Assembly: GCA_003132145.1 (NCBI GenBank) | Contig: PKWU01000074.1 | Location: forward strand, 1 to 54,985 | Length of the DNA: 54,985 bases | Reading direction: 5' to 3' | Source: Granulicella sp. | Lineage (GTDB): Bacteria > Acidobacteriota > Terriglobia > Terriglobales > Acidobacteriaceae | Shown here: positions 1-54,985 of the stretch, piece by piece | Layout of the letters: the number at the start of each line of letters is the position of its first letter | Numbering within the stretch: position 1 is the stretch's first letter | Translations under genes and position numbers: made by a program | The notes under the pieces: model-generated | Databases searched by the model: none | The model's input: the letters and a program-made list of their open reading frames with translations, nothing else | What the model was told of the DNA's origin: nothing

Positions 1-114
1 ATCGGTGGATAATGCGACCGCAACTCGGTACTTAGGGCTCGCGCATAAATAAGCCGCACAAGCGCGGTATTATTGAGGCAGCAGAACCGAGTTGCGGTCG
101 CATTATCCACCGAT
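1..114. repeat. 29-bp perfect inverted repeat at the window edge
   Basis: Bases 1-29 are the exact reverse complement of bases 86-114, with a 56-base spacer. The inner arm is coding sequence of the truncated gene (it encodes SVDNATATR). The outer arm begins at base 1. This could be one end of an inserted element, a real hairpin, or a fold-back artefact at a contig end. Confidence 0.85.
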
Positions 115-635
115 TTGGCGGCATTGCTAAATTTGGGCTGCGCAGCTTCGGTGTTGAGCTTACTGATGTCAATTGTCTTAAAAAATGGTGTCTCACGGAA
201 GTGCGTGAGGTAGAAGGCAAGGCAGGCTACACGCTCAACATCCGTCTTTGGCTGCTTTTGAAGCAGAAACTCCTTCGGAGAAACTGAACTCGTTTGGGAA
301 ATCGCTTGATAGCCGGCTACTGTCTGGCCTACTCGTGGCACAACAAGGCCGCGTAGAGACACATCTGTGAGACCGCCCAACTTAAGAAAGGAGGCAGCGG
401 CTTTGATGATCCGTGCTTGGGCCTCGGAATCTCCAATCTCGTGCAATACCTCCATTACTGCAGTTAATGCGTGCAGCTCCTCCATCGGGGTAGGGCCACT
501 TTCCACGTCTCGATAATCCGAGTCAATTACAGAGTCATCTTCTCCAAGTACCTTTATAACCATGCCAATCGCCTCAAGAGAAGTGTAGTCGAATTTGTTC
601 CCAGAATGTACAACAAATTGGAGATGGGGCTTCAA
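1..635 (-). CDS. Conserved hypothetical protein, 3' end cut off by the window edge
   Basis: A minus-strand frame runs without a stop from a TGA at 666-668 to the window edge. The first ATG is at 563; I place the start at a TTG at 635 because good coding continues upstream of that ATG and a GGGCAGGG stretch precedes the TTG, but this is uncertain. At least 211 residues are encoded. The central part contains SPKEFLLQKQPKTDVERVAC and FKTIDISKLNTEAAQPKFSN, a strongly conserved segment that I recognise from bacterial hypothetical proteins without a named function. No membrane segment or signal peptide is seen. The last 38 codons enter a perfect inverted repeat (86-114 and 1-29), so the visible C-terminus may not be the natural one. 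Function unknown. Confidence 0.6.
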   Translation of the reverse strand, partial: MKPHLQFVVHSGNKFDYTSLEAIGMVIKVLGEDDSVIDSDYRDVESGPTPMEELHALTAVMEVLHEIGDSEAQARIIKAAASFLKLGGLTDVSLRGLVVPRVGQTVAGYQAISQTSSVSPKEFLLQKQPKTDVERVACLAFYLTHFRETPFFKTIDISKLNTEAAQPKFSNAAKSVDNATATRFCCLNNTALVRLIYARALSTELRSHYPP

Positions 636-680
636 ACCCTGCCCTCGACCTCGCTGCCCGCTGAGTCAAGAATCGGAAGG

Positions 681-730
681 GCCGGGTGCCCCATCTTCGC
701 GACGGTCTCATCGTCGCTAATGTGGGGACC
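681..730 (+). repeat. Palindromic repeat family A, intergenic copy
   Basis: It carries the family core GGGTGCCCCATC, then a stem GCGACG / CGTCGC around the seven-base loop GTCTCAT, then TGTGGGGA. It matches copies inside tsaD, cca and mnmG. It lies just upstream of the truncated gene at the window edge. Confidence 0.7.
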
Positions 731-751
731 GAACCCCGCCCCGCCCAAAAC

Positions 752-917
752 CTACCGCCCCTCCAAATCCTTCAGCATCCGTTCCCGCAGCATCCGGTTG
801 GCGCGCGTCTGATACCCCTGCCCATCCTTCTTCAGCCACGCAAAGCCATCCGCATCCAGCCGCAGGCTCACCGCCTGCTTCACCAGTCCCCGCCCGTTCT
901 TACAACTCACAACTTAC
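752..917 (-). pseudogene. BrnA-type antitoxin remnant (C-terminal part)
   Basis: The minus strand reads KQAVSLRLDADGFAWLKKDG, then QGYQTRANRMLRERMLKDLE, ending in TAG at 752-754. This matches the C-terminal ribbon-helix-helix part of BrnA antitoxins (DUF4415), whose family pattern is VSLRLDxDVLxWFKxxGxGYQTRxNxxLR. BrnA normally pairs with the toxin BrnT, encoded just upstream, and represses its own promoter. Here the frame is cut about 12 codons before the conserved part by a stop inside a 14-bp tandem repeat. No start codon or ribosome site precedes it, and no BrnT frame is present. I call it a decayed toxin-antitoxin leftover. Confidence 0.55.
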
Positions 918-926
918 AACTCACAA
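899..926. repeat. Two tandem copies of a 14-mer
   Basis: The unit CTTACAACTCACAA occurs twice in a row and is followed by CTGC. Similar words (ACTGACAAC and the like) form the palindrome after fabG at 9552-9630. It truncates the BrnA remnant. Confidence 0.7.
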
Positions 927-935
927 CTGCAATTC

Positions 936-1224
936 CTGTCAAGACCCTCAGCACCCCAAAAATCCCTCAACCTACTCAATCCAAACCACTAAATAGTTAA
1001 AAATAGTTGGCATAGTAGTTATGTCCAACCAGCTACAATAGAAGTAGAGATCGAAACAGGAGGCACACGCGTCCGCTCATTCGCAGCCCAACCCGCCGCG
1101 AATAAGTCACGCAGAATCAAATTGATAGCATCTAACCCGTTTGAATCGAAGATCTTGGCGGCAGAAATCTCATATCTATTGATTCTAAATATTTTATCGA
1201 TCAAAAAAATAATTTTCTTTGCAG
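936..1224 (+). repeat. AT-rich dispersed repeat family E, copy 1
   Basis: This stretch aligns along its length with 48173-48448 in the same orientation. Shared landmarks in the same order are TGTCAAG, AAAATAGTTGGCAT, CAGGAGGCA, CCCGTTTG, ATCGAAGA, TTGGCGG and AGAAAT, then a T-rich end. Spacing is nearly the same: from CAGGAGG to CCCGTTTG is 79 bases here and 80 in copy 2. The minus strand keeps an 87-codon open frame here, but copy 2 has TAG and TGA in the matching frame, so a conserved protein is unlikely. Function unknown. Confidence 0.8.
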
Positions 1225-1327
1225 CGCATATAGGTACTAAAGAGTAAACATCCGCGCCCAGGGGACATCCCCACTCCCCCAATCCTCATCCACCTATATG
1301 GAAGAACCCGCAAAGAGGAGACCCGGA

Positions 1328-1558
1328 ATGTCCGAACATCACGACGCACCCAAGGCACACGAGTTCCACACCCAGCACGAGGACCACGCCGCCAAGGGCC
1401 CCCACAACCCCAGGGAGATTAACCCCAAGATGGCCTCCGACATCGCCTACTGGGCCAAAGAGTTCAACGTCTCCGGCGACGCGCTCCACGAAGCCATCCG
1501 CGCCCACGGCACCCACACCGACAAACTCCGCGCCGCCCTCGCCCACCGCCCCGCCTGA
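1328..1558 (+). CDS. Small DUF3606-domain protein
   Basis: The product is 76 residues. The second half, with IAYWAKEFNVSGDALHEAIR followed by HGTHTDKLRAAL, fits DUF3606, a short helical domain of unknown function common in soil bacteria. The N-terminal half is polar and rich in His (MSEHHDAPKAHEFHTQHEDH), with no signal peptide or membrane segment. I chose the ATG at 1328 because AAAGAGGAG precedes it at good spacing; an in-frame ATG at 1298 has no such site. The DUF3606 domain is often found alone in small proteins. A role in stress response has been suggested for relatives but is not shown by this sequence. Confidence 0.75.
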   Translation: MSEHHDAPKAHEFHTQHEDHAAKGPHNPREINPKMASDIAYWAKEFNVSGDALHEAIRAHGTHTDKLRAALAHRPA

Positions 1559-1568
1559 CCGAAGCGAG

Positions 1569-2330
1569 CTATCCCTTATGCTCCCCGGCCGCCTGATCGC
1601 GGATGTCTGTGTACTCTTTAGTAAACGGCGTCTTCCCGAAGATCGTCCAGAAGTAATTGATCGTATATCGCAGCGCGATGCGCAGCGTCCCTTCCTTCTT
1701 CAGCCGCCGCGCCGATGAGAACATCTTCAGGTCGAACGTGAACTTCACCTCGCCAACCTGGTTCATTCGCCGCGCGATGTCCGTGTCTTCGCCGTAGAAC
1801 GCGATCGCCGTGTTGAAGCCGCCGATCTTCTCCAGCGCCGTCCGTCGCAGCACGAAGTTGCCGCCCTGCACCATCGATCCCGCGCGCAGCACCCAGCGGT
1901 TCACCGCGTACACCAGATACGCAATCGCATAGAACACGCGCACGCTGACGCGCTGGCTCGGCGACATGTCGTAGTAGATGAACGGCCCGCTCAGCGCCAC
2001 CAGTTTAGGCTCGGCGGCAAACTCCTTCAGCACCGTTGCGACCCAGCCCTCAGTCAGCCGCGAGTCCGAATCCACGTTGGCGATCAGCTCGCCCGTGCTG
2101 GCCGCGAATCCAGCCTGCCTCGCAAACGTCAGCCCTTTGCGCGGCTCGTCCACCACGCGCACGCCTTTGAAGCCCATCGCAACCTCGCGCGTGCGGTCCG
2201 TACTTGCGTTGTTGACCATGATGATCTCAACCGCATCGCCCAGCTCGCCGGTCTGCGCCATTATCGACTCCAGACACGCCGGGAGATAAGCCTCTTCGTT
2301 GTACGCCGGAACCACAAAGCTCAGCCGCAT
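1569..2330 (-). CDS. Family 2 glycosyltransferase
   Basis: The product is 253 residues and opens with LSFVVPAYNEEAYLPACLES, the typical GT-A fold start of family 2 transferases. A nucleotide-sugar and metal site follows: NNASTDRT near residue 42 and NVDSDS (DxD) near residue 87. FYGEDTDIARR near residue 185 is the catalytic ED motif. One or two weak hydrophobic segments (about 120-145) may touch the membrane. Such enzymes transfer a sugar from a nucleotide donor to a lipid or glycan acceptor; the donor and acceptor cannot be told from sequence. It is convergent with the DUF3606 gene and divergent from the lactate dehydrogenase gene, so it is probably transcribed alone. Confidence 0.85.
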   Translation of the reverse strand: MRLSFVVPAYNEEAYLPACLESIMAQTGELGDAVEIIMVNNASTDRTREVAMGFKGVRVVDEPRKGLTFARQAGFAASTGELIANVDSDSRLTEGWVATVLKEFAAEPKLVALSGPFIYYDMSPSQRVSVRVFYAIAYLVYAVNRWVLRAGSMVQGGNFVLRRTALEKIGGFNTAIAFYGEDTDIARRMNQVGEVKFTFDLKMFSSARRLKKEGTLRIALRYTINYFWTIFGKTPFTKEYTDIRDQAAGEHKG

Positions 2331-2499
2331 ACTTCCACGCTAGCCTCCGAATGTTACAGTACGCTGACAATCCAGCCCGCGAACCCGCGCAGATACCTCC
2401 TGCTGACCGAAGGAGAGGAGGAGATCCGGCTCGCCCGACTTAAGTCACAGCTCCGGGGATCGTCATCCGGTAATCTACATCTATCAGTGGAGGACAGAG

Positions 2500-3450
2500 A
2501 TGAGCGAGCGTGCGGGAAAGATCGGGATCGTGGGCGCGGGCAGCGTGGGAGCGACCATCGCCTACGCGTGCATGGTGCGCGGCGTGGGCAAGCACATCAG
2601 CCTGTACGACGTGGCCAAGTCGAAGGTGGAGGCGGAGGTGCTGGACCTCAACCACGGGTTGATGTTTGTGCCCATGGCGAAGGTGGACGGGTCGGATGAC
2701 CTGAATGTGCTGGAGCACTCCGACGTGATCGTGGTGACGGCGGGCGCGAAGCAGAAGCCTGGACAGACACGCATCGACCTGGCCGCGACCAACGCTGCGA
2801 TCTGCCGCACGCTGATCCCCGAGCTGTTGCGCGTCGCGCCTCACGCAACGCTGCTGATGGTGACCAACCCGGTGGACGTGCTGACCTACGTCGCGCTGAA
2901 GCTCAGCGGGCTGGAGAGCCGGCGCGTTCTGGGCAGCGGCACGGTGCTGGACAGCTCGCGCTTCCGCTTCCTGATCGCGCAGCGTTGCGCGGTTGCGGTG
3001 CAGAACGTCCACGCCTACATCGCCGGCGAGCACGGCGACAGCGAGATACCGCTGTGGTCGAGCGCGAGCATCGGCAACGTGCCCGTGCAGGGCTGGCAGA
3101 TGCCGGGGCACGGCGTGCTGGGCATGAAGGAGGAGCGGGAGATCTTCGAGAGCGTGCGCACCTCGGCCGAGCGGATCATCCAGGGCAAGGGCGCGACGAA
3201 CTACGCCATCGGACTGGCCGTGGCTGCGATTCTGGAAGCGATCCTGTGGAACGAGGGGCGCGTGCTGCCGGTCAGTTCGCTGCTGACGGAGTATCGCGGT
3301 ATTAGCGACGTGTGCCTCTCGGTGCCGTCGATTGTGGGCCGCCACGGAGTGGAAGGCCTGCTGGCCGTGCCGATGAACGCGGCGGAAGAGGCCGGTCTGC
3401 GCGCCAGCGCCGACGCCATTCAGAACGTGGTGCGCGCGCTGGGATTTTGA
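2500..3450 (+). CDS. ldh: L-lactate dehydrogenase
   Basis: The enzyme interconverts pyruvate and L-lactate with NAD(H) in the cytoplasm. The 316-residue product has the dinucleotide loop GAGSVG (12-17), an acidic residue for NAD ribose (D37), the active loop with K84 Q85 K86 P87 G88 and R91, substrate Arg154 (DSSRFR), and catalytic His178 in GEHGDSE. Gln85 at the specificity position, rather than Arg, points to lactate and not malate dehydrogenase. Length is normal for the family. The start is set by GTGGAGGA eight bases before the ATG. The gene stands alone, followed directly by a 115-bp mobile repeat. Confidence 0.92.
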   Translation: MSERAGKIGIVGAGSVGATIAYACMVRGVGKHISLYDVAKSKVEAEVLDLNHGLMFVPMAKVDGSDDLNVLEHSDVIVVTAGAKQKPGQTRIDLAATNAAICRTLIPELLRVAPHATLLMVTNPVDVLTYVALKLSGLESRRVLGSGTVLDSSRFRFLIAQRCAVAVQNVHAYIAGEHGDSEIPLWSSASIGNVPVQGWQMPGHGVLGMKEEREIFESVRTSAERIIQGKGATNYAIGLAVAAILEAILWNEGRVLPVSSLLTEYRGISDVCLSVPSIVGRHGVEGLLAVPMNAAEEAGLRASADAIQNVVRALGF

Positions 3451-3457
3451 GGCTGGC

Positions 3458-3572
3458 TAGAGCGGTTTCACCGCAGGTCTTTACAGTAGCGAAGACCGTT
3501 TGCGTGGTTTTTCCTCAAGAAAAACCACTTTAATAATTCTCGCGCGATAACAGTTGCGGTGAAACCGCTCTA
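3458..3572. mobile_element. 115-bp MITE-like element, copy 1
   Basis: The element has 17-bp perfect terminal inverted repeats (3458-3474 and 3556-3572, TAGAGCGGTTTCACCGC) and an internal 10-bp hairpin GTGGTTTTTC / GAAAAACCAC at 3504-3528. A second copy of exactly the same length is at 33431-33545. Both copies are bounded by TA on each side, consistent with a TA target duplication as in IS630/Tc1-type elements. No transposase is encoded. The right end supplies the TAG stop codon of the neighbouring cytochrome gene. Confidence 0.85.
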
Positions 3573-4001
3573 CTGCGCGGGCGGGGGATCGTCCGGCATC
3601 ACCGCGCCGGCCTTCACCCACTGCTCGATGGTGGCAATCTCCTCGTCGCTCAGCTTCGGCGCCTTGGCGGGCATCGGCATGGGATCGCTGGCCGGCCCCT
3701 CGTGCCGGATCAGCCTCACCAGCAGGCTGTTCGCCGCGTCGCCCGGCACGATCGCCACGCCGTCGCGTCCGCCCTTCATCGTGGACGCCTTGGTCGCCAG
3801 GCTCAGCCCGCCCTTGTGGTTCATGTCGAAGTGGCACTTGCCGCAGTTCGTCTGCAGCAGCGGCCTCACCTTCTCCGTGTAGAACGCGGGCTTGCTGGCC
3901 GCTCCCTGCGCCGCCACCGTTCGCAACCCCGAGCCAGCCAGCAGTACCGCACCAACCAGCGCCGCCACCATCACGCCAACTCCTGCCAGAACTCTCCGCA
4001 T
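3570..4001 (-). CDS. Secreted c-type cytochrome domain protein
   Basis: The product is 143 residues if started at the ATG at 4001, which GAGGAGG precedes. Residues 1-31 form a signal peptide (MRRVLAGVGVMVAALVGAVL, then a cleavage-like VAAQG). The heme-binding motif is C53-G-K-C56-H57. A Met-rich stretch (DPMPMPAKAP) near residue 109 could provide the distal methionine, and LSDEEIATIEQWVKAGA is the typical closing helix. The pattern with KGGLSLATKAS fits the single-heme domain often fused to planctomycete-type proteins. It should act as an electron carrier in the periplasm; the partner is unknown. An ORF start at 4106 is possible but would bury the signal peptide. Confidence 0.82.
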   Translation of the reverse strand: MRRVLAGVGVMVAALVGAVLLAGSGLRTVAAQGAASKPAFYTEKVRPLLQTNCGKCHFDMNHKGGLSLATKASTMKGGRDGVAIVPGDAANSLLVRLIRHEGPASDPMPMPAKAPKLSDEEIATIEQWVKAGAVMPDDPPPAQ

Positions 4002-4175
4002 CCATCCTCCTCGAATTTCGTTCGCGCCTTTGAAAACCCTGGCCCCAGGACAATCCTGTCCAACACTCTCTATTAACCGATCAGTACACGGAACCTGCAT
4101 GGTCACTTACTGCAAGTCTACGTTCCAAGTAGGGTAGAAGTTGCTCTGGTGCCTCCGCACCTCCAAAAATTAGTG

Positions 4176-5381
4176 ATGCGCACAAAAGCCCACGTGGCTG
4201 CCCTGATCGCGCTGGTCTGCCTGCAACTCTGCGCTGTGCCGTTGCTGGCCAGGCCGACGCGCTCGCTCGCCCGCCCCGCTGCCGGCCGGCTGATCGTAGC
4301 CCAGCCAACGCAACGTCTCTCCCACGAACGGAATGCGCGCAGGTCCGCAGGCGCGCGTTCCGACGCGTACGGGCGGTCGCACGCCGCCGCCAGGGAGCTG
4401 CGCACAGTCTCCAATCTTTCGCGCCACGCCAGCCCAACCGCGCCGCACAGCATCGCCACAACCCGCCACCCGTCCGCGCTCCCTCCCGCCCCGAATCCTG
4501 AAGCAGACCGCGTCCACGCCTGGATGCGCAGCCGCGAAGAACAGTTGGCCGCGCACGCCGCCATCGCCGCCGCGGACCGTGGCATTCGCGCGCCCCGCAC
4601 GGGCCGTGCGGAAGCTCACGCCGCTCGCACCACCCGGCACGCCGAGCCCGACACTCTCGCTGAGAACACCGCCGAGACCGCCGGCCTCGCCAGCCTCGCC
4701 AGCGCAAGCACACCCGATCGATCTCGCCTGCGCTCCATCGAAGAGGAAGCAGCCACGCCTGTCCTGTTGCTCGCGCTGCGCGTCTCCTCGCTCTACGACA
4801 GCCGCGGCCGCCTCATGGTCCCGCCGCCGCTCTATGGCTCGCACGAAAACCTGCTGCATCAAAACCAGATGGCAGACCTCGACGGCCTCAACCGCGTGCG
4901 CGACGACGCCGATCTGCTCGACCTGCGCCGCCAGAAGAAGCTGGTCGCCCTGCCCGAGAACGAAGCCCTGCGCGTCGACGTGCGCCTGCCGGAGGACCGC
5001 CGCTTCTCGCGTCCCTGGACCGCTGCCTTCCTCAGCGTATTGGCAAGCGACCACTACGCCGCCTTCCACCAGCCCCTGCAGGTCGATTCCGCCGTCCGCA
5101 CCGTCCAGTTCCAGCAGCGCCTCACGCACAGCAACGGCAACGCCGCGCCCTCCACCGGAGACACCGCCTCGCCGCACCTCACCGGCCAGGCCGTCGACAT
5201 CGCCAAGCACGGACTCTCCATCACCGAGATCGCATGGATGCGCGCCTACCTCCAGCCGCTCATCGACCAGGGAAAGATCGACGTCGAGGAGGAGTTCCAG
5301 CAGGCCTGCTTCCACATCAGCGTCTACCGCAGTTACGACCCCGTCACATCCTCCCGCATCACCCTCGCCGCCGCCCGCTAA
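4176..5381 (+). CDS. Exported DUF5715-family protein with M15-like motif
   Basis: The product is 401 residues from the ATG at 4176, with a signal peptide (MRTKAHVAALIALVCLQLCA). Residues 25-190 are low-complexity, rich in Ala, Arg and Pro, and look disordered. The C-terminal third is conserved in acidobacterial proteins named DUF5715. It carries SPHLTGQAVD (332-341), which matches the SxHxxGxAxD zinc motif of VanY/DacB-type M15 peptidases, and a later His380 in CFHIS that could be the third zinc ligand. I infer a periplasmic peptidoglycan peptidase or a derived binding protein. A GTG at 4149 is an alternative start but puts polar residues before the signal peptide. Confidence 0.75.
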   Translation: MRTKAHVAALIALVCLQLCAVPLLARPTRSLARPAAGRLIVAQPTQRLSHERNARRSAGARSDAYGRSHAAARELRTVSNLSRHASPTAPHSIATTRHPSALPPAPNPEADRVHAWMRSREEQLAAHAAIAAADRGIRAPRTGRAEAHAARTTRHAEPDTLAENTAETAGLASLASASTPDRSRLRSIEEEAATPVLLLALRVSSLYDSRGRLMVPPPLYGSHENLLHQNQMADLDGLNRVRDDADLLDLRRQKKLVALPENEALRVDVRLPEDRRFSRPWTAAFLSVLASDHYAAFHQPLQVDSAVRTVQFQQRLTHSNGNAAPSTGDTASPHLTGQAVDIAKHGLSITEIAWMRAYLQPLIDQGKIDVEEEFQQACFHISVYRSYDPVTSSRITLAAAR

Positions 5382-5657
5382 CTCCCGCCCGAATCCCTTC
5401 CCTAAGCCGCAGTTGGGTCAGTTAATCCAATCGCGAATGGTCCCATAAACAGGACTTTGAGGGAGCCTTCGGGATTATTTCCGGTTTGTCCGTCACTCGC
5501 CCCCAACCGGCCGGGGCCGCGCTCAAAGTCCAAGTGCAACACATCCAGAACAACCTTTGGGAACGCCGGAACATCGTTCTGCCCGCAGTTGCGCGCACCG
5601 GATCGACATCCCTCGTACCAGACAGGACTTACACTGGATCTTAGGCACCCTCCGCGA

Positions 5658-6965
5658 ATGACTCCCCAATCCAACTCCTCCACGCCGCGCGCCCCACTGA
5701 ATCTTCTCGGGCTGGCGTGCGCCATCGGCGTCTCCACCATCTACTTCAACCAGCCGCTGCTGGTGGAGATGGGCAAGACCTACGGCGCGCCCGCCGGCCG
5801 CGTGATGTACGTCGCCGGCGCGACGCAGGTCGGCTACGCGCTTGGACTCCTGCTCTTTGTTCCGCTGGGCGATCTGCTGGAGCGCCGCGCGCTGATGATG
5901 CGGATGTACGCCGCCGTGGTTGTGGCGCTTCTTCTAGTCTCCCTTGCGCCCACGCTGGCCTGGCTGATCGCGGGCAGCGTCGTGCTGGGAGTGGTGGCCT
6001 CGGTAACCCACATCGTGGTCCCCATCGCGCCGGACATGGTCCCGGAAAAGGCGCGCGGACGTGCCATCGGAACGGTGATGATGGGCCTTCTGCTTGGCAT
6101 TCTGCTGGCTAGGACCTTCGCCGGATGGGTCAGCCACATCCCTGCGCTCTTCGTCTACGCCCCGCGCCTCTTTCCCAAGGGGGCCTTCTGGGTCACCGAC
6201 GGTTGGCGCTATGTCTTTATCATCGCCGCGCTGGCGAACGCTGCATTTCTTCTTCTGCTCGGCCGCGTAATGCCTCGCCTGCCGCCCAAGCAGGAGATGC
6301 GCTACTCCGACGCGATGCGCTCCCTGTGGACGCTCTTCCGCACCCAGCCGCTGTTGCGCGAGTCGAGTCTGATCGGCGCACTCGTCTTTGCATCCTTCAG
6401 TTGCTTCTGGACCACGCTGGCCTATCTCCTCAGCAGCCACTACGGCCTCGGCCCGGGGATCGCGGGCAGCTTCGGGCTGGTCGGCGCGGCGGGCGCGTTG
6501 GCCGCCCCAATCGCCGGCAGGCAGGCGGACAAGCTCGGCACGCGATGGGTGCTCAACGTCGCAATCAGTCTTCTCGCCTTCTCCTACGTGCTTCTGTGGG
6601 CTGGCGAAAGGTCCAGCCTCCCGTTTGCGCTGCACATCGCCATACTGGTGGTCGGCGTCATTGTGTTGGACATCGGAGCGCAGATGGCGCAGATCTCCAA
6701 CCAGACGCGCATCTTCGGCCTTGTGCCCTCGGCGCGCAGCCGGCTGAACACCGTCTACATGACCATCTACTTCTCCGGCGCGGCGGCCGGCTCGGCGCTT
6801 GCGACCGTTGCCTGGGCCCACTGGCGCTGGAACGGCGTCTGCGGTCTGGCGCTGGCGCTGATCTCGCTCGCCGGCCTCTGCCATGCCCTCGGCACGCGCA
6901 CCCCCGTGCCATTCAACCCCGACTCGCGCAGCGACCACCCCCTCAACACAGTGCTCGAAGCCTAG
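5658..6965 (+). CDS. Major facilitator superfamily transporter
   Basis: The product is 435 residues from the ATG at 5658, with about 12 membrane segments. The first begins at LLGLACAIGVSTIYFNQPLL. The loop after helix 2 reads GDLLERRALMMRM, a form of the MFS motif A (GxLaDrxGrr), and a second one reads GRQADKLGTRWVL in the C-terminal half. The overall pattern matches the DHA1 drug-efflux and sugar-efflux group. A central loop (FVYAPRLFPKGAFWVTDG) is longer than usual. The substrate cannot be predicted. The frame is open back to 5457, but that part is not membrane-like and I treat it as untranslated. Confidence 0.85.
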   Translation: MTPQSNSSTPRAPLNLLGLACAIGVSTIYFNQPLLVEMGKTYGAPAGRVMYVAGATQVGYALGLLLFVPLGDLLERRALMMRMYAAVVVALLLVSLAPTLAWLIAGSVVLGVVASVTHIVVPIAPDMVPEKARGRAIGTVMMGLLLGILLARTFAGWVSHIPALFVYAPRLFPKGAFWVTDGWRYVFIIAALANAAFLLLLGRVMPRLPPKQEMRYSDAMRSLWTLFRTQPLLRESSLIGALVFASFSCFWTTLAYLLSSHYGLGPGIAGSFGLVGAAGALAAPIAGRQADKLGTRWVLNVAISLLAFSYVLLWAGERSSLPFALHIAILVVGVIVLDIGAQMAQISNQTRIFGLVPSARSRLNTVYMTIYFSGAAAGSALATVAWAHWRWNGVCGLALALISLAGLCHALGTRTPVPFNPDSRSDHPLNTVLEA

Positions 6966-6995
6966 CGCGAATCAAAAAAATCGCCGCACGAGCAC

Positions 6996-8606
6996 TTACC
7001 GCTTCAGCAAATCCACCGGCGCATTCACATCCTCGATGCGAAAATAGCTTGCTAGCCCCGGATGCCGCTTGGCCACTGCGCGATACATCTCCCAAGCCAC
7101 GCGCCGATAGCTGAAGTGTCCCGCAACACCGCTCCGCAGCTCGGCGATGTAGAGCGCCTCGGCAAAGTCCATCTTGAACACCGCCCTCACGCGTGTCCCC
7201 AGCGGCAACAGATAAGCAGCAGCCTCCGGCCCAGCCGCATCGCGCAGCGCGCGGTAGGCGGAGTGCGCGGCGTCCATCGCGACGGCGTAGCCCTGGTCGA
7301 GTCCCGCCTCGGTGAGCGTGGGCTGGCCCGGACACACCGGCGTCTCGTAGCCGTGCGCGTCTGTATATGGCTGGATGAGCTGCACGCAGCGGCGATGGCG
7401 GTGCATGTCGCGGAAGCCGCCGATGTCCATCAGAATGTCGAACTGGAAGCTCTGCCCGGCGGAGAATGCGCGCGGCAACTCGTCGTGCGGGCCGCGATGC
7501 TTCACGCCCAGCGCGACAATCTCCGCGATCTTTCTTGAATCCAGCCCAGCAACCGAGCGCTGTAGCTGCCGCCAGGAGTAGTGGCACTCCGCGTAGAGCA
7601 GCGAGGTCGCAAGCTCGACCTCAAGTGACCCCGAATCTTCCACCAGATCGACAACCGGCGCACCCTCGATCGCCTGCCCAGCCATCAGCTCAGCGGCGGC
7701 CTGACGCATCTCGGCGCGCGTGGCGATGGCGTACTCATTTGGCGTTGCGTACTTCACCAGCGTGGGCGACGTCTTCACCGGGCGCAGCAGCACGTCGCAG
7801 AGCCTGCTTCCGCAAGTTTTATCGACCGAGCCAACCTCCTCGCACAGAACGCGCGCCTCGTCGTGAGTGACGTTCCAGGCGGGCGAGGCGGCGGCAGCTT
7901 TGAGCCTCTCGCCCAGGCCGCGCACCTCGGCGAACTCGCTGGCCAGCAGCCGTGAGATCTGGTTCTCCAGCGTGCGCGCGCTCACAATCTGCCCCAGCGA
8001 CGTATTGGTCGCCAGCGGCAGCAGGTAGCGCGCCACATCGAAGGCGCGCGCCTTCAGCGTGCGCACATAGGCCTCGTCCTTCATCTCCGCGGGCTGTGCA
8101 ATCGCGCCCTTCAGCGCCTCCAGCATTCCCGCGCCGACACGGTCATAAGCCGCAAACAGCGCCTCGATCGAGGCCGTGTAGCCAGCCGTCCGCTCGCCGG
8201 ACTGGCCGCTGAATTGGGGCGTGAACCAGCCCGATTTGCGAAAGTTCTGGTAGCGCGTGCTGCGCTCCTGTCCGTCCCAGCGCTGCTCGTCCAGCAGCGC
8301 GATAGCCGCGAGCAGCGACAGCCGTTCGATGGCAAACGGAATGTGCGCCAGGTCGGCGATGGAGCGGTGCCCGTACTGGAAGTAAAACGTGTTCAAAAAC
8401 TCTTCAGCGCGCTGCGAGCTGATCTCGGAGAGCGACTCCTTCATGCTCAGCGACGAGCGAGAGTACTTCGCCATCGCGTACGCCAGGACTTCGGGGTCCG
8501 CGCCCTGAATGGCGTAGACGTCAGTCTGCTTCGCGTCGGCAGTGGTTGAGGCGGTGGTTTCAGCGGAGTGCTTCGGGTCTGTAGCGGCTTGCAGTTTGTC
8601 AGGCAT
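6996..8606 (-). CDS. Double-domain ThyX-like protein
   Basis: The product is 536 residues, about twice the usual ThyX length, and appears to contain two ThyX-fold halves. In the first, GHRS (79-82) is followed by FAIERLSLLAAIALLDEQRW and QERSTRY (113-119), which lines up with the ThyX pattern GHxSxxEH - FxIexxSR - QlxRHRxxSxxexSxRY but lacks the RHR. In the second, SAGQSFQFDILMDIGGFRDM is followed by HRHRRCVQLIQPY (about 402), which has the Arg-His-Arg but not the S-N-E-S part. ThyX makes dTMP from dUMP with FAD and methylene-tetrahydrofolate. Long proteins of this type are annotated as ThyX in Acidobacteria; activity here is an inference. ATG at 8606 follows AGGGAG. Confidence 0.72.
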   Translation of the reverse strand: MPDKLQAATDPKHSAETTASTTADAKQTDVYAIQGADPEVLAYAMAKYSRSSLSMKESLSEISSQRAEEFLNTFYFQYGHRSIADLAHIPFAIERLSLLAAIALLDEQRWDGQERSTRYQNFRKSGWFTPQFSGQSGERTAGYTASIEALFAAYDRVGAGMLEALKGAIAQPAEMKDEAYVRTLKARAFDVARYLLPLATNTSLGQIVSARTLENQISRLLASEFAEVRGLGERLKAAAASPAWNVTHDEARVLCEEVGSVDKTCGSRLCDVLLRPVKTSPTLVKYATPNEYAIATRAEMRQAAAELMAGQAIEGAPVVDLVEDSGSLEVELATSLLYAECHYSWRQLQRSVAGLDSRKIAEIVALGVKHRGPHDELPRAFSAGQSFQFDILMDIGGFRDMHRHRRCVQLIQPYTDAHGYETPVCPGQPTLTEAGLDQGYAVAMDAAHSAYRALRDAAGPEAAAYLLPLGTRVRAVFKMDFAEALYIAELRSGVAGHFSYRRVAWEMYRAVAKRHPGLASYFRIEDVNAPVDLLKR

Positions 8607-8708
8607 CTCCCTGCAAGGATATGTCATTCTGCAACTGATGTGCCTCGATCTCTGTGGATGAATCGCTGTTGGTTCGTATAATGGTGAATTCTGAGGCAAT
8701 GGAGACAA
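8607..8708. promoter_or_regulatory. Divergent promoter region between the thyX-like gene and fabG
   Basis: The 102-bp gap between two divergent starts must hold both promoters. On the plus strand TATAAT at 8677-8682 is a perfect -10 box, 26 bases before the fabG start; no good -35 box lies at the right spacing. GGAG precedes the fabG ATG. Confidence 0.4.
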
Positions 8709-9545
8709 ATGAGTACACTGGCAGGTCGGGTTGCGTTGGTAACGGGAGCGTCGCAGGGCATCGGGCGCGCGTGTGCGTTGGCTTTGGCGGAGGCGGGCGC
8801 AACCGTCGCGCTTTGCGCGCGCAACGAGGCAAAGCTGGCCGAGGTCGCAGCCGAGATCAATGGCGCCGCTGGGCGGGCTGCCGAGGCCGCGGGCGAGATG
8901 GACGATGCAGCAGCACTGTGCGGCGGGGCTGCCAGCGCCGGTGTGACGGAGCCGGTTGCCGGGTCGGCGTATGTGTTTGCGCTCGACCTCAGCAGCGAGG
9001 AGTCCATTCAGGCCTGCGCCAAGGCCGTCATCGCCCAGCTCGGCAAGGTAGAAATCCTGGTCAATAACGCAGGCATCACGCGCGACACCCTCACCCTGCG
9101 CATGAAGCGCAAGGACTGGGACGACGTGCTCGCCACCAACCTCACCGGCGCCTTCCTGATGACCCAGGCCGTCATGGGCTCCATGCTGAAGGCGCGCTGG
9201 GGACGCATCATCAACATCACCTCGGTGGTGGGCGAGACGGGCCTGGCCGGGCAGGCCAACTACGCCGCCTCGAAGGCCGGCCTCATCGGCCTCACCCGGT
9301 CGCTGGCGCGCGAGCTGGCCAGCCGCACCATCACCGTGAACGCCGTCGCGCCGGGCTTTATCGAGACCGCAATGACCGCCGTGCTCACCGACGAACAGCG
9401 CACTGCAATGACCTCGCAGATCCCGCTGGCGCGCGCCGGAACGGACCGCGACATCGCCGCGGCCGTCGCCTTTCTCGCGTCGGAAGACGCCAGCTACATC
9501 ACCGGCCATACGCTGGACGTAAACGGCGGAATGTACATGGGATAG
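8709..9545 (+). CDS. fabG: 3-oxoacyl-[ACP] reductase (SDR family)
   Basis: The product is 278 residues. It has the classical short-chain dehydrogenase features: NADP loop TGASQGIG (12-19), ARN near 39, NNAG (119-122), and catalytic Ser172, Tyr185 and Lys189 (YAASK). The closing sequence ITGHTLDVNGGMYMG is typical of FabG. FabG reduces 3-oxoacyl-ACP in fatty acid elongation in the cytoplasm. Residues about 52-88 (AAGRAAEAAGEMDDAAALCG and onwards) are an Ala- and Gly-rich insertion not found in ordinary FabG of about 245 residues; it falls in a surface position between beta-strands 2 and 4. No other fatty acid gene adjoins it, so a related SDR function is possible. Confidence 0.85.
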   Translation: MSTLAGRVALVTGASQGIGRACALALAEAGATVALCARNEAKLAEVAAEINGAAGRAAEAAGEMDDAAALCGGAASAGVTEPVAGSAYVFALDLSSEESIQACAKAVIAQLGKVEILVNNAGITRDTLTLRMKRKDWDDVLATNLTGAFLMTQAVMGSMLKARWGRIINITSVVGETGLAGQANYAASKAGLIGLTRSLARELASRTITVNAVAPGFIETAMTAVLTDEQRTAMTSQIPLARAGTDRDIAAAVAFLASEDASYITGHTLDVNGGMYMG

Positions 9546-9551
9546 TTGCAG

Positions 9552-9630
9552 GTTGTCAGTTGCAGGTTGCGAGTTGTCGGTGGGATCGTCTTTGTTTTCA
9601 ATTGAAAACATGCAACCTGCAACTGACAAC
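9552..9630. repeat. Nested palindrome after fabG
   Basis: The outer arms GTTGTCAGTTGCAGGTTGC (9552-9570) and its exact complement (9612-9630) enclose a second perfect 18-bp palindrome TGTTTTCAATTGAAAACA (9593-9610). It begins six bases after the fabG stop. It could end fabG transcription, but no T-run follows on the plus strand. Confidence 0.75.
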
Positions 9631-9814
9631 TTACTCCAGTGCTATTAACTTAACCGATAGTGTCTTCGCTGGTTCACAACCGGCCTGGGGTTCAAGTAGA
9701 GCTTCAAGAGAAGTGCTCTATCTGACTCCCGGTGAACCTTGGCGGGTACGCGAATCGCGGCATCGCACAAAATAGCCATTGACCAGACCGTGCCGAGTGT
9801 TTACTTTGTGGCTA

Positions 9815-10225
9815 ATGGCAGATATGCAAACACTTCCCACACCAATGAACAGCCTTCCTCCCGTAGCCACTATCGCGATGAGCATTGGGGCGACGATCCG
9901 CACCTATCGACTGCAAAAAGGGATGTCGCAGGGAGACATCGAGAAGCGCACCGGGCTCCTGCGTTGCTATCTGTCGCGGGTCGAGAACGGCCACACCGTT
10001 CCCTCGCTGGAGACGCTGCAGAAGATCGCCTTTGCGCTCGATCTGCAACTGGCGCAGTTCTTCTCCGATCAGACCGTTGGCCAGGACATGTCCGCGCTGC
10101 ACCTTGGCGAGGACGAGATCCGCTTCCTCACCCAGATCCAGCGCTACTCGGCGCGTCTCTCGGAGAACGACCGCAAGCTGCTGCTGGCCATGGTGCGCAA
10201 GTTCGCCCAGACCACGCTGGTATAG
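9815..10225 (+). CDS. XRE-family helix-turn-helix regulator
   Basis: The product is 136 residues from the ATG at 9815. The Cro/C1-type DNA-binding domain spans about residues 23-80: IGATIRTYRLQKGMSQGDIE, then LLRCYLSRVENGHTVPSLET and LQKIAFALDLQLAQFF. The C-terminal part (GEDEIRFLTQIQRYSARLSE onward) is a short helical tail, with no sugar- or metal-binding cupin. It should bind DNA as a dimer; the target is unknown. None of the possible starts (TTG 9779, ATG 9815, 9824, 9845, 9878) has a clear ribosome site, so the N-terminus is uncertain. Small XRE proteins ending in this way are common in Acidobacteria. Confidence 0.8.
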   Translation: MADMQTLPTPMNSLPPVATIAMSIGATIRTYRLQKGMSQGDIEKRTGLLRCYLSRVENGHTVPSLETLQKIAFALDLQLAQFFSDQTVGQDMSALHLGEDEIRFLTQIQRYSARLSENDRKLLLAMVRKFAQTTLV

Positions 10226-10241
10226 GGAATCGGACTAAGAA

Positions 10242-10784
10242 TTACTGCTTAAATTTTTCCCACCAAGTTAATGGCCGAACGAAGAGGATTACTTGTCCGG
10301 GCTTCGGCGAGGCCGTGCTCTTGCCACATGTGTTTGGCGAAACATAGCCATGTTCAAGTATTTGCTTAGTCGATAAGTGTTGCAACATCAGCCACGAGTA
10401 ATTTGATCCTCCTGATCCACACAATGCATAAGGAACATTAATTCGAAAAGATTCGTTGTACTCCACTACAGGATTGGCCACAACGATAGTCCCGCTATCT
10501 TTCGAGGGGTTTGGAATGTTTACTTTGCCGGGATCGAGTGTGAGTTGTAACCGAGCAACGCCATTCCCATCAGTAGGTATGCCGATTGCTTCTTTGCGTT
10601 CTGTCCCCACCCATACATTCACATAGGAGGCTGCCCCCGCCATAGGGCGTCCGTTCCGCCCATCTACCAACCTGATCGCGAGCTCTTGTGCGGAGAGAGG
10701 CACCACATACAAGATCAGGAAAAGCAGCACTAAAAATTTGCCAATGCCGAAAGAGAGAGACGATTGATTCTGATAGATTGCCAT
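10242..10784 (-). CDS. Secreted hypothetical protein with a beta-sandwich-like domain
   Basis: The product is 180 residues. A signal sequence or N-terminal anchor (FLVLLFLILYVVPLSAQE) ends near residue 33. What follows, LAIRLVDGRNGRPMAGAASY then GIPTDGNGVARLQLTLDPG, resembles the carboxypeptidase-regulatory-like or transthyretin-like folds of surface proteins. Two Cys (in ALCGSGG and NTCGK) could form a disulfide. Base composition is clearly less GC-rich than in the neighbours (about half AT by eye), which suggests a different origin. It is convergent with the XRE gene, 16 bases apart. Function unknown. Confidence 0.7.
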   Translation of the reverse strand: MAIYQNQSSLSFGIGKFLVLLFLILYVVPLSAQELAIRLVDGRNGRPMAGAASYVNVWVGTERKEAIGIPTDGNGVARLQLTLDPGKVNIPNPSKDSGTIVVANPVVEYNESFRINVPYALCGSGGSNYSWLMLQHLSTKQILEHGYVSPNTCGKSTASPKPGQVILFVRPLTWWEKFKQ

Positions 10785-10818
10785 TTTTGTCTCGCCGTAC
10801 TTAATTAGCGTAGAGGTA

Positions 10819-10877
10819 AGGGATAAGGGAGTTGGGACAAGATGGATCGTCGTTGTTCCAGCTTACCCCTTATCCCT
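10819..10877. repeat. 11-bp perfect inverted repeat between genes
   Basis: AGGGATAAGGG at 10819-10829 is matched by CCCTTATCCCT at 10867-10877. It lies in the gap between the rhomboid gene and the next minus-strand gene. No T-run follows, so I do not call it a terminator. Confidence 0.55.
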
Positions 10878-10894
10878 GACCCGTTACCACTGCT

Positions 10895-11764
10895 TCACAG
10901 CAGGTTGGCGATCCAGTAGCCGACCAGTGCGAGGACAAAGCACGCAACGGCGAACGTGACCTTCTGCCGGCCCAGATAGCGTTCGCGGCCGGCGGTCATG
11001 CGCGGTACCAGCGGGACGCCCAGCGCCAAGCCGCTCAGGAAGCCCCCAATATGCGCCGAGTTGTCGATGCGGATGCCGACGTTGACGACGATCGTGCTGA
11101 GCCCAATGACCAGATTGATGAGCGCGAACTTGACCACCATGCTGCGCAGTCTTCGCAGCTCCTCCCACGGGAACGGCAGGCGGCGGTTGCTCAGCAGCAC
11201 AATCAGGATGCCCGCGATGCCGAAGACCGCGCCAGACGCCCCCGCGCCCACCTGCATCAGATAGCCCGCATCGTGCGTCCTCAGGGTGAAGACGACGTTC
11301 CAGGCCATGCTCAGCAGGTTTCCCGCGATCCCCGTAATCATGTACACGGCGACCATTCCGTAGGGGCCGATCAGCGGCTCGCCCAGGATGCCCAGGTTCC
11401 ACAGGCACCACATGTTGGTGAGCAGATGAATCAGCCCGACATGCACAAAGGTCGCGGTCAGCAGGCGGTACCACTGGCCGTGCAGCACCAGCCATGTGAC
11501 GTTTGCGCCGTAGTGAAGCAGGTCGCCCTCGGTGGGGTCTTTCGGGCTTACGCCGTGGAGGCACATCCACAGGTAGACCGCAATATTGATGGCCAGCAGA
11601 AGGTAGGTTCCGGGCGCGGAGCGTGGGTCCCAGACGCCGTACTCGCGCCGCCGCCGCGCCTGCTCGGGCGAGTACGCCTCGGCGGGGGTGGGCTCCTCAA
11701 CCGGCACGGTGGAGTCGGCGGGAGGTACGATCTCGCCTTCGAAATGCGATTGCGTGGAAGACAT
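10895..11764 (-). CDS. Rhomboid-family intramembrane serine protease
   Basis: The product is 289 residues with a 50-residue polar N-terminus and about six or seven membrane segments. The active site is visible: HLLTNMWCL (His113, Asn117), catalytic Ser177 in GAGASGAVFG, and His238 in NSAHIGGFLSG. These form the Ser-His dyad and oxyanion site of rhomboids. It should cleave single-pass membrane proteins inside the bilayer; the substrate is unknown. The N-terminal region before the first membrane segment contains an acidic and Pro-rich stretch and a short Arg run (ARRRREYG). It lies downstream of, and in the same direction as, a membrane anti-sigma-like gene. Confidence 0.9.
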   Translation of the reverse strand: MSSTQSHFEGEIVPPADSTVPVEEPTPAEAYSPEQARRRREYGVWDPRSAPGTYLLLAINIAVYLWMCLHGVSPKDPTEGDLLHYGANVTWLVLHGQWYRLLTATFVHVGLIHLLTNMWCLWNLGILGEPLIGPYGMVAVYMITGIAGNLLSMAWNVVFTLRTHDAGYLMQVGAGASGAVFGIAGILIVLLSNRRLPFPWEELRRLRSMVVKFALINLVIGLSTIVVNVGIRIDNSAHIGGFLSGLALGVPLVPRMTAGRERYLGRQKVTFAVACFVLALVGYWIANLL

Positions 11765-11891
11765 GGCGTTCCTTCTACGCTAACGCATTTCCGCCGTCCG
11801 CGTGATGAAACGAACACAAGATCGGCCACCGATCTGCACGGATCGTCTCAAATTGAAGCGGATTGGCGCAGATCGGAAAGACGATCGCAGC

Positions 11892-12341
11892 TCAGGCGGC
11901 GTTCTTCATGATGCGTTCGCGGATCTGTGGCGGAATGCGCTGGATTGCGTCCGCCACCAGCCCTGGAATCGGCGTAGCAATAGCGACCAGAACCCACAGC
12001 GTCAGCGAGATAACCAGCCCGGCTATGGCGGTTGCCTCCAGCGAGATGGTGATCGGCGTGTGGTACAGGTGGCCGTGCAGGCTGCTGCCCAGGTGGGCGA
12101 TGGCCTCGATGCGGTGCAGCACAGCCGCGGCCAGCAGGAAGGCCAGGATGGAAAGCGAGCTGACCGAGATCAGCAGCACATCGATAGTGCGCGCCAGGTG
12201 TTGGCGGCGGCGGCATTGGGCGCACTCCGACAGGTGATGATCGTAGTCCGTGCGCATCGCGGGCGAGAGGCCGGAGATGTCGTATCGCCAGCCGGCCAGA
12301 ATGTCCCCGATGACCGGGTCTGTGCAGCGCGGTTCGGTCAT
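11892..12341 (-). CDS. Membrane protein with zinc-finger anti-sigma-like N-terminus
   Basis: The product is 149 residues from the ATG at 12341 (an in-frame start at 12380 is also open). Residues 34-45 read DHHLSECAQCRR, an Hx3Cx2C motif as in zinc-binding anti-sigma factors (zf-HC2). Two long hydrophobic segments follow (around 54-77 and 100-125), so the domain would face the cytoplasm. No sigma factor gene adjoins it, which is unusual for anti-sigma factors, and the protein could instead be an independent membrane protein with this zinc motif. The stretch MTEPRCTDPVIGDILAGWRY before the motif is conserved in relatives as far as I can recall. Confidence 0.65.
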   Translation of the reverse strand: MTEPRCTDPVIGDILAGWRYDISGLSPAMRTDYDHHLSECAQCRRRQHLARTIDVLLISVSSLSILAFLLAAAVLHRIEAIAHLGSSLHGHLYHTPITISLEATAIAGLVISLTLWVLVAIATPIPGLVADAIQRIPPQIRERIMKNAA

Positions 12342-12527
12342 GCGGCGCGATCGAAAAGTTCGAGAGGAAAAAGTTACCATAGTGGTATAGACACCATTTT
12401 ACTTGATCTGATAGCGCAAAGCAGGAAAAAGATCAGATTGGGCCGGTTTCTGTTGCCAATGCTCAATCGTGCGCGGTGGCCTCCCGGCTGTTCTCTTCCG
12501 GCGGTCAAAATATTGAATCAAAATAGG

Positions 12528-13523
12528 TTATAAACAGATTGGAGCGATCGGCGCGGCTTGCTGGGCCAGCAGAACGCGGTTGCCCAGCAGCCTCCCCCGC
12601 TCCCGGATCGCCTCTTCGGCAGAGAGCAGGGCAAGCTCGGGAGCGTTGTTGGTCTCCGACAGGTGGCCGAGGACGATGTATGTAGCATTTCCGTCGTAAT
12701 CGCGGCTGAGGAACTCGGCCGTGGCGTGGTTCGAAAGATGCCCAACGCGCGAGAGCACGCGCTGCTTCACCGCCCACGGGTAGGGGCCGTCCTTCAGCAT
12801 CTCCAGGTCGTGGTTGGATTCCAGCAGCAGCACGTCGATCCGCTCCAGCGCCCGCTTGACGTTGGGCGGCACATAGCCCAGGTCGGTGGCAATGGCCATG
12901 CGGATAGACTCCGAGGCCGACTCGAAGACGAACCCGCACGGGTCGGCTGCGTCGTGCGGAGTGGTGAACGGCATAATCGTCAGGTCCCCGATGGAGAAGT
13001 TCGTCCCCGGCTGGAAGTACTCCACCGCGGGCAGAAAGGTTGGGTCGCGCCGGATTGAGGCTCCCGGCGCGTCTTCTTCTTCAGCCTCCGCGGATGCGGC
13101 TGCAATCTGGATCGTACCGCTCTCCTCGCAGAGTTCAGGATCGGCAGACTCTATACTCTCCACCGCATCTTGCGCGGCGCGCGCTTCCTTCTCCTTCTGC
13201 ACGTGTTCCAGCCACTTGGCGTAGGTCATGGTGGTTCGCGGGGTCATCTGCCGCACCCAGGCGCGGTGGGTCGGCTCGGTGAAGTAGACCGGAATGCGCA
13301 ACCTGCGCGCCAGCACTGAGAGGCCCGCAACGTGGTCCGTATGCTCATGCGTGATCAGTATGGCGTCCAGCGCGGAGGCGTCTTCGTCGACCAGCGCCAT
13401 GCGCTTCAGCAGCTCGCGGCAACTGAGCCCCGCGTCCACCAGCACGCGTGTCTCGGCGCTGGCGATCACCGTCGCGTTGCCCTTCGATCCCGATGCGAGA
13501 ACCGTCATGCGCATACGTCTCAA
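12528..13523 (-). CDS. Metallo-beta-lactamase-fold hydrolase, WalJ/YycJ-like
   Basis: The product is 331 residues. It opens with MTVLASGSKGNATVI after two alternative Met codons, the signature of the WalJ/YycJ family. Metal ligands are in HEHTDH (59-64), TTPHDAADPCGF supplies a second His, DLGYVP an Asp, and a later LGHLSETNN a third His. Such enzymes are thought to act on nucleic acid ends or in cell-wall-linked repair. The family is usually about 260 residues; residues about 108-165 are extra, mostly acidic and Ala-rich (QKEKEARAAQDAVESIESAD onward), and look like a disordered insertion within the domain. The gene stands between unrelated genes. Confidence 0.8.
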   Translation of the reverse strand: MRRMRMTVLASGSKGNATVIASAETRVLVDAGLSCRELLKRMALVDEDASALDAILITHEHTDHVAGLSVLARRLRIPVYFTEPTHRAWVRQMTPRTTMTYAKWLEHVQKEKEARAAQDAVESIESADPELCEESGTIQIAAASAEAEEEDAPGASIRRDPTFLPAVEYFQPGTNFSIGDLTIMPFTTPHDAADPCGFVFESASESIRMAIATDLGYVPPNVKRALERIDVLLLESNHDLEMLKDGPYPWAVKQRVLSRVGHLSNHATAEFLSRDYDGNATYIVLGHLSETNNAPELALLSAEEAIRERGRLLGNRVLLAQQAAPIAPICL

Positions 13524-13607
13524 GATACGCCGCTCCGGTGTGGATTAGCGGCCCGCGCTGGTATGAGATGTGACTTTATGGATGCGGGTCGCTGCATTCA
13601 GATTCAC

Positions 13608-13660
13608 CGTCATCCTGACCCTGAGTGAAACGAAGGGGAAGGATCCCTGTAGTTGTTTTG
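13608..13660. repeat. Dispersed repeat family B, diverged copy
   Basis: It reads CGTCATCCTGACCCTGAG, then GAAACGAAGGGGAAGGATCC. Compare GTCATTCCG..ACCCTGAG..GAAGGGGGAGGAATC inside mnmG (23761-23808). It is in the intergenic space after the membrane glycosyltransferase. Confidence 0.55.
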
Positions 13661-13717
13661 TCTCAGTCGTCGAGATGTTCTATCAGCCCTGAAATGCAAA
13701 ACGCGAATCTCCGGAGA

Positions 13718-15436
13718 TCAATGCCGTGGCCGCAGCACGTAGATGCGGTAGCCGGCGGGCGTCTCTTCGCGGCTCCACCAGCGCGTGGTTCGCGTTGGTC
13801 GCCACTCGGTCTCGAGCGTGTAGTCGTCGGCCAGAAAGCTCTCGAAGGCGGGCCAGCGGTCGAGCTTGCGGTAGTTCTCCGGTTCACCCAGGTGCAGGTG
13901 GCTGGTGACGACGATGACTTGCGGAGGGTTCGCCAGAATTGCGGCGGAAAAGTTCGCGCGCGTCTGGCGAATAATGGGCACGTCGTCCGGGCCGAAGAGC
14001 AGGAAGTCGGAGAAAACGCCGGTCGCCTGCGTCAACCGCATGCGGTAGAGGACGGTGCCGCAGCCGGAGATCGAGTCGATGCACTGGATGCGGCCGGAGA
14101 GCCGCTGCCCGCCCAGCGCGTCGAGGTTCTGCTCCAGCGAGCTGATGAAGTCGGTCTGCCACCAGCGATAGCGATGGATCAGCACGGCGGACTGTGGCGC
14201 AAGAAAGAACCCGCCAAAGCAGAGAGCGCAGACGGCAAGCCAGCGCGCGGCCCGTGTGCGCCAGAGGCCGGAGAGCTTCGGCCTGAGTTCTGTGGGCCTG
14301 GGTTCAGGCTCTACTGGCCCGGGCTCTGTCTCCAGAGACTGCGCGGCGCGGGTGAAGTCCACGGCCATCAGCGGCAACAGGAAGACCAGCAGCGGGTAAC
14401 GATAGTAAGGCAGAGCGCGCGCCTGCACCACGCAGTTGATGAGGCCGAAGAGAACACCCGCCAGCAGGGCGGTCCGTTCCCAGTTACGCGGCGATTCGCC
14501 TTCCGCGCTGAGCAGCGGGTGGAAAAACGATCCGGCCAGCGCCAAAAACGCGATCCAGATCAGAACCAGTGGAAGCAGAGGCGAGATGCTGTGCAGCAGA
14601 ATAAAGTGGAGCGGGCGATGTCCCAGGCTGGCGTAGTAGGGGATGATGCCGTGGAAGCCCGCGAGGAATGCGGCGAGCGCCCGCTCTCGCAGCAGAAAGA
14701 CGAGGCAGACCGCGGGTGCAACCAGACACGCGAGGCTTGCGGGAGCGAGCAGGCGAGCGAAGACTCTGCGGATCGGCCGCTGCGCGATGCGAGATCTTCG
14801 CAGCACCCATGCAGCAAGCAGTAACTGTGCAAGACTCAGGAGGATCGCGGTGGGCTTGATGGTCAACGCTACGCCGGAGAAGAGTCCGAATGCCGCCGCT
14901 GCCCACGGCCAGTCTCTGCGCATTGCGACAAAGAGGAAGGCCGTCGCGACAATCAGGCAGACGGCCATCGTCAGGTCGCGCTGCCCGCCCTCGGCCAGGC
15001 CGTCTCGCCCGTGAACCAGAATGAAGAGGCACGCGGCGAAGAGGCCGGCAAGCCAGCCCCCCTCCAATCCCGTTCCGTCCGGTCCCACCCATGACGAGGA
15101 GTCAGTTATGGATGGGTCACCCGCGCGGCGGGTAATCGCGAAGAAAGACGCGGTCGCCGCGCCCATCAGCGCGAAGTCGAAGAGCCGCCACGCCAGGTCG
15201 CCCATGCCGAACAGGTGCATCGCGGCCAGCTCGATCAGGTACGAGCCGGGCATGTTCATGTCACCGAGGTCGCGGTATGGGGCCCAGCCGCGCTCAATCA
15301 GCCACCCAATGTAGTGGATCAGCGATGCGTCGCCCACCAGTGGCCAGCGCCAGCTCCACGCAAAGTAGAGCAGCGCCGAGACGCTGAGGCTGGCGGCCAG
15401 CGCGACGCGAAAGAGGCGGGCAGTCCCGTTGCGCAA
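13718..15436 (-). CDS. Polytopic membrane glycosyltransferase, family 39-like
   Basis: The product is 572 residues with about ten or eleven membrane segments in the first 400 residues and a soluble periplasmic C-terminal domain. Near the N-terminus, GDASLIHYIGWLIERGWAPY and YRDLGDMNMPGSYL contain the acidic pair seen in the first loop of PMT/ArnT-type transferases, which use polyprenyl-phosphate sugars to glycosylate proteins or lipids outside the cell. The start is a TTG at 15436 with AAAGGAGAG five bases upstream, a better site than any ATG. Residues 105-119 (AGDPSITDSSSWVGP) are encoded by a palindromic repeat of family A that has been accepted in frame. Confidence 0.75.
   Translation of the reverse strand: MRNGTARLFRVALAASLSVSALLYFAWSWRWPLVGDASLIHYIGWLIERGWAPYRDLGDMNMPGSYLIELAAMHLFGMGDLAWRLFDFALMGAATASFFAITRRAGDPSITDSSSWVGPDGTGLEGGWLAGLFAACLFILVHGRDGLAEGGQRDLTMAVCLIVATAFLFVAMRRDWPWAAAAFGLFSGVALTIKPTAILLSLAQLLLAAWVLRRSRIAQRPIRRVFARLLAPASLACLVAPAVCLVFLLRERALAAFLAGFHGIIPYYASLGHRPLHFILLHSISPLLPLVLIWIAFLALAGSFFHPLLSAEGESPRNWERTALLAGVLFGLINCVVQARALPYYRYPLLVFLLPLMAVDFTRAAQSLETEPGPVEPEPRPTELRPKLSGLWRTRAARWLAVCALCFGGFFLAPQSAVLIHRYRWWQTDFISSLEQNLDALGGQRLSGRIQCIDSISGCGTVLYRMRLTQATGVFSDFLLFGPDDVPIIRQTRANFSAAILANPPQVIVVTSHLHLGEPENYRKLDRWPAFESFLADDYTLETEWRPTRTTRWWSREETPAGYRIYVLRPRH
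15083..15122 (-). repeat. Palindromic repeat family A, in-frame copy in a glycosyltransferase gene
   Basis: On the minus strand it reads CGGGTGACCCATCC, then a diverged stem, then GGGTGGGACC. It encodes AGDPSITDSSSWVGP in a loop between membrane segments. Its stem is weaker than in the other copies, so it looks older. Confidence 0.65.
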
Positions 15437-15532
15437 TGGTCTCTCCTTTCGTGTATGAGTCTAACGGACGCAGGTCCGTATCGATGTGGGACTGGAGTTC
15501 GCCATTGGAAGAGGCGAGTGTCACCGAGAGAG

Positions 15533-16492
15533 CTACGCGCACGCCACCAGCAGGACGGTGATGTTGTCCCGCCCGCCGTTTGCGTTGGCGGCCTCTACGA
15601 GCTCCTGGCAGGCGGTGTCGAGCGCGGATTGCATGGCCGGACCGGGCGCGGCGGAGTTGCGGCGGCTGGCTGCGAGCGTAGAAGGTCTGACCGCGCTGGC
15701 CAGAATCTGCGCGATCGCGTTGTCCTCCAGCTCGTGGCTCAGGCCGTCGGAGGCGAGCAGGTACAGGTCGCCGGGTTGTGTGGCGTGCGAAGCGATCTCC
15801 GGCTCCACCGTGGACTGCGACCCGATAGCGCGGGTGATGATATTGCGCATCGGCGAAGCGGTGGCCTGCACTCGGCTGAGCAGCCCGGCGCACACCTGCT
15901 CCTCCACCAGCGAGTGGTCCTGGGTGAGCAGGTGTAGCGCGCCCGAACGCAGGAGATAGCAGCGGCTATCGCCGACGTGCGCCAGCCAGAGCGTGGAGCT
16001 GACTCGCGCATCCTTTGACCGCTGCGTGTCTTCCTCCCACAGCAGCGCGACCAGCGTGGTGCCCATCCCGTGCAGGCTGGGCGACTTGCGCGAGTGCCGG
16101 AATACAGCCTGGTTGGCGGCGCGGATGGCCTCGGCGAGCCGCGCGCGGGATGAGACAGACTTGGGCGCGGCGGACTTGGGCACGGCTGGATCGAGCGCGG
16201 CTGGGTCGGGTGGGGGAGACACGCGATGAGCGAGGCAGTCCAGAAAAACCTCCGTCGCCAGATGGCTGGCAACCTCGCCGCCGGCCGCGCCTCCCATGCC
16301 GTCGCACACGACGAAGACCCCATGCTCGGGCAACGCGGCGCAGGCGTCCTGATTGGCGTGGCGCACCCGCCCGCAATGGGAGAGCATGGCGAAGGCGCGC
16401 GTGGGCGCAAGGGTGGAGGCCCCCGCAGCGGTTGGGACTTGCGGCTTCGAGCAGTTCAGAGTCGCAGCATCTGCCATCTCGGCACCCGGCAC
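15533..16492 (-). CDS. PP2C-type serine/threonine phosphatase
   Basis: The product is 319 residues. PP2C metal motifs are in order: HCGRVRHANQDA (39-50) with Asp49, VVCDGMGG (62-68) with Asp64, HGMGTTLVALLW, HVGDSRCYLLR, ASDGLSHEL and NGGRDNITVLLV near the end. The protein removes phosphate from Ser/Thr with two Mn or Mg ions, usually opposing a Hanks-type kinase; no kinase gene is nearby. Residues 1-30 have no homology to the fold. Met6 is an alternative start. A Pro- and Ala-rich insertion (PPPDPAALDPAVPKSAAPKS) near 93 lies in a loop. Confidence 0.88.
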   Translation of the reverse strand: MPGAEMADAATLNCSKPQVPTAAGASTLAPTRAFAMLSHCGRVRHANQDACAALPEHGVFVVCDGMGGAAGGEVASHLATEVFLDCLAHRVSPPPDPAALDPAVPKSAAPKSVSSRARLAEAIRAANQAVFRHSRKSPSLHGMGTTLVALLWEEDTQRSKDARVSSTLWLAHVGDSRCYLLRSGALHLLTQDHSLVEEQVCAGLLSRVQATASPMRNIITRAIGSQSTVEPEIASHATQPGDLYLLASDGLSHELEDNAIAQILASAVRPSTLAASRRNSAAPGPAMQSALDTACQELVEAANANGGRDNITVLLVACA

Positions 16493-16624
16493 GCCCGATC
16501 TTCGGGATCTTGAAACGATACTCCTTGCTGCACTGCTGTCGAAAGGCCGCGGGGTCGTTGGTGGAGTCTGCGGTTTGCAAAGTGCCGTTCGGGATACTCT
16601 GGAGTGGCAGCCAAGGGAGGCGGA

Positions 16625-17521
16625 TTGAACCGCATCGTGCAGGGCGACAACCTGGAAGTGTTGCGAATGATGCCGACCGGGTCGGTGGCGCTCATCTACA
16701 TCGATCCGCCCTTCAACACCGGACGACGGCAGGCGCGTCTACGCATGAAGACGGTGCGCGACGAGGCGGGCGACCGCGTGGGCTTTGGCGGGCATCGTTA
16801 CCGCACCGAGCTGGTGAACGCAGCAGGCAGTGAAGCAGCTGCCGGAGGGAAGACCGCAGGCTACGCCGACCAGTTCGACGACTTCCTCGGCTTTCTGCGT
16901 CCACGCCTGCTGCAGGCGCACCGAGTGCTCACCCCCACCGGAAGCCTCTTCTTCCACATCGACTACCGCGAGGCGCACTACTGCAAGATCATGCTCGACG
17001 AGATCTTTGGTCGCGAGTGTTTCCAGAATGAGATTGTCTGGGCATATGACTACGGCGCGCGCGCAACCAAACGATGGCCGGCCAAGCATGACAACATCCT
17101 CTGGTACACGCGCGATCCTGAGCGTTACACCTTCAACCTCGACGCGTGCGACCGCATCCCCTACATGGCTCCGGGCTTGGTAGGCGCCCAGAAGGCTGCG
17201 CGCGGCAAGACGCCAACCGACGTCTGGTGGCACACCATCGTCTCGCCCACTGGAAAGGAGAAGACTGGCTACGCCACGCAGAAGCCGCTGGGAATCCTGG
17301 AGCGGATCGTGCGCGTTCACTCCAACCCCGGCGACCTGGTGCTGGACTTCTTCGCCGGCAGCGGCACTGCGGGCGAGGCGGCCGCAAAGAACAACCGCGC
17401 CTTCTGCATGGTGGACCAGAACCCGGAAGCCATCGCCGTGATGCAGCGGCGGTTAGCGAAGTACGGCCCCAGGATTGAGAGCGGGTCGAGCGGTTTGTTC
17501 TCCGCAGGTGGGAACGGGTAG
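16625..17521 (+). CDS. Site-specific DNA methyltransferase (beta class, N6-adenine or N4-cytosine)
   Basis: The product is 298 residues from the TTG at 16625, which AAGGGAGG precedes at ideal spacing; the frame also opens at a GTG at 16604 without such a site. Motif IV is IDPPFNTG (Asp27), and motif I, FAGSG (243-247), comes later, so the order is that of the beta class. QKPLGILERIVRVHS before motif I and DVWWHTIVSPTGKEK are typical of this group. It transfers a methyl group from S-adenosylmethionine to DNA. No restriction nuclease or specificity subunit is nearby, so it is an orphan that could mark DNA for regulation or defence. The target sequence cannot be read. Confidence 0.88.
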   Translation: MNRIVQGDNLEVLRMMPTGSVALIYIDPPFNTGRRQARLRMKTVRDEAGDRVGFGGHRYRTELVNAAGSEAAAGGKTAGYADQFDDFLGFLRPRLLQAHRVLTPTGSLFFHIDYREAHYCKIMLDEIFGRECFQNEIVWAYDYGARATKRWPAKHDNILWYTRDPERYTFNLDACDRIPYMAPGLVGAQKAARGKTPTDVWWHTIVSPTGKEKTGYATQKPLGILERIVRVHSNPGDLVLDFFAGSGTAGEAAAKNNRAFCMVDQNPEAIAVMQRRLAKYGPRIESGSSGLFSAGGNG

Positions 17522-17546
17522 GCGAGTGGGTGCGCGCGGCCCGCGT

Positions 17547-17990
17547 CTATACCGTCTTTCGCATAGCAGGTTGACGTTCCTTTTGAGCGGCGGGCTTTCC
17601 GGCTGGTGTGCGGTCCAGCGCCATGATGGCGTTGGCCAGCGCGGTGGAGGTGTTCTGGAAGGGTTCGGCGGCGTTGAGCAGGCGCTCGGCCTGTTCGTAG
17701 TCCCCAGCGTTGATCAGGTTGGCGATGGCCAGCATCTGGCCATGAAACGCCGTGTGCAGTTCGAGCGCGGCGTGATACTCCGGCGTGCCGCGCAGGTGCA
17801 GCGTATGTTCACTGACCAGCCATTTGCGGATGGAACACTCCTCGGGATGCTGGAGGGAGCGGATGGCGCGCGCACTCAGCGGCTCGCGCATTCGCGCCGC
17901 CAGCATCAGTGAGATCTTCCACCGCACATGGCTGGCGATGGCGTCGGGAGCGTTCTCGATCGTCTTTGCGATATAAGTCTCGGCGGACAT
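17547..17990 (-). CDS. Stand-alone CZB-domain (zinc-binding) protein
   Basis: The product is 147 residues from the ATG at 17990, which GGGAGG precedes; an ATG at 18005 is less well placed. The residues match the chemoreceptor zinc-binding domain: His21-x2-Trp24, Cys52, and H79-x3-H83 in LHTAFHGQML. In chemoreceptors and cyclases, CZB binds zinc with three His and one Cys and senses zinc or oxidants. Here the domain makes up nearly the whole protein, with a Pro- and Lys-rich tail and no sensor, kinase or methyl-accepting part. It may be a zinc or redox sensor acting with a partner encoded elsewhere. Confidence 0.72.
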   Translation of the reverse strand: MSAETYIAKTIENAPDAIASHVRWKISLMLAARMREPLSARAIRSLQHPEECSIRKWLVSEHTLHLRGTPEYHAALELHTAFHGQMLAIANLINAGDYEQAERLLNAAEPFQNTSTALANAIMALDRTPAGKPAAQKERQPAMRKTV

Positions 17991-18366
17991 CTTACGACCT
18001 CCCATCTGTTATCGGAAGATGAGAGAAAAATGTGAGCCGGCGTGGAATCCTGAACGCTCGAGCGTACCGTGCGACTGGGGATGGATGAGGCACGCGGTCC
18101 GTCTGCCAGCGCGGGGGCGCAATGCGGAGTGCGGAGCGGCAGAAAATCCCAAACGAAGATTAGAATTCCCTAATCGGGAAAAGTCGGTTAGTCTTCGGCT
18201 ACTCGGTAGGTTACGCGCTGCGTGTTCCCGAAATGGCACACGCTGAGGGCCACGGGCTTTTGTTCAGGAACAGGTTTGGGTGGTGTTGCGCGGAAATACC
18301 TCTTGCTGTCGTCTTCTTTTCGTCCGGGAATCATTGCCCGGAAATCAGAGCTTAAAGGGGGATGAA

Positions 18367-21300
18367 ATGAGGTCTGGGCGCAGCAAGCTGAGTTGGTTGG
18401 GCTGCTGCGTGGTGGAACTGGCCTTCGGGCTGGGTGGCTGCGTGTGGGCGCAGAGTGGAACGGATGGCGCGATCGGCGGGCAGGTGTTGAGTGCTGCGGG
18501 CTCGCCGGTGGCCGGAGTTCTGGTGGTGGCACGCGATCTGCAAACGGGGCTTGCGATGCGGGCGCGCACGGGGTCGAAGGGCGAGTTCCTGGTCGTGCGG
18601 TTGCCGGTAGGCGAGTACGAGCTGTCGGTGGAGGAAGCTGGGGTGGAGTTGACGCTTCCGGAGTCGGTGGAGGTGGGGCTGGGTGAGGTGACGGAAGTCG
18701 TGGCGCGGATGCGACCGCCTGTCTCTAGCCAGCCAAACTCGCCGAGTGGGGCCAGTAGCGGCGGAACGGATTTGGCCGAGGCGGATCTGGCCGCCTTGCC
18801 CGTGAATGGCGGCCAGTGGCGCTCGCTGGCGCTGACCGTTGCCGGGGCAAATGGCGCGGCGAGTGGGGATGAGAACTCCGCTGATGTGAGCTTTCGCGGG
18901 GTCGCAGCGACCCAGAACAGCACGCGCACTGATGGAGCGAGCGGCGACCAGAGCTTCAGCGGAGCGGCGGCGGGCGCGGGCGTGGAGGAGGAGGTTGCAG
19001 CGGGTTCGGACGCGGTCTACGACCGTGCGTCGGGCGTGGGAAGCGGCGCGGGATCGGTGGCGGACGGCGGACAGCGCGCGGGCTCGTCCTATGTCTTCTC
19101 GCAGGCGGCGGTACGCGAGTTCCGCGTTCAGGGGCAGGGCGATGCAACAGCCTATGGCTCGGCGCTCTATGGGCACGGGGTGGGCGGCGTGGTGACGACG
19201 GTCTCGCGTTCGGGTGGGACACGGCTGCATGGAATGGGCTTCTTTACGCTGCGTGATAGCGCCTGGGCGGCGGCCAATCCGTTCTCCATTGCGTCGAACT
19301 ATGCGGACGGCGTAGTGACCAGCGCGGTGGTGAAGCCGCAGGACCAGCGGCAGCAGTTTGGCGGAAGCATCGGTGGGCCCATTCCCGGATTTACCTCCAG
19401 CACCAACGACGGCAGTTGGTCGCGCAGGAACGCAAACCAGGGCCAACGGCTCTTTTATTTTTATGCGTTCGATGCGCAGCATAGAAATTTTCCCGCAATC
19501 TCCGCGCCCGGCTACGCGGGCTTCTATTCGTTGACGGCGTCGCAGACGGCCTTGCTGGCCAACCGCGGAGTGACGCCGGCCCAGACCAATGCAGCGCTGA
19601 ACTATCTCGACAGCCTGACAGGAACCGTCGCCCGCCGCGCGGACCGGACGGTCAACTTCGGGCGCGTCGACTGGCAGCACGGAAGCGGCAGCCGTGTGGT
19701 CCTTGAGTACAACCGGGCGCGTTGGAGTTCGCCGGCGGGGGCGCGGTCGGAGGCGGTGGTGGACCGCGGCGTGGCCAGCCTGGGATCGAGCTACGGCAAG
19801 GTGGACGCGGGCGTTGCGCGCTGGATCCAGTTCGTGAACAGCCGCCTGAGCAACGAACTGCGCGTGCAGTATGGGCGCCAGTTGCAGTATGAGTCGCCGC
19901 AGACGCCACTCGCGCAGGAGCCGAATGTTGGCCCGGGAGGAATGCCGCCCGAGGTCTCCATCGGCCCTCAAGGTCTGGTCTTCGGAACGCCGTCGGCGCT
20001 GGGCCAAAAGGCCTATCCCGACGAGCGCCGCCTGGAGCTCGCGGACCTCGCCGGCTGGGTGCGCGGGCATCACTTCCTGCAGTTTGGCGGCGACTTCAGC
20101 GCGCTCCGCGACTATACCGATTCGCTGACCAACGCCGATGGCACCTTCAGCTACGACAGCAGCACAACTACGGTAACGGGTGGGCAGGTCACGCAGGTAG
20201 TATTAGGCGGGCTGGCGAACTGGATTACCGACTACACCTTCAACGTGAACGCGTACCCCAACGGGGGCTGTCCGAACGGCCCGAACCCGCCCCTCCAGGA
20301 CCCGCTGCATTACTTCTGCTTCAGCTCCTACTCGCAGAGCTTCGGGCAGACAAGTCTGACCTTTCATACCCAGGACTGGGCGGGCTTCTTTCAGGACGAT
20401 TGGCGTGCAACCCAGAGGCTGACCATCCACGCAGGGCTGCGCTTCGAGTACCAGTTTCTGCCGCTTCCGCAGCAGCCAAACGCTGGGCTGGACGCGGTCT
20501 TCGGCGCGGTGGGGGCCACCAGCGTCTTTCCCGAGGACCGCAACAACTTCGGCCCGCGTTTGGGCGTTGCCTGGCAGCCCTTCGGGGTGGGGCGTGGTGT
20601 GGTTCGCATCGGCTACGGCGTCTACTTCGGCAAGCTGCCCGGCGCAACCATCCGCGCGGCGCTGCTGGATACGGCGCTGCCCAACTCCACGACGCGTGTG
20701 CGCATTCTGCCCACCACCGAGACGGCCTGTCCGCAGTCTGCCACCGGAGTCGGCTTCGGCTACGCCTGCTCGTTCCTCACGCCGCCGACGGGAGTGGTTG
20801 CCGCAACCACCTCGGCGGTCGTCTTCGACCGGAGATTTCGCCTGCCCGAAGTCCAGCAGGGTACGTTTTCCATCGAGCACGGGCTGGGTGCGGGAGTGCT
20901 GGGCCGCGTGGGCTATGTGTTGAACCTCGACCGACAACTGCCCAACTCGGTGGACATCAACATCGCTCCCGCGACCGGCGTGCAGGAGTTCCAGCTACAG
21001 GGCGGGACCGGCGCAATCGGCGTGCAGGATGGCGAGACCTTTGCCATCCCGGTCTACACGGCGCGCGTCACTCCCAGCTTCGGCCCGGTGACGGACCTGG
21101 TCTCCAACGCCAATGCCAGCTATCACGGCGTGACCCTGGAGGCGCGGCGCGGAATGGGCTCGGGGCGTGGCGCAGGCGGTGAGAGCTTCTATGGCGAGCG
21201 AGCGCGTGGGTTGGACTTCCGCGTGGCATGGACCTGGTCCAAGGCCATCGACTTTGGCCAAAGCGCGGGCGCGGTGCCGCGCGCCAACGGCCAATTCGAC

Positions 21301-21951
21301 CCCTTCACGGTGCGCTACGACAAGGGGCTCTCGGCGTTGAACTTTCCCCATCGCGTGGTGGCCACAATCGTCTGGTCACCCCATCTCAGCGCCCAGTTGA
21401 GCAATGCCGGCTCCGGCGTGCCGGCGACGGCCGAGCGCGCAGCGTGGAGACTTCTCGATGGCTGGTCGGCGGCCTGGATCTTCTCCGAAGCGAGTGGGCG
21501 CGGCTATAGCTACGACATCTACGGCGGAATGCGTCTGCCCGGCGGCCACCAGAGCATCAACGGCTCGGGCGGTTCGGTTGTGCTGCCCACCGTGGGGCGC
21601 AACACGCTGCGCCTGCCCGACTCCGCCAACCTCGACATGCGTTTAAGCCGCAGCTTCCGCCTGGGCCGGACGATGGCAGGCGAGGGGATGCGCCTGCGCG
21701 CCACGGTCGAGGCCTTCAACGTCACCAATCGGCTGAACTATTCGGGCATTACGCAGCGCGCGTTCCTGGTGAGCACGCCGGTGCCGCTGAGCGGAACCAC
21801 CGGGCCAGAGGTAACTCCGCTGGTCTTCCAGGATGCGGCAACCGTGGCCACCGAGGGCCTGAACGTGCAGCCCTTCGGCGCGTACACCGCCGCCTCAACC
21901 AGCCAGGCCCGCGAGCGCCAGCTCCAGCTAGGCCTTCGTCTGGAGTTCTAG
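18367..21951 (+). CDS. TonB-dependent outer-membrane receptor, Oar-like
   Basis: The product is 1194 residues from the ATG at 18367, which AAAGGGGG precedes. A signal peptide ends near VWAQSG. Residues about 30-110 form a carboxypeptidase-regulatory-like domain (IGGQVLSAAGSPVAGVLVVA and LPVGEYELSVEEAGVELTLP). A plug region follows, then a beta-barrel with many aromatic and Gly-rich strands, ending LQLGLRLEF with a terminal Phe as expected for outer-membrane sorting. Oar-like proteins are expanded in Acidobacteria and are thought to import large nutrients or act in adhesion. The plug part (180-300) is unusually Gly-, Ala- and Ser-rich. No SusD-like partner or sigma/anti-sigma pair adjoins it, so the substrate is unknown. 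Confidence 0.88.
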   Translation: MRSGRSKLSWLGCCVVELAFGLGGCVWAQSGTDGAIGGQVLSAAGSPVAGVLVVARDLQTGLAMRARTGSKGEFLVVRLPVGEYELSVEEAGVELTLPESVEVGLGEVTEVVARMRPPVSSQPNSPSGASSGGTDLAEADLAALPVNGGQWRSLALTVAGANGAASGDENSADVSFRGVAATQNSTRTDGASGDQSFSGAAAGAGVEEEVAAGSDAVYDRASGVGSGAGSVADGGQRAGSSYVFSQAAVREFRVQGQGDATAYGSALYGHGVGGVVTTVSRSGGTRLHGMGFFTLRDSAWAAANPFSIASNYADGVVTSAVVKPQDQRQQFGGSIGGPIPGFTSSTNDGSWSRRNANQGQRLFYFYAFDAQHRNFPAISAPGYAGFYSLTASQTALLANRGVTPAQTNAALNYLDSLTGTVARRADRTVNFGRVDWQHGSGSRVVLEYNRARWSSPAGARSEAVVDRGVASLGSSYGKVDAGVARWIQFVNSRLSNELRVQYGRQLQYESPQTPLAQEPNVGPGGMPPEVSIGPQGLVFGTPSALGQKAYPDERRLELADLAGWVRGHHFLQFGGDFSALRDYTDSLTNADGTFSYDSSTTTVTGGQVTQVVLGGLANWITDYTFNVNAYPNGGCPNGPNPPLQDPLHYFCFSSYSQSFGQTSLTFHTQDWAGFFQDDWRATQRLTIHAGLRFEYQFLPLPQQPNAGLDAVFGAVGATSVFPEDRNNFGPRLGVAWQPFGVGRGVVRIGYGVYFGKLPGATIRAALLDTALPNSTTRVRILPTTETACPQSATGVGFGYACSFLTPPTGVVAATTSAVVFDRRFRLPEVQQGTFSIEHGLGAGVLGRVGYVLNLDRQLPNSVDINIAPATGVQEFQLQGGTGAIGVQDGETFAIPVYTARVTPSFGPVTDLVSNANASYHGVTLEARRGMGSGRGAGGESFYGERARGLDFRVAWTWSKAIDFGQSAGAVPRANGQFDPFTVRYDKGLSALNFPHRVVATIVWSPHLSAQLSNAGSGVPATAERAAWRLLDGWSAAWIFSEASGRGYSYDIYGGMRLPGGHQSINGSGGSVVLPTVGRNTLRLPDSANLDMRLSRSFRLGRTMAGEGMRLRATVEAFNVTNRLNYSGITQRAFLVSTPVPLSGTTGPEVTPLVFQDAATVATEGLNVQPFGAYTAASTSQARERQLQLGLRLEF

Positions 21952-21998
21952 ACCCGAGGTGCTTCAAGAAGATGCGATTGAACACATAAAATGGAGGG

Positions 21999-24134
21999 AT
22001 GGCGTTTACCGAGCAGTTCGATGTGGTGGTAGTCGGCGCCGGGCACGCCGGGTGCGAGGCGGCCATGGCCTCCGCGCGCATGGGGCTGCGCACGGCCCTC
22101 TTCACCCTGAACCTCGACCTCATCGCGCAGATGAGCTGCAACCCCGCCATCGGCGGCATCGCCAAGGGACACCTCGTCCGCGAGGTCGACGCGCTGGGCG
22201 GAATCATGGGCGAGGTCGCCGACGCCTGCGGCATTCAGTTCCGCCTGCTCAACACCTCGCGCGGCCCAGCCGTCTGGTCCCCGCGCGCGCAGTGCGACAA
22301 GGCCCTCTACCGCGTGAAGATGCGCGAGGTCCTGGAGGGCCAGCCGAATCTCTTCATCAAGCAGGCTGAGGTGGTGGACCTCGAAGTGCAGCAAGTCAGC
22401 GATGCGCGGCGAGTGACCGGCGTGCGCCTGCGCGATGGCCGCGTGGTCCACGCCGGAGCCGTGGTCGTCACCACCGGCACCTTTCTCAATGGCATCATCC
22501 ACTGCGGCGAACAGCAATACGCGTCAGGGCGCAGTGGCGAACCGGCCAGCGTCTTGCTGGGCGAAGCGCTCAAGCGGCTGGGCCTGCGCGAGTGCCGCCT
22601 GAAGACCGGAACCCCGCCGCGCCTCGACGGCCGCACCATCGACTGGTCGAAGTTCGTCGAGCAACCAGGCGACGCCGACCCAACCCCATTCAGCTTCCGC
22701 GCAGCAAGTCGGCAAGTCGGCGAGTCGGCGAGTCAGCCAGGTGCGGCGTGGGTTCCCGCGCTGCCCCAGGTCAGCTGCTACATCGCCACCACCACGCCGG
22801 AGACACTGCGCCTCATCCGCGAGAACGTGCATCGCTCGCCCATGTATACCGGGCAGATCTCCGCCATCGGCCCGCGTTACTGCCCGTCCATCGAGACCAA
22901 GATTGTGCGCTTCCCGGACAAAACGCATCACCAGTTCTTCCTGGAGCCGGAGGGCCTCAACACCCACGAGGTCTACATCAACGGCATGAGCACCAGCCTG
23001 CCCATGGAGGTGCAGGCCGCCATGGTGCACTCCATCCCCGGCCTCGAAGCCGCCGAGATGCTGCGCCCCGGCTACGCCATCGAGTACGACGCCATCGACC
23101 CCACCGAGTTGGACCGCACCCTCGCGGTCAAGAAGTTCGCGGGCCTCTATCTCGCCGGTCAGATCAACGGCACCAGTGGCTACGAGGAGGCAGCCTGCCA
23201 GGGACTGATGGCCGGAATCAATGCAGCCCTCGCGGTTCGGGCGGCGCTTCATCCCACCCATCGCGATAAGGCCGCGATGGATGGGGCACCCGTATTTACC
23301 GGCTTCACCCTCGACCGCACCGAGGCCTACACCGGAATCCTCATCGACGACCTCATCTCCAAGGGCACCGACGAACCCTACCGCATGTTCACCTCGCGCG
23401 CGGAGTTTCGCCTGCACCTGCGCATCGACAATGCCGACCGTCGCCTCACTCCGCATGGCCGCCGCCTTGGCCTCATCGACGACGCGGCATGGGCGGCGTA
23501 CGAGGCGAAGCAGTCTCGCGCTGCGGCCTTCGAGCAACTACTGACGAAGACGCGCGTGGATGTTGACGCGCTGCCACCGGCGCTCGCGGAAACCCTCCGC
23601 GGCGACCTGAACGATCTGCGCGCGCAAACCTACGCGCAGATGCTGAAGCGCCCCGAGGTTACGGTCGAGTCTCTCTGGCCAGTGCTCGCCAGCGCGATGG
23701 ACGGCAAGCCCGAGCTTGCGCCTTGGGTCGCAAGCTCGCGGACGGCGAATGTTTCTCGTCTGTCATTCCGTACCCTGAGCTTGTCGAAGGGGGAGGAATC
23801 TGCTTCTGCTTTTCACGACGCGGCGAATTCGCGCCATCTCCCCGCCTGGGTGCGCAACGAGATGAAGACCGTCGAGACGGAGATCAAGTACGCGGGCTAT
23901 CTCCAGCAGCAGCGCAAGTCGATGGAGCGCCTCAAGCGCGACGAGCAGCGCGCGATTCCCGCGTGGTTCGACTACGCGGCCTGCAGCGGCCTCTCGCGCG
24001 AGATGGTGGAGACGCTGGGCCGTGTCCGCCCGCGCACGCTCGGCCAGGCCAGCCGCATCCAGGGTGTCACCCCCGCCGCCGTCACCCTGGTCAACTGCTT
24101 CCTCGAGATCCAGTCCCGCCGCCGCACGGCGTAG
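21999..24134 (+). CDS. mnmG: tRNA uridine-5-carboxymethylaminomethyl modification enzyme MnmG
   Basis: MnmG (GidA) works with MnmE to modify U34 of certain tRNAs using FAD, NADH and a folate. FAD motif [10 protein letters not shown] is at 13-22, and the conserved [20 protein letters not shown] and [12 protein letters not shown] segments follow. The product is 711 residues; the family is usually about 630. The extra length is in three places: 236-247 (encoded by octamer repeats), 418-432 (palindromic repeat A) and about 573-615 (repeat B plus flanks). The frame stays open throughout. The start codon lies directly next to GGAGGG, closer than usual. dnaB follows in the same direction. Confidence 0.93.
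22706..22737 (+). repeat. Four tandem octamers inside mnmG
   Basis: AAGTCGGC, AAGTCGGC, GAGTCGGC and GAGTCAGC follow each other with no gap (32 bases). Together with the flanks they encode [12 protein letters not shown] gain or loss of one unit would shift the mnmG frame. The copies are imperfect. Confidence 0.8.
23251..23292 (-). repeat. Palindromic repeat family A, in-frame copy in mnmG
   Basis: On the minus strand: CGGGTGCCCCATCC, stem ATCGCG, loop GCCTTAT, stem CGCGAT, GGGTGGGA. The arms are perfect 8-mers CCATCGCG / CGCGATGG. It encodes [14 protein letters not shown] between the NAALAVRAA helix and [13 protein letters not shown]. Confidence 0.85.
23761..23808 (+). repeat. Repeat family B, in-frame copy in mnmG
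   Basis: It contains TGTCATTCCG, ACCCTGAGCTTGTCGAAGG and GGAGGAATCTGCTTCTG. The last block recurs at 36031-36047 and TGTCATTCCG recurs three times at 35965-36021. It encodes [16 protein letters not shown] in mnmG. Confidence 0.75.
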
Positions 24135-24224
24135 GCATAGGTTGAGTTATTGGCTAGTTTTCCTAGCTATCAACAGAGCCGCGTGGAACGCACAGGGCCT
24201 CATCGACTAGCTTCGATTGTGGCC

Positions 24225-25652
24225 ATGGCTGCGATCTCCCAACTACCTGAAATGTCCGGTTTGCCCTCGTCGGTTCACACCGAGGTCGCGATCCTCGGCG
24301 CGATGCTGCTGGACAGCGTCGCCATCAGCGACGCAACGGAGAAGCTCAAGGCCGAGGACTTTTCCCTCGACTCGCACCAGCGCATCTTCCGCGCCATCGT
24401 CGATCTGATGGCCAAGGGCCAGGGCATCGATTACCTCACGGTCCAGGAGGAACTGGCCCGGCGGCGCGAGCTGGATTCCATCGGCGGCCCGGCCTATCTC
24501 GCCTATCTCACCGAGGGCATTCCGCGCAACTTCTCCATCGAGAGCTATGTCCAGATCGTCAAGGACAAGAGCCTGCTGCGGCAGTTGATGGGCATCTTCC
24601 ACGATGGCGGCATCCGCGCTGCGGACCAGAGCGAAGACGCCATCACCGTGCTGGGCGACGTGGAGGCGCAGTTGGCCGATGTCGCCGACTCCGCCATCCA
24701 GCGCGGCCTTGCCGGCATCGGCGAGATCGTCGCCGGCAGCTTCGTCTCCATCGACAAGCTCTACGAGCAGGGCCGCGAGGTCACCGGCCTGGCCACGCGC
24801 TACACCGAGTTCGACAAGATGACCAGCGGCCTGCAGGACTCCGAACTCATCATCATCGCGGCGCGGCCTTCCATGGGCAAGACGGCCTGGGCCATCAACA
24901 TCGCGCAGAACGCCGCCGTGCAGGACAACAAAGTCGTCGCCGTCTTCTCCCTCGAAATGAGTAAGGAGAGCCTGCTGCGCCGCATGTTGGCCAGCGAGGC
25001 CCTGGTCGGTTCGCGCAAGCTCCAGACCGGCTCCATGCTGCGCGACGACCGCGGCAAGCTGATGAAGGCGCTGGAGCGGCTCATGGACTCCAAGCTCTTC
25101 ATCGACGACACGCCCGGCATCACCCTGCCGGAGATGCGAGCCAAGGCGCGCCGCCTCAAGCAGCAACAGGGCGGCCTGGACCTGATCGTTATCGACTACC
25201 TCCAGTTGATGACCGGGACCAGCTCCTCCGGCAAGCGTGGCTTCGAGAACCGCACCCAGGAGGTCAGCTCCATCTCGCGCGGCCTCAAGGCCCTGGCCAA
25301 GGAGATGCGCATCCCCGTGCTCGCGCTCAGCCAGCTCTCCCGCGGCAGCGAGCAGCGCGCCGGAGACAAGAAGCCCCTGCTCAGCGATCTGCGCGAGTCC
25401 GGCTCCATCGAGCAGGACGCCGACGTCGTCGCCTTCATCCACCGCGAGGAGTACTACGACCGCGACAACGAGGACGTCAAGGGCCAGGCCGAGATCATCG
25501 TCGCCAAGCAGCGAAACGGCCCCACCGGTAGCATCAAGCTGGCCTTCCGCGCCGACTACACCCGCTTCGAGAACCTCGCGACGGATGAATTTGCGGAGGA
25601 CACATCGCATCCAGAGCTTGGTTCTGGGGGCCGAAGAGAGCTGCATTCATAG
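24225..25652 (+). CDS. dnaB: Replicative DNA helicase
   Basis: DnaB is the hexameric 5'-3' helicase of the replication fork. The product is 475 residues from the ATG at 24225. The N-terminal primase-binding domain begins at PSSVHTEVAILGAMLLDSVA; the RecA-like motor domain has Walker A ARPSMGKTA (about 213-221), Walker B DLIVIDYLQLM and the DnaB motif with GSIEQDADVV and FIHREEYY. A TTG at 24150 is an alternative start, but its extra 25 residues look unlike DnaB. The C-terminal tail after RADYTRFENL (FAEDTSHPELGSGGRRELHS) is not conserved. It lies between mnmG and alr in one direction, all probably read together. Confidence 0.93.
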   Translation: MAAISQLPEMSGLPSSVHTEVAILGAMLLDSVAISDATEKLKAEDFSLDSHQRIFRAIVDLMAKGQGIDYLTVQEELARRRELDSIGGPAYLAYLTEGIPRNFSIESYVQIVKDKSLLRQLMGIFHDGGIRAADQSEDAITVLGDVEAQLADVADSAIQRGLAGIGEIVAGSFVSIDKLYEQGREVTGLATRYTEFDKMTSGLQDSELIIIAARPSMGKTAWAINIAQNAAVQDNKVVAVFSLEMSKESLLRRMLASEALVGSRKLQTGSMLRDDRGKLMKALERLMDSKLFIDDTPGITLPEMRAKARRLKQQQGGLDLIVIDYLQLMTGTSSSGKRGFENRTQEVSSISRGLKALAKEMRIPVLALSQLSRGSEQRAGDKKPLLSDLRESGSIEQDADVVAFIHREEYYDRDNEDVKGQAEIIVAKQRNGPTGSIKLAFRADYTRFENLATDEFAEDTSHPELGSGGRRELHS

Positions 25653-25685
25653 CTCGTACGGACATTGTGAGGGCGTGAGACGGCA

Positions 25686-26930
25686 ATGACGATGACAAGC
25701 TGGATTGAGATCTCCGAAGAGCGGCTGGCGGCAAACTACCGCGCCATCGCCGAGGCGGTCGGCGCAGAGACAGCAGTCCTGGGAGTGGTCAAGGCGAACG
25801 CCTACGGCCACGGGATCGAGCTCTGCTCCACAACTCTGGCCCGCGCCGGAGCGCCCTGGCTTGGCGTCACCTCTGCTGCCGAGGGCGCGCGGGTGCGGCG
25901 TGCGCTCGCCGAGGCAGGCATCGCGCCTGCGAACCAGCCCGCAATCCTCATAATGTGTGGCTTCACGCAGCACGACGTGGAGGCAATCGCCGAACACGCG
26001 CTGACTCCGGTCGTATGGACCCCGGAGCAGGTCGGCTGGCTGGAAGGCTCCGGCCTCGCCGTCCACGTCGAGATCGACACCGGAATGGCGCGCCAGGGAG
26101 TTCACCCCGGCGAAGAACTGGACGATCTGCTCGACGAGCTGACCGCCGCAGGCCTCGCGCTGGATGGCATCTTCACCCACTTCTGCGCGGCCGAGGTCGC
26201 CCACTCCGAACTGACCCAGACCCAGCAGAGCCGCTTCGAGGCCGCAATCGCGCAAGTGCGCAAGCAGGACCTCGCGCCCAAGTGGGTCCACGCGGGCAGC
26301 AGCTCGTCAGTGGACAATCCCGCGCAGTCTTCGCCTTGGCTGGTCGATCTTGCCAACTCCGTCGACGCCCGCGCAATGGTCCGCTGCGGCATTGCGCTCT
26401 ACGGCTATTGCTCGCCGATAACAGGCGCGGACGCGGTCTCCGTACCCTCGATGCTGCGCCCCGCGCTTCGTCCCGTCATGACCTGGAAGACGCGCGTGAT
26501 GGACCTGCGCGATCTGGCCGCCGGCGAAACCGTGGGCTACAACGCGACCTTCACCGCTCCCGCGCCGATGCGCCTCGCCATGCTGCCCGTGGGCTATGCC
26601 GACGGCCTCCGCCGCGAACTCTCCGGCTCCAACGCTCGCCCCGGCGGATGGGTCATCATTCCCGCGCGCGACGGAGCAGATCAACAAGCAGAGCCTCAGC
26701 AAACAAACTCAGAGACACATCCGGCGCACGCAGAGTCGCAGGCGGCAAGACGCGCTCCAATCGTCGGCCGCATCTCGATGAACCTGACCATGGTCGATGT
26801 CACCGCCATCCCCGGCGTCCGCATCGGCGACGAAGTCGTCCTCCTCGGCGACGGCATCACCGCCGACGACCACGCCCGCCTCGCCGCAACCATCCCCTAC
26901 GAGATCCTCTGCGCCGTGCGCGCCGGTTGA
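25686..26930 (+). CDS. alr: Alanine racemase
   Basis: Alanine racemase interconverts L- and D-alanine with PLP to supply D-Ala for peptidoglycan. The product is 414 residues. PLP-Lys36 is in VVKANAYGHG; HVEIDTGMARQGV, the H-x-G-S-S-S stretch (HAGSSSSVD) and RCGIALYGYCSP follow, then VGYNATFTAP and VGRISMNLTMVDVT in the C-terminal barrel. Residues about 329-357 (GADQQAEPQQTNSETHPAHA and onwards) are a polar insertion of about 25 residues not usual in the family. The start at the first of two near ATGs is supported only by weak purines. It follows dnaB after 33 bases. Confidence 0.93.
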   Translation: MTMTSWIEISEERLAANYRAIAEAVGAETAVLGVVKANAYGHGIELCSTTLARAGAPWLGVTSAAEGARVRRALAEAGIAPANQPAILIMCGFTQHDVEAIAEHALTPVVWTPEQVGWLEGSGLAVHVEIDTGMARQGVHPGEELDDLLDELTAAGLALDGIFTHFCAAEVAHSELTQTQQSRFEAAIAQVRKQDLAPKWVHAGSSSSVDNPAQSSPWLVDLANSVDARAMVRCGIALYGYCSPITGADAVSVPSMLRPALRPVMTWKTRVMDLRDLAAGETVGYNATFTAPAPMRLAMLPVGYADGLRRELSGSNARPGGWVIIPARDGADQQAEPQQTNSETHPAHAESQAARRAPIVGRISMNLTMVDVTAIPGVRIGDEVVLLGDGITADDHARLAATIPYEILCAVRAG

Positions 26931-26997
26931 GTGTGTGCGATTTGCTTCGACGTGGGGCTGGCCGCTAACATCGGGTCTGGAATGAGAGGGGTATTTC

Positions 26998-27207
26998 ATG
27001 AGTGAAGGAATCAATACGGCGCGCCGCACAGAAGACATTGCGCTCGATCTGTTGAAGTTTGTGGCCTCGCAGGCGCATGTGGGCACCAAGGCCGCCGGCG
27101 GCACGGGCTTCGGCGTCACCGCCTCGTCCAAGCCCGAGGACCAGGTGACCGAGCTGCTCGAGCTCTACGCGCGCTGCCGCCAGGTTGTTGAAGCTCCGGT
27201 GAAATAA
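26998..27207 (+). CDS. Small conserved hypothetical protein
   Basis: The product is 69 residues, with no signal or membrane segment. The core reads ALDLLKFVASQAHVGTKAAG and EDQVTELLELYARCRQVVE, a short amphipathic-helix pattern. GAGAGGGG precedes the ATG. The stop codon is immediately followed by the GTG start of the next oxidoreductase gene, so the two are probably translated from one mRNA. I do not recognise a function. Its position between alr and a Gfo/Idh/MocA gene suggests a conserved linkage but not a role. Confidence 0.65.
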   Translation: MSEGINTARRTEDIALDLLKFVASQAHVGTKAAGGTGFGVTASSKPEDQVTELLELYARCRQVVEAPVK

Positions 27208-28263
27208 GTGGCCGGAGCGAGTGCATTGCCAACTCGAGATGCCAGTCCCCTGCGCGTTGCCGTGGTGGGCGCCGGTGCCTTCGGGCGCAATCATCTGCGC
27301 GTCTACCGTGAGCTGGAGCAGGCGGGCGCGCCCGTCAAGCTCGCCGCTGTCGTCGATCCCAATGAAGCTGCGCGGTCCGCTGCAACAGGGAAGTACGCCA
27401 TCCCCGGATTCGCCTCGATCGACGAGTGTCTCGCGGCTTGCAAACCGGATGCGGCTTCACTCTGCGTGCCTACGGTGCATCACGCAGAGTGTGCGCGCAC
27501 TCTGCTGGCCGCCGGCGTCGATCTGCTGATCGAAAAGCCCATCGCCGCGAACCTCGCCGAGGCCGACGAGATCGTCCGCGTGGCGCGCGAGCTCGACCGC
27601 ACGGTGCAGGTTGGCCACTTGGAGCGATTCAATCCAGCGGTGCGCGCGGTGCGCGGCCTGCTCAACCGCCCCATGTTCTTCGAGGTGCATCGCCTCAGCG
27701 TCTTCACCCCGCGCTCGCTGGACGTGGATGTGGTGCTGGACCTGATGATCCACGATCTGGACCTTGTGCTCAGCCTTGTCGACTCACCCGTGCGCGAGCT
27801 GCGCGCCGTCGGTCTGCCAGTGCTCTCACGCAAGGTGGACATCGCCAATGTGCGCCTGGAGTTCGAGAACGGCTGCGTGGCCAACCTTACCGCCAGTCGC
27901 GTCAGCACCGAGCGCGTCCGCAAGATGCGCTTCTTTCAGCCCCACCAGTACCTCTCGCTGGACTTTGCCCGCCAGGACCTGCTGTTGATCGACGTAACCG
28001 CTGCGGCAGGGCTTGATCCGGTGCAACTGGCCGCGCTGGCCAGCGCTGCTGCGGCAAACGGACAGCCTGCGCCGGGGCTCTCCCTAAGCAAGGTCCCGGT
28101 CGATCCGGGCGAGCCGCTGCGGCTGGAGATCGAGTCGTTTGTGGATTCGGCGCGCAGGCACGCGCAGCCGGTGGTGACGGTGGAGGATGGCCGCGCCGCG
28201 TTGGCGCTGGCGCTCGAGATCAACGCGGCGATTGCGGCCCATGCGCAACGCACGGGGCTGTAG
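27208..28263 (+). CDS. Gfo/Idh/MocA-family oxidoreductase
   Basis: The product is 351 residues. The Rossmann loop is VVGAGAFGRNH near the N-terminus, followed by EKP (DLLIEKPIAANLAEADEIV), the conserved Lys-Pro of this family, and VGHLERFNPAV. The C-terminal beta-sheet domain follows with DLMIHDLDLVLSLV. Such enzymes oxidise or reduce sugars and cyclitols with NAD(P). The substrate is not clear; a sugar-nucleotide dehydrogenase of the lipid A or surface glycan pathways is possible by resemblance but is an inference. Start is GTG at 27208, directly after the previous stop codon. The last 44 bases overlap the 3' end of the opposite gene. Confidence 0.88.
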   Translation: MAGASALPTRDASPLRVAVVGAGAFGRNHLRVYRELEQAGAPVKLAAVVDPNEAARSAATGKYAIPGFASIDECLAACKPDAASLCVPTVHHAECARTLLAAGVDLLIEKPIAANLAEADEIVRVARELDRTVQVGHLERFNPAVRAVRGLLNRPMFFEVHRLSVFTPRSLDVDVVLDLMIHDLDLVLSLVDSPVRELRAVGLPVLSRKVDIANVRLEFENGCVANLTASRVSTERVRKMRFFQPHQYLSLDFARQDLLLIDVTAAAGLDPVQLAALASAAAANGQPAPGLSLSKVPVDPGEPLRLEIESFVDSARRHAQPVVTVEDGRAALALALEINAAIAAHAQRTGL

Positions 28264-29170
28264 CCGCGCTGGCCGGGTCGTCCATGTTCTGCACGCTATA
28301 GCTCTCCGGAATCGGGCCCAGATTGAACTGGTCGTCGGGAAGCGGTTGGTTGAAGGTGGCCTTGGTGATGGTGATGGTAAGGCCCAGTTCATCCAGTGGC
28401 CGCTGAATCACGATCTTGGTGGGGAAGACGACGTCGCCGAACTTCTGGTAGTTGCTGTAGAAGGCCTGCGTCGCCACCTTGCCGTCGGCATCGTAGATGT
28501 CCTGCCGGAATGGCAGCAGATCCACGCGGCTGATTTGAATGACGCGCAGGGCATGGGCGACCTGGCCCTCGGGCTGGGAGAAGAACTCCATGTTATAGCC
28601 CGGCTCCTCGATGAAGTCCTTCTTCTTCTTCGGGTTCTCGATCACACGGCTGTCCTGGGTCATCGAGACCACCTGGCCGGAGTCCATCCCGTGAATCAAC
28701 AGGGAATCCAGGATGACAGCCGGGCGCAGGCTATACAGTCCCTTCTGCGAGCTATTGGTCACCACATCGGACCCGACAATGGCGCAGTCCTTGGGCGGAA
28801 TCAGCATCTTGAACGTCTTGCCGTCCGAGACCATGTCCAGCGCCTGGCTACCCATAACGGGGACCTTCAGAATCACGTTGATCTGCTCGGGCTTGCCGAT
28901 AATGATCCATCCATTGAAGCTGATGGACTCCTTAACCACGCCCTGCAGGCTGCCTCCCGTGCTGGTGGACATCCGCATATAGAGGGTCATGTTCTGGATG
29001 GCAGCGTTGCGGTCGTCCACTTGCCTCAGCAACTGGTCTAAAGTCGAGTTGTATACGACATCCGGAAGCCGCGTCTTCAGGACGGCACGCGTATGCACCA
29101 GACACCCGGTAAGCGCCGGAGTCATAGCGAGCAGTCCTACAGCCACGGCTTGTCGGATCGTTATACGCAC
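28220..29170 (-). CDS. DUF4292/LolA-like lipoprotein
   Basis: The product is 316 residues with a lipoprotein signal: residues 1-22 hydrophobic and Cys23 in LTGC. The mature part reads VYNSTLDQLLRQVDDRNAAI, ITFNGW-like and KAPK-like stretches, and ISRVDLLPFRQDIYDADGKV, which fits DUF4292, the outer-membrane lipoprotein-sorting-like fold (LolA/LolB). It probably binds a lipid or a lipoprotein in the periplasm. The GTG start at 29170 has no strong ribosome site. The 3' end overlaps the oxidoreductase gene by 44 bases, convergent. Confidence 0.75.
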   Translation of the reverse strand: MRITIRQAVAVGLLAMTPALTGCLVHTRAVLKTRLPDVVYNSTLDQLLRQVDDRNAAIQNMTLYMRMSTSTGGSLQGVVKESISFNGWIIIGKPEQINVILKVPVMGSQALDMVSDGKTFKMLIPPKDCAIVGSDVVTNSSQKGLYSLRPAVILDSLLIHGMDSGQVVSMTQDSRVIENPKKKKDFIEEPGYNMEFFSQPEGQVAHALRVIQISRVDLLPFRQDIYDADGKVATQAFYSNYQKFGDVVFPTKIVIQRPLDELGLTITITKATFNQPLPDDQFNLGPIPESYSVQNMDDPASAATAPCVAHGPQSPR

Positions 29171-29283
29171 AAACTACAAGTATATCTGGCGCCGCGTCCC
29201 GATGCCGCCGAAACGGCAAAACAGTATGCAATATGAATTAGATGCGTCCTAGGGAATCTCTGAATAAGTCCCCGTTTTGAAAG

Positions 29284-29337
29284 GGCGGGACTTTAGTCCC
29301 GCCGCAAGCAGCCTATTTCCAATGCGGCTTTAGCCGC
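29284..29337. repeat. Two TTTA-loop hairpins (repeat family C)
   Basis: GGCGGGAC-TTTA-GTCCCGCC (29284-29303) is a perfect 8-bp stem with a TTTA loop. GCGGC-TTTA-GCCGC (29324-29337) is a second one. The same loop occurs in stems at 43163-43247. They lie in the gap between the lipoprotein gene and mltG; no T-run follows. Confidence 0.75.
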
Positions 29338-29421
29338 CGGGGGAATCTCGAACATTTGTGCAGACCTTCCCAAGTTAAAAGCAGGATTCGGCCCCATTTT
29401 CTGGCGCGTCCGAGCCAGCTC

Positions 29422-30582
29422 TCAGCGGGTGGCCCGATGCTTGGCGCGGGAGTGGGCGGACTGGTGCAGCGCGCGAGCGCGAGCGGCCTGGTGCAGAGCG
29501 CGAGCGGACTGGTGCTGGGCGTGAGCATGCACGGGCTCATGCTGGACGCTGGCGGGGGTGGCCTGGTGCAGCGCGCGGCGGTAGGCTTCCACCTGCTGGG
29601 TGTGCTCCTTCAGCGTGGCGGAGAAGCGGCTGTGGCCCTCGGCGTCGGCCACAAAGTAGAGATAATCGGTGCGCGCCGGGGCCAGAGCAGCCTTCAACGC
29701 GGCCACGCCGGGGTTCGAGATCGGCCCCGGAGGCAGCCCGGCGTGGCGATAGGTGTTGTACAGCGACGCAGATTCGAGGTCCGAGGCGTAGATCGCGCCG
29801 CGATACCGCCCCTCCAGCAGCGCCGCGTAGATCACGCTGGGGTCAGTCGCCAGCGGTATGCCCTGAGCCAGCCGGTTGCTGAAGACCCCCGCGACCAGCG
29901 GACGCTCGGTATCCTGACTGACCTCTTTTTCCACCAGCGAAGCAAGCGTGACCGTGCGCGCGATCTCGTTCCCGGGGCCACCGGGCGTCAGGCCGAGCTG
30001 GGCCGCAACCTGGCGGAAGCGGCGCACCATCGCTCCCACCATCTGCTCGGGCGTGGCGTGGCGGCCGAAGCGGTAGGTGTCCGGGAAAAGGTAACCCTCC
30101 AGCGAGGTAGCCCGGGGGTCCAGGTCGGCGACCAGCCCGATCTGGCTTCGTTCCGCAGCCAGAAACGCCTCGCGCGAACCTAGTCCGGCGGCTTCCACCG
30201 CCTGTGCGATCTCGAAGATGTTGTATCCCTCGGGAATCGTCACCGGAATCGTGTACACATCGCCGCGTATCATGCGCGCGTAGACTTGGCTGGCCGTCGC
30301 GGGCTGGTTGAAGCGGTACTCCCCGGCGATCAGCTTGCCGCCCTTGACCACGCGCAGCAGGTCGAAGGCGTAGCGGCTGCGCAGCACTCCCGCCTCTTCC
30401 AGTTGCGCGGCGATGGCCTTGGTCCCCGTGCCCGGTGCGATGTCGACGTAGGTTGCAGCCTCGTCGGACGTGCCCGCGGCCGGGCCGATGGGCGCGTAGA
30501 ACGCCCAGGCCGCCAAAGCAGCCACCACCAGCGCGAGGAGCAACAGGAATGTGAGGTACTTCAAGCCGGGCCTTTCCTCCAT
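29422..30582 (-). CDS. mltG: Endolytic murein transglycosylase MltG
   Basis: MltG cuts nascent peptidoglycan in the periplasm. The product is 386 residues from the ATG at 30582, with one N-terminal membrane anchor (YLTFLLLLALVVAALAAWAF). A LysM-like segment with EEAGVLRSRYAFDLLRVVKG and the YceG core with TLASLVEKEV (catalytic Glu), GVFSNRLAQGIPLATDPSVI and ISNPGVAALKAALAPA are visible. It ends with FSATLKEHTQQVEAYRRA as usual, then carries a tail of about 50 residues rich in His, Ala, Gln and Arg (ALHQATPASVQHEPVHAHAQ and onwards) that is not part of the family. A TTG at 30564 preceded by GGAGGAAAGG is another possible start. Confidence 0.9.
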   Translation of the reverse strand: MEERPGLKYLTFLLLLALVVAALAAWAFYAPIGPAAGTSDEAATYVDIAPGTGTKAIAAQLEEAGVLRSRYAFDLLRVVKGGKLIAGEYRFNQPATASQVYARMIRGDVYTIPVTIPEGYNIFEIAQAVEAAGLGSREAFLAAERSQIGLVADLDPRATSLEGYLFPDTYRFGRHATPEQMVGAMVRRFRQVAAQLGLTPGGPGNEIARTVTLASLVEKEVSQDTERPLVAGVFSNRLAQGIPLATDPSVIYAALLEGRYRGAIYASDLESASLYNTYRHAGLPPGPISNPGVAALKAALAPARTDYLYFVADAEGHSRFSATLKEHTQQVEAYRRALHQATPASVQHEPVHAHAQHQSARALHQAARARALHQSAHSRAKHRATR

Positions 30583-30962
30583 GGATTGCGTGGGCAATCG
30601 TTCTGCTTCATCCGTCTTGAAGCATTTTACGGTGCCGCGGGGTGTGTCGCTGATCTACGCGCATGCGCCGTCGCCCTCCATGCTGCGCCTCGTCCTCGCC
30701 AACTAAACGGATCTCCGGGCTCATGCATGGTAGTTTGCTGCGAAAGATCGTTGCGAACACGGATCGATGGTCTCGTCGATCATTGCGCCCGCGGTCATGG
30801 TGGGTAACATTTTGTAATAAAGTGTCACTTCCGCTATGACCATTTGTTACATTTTTGCTGCGCTGTTCCTGGGCGTGAGGCATAAGCTCAAGAGAGCGAG
30901 AGATAAGAGTGGAAGAGATTCTCATCTCTGCGCTGTGTAAATGATTGTGAGGGGACCATCCA
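30583..30962. promoter_or_regulatory. 380-bp gene-free stretch upstream of a secreted-protein gene
   Basis: No open frame is convincing here. GTAACA at 30804-30809 is matched by TGTTAC at 30845-30850. Between them, TTGTAA and TATGAC are 17 bases apart and could be a weak -35/-10 pair. Closer to the gene, AGAGATAAGAG and a complementary CTCATCTCT (30898-30930) could form a stem in the leader. Confidence 0.3.
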
Positions 30963-31370
30963 ATGAAGAAACTGCTCTGTGCCTGCGCCGCTCTGATAAT
31001 GGCGTTCACTACTGTATCCGCGTTTGCCGCTACAGATGTTACCGGAACCTGGACGGCAGAAATGAAAGACGCCGATGGCGGCAATGGCTTCCAGATTTCA
31101 TTCGCGTTCAAGCAGGTTGGCACTACGCTCACCGGCACGCTCCAAGGTTCGCAGGGCGAGCCAATGGCCATTAGCGAAGGCAAGGTGGATGGCGACAAGA
31201 TTTCCTTCAAAATCTCCTTCAATGGCATGACCATCACGCACGAGGGAACCATCAACGCCGCCGGCAACGAGATCAAGCTGACCTCCAAGTCGGATCAGGG
31301 TGACTTCCCTGGTGGCGAGATGACCCTCACGCGATCCAAAGCAACAGCAACACCGCCTCCAGCCAACTAG
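30963..31370 (+). CDS. Secreted small beta-rich protein
   Basis: The product is 135 residues. A clean signal peptide (MKKLLCACAALIMAFTTVSA, cleavage near FAATDV) is followed by DVTGTWTAEMKDADGGNGFQ, then FAFKQVGTTLTGTLQGSQGE, repeated Gly-Thr-rich strands and a Thr-rich end. This looks like a small beta-barrel similar to lipocalin-like exported proteins of Acidobacteria. GTGAGGGGACC precedes the ATG. Function unknown. It is preceded by a long gene-free region. Confidence 0.75.
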   Translation: MKKLLCACAALIMAFTTVSAFAATDVTGTWTAEMKDADGGNGFQISFAFKQVGTTLTGTLQGSQGEPMAISEGKVDGDKISFKISFNGMTITHEGTINAAGNEIKLTSKSDQGDFPGGEMTLTRSKATATPPPAN

Positions 31371-31469
31371 GACAGCGGCCAATTCCACTCCCAGCGGTCG
31401 GTCACAAGGCCAAGCCAGCCTGCCGCTTCGGTGATTTGTGCTTCATCGCCGCTCCGCAAACACCTCCGC

Positions 31470-32360
31470 TCAACGCATCTCTGTGCGAATCAGAGCTACG
31501 ATCCTGTCCCACACCGCGGGATCGTTCTCGATCTCGATGTGCGGCTTCATGAACGCCCGCGCAAACCACGGGTAGCCGGCGCAGGAGACCGGATGCCCCC
31601 GGTAGCTCGATTCGTAGTTGCCCAGGATCGTCGTCTGCTTGGGATCCATCGCCGCAATCGAGCTGCGGCCATGCAGCAGGCCCTCACTCTGGTAGAAGTT
31701 CACCGCCTCGCGCACATTCGGCGGAATGCTGCCGTCGTTCTCGTTCAACTTCTCCACGCTGTCCACCTGGATGGTCAGCAGCACCGGAATCCCCAGTTGG
31801 TCCAGCCGACGGGCCAGCGTTACCGTCTCCGAAGCTCCCCAGCTATGGCCATAGATGACAATCCGCGCGGCATCTTTCTCGTTCTCGCTCGGCCGCCCCT
31901 TGCCGCTCGCGTCCAGAAGCTGAAGTACAGTGCGTAGCGCGTCCTTCCAGTCGCTGTTGGCAAACACCGCGGCATGAAGGCCGAGCGGAAAACGCTGCTG
32001 AAGCTCCCTGGCCACCAGCGCCTCGCGATGCACCATATTGCCCGCGCTGATGTTGCCGCCCATGAACCCGATCACAATCAGTTGGCCCGGCAACGCGGGC
32101 AACTTCTGCACCGTGGCAGCCCGGCCCACTTCGCCCTCGCCCGGCAACACGATACGGCCCGCGACCGCCAACGCCTCCGGCAGGACCGCGCGTGGCACCG
32201 GCGGCGAGACCGGCAAGACCGTCGGCGAAACAAGTCTCTCCTGCGGCGCGCCAACCGGCTGCGCCACCATCTGCGACGACAGCCCCAACGCCAGAAGCAC
32301 GGCGGCGCATCTTGTTCGGGTGGCGCGCAACTCACATCTCGTTTGCAACGGATTCTCCAT
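31470..32360 (-). CDS. Alpha/beta-hydrolase-like exported protein
   Basis: The product is 296 residues from the ATG at 32360. A hydrophobic segment (AAVLLALGLSSQMVAQ) lies after a 16-residue polar start, so it is probably exported. The nucleophile elbow reads IVIYGHSWGASETVT, with Ser near residue 172 in GHSWG. GQLIVIGFMGGNISAGNMVH supplies an oxyanion-like region and the His-containing GHPVSCAGYPWFARAFMKPH lies near the end. The Pro-rich stretch with PVSPPVPRAVLPEALAVAGR is a linker. The substrate is unknown. An alternative GTG start at 32408 adds 16 residues. Confidence 0.7.
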   Translation of the reverse strand: MENPLQTRCELRATRTRCAAVLLALGLSSQMVAQPVGAPQERLVSPTVLPVSPPVPRAVLPEALAVAGRIVLPGEGEVGRAATVQKLPALPGQLIVIGFMGGNISAGNMVHREALVARELQQRFPLGLHAAVFANSDWKDALRTVLQLLDASGKGRPSENEKDAARIVIYGHSWGASETVTLARRLDQLGIPVLLTIQVDSVEKLNENDGSIPPNVREAVNFYQSEGLLHGRSSIAAMDPKQTTILGNYESSYRGHPVSCAGYPWFARAFMKPHIEIENDPAVWDRIVALIRTEMR

Positions 32361-32583
32361 GCGGAATCTCAGCAACGCTCGCTGCGATCGGCTCTTCGGC
32401 GGGCGCACGCGCCCTCGTCGCCTTACGGCTGACCTGTGCCACTTCTTCGAGGCTACGCTTTATTGCGCAGACGAGCCTGAAATGCACCGCTCCGCCGCCG
32501 CTGACCCATGACCGAGGACTCACTCCGCCATTCGGCTGTTGTGCCTCCCCATTCCCCCCCTGAGAGACGCCTTGGCCGCGCAG

Positions 32584-33030
32584 CTAGGCCACCATCTTCT
32601 CCCGCCGCGGAGACGCCTGTATCGTCCGCACCAGGTCCACCACCGTCACCAGAGGAGAATCCAGCAGGCCCGGCAGATAGATCCGCCCCGTCTCCGCCAG
32701 CAACGCGCGGATCGTCTCCCGCAACTCCTCGCTGTCCAGGCCGAGATCGCAATCCAGATCGTCGAACGGATCGATCGGAAAGGCCGCCTTCTGGCGTTTC
32801 TGCAGGTGCCGGTAGGTGGCGCGGGCAAGCTCAGGGTCGAATCCGTACCCAGCCAGATACTCCACAAACGTCTCCTCGGTGCACCCAAAGCGGTCACGCA
32901 CCAGCGATGATCGCCGTCTTTGCGCCGATATATAGAGGGCCGTGAAGCCAATCAGTATGCCCAAGCCTATGAATAACAACGGCAAGGAAAGATCGGCAAG
33001 CCAATGCTGCACGGAAAGTGGAGTAGACAT
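32584..33030 (-). CDS. Membrane-anchored protein with an acyl-carrier-like domain
   Basis: The product is 148 residues from the ATG at 33030. One membrane segment (LSLPLLFIGLGILIGFTALY) precedes a charged stretch. Then PIDPFDDLDCDLGLDSEELR (about residues 85-104) resembles the acyl carrier protein site, where Ser100 in GLDSEEL would carry 4'-phosphopantetheine. The helical spacing around it also fits a four-helix carrier-like fold such as DUF1493. I did not find a partner synthase nearby. The resemblance is by eye only and could be coincidental. An ORF start at 33069 (TTG) is open too. The 222 bases between this gene and 32361 hold no feature I can support. Confidence 0.5.
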   Translation of the reverse strand: MSTPLSVQHWLADLSLPLLFIGLGILIGFTALYISAQRRRSSLVRDRFGCTEETFVEYLAGYGFDPELARATYRHLQKRQKAAFPIDPFDDLDCDLGLDSEELRETIRALLAETGRIYLPGLLDSPLVTVVDLVRTIQASPRREKMVA

Positions 33031-33626
33031 CACGAACGACCCGGGGGAAAAATCTTTCAGGGATTGCAACTCGACGCATTCATGGCCGATGGTCGAATGA
33101 AGATAGCTATGCGCTCAGATGGCGCAATCTCCAGACTTAAAACTTACTATACTGAGATCGGCTCGTTTCACAGAATTTGCACAAAATCCGAATAAAATCC
33201 CGATTCGGGACTGCTTCGGACAAGGCCCCATCCATCCCTTCCAGGAGGTTTGCGATCGCTTCCCTAACCCCATCGCCGCTCTATCGAAGCGCTTCCGTGG
33301 CGCGGTGAAGCCAAAGAAGAACTTGCATCGTATATTTATTAAGCGTGGTGTCCTGCGGAAGGTGGCACACCATCCTATCGGCGTGCCGGGGTTCGAGAAA
33401 CCATCCGGAAACATGGTGCATGTCGGCGGCTAGAGCGGTTTCAGCGTAGGTCTTTACAATGGCAGGGAGTGCTTGCGTGGTTTTTCCTCAAGAAAAACCA
33501 CTTCACAGGTCTACGCGGGATAACAGTTACGCTGAAACCGCTCTAATCTTCCGCGAAAGGCAGCGTTTCATCTTTGACGGTCTGCCAGATTGATGTCATC
33601 AGTATTCTGTTGTTCTGAGGCCTGGG
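33031..33626. other. Gene-poor stretch with lower GC
   Basis: The only clear feature in these roughly 600 bases is the second MITE-like element (33431-33545). The open frame 33119-33433 ends inside that element and has no ribosome site or recognisable sequence; I do not call it. Composition is less GC-rich than in the surrounding genes. Confidence 0.5.
33431..33545. mobile_element. 115-bp MITE-like element, copy 2
   Basis: Terminal inverted repeats are 18-bp perfect (33431-33448 and 33528-33545, TAGAGCGGTTTCAGCGTA). The inner hairpin GTGGTTTTTC / GAAAAACCAC is identical to copy 1. Relative to copy 1, paired bases changed on both arms (for example C-G to G-C next to GGTTTCA), so pairing is conserved. 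Confidence 0.85.
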
Positions 33627-34760
33627 TTGAGAGAGAAACAACGTCAGTTCGAGGTCATCGAAAGCCGCCAGATGGACCACCTCGGCGTCTTTCACGAGGT
33701 CGCGCGCGCCCTCACCCAGACCCTCGAACTCGAAGAGATCCTGCTCATCATCATGCAGAAGATGGCCCAGTTCTTCGGCCCCGAGCGCTGGTCCATGCTC
33801 ATGGTCGACGAGGAGGCCCAGCAGCTCAACTACGTCATCGCCGTCGGCGAGAACTCCGAAAGCCTCAAGGGCCTGCATGTGCCCATGGGCGAGGGCGTCG
33901 CCGGATGGGTCGCCTCCACCGGCAATCCCCTGGTCGTGCCCGACGTCTCCCTCGACATCCAGTGGCACGCCTTCTCGCGCGCCCATCCCGAACTTAAAAT
34001 CCGCTCCATCGCATGCATCCCCATCCGTTCCGGAGAGAAGACCCTCGGCGTCATCCAGCTCCTCAACACCAAGCTCGACCTGGAGAGCGAGTACTCCATC
34101 TCCTTCCTGCGCATCCTCTGCGACTACGCCGCCATCGCCATCCAGAACGCCCGCTCGGTCAAGCTCATCCACGAACTCACCATCACCGACGACTGCACCG
34201 GCCTCTTCAACGCCCGCCATCTCTACGCCCTGCTGGACGAGCAGATCGAGCTCGCCGCAACCATCCCCGAGACCCGCTTCAGCCTGCTCTTCGTCGACCT
34301 CGACCACTTCAAAGAGGTCAACGACACCCACGGCCATCTCATCGGCAGCCGCCTGCTGGCCGAGGTCGGCGGCCTCATGCGCCGCACCCTCGGCCCCGCA
34401 AACTCCTGCTTCCGCTACGGCGGCGACGAGTTCGTCGCCCTGCTCCCAGGCCTCGAAAAGCAGGCCGCCATCGACGCCACAGTGAAGCTCTGGGAGCAGC
34501 TCCGCAAGGCCCGCTTCCTCACCGGCCAGGGCCTCTTCCTCGCCCTCGCCGGCAGCTTCGGCCTGGCCACCTTCCCCGAGGACGGAGCCAGCGTTCCAGC
34601 CATCATCCGCGCCGCCGACACCATGATGTACGAGGCCAAAACCACCCGCGACAACATCAGTGTCGCCGGCCTCGGCCTGCTCACCGGAGCCAAACCCGCC
34701 ATCCCCTCCGGCAAGACATCAACCATGCTCGCCGGAGACCTCGAAGCCCGCAGCCGCTAG
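33627..34760 (+). CDS. GAF-GGDEF diguanylate cyclase
   Basis: The product is 377 residues. Residues about 15-185 form a GAF sensor domain (MDHLGVFHEVARALTQTLEL, then GEGVAGWVASTGNPLVVPDV and SIACIPIRSGEKTLGVIQLL). A GGDEF domain follows: LTITDDCTGLFNARHLYALL, then FVDLDHFKEVNDTHGHLIGS and the signature YGGDEFVALL near residue 265, all intact, so c-di-GMP synthesis from two GTP is expected. No RxxD inhibitory site is evident five residues before the signature. The C-terminal tail after FGLATFPEDGASVPAIIRAA is short. TTG at 33627 is the most upstream start; ATG at 33672 is another. The effector is unknown. Confidence 0.85.
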   Translation: MREKQRQFEVIESRQMDHLGVFHEVARALTQTLELEEILLIIMQKMAQFFGPERWSMLMVDEEAQQLNYVIAVGENSESLKGLHVPMGEGVAGWVASTGNPLVVPDVSLDIQWHAFSRAHPELKIRSIACIPIRSGEKTLGVIQLLNTKLDLESEYSISFLRILCDYAAIAIQNARSVKLIHELTITDDCTGLFNARHLYALLDEQIELAATIPETRFSLLFVDLDHFKEVNDTHGHLIGSRLLAEVGGLMRRTLGPANSCFRYGGDEFVALLPGLEKQAAIDATVKLWEQLRKARFLTGQGLFLALAGSFGLATFPEDGASVPAIIRAADTMMYEAKTTRDNISVAGLGLLTGAKPAIPSGKTSTMLAGDLEARSR

Positions 34761-34785
34761 CCCGTTGTCAACCAACAACCAACAA

Positions 34786-35892
34786 TTACTCCGCCTCCCG
34801 CCGCTCCAGCGTCACCGGCCGCTTCGGCTCCGGCTTGATCGCATCCCTGTTCTCCGGCGCCACCGGATGCACCCCGAAGTCCCACACTCCCAGGTTGATC
34901 TCGTTGTCAGAAACCACCTCCATCAGCGCGTACTCCCCGAAGTCCAGAGGCCGCTTCGGTGTCAGCTTCATCCAGTGACCGCCCGGCAGAACCTCGCTCG
35001 CCATCTCGATCGCGTCCTCCTGTTGCTTCACCCCACCGCCCAGCACTCCAATGTTGAAGCTGGCCAGCACCCGCGCATCCGTGCGCACATCCGCCCGCAC
35101 CATCACATACCCGCTCGCCGCCGAGCCGCCGCTGGAGTCTGTCTTCGCGCCCGCCCCCGCCCCGTGCGTGTCCACCGTCAGCGGAGTCCCGCCGCGCATC
35201 ACCCCCGAGTCGTCGCCCAGCCGCACATAGATCGCCGGCGTCGCCACATGCAACTGCACCGCCGACTCCACGCCCTTCAACTGCTCAATCTGGTGCGAGG
35301 CCGAGCGCGGATTGATTGCCAGCTTCAGAATGTTGTGCCCCGTCGTCCGGTTCAGCTCGCCCTCCGACTGCACCAGAGGCACCAGCTCCGGTGCGCCGTG
35401 AAAGGTGTCCAGCGCCAGCACGCTGTCCAGCTCCGGAAGCCGCAGGTCTGGCGCAACCTCCGGCGTCCACGCCGCGCGGTCGGCCTCCTCCTTCAATAAT
35501 TCCGGATCGATTGCCGGCGCGGGAGCCACCGCCAAACCCTGTCCCGCATCGCTCTCCGCCGCCGGATGTTGCCGCTCCCACCGGCGCGTCGCGTCCCAGT
35601 CAACCAGCTCCGTCGGAATCTCCTCGGTCGCATCGCGCTCCGCGCTGAAGTAGCGAACAATGTTGCCCTTCACCTGGTAGCTCATCACCACCTGATAGCT
35701 GCCATCCTTCAGAATCAGCCGCGTCCGATGCGGTGCAGCGGCCGCTGTCTGCTCCGCCCCTGCCGTTTGAGAAGAACCCGCCTGCTGCGCGCCCGAACCC
35801 GCCTGCGGAGACTGTGCCAGCCCCACCCCCGCCACTCCTGCCGCCAGCGCCAGCGACCAGCCCCAAACCGCAAATCGACTCATCATCGCCAT
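34786..35892 (-). CDS. Secreted acidobacterial hypothetical protein
   Basis: The product is 368 residues with a signal peptide (FAVWGWSLALAAGVAGVGLA) followed by a Gln-, Ala- and Ser-rich linker. A short conserved segment, HRTRLILKDGSYQVVMSYQV then GNIVRYFSAERDATEEIPTE, occurs in many exported proteins of this phylum. The rest is beta-rich with no catalytic motif that I recognise. It is convergent with the cyclase gene. The end reads EYALMEVVSDNEINLGVWDF. Function unknown; a periplasmic binding or surface role is possible. Confidence 0.75.
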   Translation of the reverse strand: MAMMSRFAVWGWSLALAAGVAGVGLAQSPQAGSGAQQAGSSQTAGAEQTAAAAPHRTRLILKDGSYQVVMSYQVKGNIVRYFSAERDATEEIPTELVDWDATRRWERQHPAAESDAGQGLAVAPAPAIDPELLKEEADRAAWTPEVAPDLRLPELDSVLALDTFHGAPELVPLVQSEGELNRTTGHNILKLAINPRSASHQIEQLKGVESAVQLHVATPAIYVRLGDDSGVMRGGTPLTVDTHGAGAGAKTDSSGGSAASGYVMVRADVRTDARVLASFNIGVLGGGVKQQEDAIEMASEVLPGGHWMKLTPKRPLDFGEYALMEVVSDNEINLGVWDFGVHPVAPENRDAIKPEPKRPVTLERREAE

Positions 35893-35959
35893 TCCATCCC
35901 AACTTCAAAGTTTAGACGCACACATGCAGCCTGCGTCAGCCTCTGCCGTTGCCCCCTCT

Positions 35960-36048
35960 CTTGTTTGTCATTCCGCAGCCCCCTTGTTTGTCATTCCGTA
36001 GCCACCTTGTTTGTCATTCCGCAGCGCAGCGGAGGAATCTGCTTCTGT
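35960..36048 (+). repeat. Tandem repeat family B, three 23-bp units
   Basis: CTTGTTTGTCATTCCG starts at 35960, 35983 and 36006, a period of 23. The last unit continues into GGAGGAATCTGCTTCTG, which is also inside mnmG (23792-23808). It lies in the promoter region of the EamA gene. Confidence 0.8.
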
Positions 36049-36101
36049 CTTCGGTCTTGCCTTTGTCTGTTTTCGGCCATCGGCAATTAGCATAGTGATA
36101 G

Positions 36102-37277
36102 ATGTTCCCCGCGCTCTCACAAAAAAGCCGCATCGCCGTCGCCTTCGTCTGCGTGTACCTCTGCTGGGGCTCGACTTACGGCGCCATTCACATCGCCGGC
36201 CAGCACCTCGCGCCGCCGCTGGTGGGCGCCATCCGCTCGCTCTTCTCGTTCGTCCTAATCGGCGTCATCTGCCTGGCGCGCGGCACCAGCCTGCGCGTCC
36301 CACTGCGCACCGCATGGCAGCTCGCCCTGGTCGGCGTTCTCATCATGACCGCCAACAACGTCCTGCTCATCTGGGCCGAGACCAAGGTCGCCTCCGGATA
36401 CGCCTCCCTGGTCGTCGCCACCATCCCCATCTTCATCGCCCTCTTCGAGACCGTCCTGCCCCACGGCGAGCGGCTCAACCTGCGCGGCTGGCTCGGCACC
36501 CTGCTGGGAGCCCTCGGAATGCTGGTCCTGCTCTGGCCCACGCTGCATCGCTCCGCCAACGCTGGCACAGGCCAGCGCAGCCTCTTCGGCTTTGTCCTCC
36601 TGATCGGCGCCGCGCTCTCCTTCGCCATCGGCTCCATCCTTGCCCGCCGCTTCCGCTTCCGCATCGACACCTTCGTCGCCACCACATGGCAGATCGGCTC
36701 CGCCGGAGTCGTCAACCTCATCCTCGCCACCGCCGGAGGCTGCTTCCGCACCGCCCGCTGGACCACCAGCGGACTCCTCGCCATCGCCTTCCTCGCCGTC
36801 TTCGGAACGGTGGTCGGCCTCACCGCCTACACCTACCTGGTGCAGCACGTCCCCGTAACCAAGGTCTCCACCTACGCCTTCGTCAACCCAGTCATCGCCG
36901 TCCTCATCGGCGCGGCCCTCTTCCATGAGCGCCTCGCACCCGCCGAGCTCGCCGGAACCGTCCTCATCATCGCCGCCGTCGCCACCGTCATCCTCTCCCG
37001 CACCAAGACCGCCCCATCCCCTCCGACCCCATGCAGGAACTCCCCATCGAAGAATGACGGGTGCCTTTCATCGTTTCAGCTTGCTATGCGAGCCTCGGAA
37101 CCACCTGTCCCTGAGGAACACAAGAATTGCCAGCTCAATGATCACCGGACCAAACCAGATGACCTTCCAATGTTGTACGCGAACGAGAATAATGGTCCAC
37201 GCGGCACAGTGGACGAAAAGACAGGCCACCGTAAATACCCAGAAAGTCTTCGTTTTCCAAAGCGCGCGAGAATCTGA
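36102..37277 (+). CDS. EamA-family drug/metabolite transporter with an extended C-terminus
   Basis: The product is 391 residues. The first 300 residues form ten membrane helices in two EamA halves (IAVAFVCVYLCWGSTYGAIH at the start and VPVTKVSTYAFVNPVIAVLI with the family's Asn-Pro near the end). Such proteins export metabolites or drugs. After the last helix (ILSRTKTAPSPP) the frame runs on for about 85 polar residues antisense to the next minus-strand gene. The join lies where GACGGGTGCC, a fragment of repeat family A, occurs at 37057-37066, so I infer that an insertion removed the natural stop codon. The protein probably ended near residue 310 originally. Confidence 0.82.
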   Translation: MFPALSQKSRIAVAFVCVYLCWGSTYGAIHIAGQHLAPPLVGAIRSLFSFVLIGVICLARGTSLRVPLRTAWQLALVGVLIMTANNVLLIWAETKVASGYASLVVATIPIFIALFETVLPHGERLNLRGWLGTLLGALGMLVLLWPTLHRSANAGTGQRSLFGFVLLIGAALSFAIGSILARRFRFRIDTFVATTWQIGSAGVVNLILATAGGCFRTARWTTSGLLAIAFLAVFGTVVGLTAYTYLVQHVPVTKVSTYAFVNPVIAVLIGAALFHERLAPAELAGTVLIIAAVATVILSRTKTAPSPPTPCRNSPSKNDGCLSSFQLAMRASEPPVPEEHKNCQLNDHRTKPDDLPMLYANENNGPRGTVDEKTGHRKYPESLRFPKRARI

Positions 37278-37475
37278 GACGAAGTACCCAAAAGGGATGG
37301 CTGTAAAAATCGCAAGGCCGATCCATTTCGCGAAGGCATCCCAACTCAAGCCCATGGCAAACATGCCGAATATTGCCGCTATGATCAGAGAGCTTACTGC
37401 TATATACAAAAGGATTTCTTTGAAACTTCGTTGTCTAAGCGATCGCCATTTGTCCATCGGATCGTAAGTATCCAT
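37068..37475 (-). CDS. Small four-helix membrane protein
   Basis: The product is 135 residues from the ATG at 37475. Four hydrophobic segments are visible: IAVSSLIIAAIFGMFAMGL, IGLAIFTAIPFGYFV, FWVFTVACLFVHCAAWTIIL and VIIELAILVF. A short basic tail (HSKLKR) follows. It starts 20 bases after the cysS stop codon in the same direction, so both may be on one transcript. Its 3' half overlaps the extended EamA frame in antisense for 210 bases. No family is recognised. The base composition is less GC-rich than that of cysS. Confidence 0.6.
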   Translation of the reverse strand: MDTYDPMDKWRSLRQRSFKEILLYIAVSSLIIAAIFGMFAMGLSWDAFAKWIGLAIFTAIPFGYFVSDSRALWKTKTFWVFTVACLFVHCAAWTIILVRVQHWKVIWFGPVIIELAILVFLRDRWFRGSHSKLKR

Positions 37476-37494
37476 TTCGGGCCCCTGCACGTCT

Positions 37495-38979
37495 TTACTT
37501 CCTCTTCCACCGCGCCCCGTCCTTCGAGTCCTCAATCACGACACCCTTCGCCAGCAGTTCTGCCCGGATCGCGTCCGCCCGCGCAAAGTTCCGCGCCTTC
37601 TTCGCCTCGGTCCGCTCCTCCACCAACGCCTCAATCTCCGCGTCGCTCAACGCCAGCTTCAATACCAGCTCCGGCGCAGCATCCTTGGTCCGCCCCTCCG
37701 CCTCCGCCCACTTCAGCGCCGCCCGCGTCAGCTCCTCGTCCCGGTCCTCCAGCACCGCGAAGACCTCGTCAAACAGCATCAGCACGCGCAGCACCTCCGC
37801 CGCATTCTCCCCACCCAGCGTCCCCGCGTCCGCAGCCGAGTTCGCCGCCCGCACCATCTCACTGATCGCCGCCGCCGCCTCGGCCGTATTCAGATCGTTG
37901 GCCAGCGCCGCCGTAAACTCGCTCGCCGACTTTGCCGTCGCAGCCGTCACCGTCGCGTCCACCACTCCCGCCGCAAACCCGCCGCGCAGCATCCGCTGAT
38001 GGAAGGTCCGCAGCCGCTCAATCGCATTCGTCGCCGCCCCCAGCGCCTCAAACGTGAAGTTCATCTGATGCCGATAGGGCACCGACAGCAGCAGATACCG
38101 GATCGCCGACGCCCTGTGTCCCTTCAGCAGCAGGTCGCGCAGGGTATAAAAGTTCCCCAGCGACTTCGACATCTTCTTCCCCTCCACCAGCAGGAAGCGC
38201 ACATGCATCCAGTGCCGCGCAAATGTCCGCCCCGACGCCGCCTCCGACTGCGCAATCTCGTTCTCGTGGTGGGGAAACATCAGGTCTTCGCCGCCCGCGT
38301 GCAGGTCGAAGCTCTCGCCCAATATCGCCGTCGCCATCGCCGAGCACTCGATATGCCACCCCGGCCGTCCCGCGCCCAGCACCGTCTGCCAGCTCGGCTC
38401 GCCCTCCTTCGCCGCCTTCCACAACGCAAAGTCGCGCGCCGCGTCCTTCTCGTACTCGTCCGCGTCCACCCGCGCGCCGTCCTCCATCCCCTCCAGGTCT
38501 TTCTTCGACAGCTTCCCGTACTCCGCAAACCGCGCAATCCGGAAGTACCAGCTCCCATCCTCCGTCTGGTACGCAATGTCTTTTGCCGCCAGCTGCTCGA
38601 TCAGCGTCACCATCTCCGCAATGTGCTCGGTGGCGCGCGGCACATGCTCCGGCCGTTCGATCCCCAGCGCCTCCATATCTTCAAAAAACGCCTTTTCGAA
38701 GCGCGCCGTGTACTCGGCAATCGGCTTTCCCGCGGCCTTAGCATTGCGGATGATCTTGTCGTCCACGTCCGTCACGTTCATCACATGCTCGACGGCCACG
38801 CCCTGCTGGCGCAGAAACCGCCGCAGCACGTCCACATGCAGAAACGTCCTGAAGTTCCCAATGTGCCCGTAGTCGTAGATCGTCGGCCCGCAGGCATACA
38901 TCCGCAGCGCCGGCGCGCCCACCGGCTCCAGCCGCTCCACCTTCCCGCTCAATGTATTGAACAGTTCCAACGCCGCCAC
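37495..38979 (-). CDS. cysS: Cysteinyl-tRNA synthetase
   Basis: CysS charges tRNA-Cys. The product is 494 residues. The class I signature is GHIGNFRTF (HIGN at 39-42) and KMSKS lies at about 267-271 (GKKMSKSLGNF). Zinc ligands include Cys30 in YACGPTIYDYGH, and a Cys-His pair in HIECSAMA and MFPHHENEIAQSE. The C-terminal domain ends LLAKGVVIEDSKDGARWKRK, as expected. Length is slightly above the common 460 with an Ala-rich insertion (GGENAAEVLR region). It is followed by the small membrane protein gene. The 142-base gap between it and tsaD holds no feature I can support. Confidence 0.95.
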   Translation of the reverse strand: MAALELFNTLSGKVERLEPVGAPALRMYACGPTIYDYGHIGNFRTFLHVDVLRRFLRQQGVAVEHVMNVTDVDDKIIRNAKAAGKPIAEYTARFEKAFFEDMEALGIERPEHVPRATEHIAEMVTLIEQLAAKDIAYQTEDGSWYFRIARFAEYGKLSKKDLEGMEDGARVDADEYEKDAARDFALWKAAKEGEPSWQTVLGAGRPGWHIECSAMATAILGESFDLHAGGEDLMFPHHENEIAQSEAASGRTFARHWMHVRFLLVEGKKMSKSLGNFYTLRDLLLKGHRASAIRYLLLSVPYRHQMNFTFEALGAATNAIERLRTFHQRMLRGGFAAGVVDATVTAATAKSASEFTAALANDLNTAEAAAAISEMVRAANSAADAGTLGGENAAEVLRVLMLFDEVFAVLEDRDEELTRAALKWAEAEGRTKDAAPELVLKLALSDAEIEALVEERTEAKKARNFARADAIRAELLAKGVVIEDSKDGARWKRK

Positions 38980-39121
38980 TTGCGCTCACTCGTCCCGCCG
39001 CAGCCGGGCGTAAGCCACGGTGCAGTCTGCTCTTTCTCTTATTTGTTCCCATAAGATTCTACAGTCTCGCTGAGCCTATCTGGACACATAAGCACTGAAC
39101 GGAGAACGGACAACACACTTC

Positions 39122-40468
39122 TCACCCCAGCTTCAACTGCGGCGTAGCCACCAATCCCTCCGCCGCAAACTCCCCCGCGCAAAACTTCCCCCATGCCGCC
39201 GCCGCAATCATCGCCGCGTTGTCGGTCGACATCGTCAGCGACGGAAACTCCACCCGCAGTCCGCGCCGCGCCGCCTCTTCCTCAAACCGCCGCCTTAGCT
39301 CGCTGTTCGCCGACACGCCGCCCGATACCACAATCCCCCGCGCCCCCAGCGCCTCCGCCGCCGCAAACGTCTGCCGCATCAAATTCCCCACCACCGCGTA
39401 TTGAAAGCTCGCAATCAGATCCAACGTCTGCCGGTCGAACACCTCCGGCAGCTCCCGCAACGCGTCCGCCGGTCGCATCGCCGGATTCGCCTTCAGCGCC
39501 TCCGCCAACGCCCGCCGCCGAGCCTCCACGCGCTCTCCCATCCCATGCGCCTGGATGTACCGCAGCACCGCCGTCTTGATCCCACTGAACGAAAAATCAA
39601 AGTGCTGCACTTCCCGGTCATTGGAAGCAACAACGCTCGGGTGCCCCATCCTTTCAGCGTCTTCTGCTGAAAGGGTGGGAGGTACACCGCTCAGAGCGAC
39701 CGGCGCACTGTCGTTGTTTGTTCCAACCCTCCGCGCCTTGATCTGCCCAAACCGAAACTCCACCGCCCGCGGGTTCCCGCTCCTGGCCAGCGCGTCCATC
39801 CACGGCCCGCCGGGATACCCCAGCCCAAGCAGCTTGGCCACCTTGTCGAACGCCTCGCCCGCCGCATCGTCTACCGTCCGCCCCACATTCCTGTACCGCC
39901 AAGTACCGGGTGCCCCAGGCGGGGTCCCCGGCGAGCGATCTTTGCTCGCTGGGGCGGCACGTCTCGCTTCTGAGACCTGGGTACACAGATAAAGATGCGT
40001 ATGCCCGCCACTCACCACCAGCGCCAGCATCGGCATCTCCATCGCCTTCTCTCTCTGCCGAACCTCCATCAGCACCGCATGAATATGACCATCCAGATGG
40101 TTCACCGCAATCAGCGGCTTGCCCACCCCCAGCGCCAGCGCCTTCGCGTAAGTAATCCCCACCAGCAGCGCGCCAGCCAGCCCCGGCCCCTCGGTCACCG
40201 CAATCGCATCCAAATCCGCAAACCCCAGCCCCGCCTCCGCCATTGCCGCCCGCACCACCGGAACAATGTTCCGCAAGTGTTCCCGCGAAGCCAGCTCCGG
40301 CACCACCCCTCCGTAGTTCGCGTGCAGCGCAATCTGCGACGCCACCACATTCGCCAGCACCTCGCCGCCCGCGCGCACCACCGCCGCCGCCGTCTCGTCG
40401 CACGAACTCTCAATCCCTAAAATAAGTCCGCTGCCACTCCGCATCTCTCTCGCGCTCACCACCTGCAT
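39122..40468 (-). CDS. tsaD: tRNA threonylcarbamoyladenosine synthase subunit TsaD
   Basis: TsaD, with TsaB and TsaE, makes t6A37 in tRNA. The product is 448 residues; the family is about 340. LGIESSCDETAAAVV and VNHLDGHIHAVL (metal His pair) are present, as are SGGHTHLYLC, YRNVGRTVDDAAGEAFDKVA and VVSGGVSANSELR. Two insertions account for the extra length: residues about 162-188 (TQVSEARRAAPASKDRSPGT and onwards) and about 263-277 (VPPTLSAEDAERMGHPSVV), each falling on a palindromic repeat. The frame is not broken. A start at 40444 is also possible. The cca start is only 17 bases away in the opposite direction. Confidence 0.93.
   Translation of the reverse strand: MQVVSAREMRSGSGLILGIESSCDETAAAVVRAGGEVLANVVASQIALHANYGGVVPELASREHLRNIVPVVRAAMAEAGLGFADLDAIAVTEGPGLAGALLVGITYAKALALGVGKPLIAVNHLDGHIHAVLMEVRQREKAMEMPMLALVVSGGHTHLYLCTQVSEARRAAPASKDRSPGTPPGAPGTWRYRNVGRTVDDAAGEAFDKVAKLLGLGYPGGPWMDALARSGNPRAVEFRFGQIKARRVGTNNDSAPVALSGVPPTLSAEDAERMGHPSVVASNDREVQHFDFSFSGIKTAVLRYIQAHGMGERVEARRRALAEALKANPAMRPADALRELPEVFDRQTLDLIASFQYAVVGNLMRQTFAAAEALGARGIVVSGGVSANSELRRRFEEEAARRGLRVEFPSLTMSTDNAAMIAAAAWGKFCAGEFAAEGLVATPQLKLG
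39637..39681 (+). repeat. Palindromic repeat family A, in-frame copy in tsaD
   Basis: CGGGTGCCCCATCC, stem TTTCAGC, loop GTCTTCT, stem GCTGAAA, GGGTGGGA. Arms pair perfectly over nine bases (39650-39658 and 39666-39674). The tsaD strand reads it in reverse as VPPTLSAEDAERMGHPS. Confidence 0.88.
39905..39983. repeat. Compound palindromic repeat, in-frame in tsaD
   Basis: It starts with ACCGGGTGCCCCAGGC, continues with GCGAGCGATCTTTGCTCGC (a six-base stem with a seven-base loop) and ends in GTCTCGCTTCTGAGACC. It encodes about 26 residues that other TsaD proteins lack. Confidence 0.7.
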
Positions 40469-40485
40469 CTCTCTATCATAGGGAA

Positions 40486-42051
40486 ATGCAGGCCGACCAA
40501 CACTCCAACTCGCCGCATCGCGCCGCGCTCGCCATCGCCCGCCGCCTGCGCGACGCCGGTCATCAGGCTTTCTTCGCCGGCGGCTGCGTCCGCGATCTCC
40601 TGCTCGGCCTCGCGCCCAAGGACTTCGATGTCGCCACCTCCGCCACCCCCGGCGAGATCGTCGCCCTCTTCCCCAAGACCTTCACCGTCGGCGCGCACTT
40701 CGGCGTCGTCCTCGTCTGCCAGACGATAGACGACGCCGAGATCGCCACCGAGGTCGCCACCTTCCGCAACGACGGCGCCTACTCCGATGGCCGCCGCCCC
40801 GATGCCGTCCGCTTCTCCACCTCGCCGCGCGAAGACGTCCTCCGCCGCGACTTCACCATCAACGGAATGCTCCTCGACCCCATCGCATTCGACTCCGCAG
40901 GCGACGCCGCGCGCGCCACGCTCGACTTCGTCCACGGCCGTCAGGACCTTGCCGCCCGCATCATTCGCGCCATCGGCGACCCCTCCCTGCGCTTCGCCGA
41001 GGACAAGCTGCGAATGCTGCGCGCCGTCCGCTTCGCCGCCCGCCTCGACTTCCAGATCGACGCCGCCACCTCCGCCGCCATCCGCCGCCACGCCGCCGAA
41101 ATCCATCAGGTCAGCGCCGAGCGCATCCGCGACGAGCTAACCCGCATCCTCACCGAGGGCGGCGCGCGCCGCGGCTTCGAGCTGCTCTTCAATCTCGGCC
41201 TCCTCGCCCAGGTCCTCCCCGAAGTCGTCCGCCTGCGCGGCGTAGCCCAGCCGCCCGAGTTCCACCCCGAGGGCGACGTCTGGATCCACACCATGCTCAT
41301 GCTGGAAAAATTCGGGCCAGAATCAGATTCGTCTTTGTTTTCACGCGAAGCGTCGAGAACGGCACGAAGTGCTCGGGTGCCCCATCCTTTCGCGGCCTCA
41401 TCGCGAAAGGGTGGGACGCAAGCCCTCGAACAGCCTTCGTCTCCCGCCAAACCTATCTCGCCAACCCTCGCATGGGCCGCGCTGCTGCACGACATCGGCA
41501 AGCCCGCCACCTACCAGCCACCCAAACCAGCCGTCCCCGGCAGCGATGAAAAGCCCGACCGCATCCGCTTCAATGGCCACGTCGAGGTCGGCGTCCGCAT
41601 CAGTGAGACCATCCTCGCCCGCCTCCGCTTCTCAGGCGACGACACCGCTCAAATCCTCTCCCTGGTCGCCAACCACATGCGCTTCGGCGACATCTTGCAG
41701 ATGAAGCAATCCACCCTCAAGCGCTTCCTCCGCCTGCCCCATTTCGACGAGCATCTCGCGCTGCACCGCCTCGACGCCCTCTCATCCCACGGAGACCTCA
41801 CCTGCTACAACTTCGCCCGCGCCCACTTCCAGGCCGAGCCCGCACCCGACCTCCGCCCCGCCCCGCTCCTCACCGGGCGCGATCTCATCGCCGCCGGCTA
41901 CCGTCCCTCCCCGCAGTTCAAACCCATGCTTGCGCTCGCTGAGGACGCCCAGCTCGAAGGCTCCATCACCACACCCGAGCAGGCCCTCGCCCTGGTCCAG
42001 GCAAGCTATCCGCTCCCATCCACCTCACCCAACCCCACCCCGCGCGCATAA
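40486..42051 (+). CDS. cca: CCA tRNA nucleotidyltransferase / poly(A) polymerase family with HD domain
   Basis: The product is 521 residues. The nucleotidyltransferase head has GGCVRD and KDFDVAT (DxD) and EDVLRRDFTINGM; the RNA-binding helices follow with RFAEDKLRMLRAVRFAARL. The C-terminal half contains an HD phosphohydrolase-like motif (WAALLHDIGKPAT, VGVRISETILARL). It adds or repairs the 3' CCA of tRNA or acts in poly(A) addition; family sequence alone does not always tell which. Residues 297-311 (ARVPHPFAASSRKGG) are an in-frame palindromic repeat. The start has a weak site (AGGGA) very close to the ATG. Confidence 0.9.
   Translation: MQADQHSNSPHRAALAIARRLRDAGHQAFFAGGCVRDLLLGLAPKDFDVATSATPGEIVALFPKTFTVGAHFGVVLVCQTIDDAEIATEVATFRNDGAYSDGRRPDAVRFSTSPREDVLRRDFTINGMLLDPIAFDSAGDAARATLDFVHGRQDLAARIIRAIGDPSLRFAEDKLRMLRAVRFAARLDFQIDAATSAAIRRHAAEIHQVSAERIRDELTRILTEGGARRGFELLFNLGLLAQVLPEVVRLRGVAQPPEFHPEGDVWIHTMLMLEKFGPESDSSLFSREASRTARSARVPHPFAASSRKGGTQALEQPSSPAKPISPTLAWAALLHDIGKPATYQPPKPAVPGSDEKPDRIRFNGHVEVGVRISETILARLRFSGDDTAQILSLVANHMRFGDILQMKQSTLKRFLRLPHFDEHLALHRLDALSSHGDLTCYNFARAHFQAEPAPDLRPAPLLTGRDLIAAGYRPSPQFKPMLALAEDAQLEGSITTPEQALALVQASYPLPSTSPNPTPRA
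41373..41416 (+). repeat. Palindromic repeat family A, in-frame copy in cca
   Basis: CGGGTGCCCCATCC, stem TTTCGCG, loop GCCTCAT, stem CGCGAAA, GGGTGGGA. Arms pair perfectly (41386-41394 and 41402-41410). Compared with the tsaD copy, the stem bases differ on both sides in a paired way. It encodes ARVPHPFAASSRKGGT. Confidence 0.88.
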
Positions 42052-42105
42052 AGCCATTTTATCGTTACTGTAAGCCTCTGAGTTCAGGAGGTGAAGCCGT
42101 TGCTT

Positions 42106-43056
42106 CTAGATGTGGTGCATCAAGAGATTGTTGTCATCGAGGCGAGCTCTGCTGATGGGCGGTTTTTGTTTTAGGCTGGCGTGTGGTCTATGCCAGTTGT
42201 ATTGGTGGTTGAAGGATAGCAGGGCTTTGGTTCGTTCCTGCGAGTTCTGGTAAGTTCGCGCGTAGGCCCATTCTCGGATGGCGGTTTGGATGAAGCGTTC
42301 TGCCTTGCCGTTTGTGCGCGGCGTGTAGGGCCGCGTGCGGCGCGGTTGGATGCCGAGCTGCTGGCAGGCTTGGCGGAAGTTTTGCGCCGTGTAGCAACGC
42401 CCGTTGTCGGTGAGCACGCGGCGGATTCCGATGCCCAGCCGCGCGTACCAGGCGATGGCCGAGTAGAGGAAGTGGGTCGAACTGGACTCGGTCTGGTCCG
42501 GGTACATTGCGGTGAAGGCGATGCGCGAGTGGTCGTCGATGGCGATGTGGAGGAACTCGGCGCCGATGCCCTTGACTCCGTCGCGGCGGTCGCCGGTGAC
42601 GCGGTGCGAGGGTCGCTGGATGCGCACCAGGCGCTTGATGTCGAAGTGCAGCAGGTCGCCCGGCTCGGCGTGTTCGTAGCGGATGACCGGCGGGCGCGGC
42701 TCCAGATCGCGGATCCGGCTGAGCCGCAGTCGGCGCAGGATGCGGCTGACCGTGGCCGCGCCAAGATGTAATTCGAGCGCGATCCGTACCCCGGTCCAGC
42801 GCAGTCGGCGCAGCGATTCCACGCGGGCGACCAACTCGTCCGGCGTCTGGCGCGGTGAGCGGCGCGGGCGGCAGGAGCGATCCACGAGCCCAGCCACGCC
42901 CTCGTCGCGATAGCGCCGAACCCACTTGGCCGCCGTCTGCCGGCTGAGCCTGCACTCGGCCGCGGCCTCGCGCAGGCTCAGCCGGCCCTCTAAAACATCC
43001 TTCGCAAGCTGCTCTCGACCAACAATCGTCAGTCGAGCATGATAGTGATAGTCCAT
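42106..43056 (-). CDS. IS481-family transposase
   Basis: The product is 316 residues from the ATG at 43056, with CAGGAGA four bases upstream. An N-terminal helix-turn-helix (LSLREAAAECRLSRQTAAKW) is followed by the DDE catalytic core: FDIKRL (first Asp), VLTDNGRCY (second Asp) and NGKAERFIQTAIREWAY (Glu), all present. The last codon and stop (ATC TAG) use the target duplication CTAG at 42106-42109. It moves the element by cut-and-paste or copy-out; since all catalytic residues and both ends look intact, the element may be active. Confidence 0.92.
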   Translation of the reverse strand: MDYHYHARLTIVGREQLAKDVLEGRLSLREAAAECRLSRQTAAKWVRRYRDEGVAGLVDRSCRPRRSPRQTPDELVARVESLRRLRWTGVRIALELHLGAATVSRILRRLRLSRIRDLEPRPPVIRYEHAEPGDLLHFDIKRLVRIQRPSHRVTGDRRDGVKGIGAEFLHIAIDDHSRIAFTAMYPDQTESSSTHFLYSAIAWYARLGIGIRRVLTDNGRCYTAQNFRQACQQLGIQPRRTRPYTPRTNGKAERFIQTAIREWAYARTYQNSQERTKALLSFNHQYNWHRPHASLKQKPPISRARLDDNNLLMHHI

Positions 43057-43140
43057 TCGGTCTCCTGAGAGGTTGCTTGTTCGCAACTTCAGCTTCCCAG
43101 TTCTCGACCGAATGGACAACAACCTATTGAAACTTCACAT
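42110..43140 (-). mobile_element. IS481-family insertion sequence with CTAG target duplication
   Basis: The element spans about 1031 bp. Its ends ATGTGGTGCATCAAGAGATT (left) and ATGTGAAGTTTCAATAGGTT (reverse complement of the right end) are imperfect inverted repeats that continue with TTGTTGTC. CTAG flanks both sides (42106-42109 and 43141-43144), the target preference of IS481. It sits downstream of cca, in non-coding sequence. Confidence 0.9.
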
Positions 43141-43154
43141 CTAGGTACGCCAAG

Positions 43155-43253
43155 GCTGGTAGCCCAAGCCTTTAGCCTTGGGTCTCCTTGGCCCTCTCAA
43201 GCTACACAAAAGAAAAGGGGCTGGTAGCCCGAGGCTTTAGCCTCGGGTCTCCC
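43155..43253. repeat. Two TTTA-loop palindromes (repeat family C)
   Basis: CTGGTAGCCCAAGCCTTTAG (43156-43175) and CTGGTAGCCCGAGGCTTTAG (43221-43240) are two copies of one element, each closing with CCTTGGG or CCTCGGG and then TCTCC. Stem bases differ in a paired way between copies (A-T against G-C). The gene-free gap 43145-43329 holds nothing else I can name. Confidence 0.8.
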
Positions 43254-43329
43254 CTGGGGTATGCCTTCGTTGAAGCGAGCATCGGACGATCACTGAATCT
43301 GTTCTAGAAGTTCGCCCCTCCCGCGCAAC

Positions 43330-43608
43330 TCACCGCTCGAAGACCACATTATGCCGCCGCAGCCACCAGCACGCCCCGCTTCCGGCCTGGGGAAAGATGG
43401 ACCGGCTGCAACTCGCATCTGCCGTTCCGCCCCAGTCGTACTCTTCCTTATTGTCCTTCAGCGGCATCACCACAATACTGCTCACCACCACCGTGCCCAT
43501 CCCGCCGCCCCGCGCCACTCGCACCCGCCACACCGCCCAGTCCCCCACATAGAGAACCGCCAGCGCCACCATCAGCCCTGCCACCGTCATGCCCAGAACC
43601 CGCTTCAC
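43330..43608 (-). CDS. Small exported or membrane protein
   Basis: The product is 92 residues from the GTG at 43608. A hydrophobic stretch (GMTVAGLMVALAVLYVGDWA) acts as an anchor or uncleaved signal. The rest reads RVARGGGMGTVVVSSIVVMP and LKDNKEEYDWGGTADASCSR, with no family I recognise. The start codon overlaps the stop codon of the gene before it (GTGA), and AAAGGG precedes it, which suggests translational coupling. An ATG at 43641 is an alternative but would overlap that gene more. Confidence 0.6.
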   Translation of the reverse strand: MKRVLGMTVAGLMVALAVLYVGDWAVWRVRVARGGGMGTVVVSSIVVMPLKDNKEEYDWGGTADASCSRSIFPQAGSGACWWLRRHNVVFER

Positions 43609-43838
43609 GCGCCCTTTAGCTCTCGTTCTGCACGCAACCAATCCTGCCGGTCCGCACCATTCTTCCCGCCGCGCTCCACAAAGTAGCGATGCGCCAGCCG
43701 CGCGATCTCTTCGTGCGTTGGTGTCTTCGCTATCATCGGTTTAGCAACCGTCGCCTTCTTCGCCGCGATCATCCCGGCCGAAGCCACGTTTGTCCGAGGC
43801 TTCGCTGGGGTCTTTGCCTTCTTCATTTTCTCTGCCAT
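43605..43838 (-). CDS. Small DUF2934-domain protein
   Basis: The product is 77 residues. The C-terminal part THEEIARLAHRYFVERGGKN then GADRQDWLRAERELKG fits DUF2934, a short helical domain of unknown role. The N-terminal 35 residues are Lys- and Ala-rich (MAEKMKKAKTPAKPRTNVAS), like nucleic-acid-binding tails. AAAAGGAGA precedes the ATG at good spacing. The stop codon overlaps the start of the next gene by one base more than the stop itself (GTGA). The gap 43839-44043 to the response regulator holds no gene. Confidence 0.75.
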   Translation of the reverse strand: MAEKMKKAKTPAKPRTNVASAGMIAAKKATVAKPMIAKTPTHEEIARLAHRYFVERGGKNGADRQDWLRAERELKGA

Positions 43839-44043
43839 GCTGGTTCTCCTTTTTGTCAACTCACGCCCAAATTGCGGGCCATCTTCTCCATAATACAGGA
43901 TTCTGTCCAGGTAAGGCGCGTAGTGCGTGCAATGGGGCACCTCGCCGCGCACCGCTGCGGAGGCATCTGTGGCCCCCGCGTTCTCTATCCGCAGGACCGC
44001 GCCGATCCGCAGGGCCGCGCTGCTCATGGCTGCAATTTTGGTT

Positions 44044-45012
44044 CTACGATTGTGGCCGGTTCCCCATATACTTGCGGACAAAGATGGCCGCCTCGGGCAC
44101 CTTGACCGTGGATTCCGCAATCTCCTGCCTTCGGCCTGTCTCACCTTCATTCGTCTCCCACTCCCGCGCTGGCCGGTCGTCCTGCGCGAAGGCGACGGGC
44201 TTCTCATTCTCGTAGCCCGAGAGGCTTTGCAGCAGTTGCGCATTCACCTCGTCCGCTATCACCATCAGGGTCCCCGGCAACTGCCCCACGCCGATCAGGT
44301 CCAGATTGTCCTGCACCGCCTGGAACAGCGCCACCTGCAGCGCCCGCGCCTCTTCCACCAGCACTGGTGCAGCGAAGCCCTGCCGTCGCCGCCGCGCGCC
44401 ATGCTGCAGCGCCGCCATGGAGAACAGAGTCATCGATCCCAGCCGCTGCGGATAGCGCAGCCGGTACACAATCTCGTCGATCGCGTCGGGCAGGTAATCG
44501 CACCGCTCTTCCTCCGTGATGGACACGTCCGTCAGCCCGCCTGTCTCCTTCATGGCCTGCAGCCACGCCTGGGTCACCGATGCGCTCTCGCGTTCCAGCA
44601 CGGTCGCCGCAGCCTCGATGGTCAGGCTGCGCGGCGACGGCTTCTCCTGCACCAGATGCTGCCGGATCGCCTGAACGATGGTCCCGGCATTCACCGGTTT
44701 CAGGACGATCTCGTCCACCTGTCGCAGAATTGCAGCGGTGGCCTTCGTCATGTCGGGGTTGGCGCTTATCAGCAGGGTCGCTGCCTTTGGATTGGCGTGC
44801 CGCATCGCCCCGGCCACGATCAACCCATCCCCGTCGCCCGGCATGTGCAGGTCGCTCAGCAGCACGTCGAAGCTCTCGCTTGCGATGTGCCGCAACGCCT
44901 CCATCACGCTCGACGCGGTCGTGACTATATATCCGTGCGCCTCGAGGACGGCCCCCAGTCCGGTCCGGACCGTTGTGTCGTCATCAACGAGAAGCAGTTT
45001 CACGGGTGCCAA
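44044..45012 (-). CDS. Response regulator with an RsbRD-like effector half
   Basis: The product is 322 residues. A receiver domain spans 1-120: LLLVDDD, phospho-accepting Asp54 in LLSDLHMPGDGDG, LISAN and LKPVN with the conserved Lys. The C-terminal half is not a DNA-binding domain. Its sequence SLTIEAAATVLERESASVTQ, then LPDAIDEIVYRLRYPQRLGS and ALQVALFQAVQDNLDLIGVG, resembles the RsbRD/histidine-kinase N-terminal four-helix domain (RsbRD_N). I infer signalling by protein contact. The TTG at 45012 has AAGGGG upstream; a GTG at 45003 is possible. The gap up to 45307 is AT-rich near 45090-45130 and may hold its promoter. Confidence 0.75.
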   Translation of the reverse strand: MAPVKLLLVDDDTTVRTGLGAVLEAHGYIVTTASSVMEALRHIASESFDVLLSDLHMPGDGDGLIVAGAMRHANPKAATLLISANPDMTKATAAILRQVDEIVLKPVNAGTIVQAIRQHLVQEKPSPRSLTIEAAATVLERESASVTQAWLQAMKETGGLTDVSITEEERCDYLPDAIDEIVYRLRYPQRLGSMTLFSMAALQHGARRRRQGFAAPVLVEEARALQVALFQAVQDNLDLIGVGQLPGTLMVIADEVNAQLLQSLSGYENEKPVAFAQDDRPAREWETNEGETGRRQEIAESTVKVPEAAIFVRKYMGNRPQS

Positions 45013-45307
45013 GGAAAAACCCCTTGTGCTGGTTGCACACAGACCGTAAGCCCCAAAAAGCAGGCTGTAAAACAGGAGAAGTAATGCAATTAATACAATT
45101 CAACAAGTTTATATTGTAGATTACATCGCCCGAGTGGGTGCAAAACCACAAAGAAGTAAGCTCCCCCTAAAACTCTGGTAACCAGTCTCCCATTCTGGCG
45201 CGCGGGGCCATTCTGGCCGGGTCCGTGCTAGACTCGAACTTCTCCGCCATTCGCACCTTGCGCGTCCGCGTGTCTGGCGCGGACAGCAGTCTTTGGGAGG
45301 GCACTCC

Positions 45308-46114
45308 ATGCATCCGGATCTCGCCAGGCTCGTCGTCCTGCAGACGCACGACATCGAGGCAAAGCGGCTGCGCGACCAGATCGCCGCGCTTCCCCGCCAG
45401 CTCGCCACGCTCGAACTCAAGTCCGCCGCCACCGTCGGCCAGCGCGCCGTCGTCCTCGACCTCATCGCCAAGGAAGACGCCCTGCGCCGCCGCCAGGAGT
45501 CCGAGATCGCAGATCGGAAACAGAAGCTCGCCCGCACCCAGAAGAAGATCGACGCTGCCACCAACACCGTCCAGGTCACCGCGCTGGAGCACGAGGCCGC
45601 ATTCGCCCGCGCCGAGATCAACCGCCTGGAAGACGCCGAGCTGGAGAGCATGGAGCGCGGCGAAGCCCTCGATGCCCAGCTCGCCCTCGCCGACCAGGCC
45701 GTCGCCGACGCCGCCGCAACCCTGGAGCGCGAGCGCGCCCGCATCCATGAACTCCTCGCCCGCGACCGCGCCGCCCTCGCCGAAGTCGACGCCCTGCGCG
45801 CCGCCCTGCGCACCCAGATCGCCCAGAGCGACACCGGCGAAGACTCCCTCTCCACCTACGACCGCATCAGCCACTCCAAGGGAACAGCCGTCGCCCAGGC
45901 CCTCAACCAGAGGTGCTCCGCCTGCCAGATGATGCTCCGCCCGCAGCGATGGAACGACCTGCGCGACAACAGCGCCGACTCCCCCTCCAGCCAGACGCTG
46001 ATGACCTGCGAGAACTGCGGCCACCTGCTCTACTACGATCCCGCCCGCGACAGCCCCCAGCGCCCCACCGTCCAGGTCGAATCCATCGCCGCCCAGATCG
46101 TCCGCTCCCTCTGA
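45308..46114 (+). CDS. Zinc-ribbon coiled-coil protein (C4-type, DUF164-like)
   Basis: The product is 268 residues from the ATG at 45308, which GGGAGGG precedes. Residues about 1-185 form a long coiled coil with Ala, Glu and Arg heptads (LARLVVLQTHDIEAKRLRDQ and onwards). The C-terminal part has RCSACQMMLRPQRW and CENCGHLLYYDP, a four-Cys zinc ribbon. Such proteins occur next to cell-division or envelope genes and in some groups help envelope assembly, but their role is not settled. It is followed by a dispersed repeat and a nucleotidase gene. Confidence 0.8.
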   Translation: MHPDLARLVVLQTHDIEAKRLRDQIAALPRQLATLELKSAATVGQRAVVLDLIAKEDALRRRQESEIADRKQKLARTQKKIDAATNTVQVTALEHEAAFARAEINRLEDAELESMERGEALDAQLALADQAVADAAATLERERARIHELLARDRAALAEVDALRAALRTQIAQSDTGEDSLSTYDRISHSKGTAVAQALNQRCSACQMMLRPQRWNDLRDNSADSPSSQTLMTCENCGHLLYYDPARDSPQRPTVQVESIAAQIVRSL

Positions 46115-46122
46115 GATGAGCA

Positions 46123-46209
46123 AGCGCCAACGGCGCGCCCCATACCAGCCTGGGGCGTAGCCCCAGGAACGAGGCCCAGACAAGTGCCTGAGGGCTGAAG
46201 GCCCGATCT
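46123..46209 (+). repeat. Dispersed repeat family D, copy 1
   Basis: It contains CCCATACCAGCCTGGG and, further on, GGGCTGAAGGCCCGA. The second copy is at 48040-48126 with the same blocks in order. It fills the gap between the zinc-ribbon gene and the nucleotidase gene. Confidence 0.75.
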
Positions 46210-46241
46210 ATATCTTGTCGATGCTTGCATAATAGAAGCAG

Positions 46242-46796
46242 ATGAAGAAGTCACTCACCCCACCCCGCATTGCCGTTGATATGGATGAAGTCATCGCCGA
46301 CACCGTCGCCGAGCACCTCACCCGCTACAACCGCGACTACAACGGCAACATCACCAAGGCCGACCTGCGCGGCAAGTGGATCTGGGATGTCGTCGCCATC
46401 GACCGCCATCCCCGCCTCGAAGAGTATCTCCGCTCGGATGATTTTTTCGACGTCCTCGACGTCATCCCCGACGCGCAGCGCGTTCTCCGCCGCCTCCAGC
46501 AGCAATTCGAAATCTTCATCGCCTCCGCCGCCATGGAGGTCCCCACCTCCTTCAACGCCAAGTACCGCTGGCTGGAGCGCCACTTCCCCACCATCCCCTC
46601 CACCAACATCGTCTTCTGCGGAGACAAGTCCATCCTCCGCGCCGACTACCTCATCGACGACAACCCCCGCCAGCTCCGCCGCTTCTCCGGCACCGGAATC
46701 CTCTACGACGCACCCCACAACGCCGCCGTCACCGGCTTCCGCCGCGTCCACAACTGGCTCGAAATCGAGTCCCTCTTCCTTGAAGTGGATAGTTAA
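46242..46796 (+). CDS. 5'(3')-deoxyribonucleotidase (NT5C-type)
   Basis: The product is 184 residues. HAD motif I reads VDMDEVIAD (Asp13 and Asp15), followed by LRSDDFFDVLDVIPDAQRVL in the cap and a motif II-like stretch FIASAAM. Motif III and IV residues are in FCGDKSILRADYLIDDNPRQ. The order and the DMDEV signature fit the cytosolic deoxyribonucleotidases, which dephosphorylate dNMPs to control nucleotide pools. No partner enzyme lies next to it. The length is normal for the family. Confidence 0.88.
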   Translation: MKKSLTPPRIAVDMDEVIADTVAEHLTRYNRDYNGNITKADLRGKWIWDVVAIDRHPRLEEYLRSDDFFDVLDVIPDAQRVLRRLQQQFEIFIASAAMEVPTSFNAKYRWLERHFPTIPSTNIVFCGDKSILRADYLIDDNPRQLRRFSGTGILYDAPHNAAVTGFRRVHNWLEIESLFLEVDS

Positions 46797-46838
46797 ATCT
46801 CGACAGCTTGTAGCCATATACTGAGGCTGAGGCCCAAC

Positions 46839-47981
46839 ATGCTCTGCAGCACTTCTGATCGGCGATTCAGCCGCCAGCTTGTCGTGGCGGCTCTCGCTCT
46901 CAGCCTCACAGTAGCCGGTCACGCCCAATCGGCAATGCCCTCGACAAGTAAACCAACACATCTGCCATACGCTTTCAGCAACTTCGTCTGGTGGAGTGAC
47001 GACGATCTGCGCGCGCAACTCAAGAAGCGAATCCCTGGCCTTGGCGACGAAATCACACCCACAAACGCTACAGAATCCCGACTGCGCGATGCACTTAAGA
47101 CCCTCCTGCGAGAAAAAGGAATCGTTGCAGATGTAATGAGCGAGGATCCCTCTCCGTTCGAACTCACGGTCGAGCGTGTACCGGAAGCGCCAGGGCCGGC
47201 CATCGTTTTCAGTATTCTGAACCCGCAGATACTCGTGGATCATGTGATCGTCTCTGGCGCTCCTGATGCCGAGATAGACGCACTCAACCAGTCGCTCAAA
47301 CGCACGCAAGGTAGAAAATACTCAACTAGGTACGATTGGAACACGCGTAGGGAGGTCGAAGAGCAACTGCGGCAGGATGGTTATCTGGAAGCTCACGCCG
47401 AAGTTGGTCACGACAAACCTCGCCACGAAGGCGAACACTATTTTGTCAATCTTATTGTCGCCACAACTCCCGGTTCGCAATACCATATCGCAGCCATAAC
47501 CGCGGATGGGGGTCCGCTGTTGAATGGCCGCGATCTTTCATCATTGATCAAGACCAAGCCTGGCGATGTCGCGATTCCCAACCCCTGGGCAGAGGTGCCG
47601 GGAGAATTGCGGAGCCTGTACGAGCACAGTGGCTACGCTGGTGTCGCCATCGAAGACCCTCCCATCCTCGATCGCGAACATGCCCTCGTCTCGTATCACC
47701 TCACCGTCACCCCGGGGCCGCTCTATCATCTGCGCAGTCTGACCATCCACAACCTCGATGCCGGTCAGGAGAGTAAGGCGCGCAGGATGCTCGGCCTACA
47801 GCCCGGAGATACATTTGACGAATTGGCCATCTCAGCCCTCAGCAACAAGCTGCGCGTGGACTCGTCTCTGAGCGGCTACAGTTTTACCTACAACCCTGCC
47901 AAGGATAAGTCTGCCGGTACTGTCGACCTGACCCTTGACTTCTTCAATAATTCCGATCAACCAAGCGTTACAACCCACTAA
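46839..47981 (+). CDS. Exported protein of tandem POTRA-like domains
   Basis: The product is 380 residues with a signal peptide (LVVAALALSLTVAGHAQ). The mature part is a chain of POTRA-like units: ILNPQILVDHVIVSGAPDAE, then EEQLRQDGYLEAHAEVGHDK, later YEHSGYAGVAIEDPPILDRE and YHLRSLTIHNLDAGQESKAR with RRMLGLQPGDTFDELAISAL. POTRA domains bind partner proteins in the BamA/TamA outer-membrane assembly group, but no beta-barrel follows here. It may assist BAM or Tam as a stand-alone periplasmic partner. The fold assignment is by pattern. Codon use is less GC-biased than that of its neighbours. Confidence 0.65.
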   Translation: MLCSTSDRRFSRQLVVAALALSLTVAGHAQSAMPSTSKPTHLPYAFSNFVWWSDDDLRAQLKKRIPGLGDEITPTNATESRLRDALKTLLREKGIVADVMSEDPSPFELTVERVPEAPGPAIVFSILNPQILVDHVIVSGAPDAEIDALNQSLKRTQGRKYSTRYDWNTRREVEEQLRQDGYLEAHAEVGHDKPRHEGEHYFVNLIVATTPGSQYHIAAITADGGPLLNGRDLSSLIKTKPGDVAIPNPWAEVPGELRSLYEHSGYAGVAIEDPPILDREHALVSYHLTVTPGPLYHLRSLTIHNLDAGQESKARRMLGLQPGDTFDELAISALSNKLRVDSSLSGYSFTYNPAKDKSAGTVDLTLDFFNNSDQPSVTTH

Positions 47982-48039
47982 GTAATTAGGGTGCCAAACA
48001 GCTCGTTTTTGAGATGTGGGTTTGCGAACACAGCATCAA

Positions 48040-48126
48040 CAGGGCCGAAGGTCCGTCCCATACCAGCCTGGGATGCGGCCCTAGGTCAGCATCCGGCCAG
48101 ACACCCTAGGGCTGAAGGCCCGACCC
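48040..48126 (+). repeat. Dispersed repeat family D, copy 2
   Basis: It shares CCCATACCAGCCTGGG and AGGGCTGAAGGCCCGA with copy 1 at 46123-46209, in the same order and nearly the same spacing. Confidence 0.75.
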
Positions 48127-48172
48127 ATCCGCAGCCCCTAAAAATCTTTCCCCGTTTTTCCCCGCAAATCCG

Positions 48173-48448
48173 CATGTCAAGCCCCTCACCCCCTCCAAAA
48201 TCACCTAACTTCAATAATCGCAATCTCTTAGCCCACAAAAATAGTTGGCATCTTTACCCCCTCCAACCCGATATAATTAAAGCAGGAGGCAAAAGGACCC
48301 GCGCATTCTCAGCCCCAATCGCTGCAATGCAAGTCCAGTAGAATCTTATGGATAGGCTATATCCCGTTTGGATCGAAGACCTTGGCGGTAGAAATTTGAT
48401 AACTCATTGATTTTAGATATTTTAAGATCAAATATTTTTTTCTTTTTC
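48173..48448 (+). repeat. AT-rich dispersed repeat family E, copy 2
   Basis: It aligns with 936-1224 from TGTCAAG through AAAATAGTTGGCAT, CAGGAGGCA, CCCGTTTG and TTGGCGG to a T-rich tail. It is in the gap before a membrane glycosyltransferase gene. The minus-strand frame that is open in copy 1 has TAG and TGA here. Confidence 0.8.
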
Positions 48449-48584
48449 TCGTCAAGTGTCGCCCCGCTCGCGCGATACACTCGAATCGGGTCAGGAACGG
48501 CTGCTCGCACCCGGTCTTCCCCATCGCAGCCAGCCACAGGAGAGCGCAGACGAGCGTGAAGACCGGTCCGCCAGCCATCGCAGC

Positions 48585-49805
48585 ATGACCCTCCCGCGCA
48601 TCCACATCGGGCGGCCGCAGCGTCTTGCCGCGCTTCTCCTGCTGGCCTTCCTCGCCCAGTGCCTCTGGGTCGTCGGCCACCAGCAGCTCTCCACCGCCGA
48701 CTACCGCTTCGCCCGCTGCGGACGCGAGATGTGGGAGCGTCCCTCGCCCCTCGCCGGATACTTCACCACCTGCGGCAACCTCAACGGCGACGGCACATTC
48801 GCCTACCGCGTGGCTGGCCTTCCCCTCACCCTCGAGCGCCTCTCCCTGCTCGGGGTCGATCACTTCCGCGCCCCCGCCAACCGCCTCTACCCCGGCGGCT
48901 CGCTCAGCGGCTCCACATGGGAGTCGCGCCATCAACTGGTATTCGTCGTCTATCACATCCATCTGCCGTTTGTCTTCTTCGCGCTGTTGCTGGGCGGAGG
49001 CCTGTGGTGGGTCACGCGCCGTCTCTTCGGCAACGAGGGCGGTTTTTTCGCGCTCGGCCTCTACTGCTTCTGCCCCGCGGTCGTCCGCATGGCGGTCGCG
49101 CCGAACAACGACGTCCTCGCCATGTGGGGACTCTACGGACTCATCTACACCGCCATCGGCGTCGCCCACGCCATGCAGGGGCCGCGCCGCAGGTGGCGTC
49201 CGCGCATCGCGCTGCTCACCATCGCGCTCGGCTTCACCGCGGCGGCGCATTTGCTCGCCGCCATCGCGGGCTTCGTCGCCGCGCTGGTCTTCATGCTCTA
49301 CCTCGCCCAGAAACGGCGCGGCTATGTGATGCAGATACTTCTCGTCACCGTCATCGGCGCGCTTGCAATCCTCTTCGCGTTCTACGGATTCCGCCCAGCC
49401 GCGTTCAGCTACGTCTTCACCGGCGGAGCGGCGCGCTTCTGGTTCTCGCTCGCGGGCGTTCGCAGCTTCGTTCTCAACCGCGGCTTCGCCGGCAGCATGG
49501 CGAACCTTCCCATCCTCACCGCGTTCGCCGTTGCCGCTCTGCTCTACTGCTGTGTGCGCCGCAGCCGCTACTTCGGCAACACCACACCGCTTCTGATCGT
49601 ATTTGCGCTCGCGCCGCTCATCACCACGCAAACCGTCAGCGCGCCATTGCTGTGGGCGCTGCCATTTCTCTTCACCTTCATCGGCGGGGTCTTCGCCGAC
49701 GCGCTGGAGACGCATTACCGCAAGCTCTTCCTCCTGCTCACCGGCGCGGTCCTCGCCGCACAAGCAATGGCCTGCCTCGCCGCCCTCCCGCTCATCGCGC
49801 GGTGA
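48585..49805 (+). CDS. Polytopic membrane protein, glycosyltransferase-like
   Basis: The product is 406 residues from the ATG at 48585, with about eight membrane segments. The first loop (STADYRFARCGREMWERPSP and following) holds acidic residues and Arg in the positions seen for ArnT/PMT-type transferases, and FCPAVVRMAVAPNNDVLAMW matches the third-helix region of such proteins. It is a candidate polyprenyl-phosphate-sugar transferase, but sequence alone does not fix this. An upstream GTG at 48456 is in the same frame, but the extra residues are polar and lie within the flank of repeat E. It is convergent with the peptidase gene, 12 bases apart. Confidence 0.65.
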   Translation: MTLPRIHIGRPQRLAALLLLAFLAQCLWVVGHQQLSTADYRFARCGREMWERPSPLAGYFTTCGNLNGDGTFAYRVAGLPLTLERLSLLGVDHFRAPANRLYPGGSLSGSTWESRHQLVFVVYHIHLPFVFFALLLGGGLWWVTRRLFGNEGGFFALGLYCFCPAVVRMAVAPNNDVLAMWGLYGLIYTAIGVAHAMQGPRRRWRPRIALLTIALGFTAAAHLLAAIAGFVAALVFMLYLAQKRRGYVMQILLVTVIGALAILFAFYGFRPAAFSYVFTGGAARFWFSLAGVRSFVLNRGFAGSMANLPILTAFAVAALLYCCVRRSRYFGNTTPLLIVFALAPLITTQTVSAPLLWALPFLFTFIGGVFADALETHYRKLFLLLTGAVLAAQAMACLAALPLIAR

Positions 49806-49817
49806 TGCGGCTGTGTC

Positions 49818-52232
49818 TCACTGTTCGCCGAACCACGTCAACACGGCCTGCTGTTCGGCGTACGGCTTCATCTGGTACTCAACCGGCGGAACGCCGCCAG
49901 CCAGATAGCGCACAAAGTAGTCCCATCGCCGCCGCGTCACATACGGAGTCGCCGAGCCGTAGTCGTGCGGCGCGTTGGGAACCATCAGCAGGTCGAAGTC
50001 CTTGTTCGCCTTGATCAGCGCATCCACCACCAGCAGCGTGTTGTTCGGCGGAACGTTGTCGTCCATCGTCCCATGGATCAACAGAAGCCGCCCCTTCAGG
50101 TTCTTGGCGAAGTTCTCATTCGCCTGGCTGTCGTAGTTGGTCGTCCCGTCCGCGTTGGTCGTCAGCAGCCCGATCCACTTCTCCGCCCAGTCGTCCTCGT
50201 ACTCGCGGTTGTCGTGGTTGCCGCTCTCGCTGACGCCCACCTTGAAGAACTCCGGCGCGTGGAACATCGCCGCCGCAGTCGCCGCGCCGCCGCCCGAGTG
50301 CCCGTAGATCCCCACGCGCTCCACGTCGATCCAAGCGTAGCGCGCAGCGAGTTGCTTGATCCCGGCCACCTGGTCGGGAATCGTGTTGTCCGCCATGTTG
50401 CCGTAGAGCGCGTCGTGGAAGCTCTTCGACCGCCCCGCCGTTCCCATGCCGTCGATGCACACCACCACAAATCCCAGCTCCGCCAGCGACTGCATGTCCT
50501 TGTGCGCAACGCTAAAACTCCGGCTGCCGCACGACCCCGTCTGCGGCCCGGGATAGACGCGGTCGATCACTGGATACTTCTTCGCCGCATCGAACTTCGT
50601 CGGCCTGAATAAAAATCCATACAAGTCCGTCTTGCCGTCGCGTGCCTTCACCGTGATCGGCGTCAGCGGCTTCCAACCCGTCGCACGCAGCTTCGAGATG
50701 TCCTCCCGCGCCACATTCATCACCACGTTTCCCTCGTCGTCGCGGACCACCGTCGTCTGCGGGCTCGTCGGCGTCGAAGCCACATCCACAAACTCACGCC
50801 CGTCCGGCGAGAACGTCACCGCGTGATCAGCGTCCTCCGGCGTCAGCAGCTTCATCCCCGTTCCGTCGAAGTTCACGCGATAGAGCGTCGCGTAGTACGG
50901 ATCGCGTCCCGCCTCTTTCCCCACCGCGAGGAAATAGACCGCCCGCACCTTCTCATCGACGTGCAGTACCCCGGTCACATTGCCCTCGCCGCGCGTGATC
51001 TGGTTCTTCAGCCCGCCCGTCGTCAGGTCGTACAGATAGATCTGCCCCCAGCCGTCGCGCTCGCTGAACCACAGCGCTTCATTCGATCCCCACAAAACCC
51101 TCCAGTTCACCGTGCCTTTCCCGCTATCCAGGTTGTCTGCGCTCTCAAAGTACGTCGCAACCCGCTCGCTCAGCACCTCGCGCACCTCTCCCGTGGCAGC
51201 ATCGGCCACGCGCATCCACTCCTGCCTGTGGTCCCGCGAGGTCGAGACGAACGCCACATGCGTCCCGTCCTCGCTCCACTGCACGTCGTCCCAGCCGTGT
51301 CCTCCGGCGCAGCTCACGTCGTCGCACAGGCTCGACCGATGCTCGTCCGGCGGCATCTTCAGCCGCACCACCTTGCGCGCGTCCACGTCGACAATCACCC
51401 GCTCGATCGCCGCCACGTCCTTGTCTCCGGCCAGCGGATAGCGCCACGTCTCCACCACCGGATGTCCCACCGCAGTCGAGACCAGAGTCATCTCCCCAAC
51501 CTTGCGCTGGTCCATCTGAAACGTCGCGATCTTCTTCGAGTCCGGAGACCACACAAGGATCGGCCTGTCGCTGTGCGTCCATCCCGCGTTGTCCGTCGCG
51601 TAGCCGAACTCCGCCGCGCCGTCCGTGGTCAACTGCGTCTCCCGCCCGCTCCTCACATCCCGCACCCACAGGTTGTTCGCGCAAATGAACGCCGCCGTCT
51701 TGCCATCAGGAGAGATGTCGTAGCTCACGCCCGCGCCGCCCCCGAACAAATCGCCGTCAGCCTTGCATTCACCCTTGCCAATCAGCTCGCAGCGCACCAG
51801 CCTGCGCCCCATCGTCAGCAATACGGCGCGTCCTTCATCTTCCAGCGTGAAATCGTCGATCGGCAGATGGTCCGCATCCAGCGCGGTGCTCATAGTAAGT
51901 GTCAGCTTGCCAGACTTGATCGCCGCATTCAGCCCCGCCGCAACCTTGCCCTGGTCGAACGCCGCACCCTTCGTCCCCTTCGCCGGATCCACCAGCATGA
52001 ACGTCACGCCGTCCGGCCCCGCATCGCGGGTCCAGAACCGCCCATCGCCCAGCCACACAGGACGCTCCACCGAGTGGGTGACCAGCGGCTGCACGTTGTA
52101 GTCCATGAAGCGTTCGGCCTGCGCGTAGTCGGCCGCCGTATACACCCGGCCCACCTGCGCCGCGCACCCTGCGCCCCAGCAGCACAGCGCCACCATCGCC
52201 GCCCCTGCTGCACGGCTCACGCTACGCAACAT
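49818..52232 (-). CDS. Exported prolyl oligopeptidase-family (DPP-IV-like, S9) peptidase
   Basis: The product is 804 residues with a signal peptide (AAMVALCCWGAGCAAQ). The N-terminal half is a beta-propeller with repeated WSPDSKKIA- and WSEDGTHVAF-like blades. The C-terminal hydrolase domain has catalytic Ser in GIYGHSGGGA (about 645), Asp in GTMDDNVPP (about 721) and His in NAPHDYG (about 756), the S9 triad. The mature protein would cleave dipeptides with Pro or Ala at position two in the periplasm. The DsbA-like gene is 67 bases upstream in the same direction, so they may share a transcript. Confidence 0.87.
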   Translation of the reverse strand: MLRSVSRAAGAAMVALCCWGAGCAAQVGRVYTAADYAQAERFMDYNVQPLVTHSVERPVWLGDGRFWTRDAGPDGVTFMLVDPAKGTKGAAFDQGKVAAGLNAAIKSGKLTLTMSTALDADHLPIDDFTLEDEGRAVLLTMGRRLVRCELIGKGECKADGDLFGGGAGVSYDISPDGKTAAFICANNLWVRDVRSGRETQLTTDGAAEFGYATDNAGWTHSDRPILVWSPDSKKIATFQMDQRKVGEMTLVSTAVGHPVVETWRYPLAGDKDVAAIERVIVDVDARKVVRLKMPPDEHRSSLCDDVSCAGGHGWDDVQWSEDGTHVAFVSTSRDHRQEWMRVADAATGEVREVLSERVATYFESADNLDSGKGTVNWRVLWGSNEALWFSERDGWGQIYLYDLTTGGLKNQITRGEGNVTGVLHVDEKVRAVYFLAVGKEAGRDPYYATLYRVNFDGTGMKLLTPEDADHAVTFSPDGREFVDVASTPTSPQTTVVRDDEGNVVMNVAREDISKLRATGWKPLTPITVKARDGKTDLYGFLFRPTKFDAAKKYPVIDRVYPGPQTGSCGSRSFSVAHKDMQSLAELGFVVVCIDGMGTAGRSKSFHDALYGNMADNTIPDQVAGIKQLAARYAWIDVERVGIYGHSGGGAATAAAMFHAPEFFKVGVSESGNHDNREYEDDWAEKWIGLLTTNADGTTNYDSQANENFAKNLKGRLLLIHGTMDDNVPPNNTLLVVDALIKANKDFDLLMVPNAPHDYGSATPYVTRRRWDYFVRYLAGGVPPVEYQMKPYAEQQAVLTWFGEQ

Positions 52233-52299
52233 CTTGTCGCCTCCAACCGCCGCGAACCCATCCCTGCTTCGGAGTTCACCGCGTTCTTTTGACGCGACT

Positions 52300-52989
52300 C
52301 TAATGGTGGACAGGCTTCCTCACCGGAGCCTCTGCCGCAACCTTCGCCTCCAGCTCGTCGATCGTCTGGTACAGCAGCGAGATGTCCGTCACGTGGACCC
52401 ATTCGTGTTGCGTGCATACGATGATCGCCGGCGTGTACTGCACTCCCAGCCTCTCGCCCAGCGTCCGGTCCGCCTCCACTTCCTTCTTGAACTGGCCCGT
52501 AGGATCGGGCACGAACGGCAGTTGCAGCCCATGCGTCTGGAAGAACCTCCGCGTGAAGTTCAGCATGTCGTCCTTGCTTGCGATGCCGGTCTGCGCCGCG
52601 AACACCGCGCCGCGGTACTCGTCCCCCGTCTTCGGCGACACCTTGTCCTGCAGGTACCGCGCCCACACCGCCGCGTCGAAGCTCCAGACGTGCTGCTGCA
52701 GCGGAAAGTCCTTGCGCACAATCGGTATGTTGTAATGCGCCGCCGCCGCATGAACGATGGGGAACGCGTGCGCGCACGCCGGGCACTCCAGGTCCTCCAG
52801 CTCGTAGATTGCAATCTTCGCCCCCGCCGGAGGCTTCAGCATCGAAGTGTCCTTGAATGTCTCGCCCGTTCCCGGCGGCGCGGCCCGTTGTGCCATCAGT
52901 GGCGCCATCAGCGGCGCGGCGGCGAAGGGCAGAGTCATCGCAACAACAGCGGCGACACCCATAGAACGAAGGCGGCTCATCTCAGTCAT
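52300..52989 (-). CDS. DsbA-like thiol oxidoreductase
   Basis: The product is 229 residues from the ATG at 52989. A signal peptide (MGVAAVVAMTLPFAAAPLMA) leads to a DsbA-type thioredoxin fold: AIYELEDLECPACAHAFPIV holds the CPAC site (Cys69-Pro70-Ala71-Cys72). Later, GVQYTPAIIVCTQHEWVHVT contains the cis-Pro region (YTPA). The CPAC dipeptide is not the common CPHC, so its redox potential may differ. It should form or rearrange disulfides in exported proteins, perhaps including the peptidase encoded after it. A TTG at 52995 is a possible alternative start. Confidence 0.83.
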   Translation of the reverse strand: MTEMSRLRSMGVAAVVAMTLPFAAAPLMAPLMAQRAAPPGTGETFKDTSMLKPPAGAKIAIYELEDLECPACAHAFPIVHAAAAHYNIPIVRKDFPLQQHVWSFDAAVWARYLQDKVSPKTGDEYRGAVFAAQTGIASKDDMLNFTRRFFQTHGLQLPFVPDPTGQFKKEVEADRTLGERLGVQYTPAIIVCTQHEWVHVTDISLLYQTIDELEAKVAAEAPVRKPVHH

Positions 52990-53119
52990 GCGCAAATATC
53001 CTCACCTTCAATCCTATCGCAATCGCGCACCGCGCACCCTGCACGCCGCACGCCGCGCAAGCTCGTACAATAATTAGGACGCAGCATCTCGCGGAAGCCC
53101 CGCGGCACGGAGACTTGCA

Positions 53120-53590
53120 ATGAGCATCGCAGAAAAGATCGGCGCGGACATCATCCTCGCCATGAAGGCCCACCAGGAGCATCGCCTCACCACCCTGCGC
53201 ATGGTCAAGTCCGCCCTGCGCTCCAAGGAGATCGACAAGCGCCAGCCGCTCACCGACGCCGAACAGACCGCAGTCCTCACCACGCTCCTCAAGCAGCGCC
53301 GCGAGTCGGTCGAGAGCTTCACCAAGGGCAATCGCCCCGAACTTGCCGCCAAGGAGCAGGCCGAGATCGCCATGATCGAGGCCTACATGCCACAGGCCGC
53401 CGGCGAGGAGCAGCTCCGCGCCATCGTCGTCGTTGCCGTCGCACAGCTCGCCGCAAGCTCCGGCCTCAAGCCCTCCCCGCGCGAGATGGGCGCCGTCATG
53501 AAGCTCGCGCAGCAGCAAATCCTCGCCACCGGCCTGCGCGCCGACGGCCGGCTCCTCTCCGAACTCGTCAAGGCCGAGCTGGCAAAGTAG
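53120..53590 (+). CDS. yqeY: GatB/YqeY-domain protein
   Basis: The product is 156 residues. It matches YqeY along its length: IGADIILAMKAHQEHRLTTL, then RMVKSALRSKEIDKRQPLTD, LLKQRRESVESFTKGNRPEL and AAKEQAEIAMIEAYMPQAAG. The YqeY domain is related to the tRNA-binding C-terminal domain of GatB and is thought to bind tRNA, but its role is not settled. The ATG follows CGGAG at a slightly long spacing. The gene is upstream of the aminotransferase gene in the same direction, with 135 bases between them. Confidence 0.9.
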   Translation: MSIAEKIGADIILAMKAHQEHRLTTLRMVKSALRSKEIDKRQPLTDAEQTAVLTTLLKQRRESVESFTKGNRPELAAKEQAEIAMIEAYMPQAAGEEQLRAIVVVAVAQLAASSGLKPSPREMGAVMKLAQQQILATGLRADGRLLSELVKAELAK

Positions 53591-53725
53591 ATAGTTCACA
53601 CCGCAACCAACCACGCATCAATTCGGATGGATAGACAATCGCAGTTATTGTTTTGTCCGTGAAAATCCGTGGTTGCTCTGTCCCCTCGCAACTCCGCTGC
53701 CGCGCGGCTCCATTACAATAGACCC

Positions 53726-54955
53726 ATGATCCTCAAGACGCGTCTCTTCACCCCCGGCCCAACGCCCCTGCTTCCTGCCGCCCAGTTCGCCATGGCCGCG
53801 GCCGATATTCACCACCGCACGCCAGAGTTCCGCGCCATCTTCAGCCGCGTCCTCGCGCAACTGAAGGACTTCGTCGGCACCACCAACGACGTCATCGTCC
53901 TCTCCAGTTCGGGGACCGGCGCGATGGAGGCCTCCGTCTCCAACCTCACCTCGCCCGGCGACCGCGTACTCGTCCTCAGCGCCGGCAAGTTCGGCGAGCG
54001 CTGGGCCGGCCTCGCCAAGGCCTTCGGCTGCGAGGTCGATCTCGTCTCCGCGCCCTACGGCGAAACCTTCTCGCTCGACGCCGTCAAGGCCGCGCTGCGG
54101 CTCGAAACCCGCGTCGTCTTCATGCAGGCCACCGAAACCTCTACCGGCGCGCGCCACTGCCTCGGAAGAGTCGCCCGCCTGCTCAAGGAGACAAAATCCG
54201 AGGCCCTGCTCGTCGTCGACGCCATCACCGGCCTCGGCACCACCCACATCGACATGGACAAACTCGGCATCGACGTCCTCATCGGCGGATCGCAGAAGGC
54301 CGTAATGATCCCTCCCGGTCTCGCCTATCTAGCGATAAGCCAGCGCGCATGGGACCGCATGGAGTCCAGCTACAACCCGCGCTACTACTTCGACCTGCGC
54401 AAGGAGCGCAAGAACTCCAAAAATGGCGAGAGCGCATACACACCCGCCGTCGCGCTCATCGCCGCACTCGGCGCGGCGCTCGACTACATCGCCAAGCAGG
54501 CCGCCACACCGGAGAACCCCGCCGGTGACCTCGTCGCCGGACGCAAGAAGCTCATCGAGAACGCCGAAACCATCGCCGCCATGACCCGCGCCGCCGTCGC
54601 CGCGCTCGGCATGAAGCTCTTCTCGCCCACCTGCCCCGCCGCCGCCGCCACCGCCGTCATCGCTCCCGATGGCGTAGACTCCAGCGTCGTCGTCAAGGAA
54701 CTCAAGTCGCGCTTCGGCTCCATCATCGCCAACGGCCAGGGAGAGATGAAGGGCAAAATCTTCCGCATCGCCCACCTCGGCTACTTCGACTACCTCGACA
54801 CCATCGCGCTCATCGGCGCCCTCGAGCAGGTCATCGCAAAGTCCTTCCCATCGCCCGCCTTCGCCTTCGGCAACGGCCTCATCGCCGCGCAGAAGGTCTA
54901 CGCCGAGCGCTCCCCCACCGCAGCCGCCGACGCCTGCTGCTGCGCCAAGAAGTAA
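53726..54955 (+). CDS. Class V aminotransferase (serine-pyruvate / alanine-glyoxylate type)
   Basis: The product is 409 residues from the ATG at 53726. It begins LFTPGPTPLLPAAQFAMAAA, as in the serine-pyruvate and alanine-glyoxylate group. HHRTPEFRAIF, SSSGTGAMEASVSNLTSPGD and the PLP-Lys191 in GGSQKAVMIPPGLA are visible, and FDLRKERKNSKNGESAYTPA holds the Tyr-Thr-Pro stretch. The enzyme moves an amino group between an amino acid and glyoxylate or pyruvate with PLP. The last residues are ADACCCAKK, a Cys-rich tail that is not usual in this family and could bind a metal. Confidence 0.87.
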   Translation: MILKTRLFTPGPTPLLPAAQFAMAAADIHHRTPEFRAIFSRVLAQLKDFVGTTNDVIVLSSSGTGAMEASVSNLTSPGDRVLVLSAGKFGERWAGLAKAFGCEVDLVSAPYGETFSLDAVKAALRLETRVVFMQATETSTGARHCLGRVARLLKETKSEALLVVDAITGLGTTHIDMDKLGIDVLIGGSQKAVMIPPGLAYLAISQRAWDRMESSYNPRYYFDLRKERKNSKNGESAYTPAVALIAALGAALDYIAKQAATPENPAGDLVAGRKKLIENAETIAAMTRAAVAALGMKLFSPTCPAAAATAVIAPDGVDSSVVVKELKSRFGSIIANGQGEMKGKIFRIAHLGYFDYLDTIALIGALEQVIAKSFPSPAFAFGNGLIAAQKVYAERSPTAAADACCCAKK

Positions 54956-54985
54956 GCGAAGTTACGCCGGGTGCCTGTAGATGGT

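Follow-up and report, generated by a model that had tools for sequence, protein, structure and literature searches.

A membrane-anchored, probably acyl-carrier-like protein family of Acidobacteriota in which the carrier serine is not conserved

The window, by which we mean the whole analysed stretch of 54,985 nucleotides of Granulicella DNA, contains a gene for a small protein, P0001, and we lean, with some reserve, towards regarding it as a single-pass inner-membrane protein that holds an acyl-carrier-like helical bundle in the cytoplasm and has lost the carrier role, i.e. a pseudo-ACP. The acyl carrier protein (ACP) fold in this reading is inferred and has moderate support. The initial annotation had seen in P0001 a carrier-like domain at the membrane; the anchor stands and an ACP-like fold is probable from sequence profiles and, weakly, from structure, but the carrying of an acyl chain is unsupported.

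Results

The gene and its family

The gene is an ATG-started frame that runs on the minus strand from 33030 to 32584 and encodes 148 aa, laid out as one N-terminal membrane helix, then a basic stretch next to the membrane, then a domain of roughly 100 residues (Table 1). There is one copy in the window's genome. Close copies were found on two Granulicella MAG contigs (86% and 89% identity to P0001), and the sister sequences L021 and L029 are 65% and 63% identical to it. Among the three close sequences P0001, L017 and L018, dN/dS is 0.27-0.33 for the whole gene and 0.225-0.245 for residues 46-148, so P0001 is constrained in this clade, where the gene, as judged from these ratios, is under purifying selection.

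Table 1. Features of the P0001 gene and of related loci, with positions in the window or locus names
Feature	Position	Strand	Basis
Gene for 148-aa membrane-tethered ACP-like protein (P0001)	32584..33030	-	ATG ORF; homologs; dN/dS
Single transmembrane helix, about residues 15-35	32926..32988	-	hydropathy in 26/26 rows
Basic juxtamembrane stretch, residues 36-50	32881..32925	-	net charge
ACP-like domain, residues 51-142	32605..32880	-	profile comparison, low-confidence models, fold searches
Ser100 (AGC), at the position of the ACP phosphopantetheine serine; not conserved	32731..32733	-	7/26, 7/40
Long-form loci with ECF sigma-factor and zf-HC2 genes ahead	L055, L057, L065, L066, L073, L074		

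Relatives of the family were found in Acidobacteriota. A search with the single sequence matched 15 of 200 genomes of P0001's taxonomic family, the window's own included, and four of these matches were frames of 936-951 aa of the AMP-ligase type. Frames of this length in L010, L012, L014 and L015 have a carrier domain with LGLDSM at the C-terminal end, and in the scanned pair, L010 and L014, both AMP-binding and PP-binding domains were found, i.e. an AMP-ligase plus a carrier. In the order, 46 of 397 genomes (the window's own included) were matched in a search with an alignment of 14 rows, and in a phylum sample 16 of 297. Only matches with E below 1e-10 were counted as family members and weaker ones were kept apart, which gives 37 genomes with members and 9 with weak matches only in the order, and 11 and 5, respectively, in the phylum sample. 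The frames with weak matches were of 913 aa or more in 13 of 14 cases and of 466 aa in the remaining one; the nine from the order lie in frames of 913-991 aa and are taken to be the ACPs of AMP-ligases. One member, L050, with L069 as its wider locus, comes from another family of the phylum. In genome G194 (L058:8750-9813) the short version is duplicated in tandem, with copies of 148 and 167 aa.

The comparisons below use a set of 40 rows, 26 close (P0001 included) and 14 more distant relatives, in which duplicates with identical last 60 residues were collapsed, matches with E above 1e-10 were dropped and P0001 stands in for the window copy L001.

Membrane helix and charge

The membrane anchor that had been noted ahead of the carrier-like motif is confirmed as one hydrophobic stretch, seen in all 26 close relatives. 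The 19-residue mean of Kyte-Doolittle hydropathy reaches 2.28 in P0001, in the segment starting at residue 16, and the maxima across the close relatives are 1.93-3.13. The predicted membrane tether of P0001 is thus well supported. Summed over the 26 relatives, 6 lysines and arginines precede the helix and 136 follow it; the C side is the more positive one in each of them and, by the positive-inside rule, the ACP-like domain would therefore be cytoplasmic. The juxtamembrane stretch of P0001 has a net charge of +4, which is also the median of the 26 rows (range +2 to +6). Residues 51-141 are acidic, with a net charge of -8 in P0001 and a median of -9 (range -13 to -6) in the close relatives. More distant relatives show far less of this acidity (median net charge -0.5, range -16 to +4), a difference that weakens the case for one electrostatic mechanism throughout the family. 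Longer relatives, of 277 and 416 aa in L055, carry additional sequence on the N-terminal side of the domain, and read by eye there seems to be a second hydrophobic segment in this front part.

Resemblance to acyl carrier proteins

The motif that drew attention to the protein, PIDPFDDLDCDLGLDSEELR, is indeed present in P0001, with its serine as residue 100. Since the motif is weak alone and no family is listed for P0001 in Pfam even at E 10, a carrier reading of the single sequence could be due to chance, and the resemblance to ACPs emerges only with profiles at the level of the family. P0001 reaches no cut-off in NCBIfam. The sole row given there, TIGR00819 (E 0.17), scores 10.4 bits where the cut-off is 753.55 and was put down to chance. 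Among the 26 close relatives, Pfam lists PP-binding for two (best E 0.001), TOC159_MAD for five (best E 0.0091) and DUF4381 for three (best E 0.0042), and the latter two families are taken as chance matches. The consensus of the domain matches PP-binding in register, residues 43-94 on profile positions 18-67, at E 0.038, with TOC159_MAD ranked above it (E 0.013) and with 14.7 bits, below the gathering score of 20.8 for PF00550; for the full-length consensus PP-binding is not listed by Pfam.

In comparisons of profiles with hhalign, the probability against four ACP domains of AMP-ligases was 93% and the score 41, with a maximum of 28 in shuffles and none of 120 as good, in a comparison that is not blind, as these domains came from the same family search. 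Against all 20 carrier domains the values were 76% and 31 (shuffle maximum 22, again 0/120 as good). Type II ACPs alone gave a borderline score of 20.9, which one shuffle in 60 of each kind also reaches, and the match to NRPS carrier domains did not exceed chance (41/60 and 41/60 shuffles as high). The alignments with the AMP-ligase carrier domains are in register, serine on serine, and the in-register match spans 54-76 columns. Among the 21 sequences listed in a PDB sequence search (E up to 10), ten carry the name of ACP or of its form in complex I; their E values start at 0.13, and each of them matches the second half of the profile. FabZ chains (E 0.003-0.07) took the first four places, on profile positions 52-95 in the first half of the domain, and these are taken as chance.

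An ACP is a four-helix bundle with a long loop I and with helix II beginning at the serine. Two AlphaFold models, built from the sequences of P0001, L017 and L018, are of low confidence (mean pLDDT 46.8 and 54.1, pTM 0.36 and 0.41). The helices predicted for the domain are 52-61, 66-79, which would be helix I of an ACP, 100-114 (II) and 130-139 (IV); they come in the order of an ACP, helix II opens at Ser100, and the short helix III is absent from both models. In a Foldseek search, 28 of the 50 matches listed (of 110) name ACP in the title and 17 are chains of 71-95 aa from mitochondrial complexes, presumed to be ACPs (2 of the 17 were named ACP or NDUFAB1 in the PDB search), which leaves five that are neither. 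No Foldseek match reaches E 0.001, the best being 0.34. With VIA-align 2, which saw only the candidates from Foldseek, the best Z was 4.8 (76 aligned, rmsd 3.3) and none reached 5; according to the note of the tool such a Z may mean just a common arrangement. The order and placement of the helices would fit a four-helix carrier fold, which is only weakly predicted and in the models lacks its third helix. All in all we consider it likely that the domain has the ACP fold.

The serine position

The initial annotation had named lack of conservation of the serine as grounds for refuting its own reading, and the serine is indeed not conserved: the residue is serine in 7 of the 26 close relatives and in 0 of the 14 more distant ones, a count from which six genomes (G021, G225, G292, G403, G230 and G277) are excluded. 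Elsewhere among the 40 rows the position holds D (8), E (8), P (5), T (3) or other residues, and the column has the fifth highest entropy among the 97 of the domain. The tree requires five changes of the serine, three of which are imposed by branches with good support; the serine is not clearly clustered, as 78 of 500 shuffles of the labels give a number as low. The serine codon, AGC, is identical in P0001, L017 and L018, and the nearest sisters outside this trio, L021 and L029, have D and E at the position. Other parts of the scaffold are well kept in the 40 rows, namely Leu92 (38), Asp95 (35), Leu96 (37), Arg116 (39), Val130 (36) and Gln138 (36).

The motif by which the transferase recognizes its substrate is DS followed by Leu, Met or another hydrophobic residue. 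The Asp before the serine position is kept in 13 of 40 rows. P0001 keeps Asp-Ser, as do L037 and L039, and has Glu101 after it; over the 40 rows this next position holds E (13), T (6), D (5), A (4) or one of V, I and L (5 together). Carrier domains of the same phylum have L (13), M (4) or S (3, with L077 and L078 among them) there, and none of the 20 has an acidic residue. Asp-Ser followed by a hydrophobic residue occurs in one row of the 40, L033 (Asp-Ser-Val). The suggestion that an acyl chain is tethered at the membrane is therefore unsupported, as the serine is found in 7/40 rows with five changes on the tree and neither of its flanks, Asp and hydrophobic, is kept. Carrier function was rejected on the variability of the serine (7/26, 7/40, five changes, fifth most variable column), and most likely the domain of P0001 is not an acyl carrier. 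An acid or Ser/Thr at this position would fit an ordinary helix cap.

Gene neighbourhood

Next to the P0001 gene, at 33064-33430 on the plus strand, lies a remnant of moaA (GTP 3',8-cyclase) in which the start and the last ~45 codons can be recognized and the middle is missing. A gene for a GAF-GGDEF diguanylate cyclase follows at 33627-34760 (+). L017 likewise has a remnant of moaA and L018 a near full-length copy, and elsewhere in the window's genome no strong match to moaA was found (the best at E 3.5e-12 and 28% identity). The domain stays constrained though moaA is a remnant in the window and in L017, which suggests that it is independent of MoaA.

Of the 15 short-form loci, 14 have a GAF-GGDEF gene in the vicinity together with moaA, which is a near full-length homolog in 12 and a remnant in two (the window and L017); Pfam was run on four of the moaA genes and on the GGDEF gene of the window. 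L069, from the other family of the phylum, has neither moaA nor a GGDEF gene. The same moaA-GGDEF pair is present in 8 of 8 genomes of the same genus without a reported family member, and in these no member was found within the 1600 bases of upstream sequence searched. As a functional clue this neighbourhood was therefore rejected, and the linkage is inherited gene order.

In six of the eight long-form loci (Table 1), genes for an ECF sigma factor and a zf-HC2 protein precede the long version; two sigma genes and one zf-HC2 gene were run against Pfam and the remaining ones were assigned by similarity. Two consecutive genes with the domain are found in L055, L056, L057 and L065. Homologs of the long-form sigma and zf-HC2 proteins were found in 0 of the 15 short-form loci. 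The sigma-factor and zf-HC2 genes ahead of the long versions favour a regulatory or adaptor role for these over a biosynthetic one.

Discussion

An alternative to the pseudo-ACP reading that we find rather unlikely, although it is to be taken seriously, is that P0001 has an unrelated helical domain associated with the membrane, that its likeness to DLGLDS is convergent, and that the Ser, Asp, Glu or Thr at the position of Ser100 is just an ordinary helix N-cap. The models of low confidence with no significant structural match would agree with this, and so would a P0001 without any Pfam family, PP-binding in 2/26 relatives, which is fewer than for TOC159_MAD, FabZ ranked above ACP in the PDB sequence search, and profile comparisons that are marginal for type II ACPs and nil for NRPS carriers. 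Against it are the profile match, which stays in register across 54-76 columns, the order and placement of the helices as in ACPs, and that 45 of the 50 structural matches listed are ACPs or presumed mitochondrial ACP chains and not assorted bundles.

P0001 could also be a genuine acyl carrier tied to the membrane, if only in the window's Granulicella clade, with Ser100 phosphopantetheinylated and presenting an acyl chain there, which we regard as very improbable. Asp99-Ser100 with an identical AGC codon in P0001, L017 and L018, a serine that, as in ACPs, opens the predicted helix II, and Asp-Ser also in L033 (there followed by Val), L037 and L039 are in its favour, but the sisters L021 and L029, at 65% and 63% identity, have D and E, the glutamate after the serine in P0001 has no acidic counterpart in 20 carrier domains, and a serine in 7/40 rows bears no signature of an essential residue. 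Hardly less improbable is that the protein, with its domain as a protein-interaction module of any fold, serves as a regulatory subunit in envelope stress or signalling, in either an ECF sigma/anti-sigma or a cyclic-di-GMP pathway. The ECF sigma-factor and zf-HC2 genes that precede the long versions in 6/8 loci, and the GAF-GGDEF gene near the short version in 14/15, could be read in this way, but the moaA-GGDEF neighbourhood is generic (8/8 genomes of the genus without a reported member) and homologs of the sigma and zf-HC2 proteins are found in 0/15 short-form loci.

As a pseudo-ACP, P0001 would share with the PF00550 carriers the in-register profile match, strongest with the ACP domains of AMP-ligases, and the Leu/Asp/Leu ahead of helix II. 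It would differ from them in that its family has neither a conserved serine nor a DSL/DSM motif, in its membrane helix and an extra predicted N-terminal helix (52-61), and in that its domain scores below the gathering score of Pfam. Seven type II ACPs have net charges of -8 to -14, a range that takes in the -8 of residues 51-141 in P0001. The DUF1493 proteins (PF07377) are ACP-like and without the serine, a likeness to the P0001 family that is a resemblance only, and PF07377 was not listed for the 26 close relatives in Pfam at E 10, where filters drop weak matches. The genome likewise gave no PF07377 match, in a search whose control gave none either.

Genuine ACPs use an acidic surface around helix II to bind their partner proteins at basic patches. 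We hypothesize that in P0001 an ACP-like cytoplasmic bundle is anchored to the inner membrane by its own helix, that an acidic surface around helix II might be used for non-covalent docking, and that the protein would thereby hold or sense a partner at the cytoplasmic face and not carry an acyl chain. Candidates for such a partner would be an enzyme that uses ACP, a membrane enzyme or a regulator.

The docking proposal is made by analogy with three systems. In EmbB-AcpM, a basic cytoplasmic loop binds helices 2-3 of AcpM by charge at the membrane (PMC7305291). The likeness is an ACP at the cytoplasmic membrane face, and the structure, 7bwr, is among the structural matches of P0001; the difference is that AcpM is a separate, soluble ACP and has no tethering helix of its own (PMC7305291). 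ACP is also described as contacting the regulator SpoT, and thus as working via protein contact in a regulatory pathway, but there it is a soluble and real ACP and serves as an analogy only (PMC3340395). In PUFA synthases, inactive ACP domains (Ser to Ala) can still contribute structurally, so that a serine-less ACP domain can matter through its structure, although those domains are engineered and sit inside a megasynthase (PMC5067506).

It is a more far-reaching thought, and as a whole an unlikely one, that an Acidobacteriota family of membrane-tethered pseudo-ACPs, themselves free of any acyl chain, docks enzymes or regulators that bind ACP to the inner membrane by mimicry of the ACP surface, with the longer versions wired to ECF sigma and zf-HC2 proteins. 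Searches of an open-licence library with the terms used brought up no paper on an ACP anchored in the membrane in this way.

A DLGLDS in a single sequence is, as this case cautions, insufficient for calling a carrier. If the fold holds, we have here a family outside the Pfam and NCBIfam models searched that would have retained the scaffold of an ACP, lost its chemistry and come with a membrane helix of its own, and in which the ACP surface would serve purely as a docking module.
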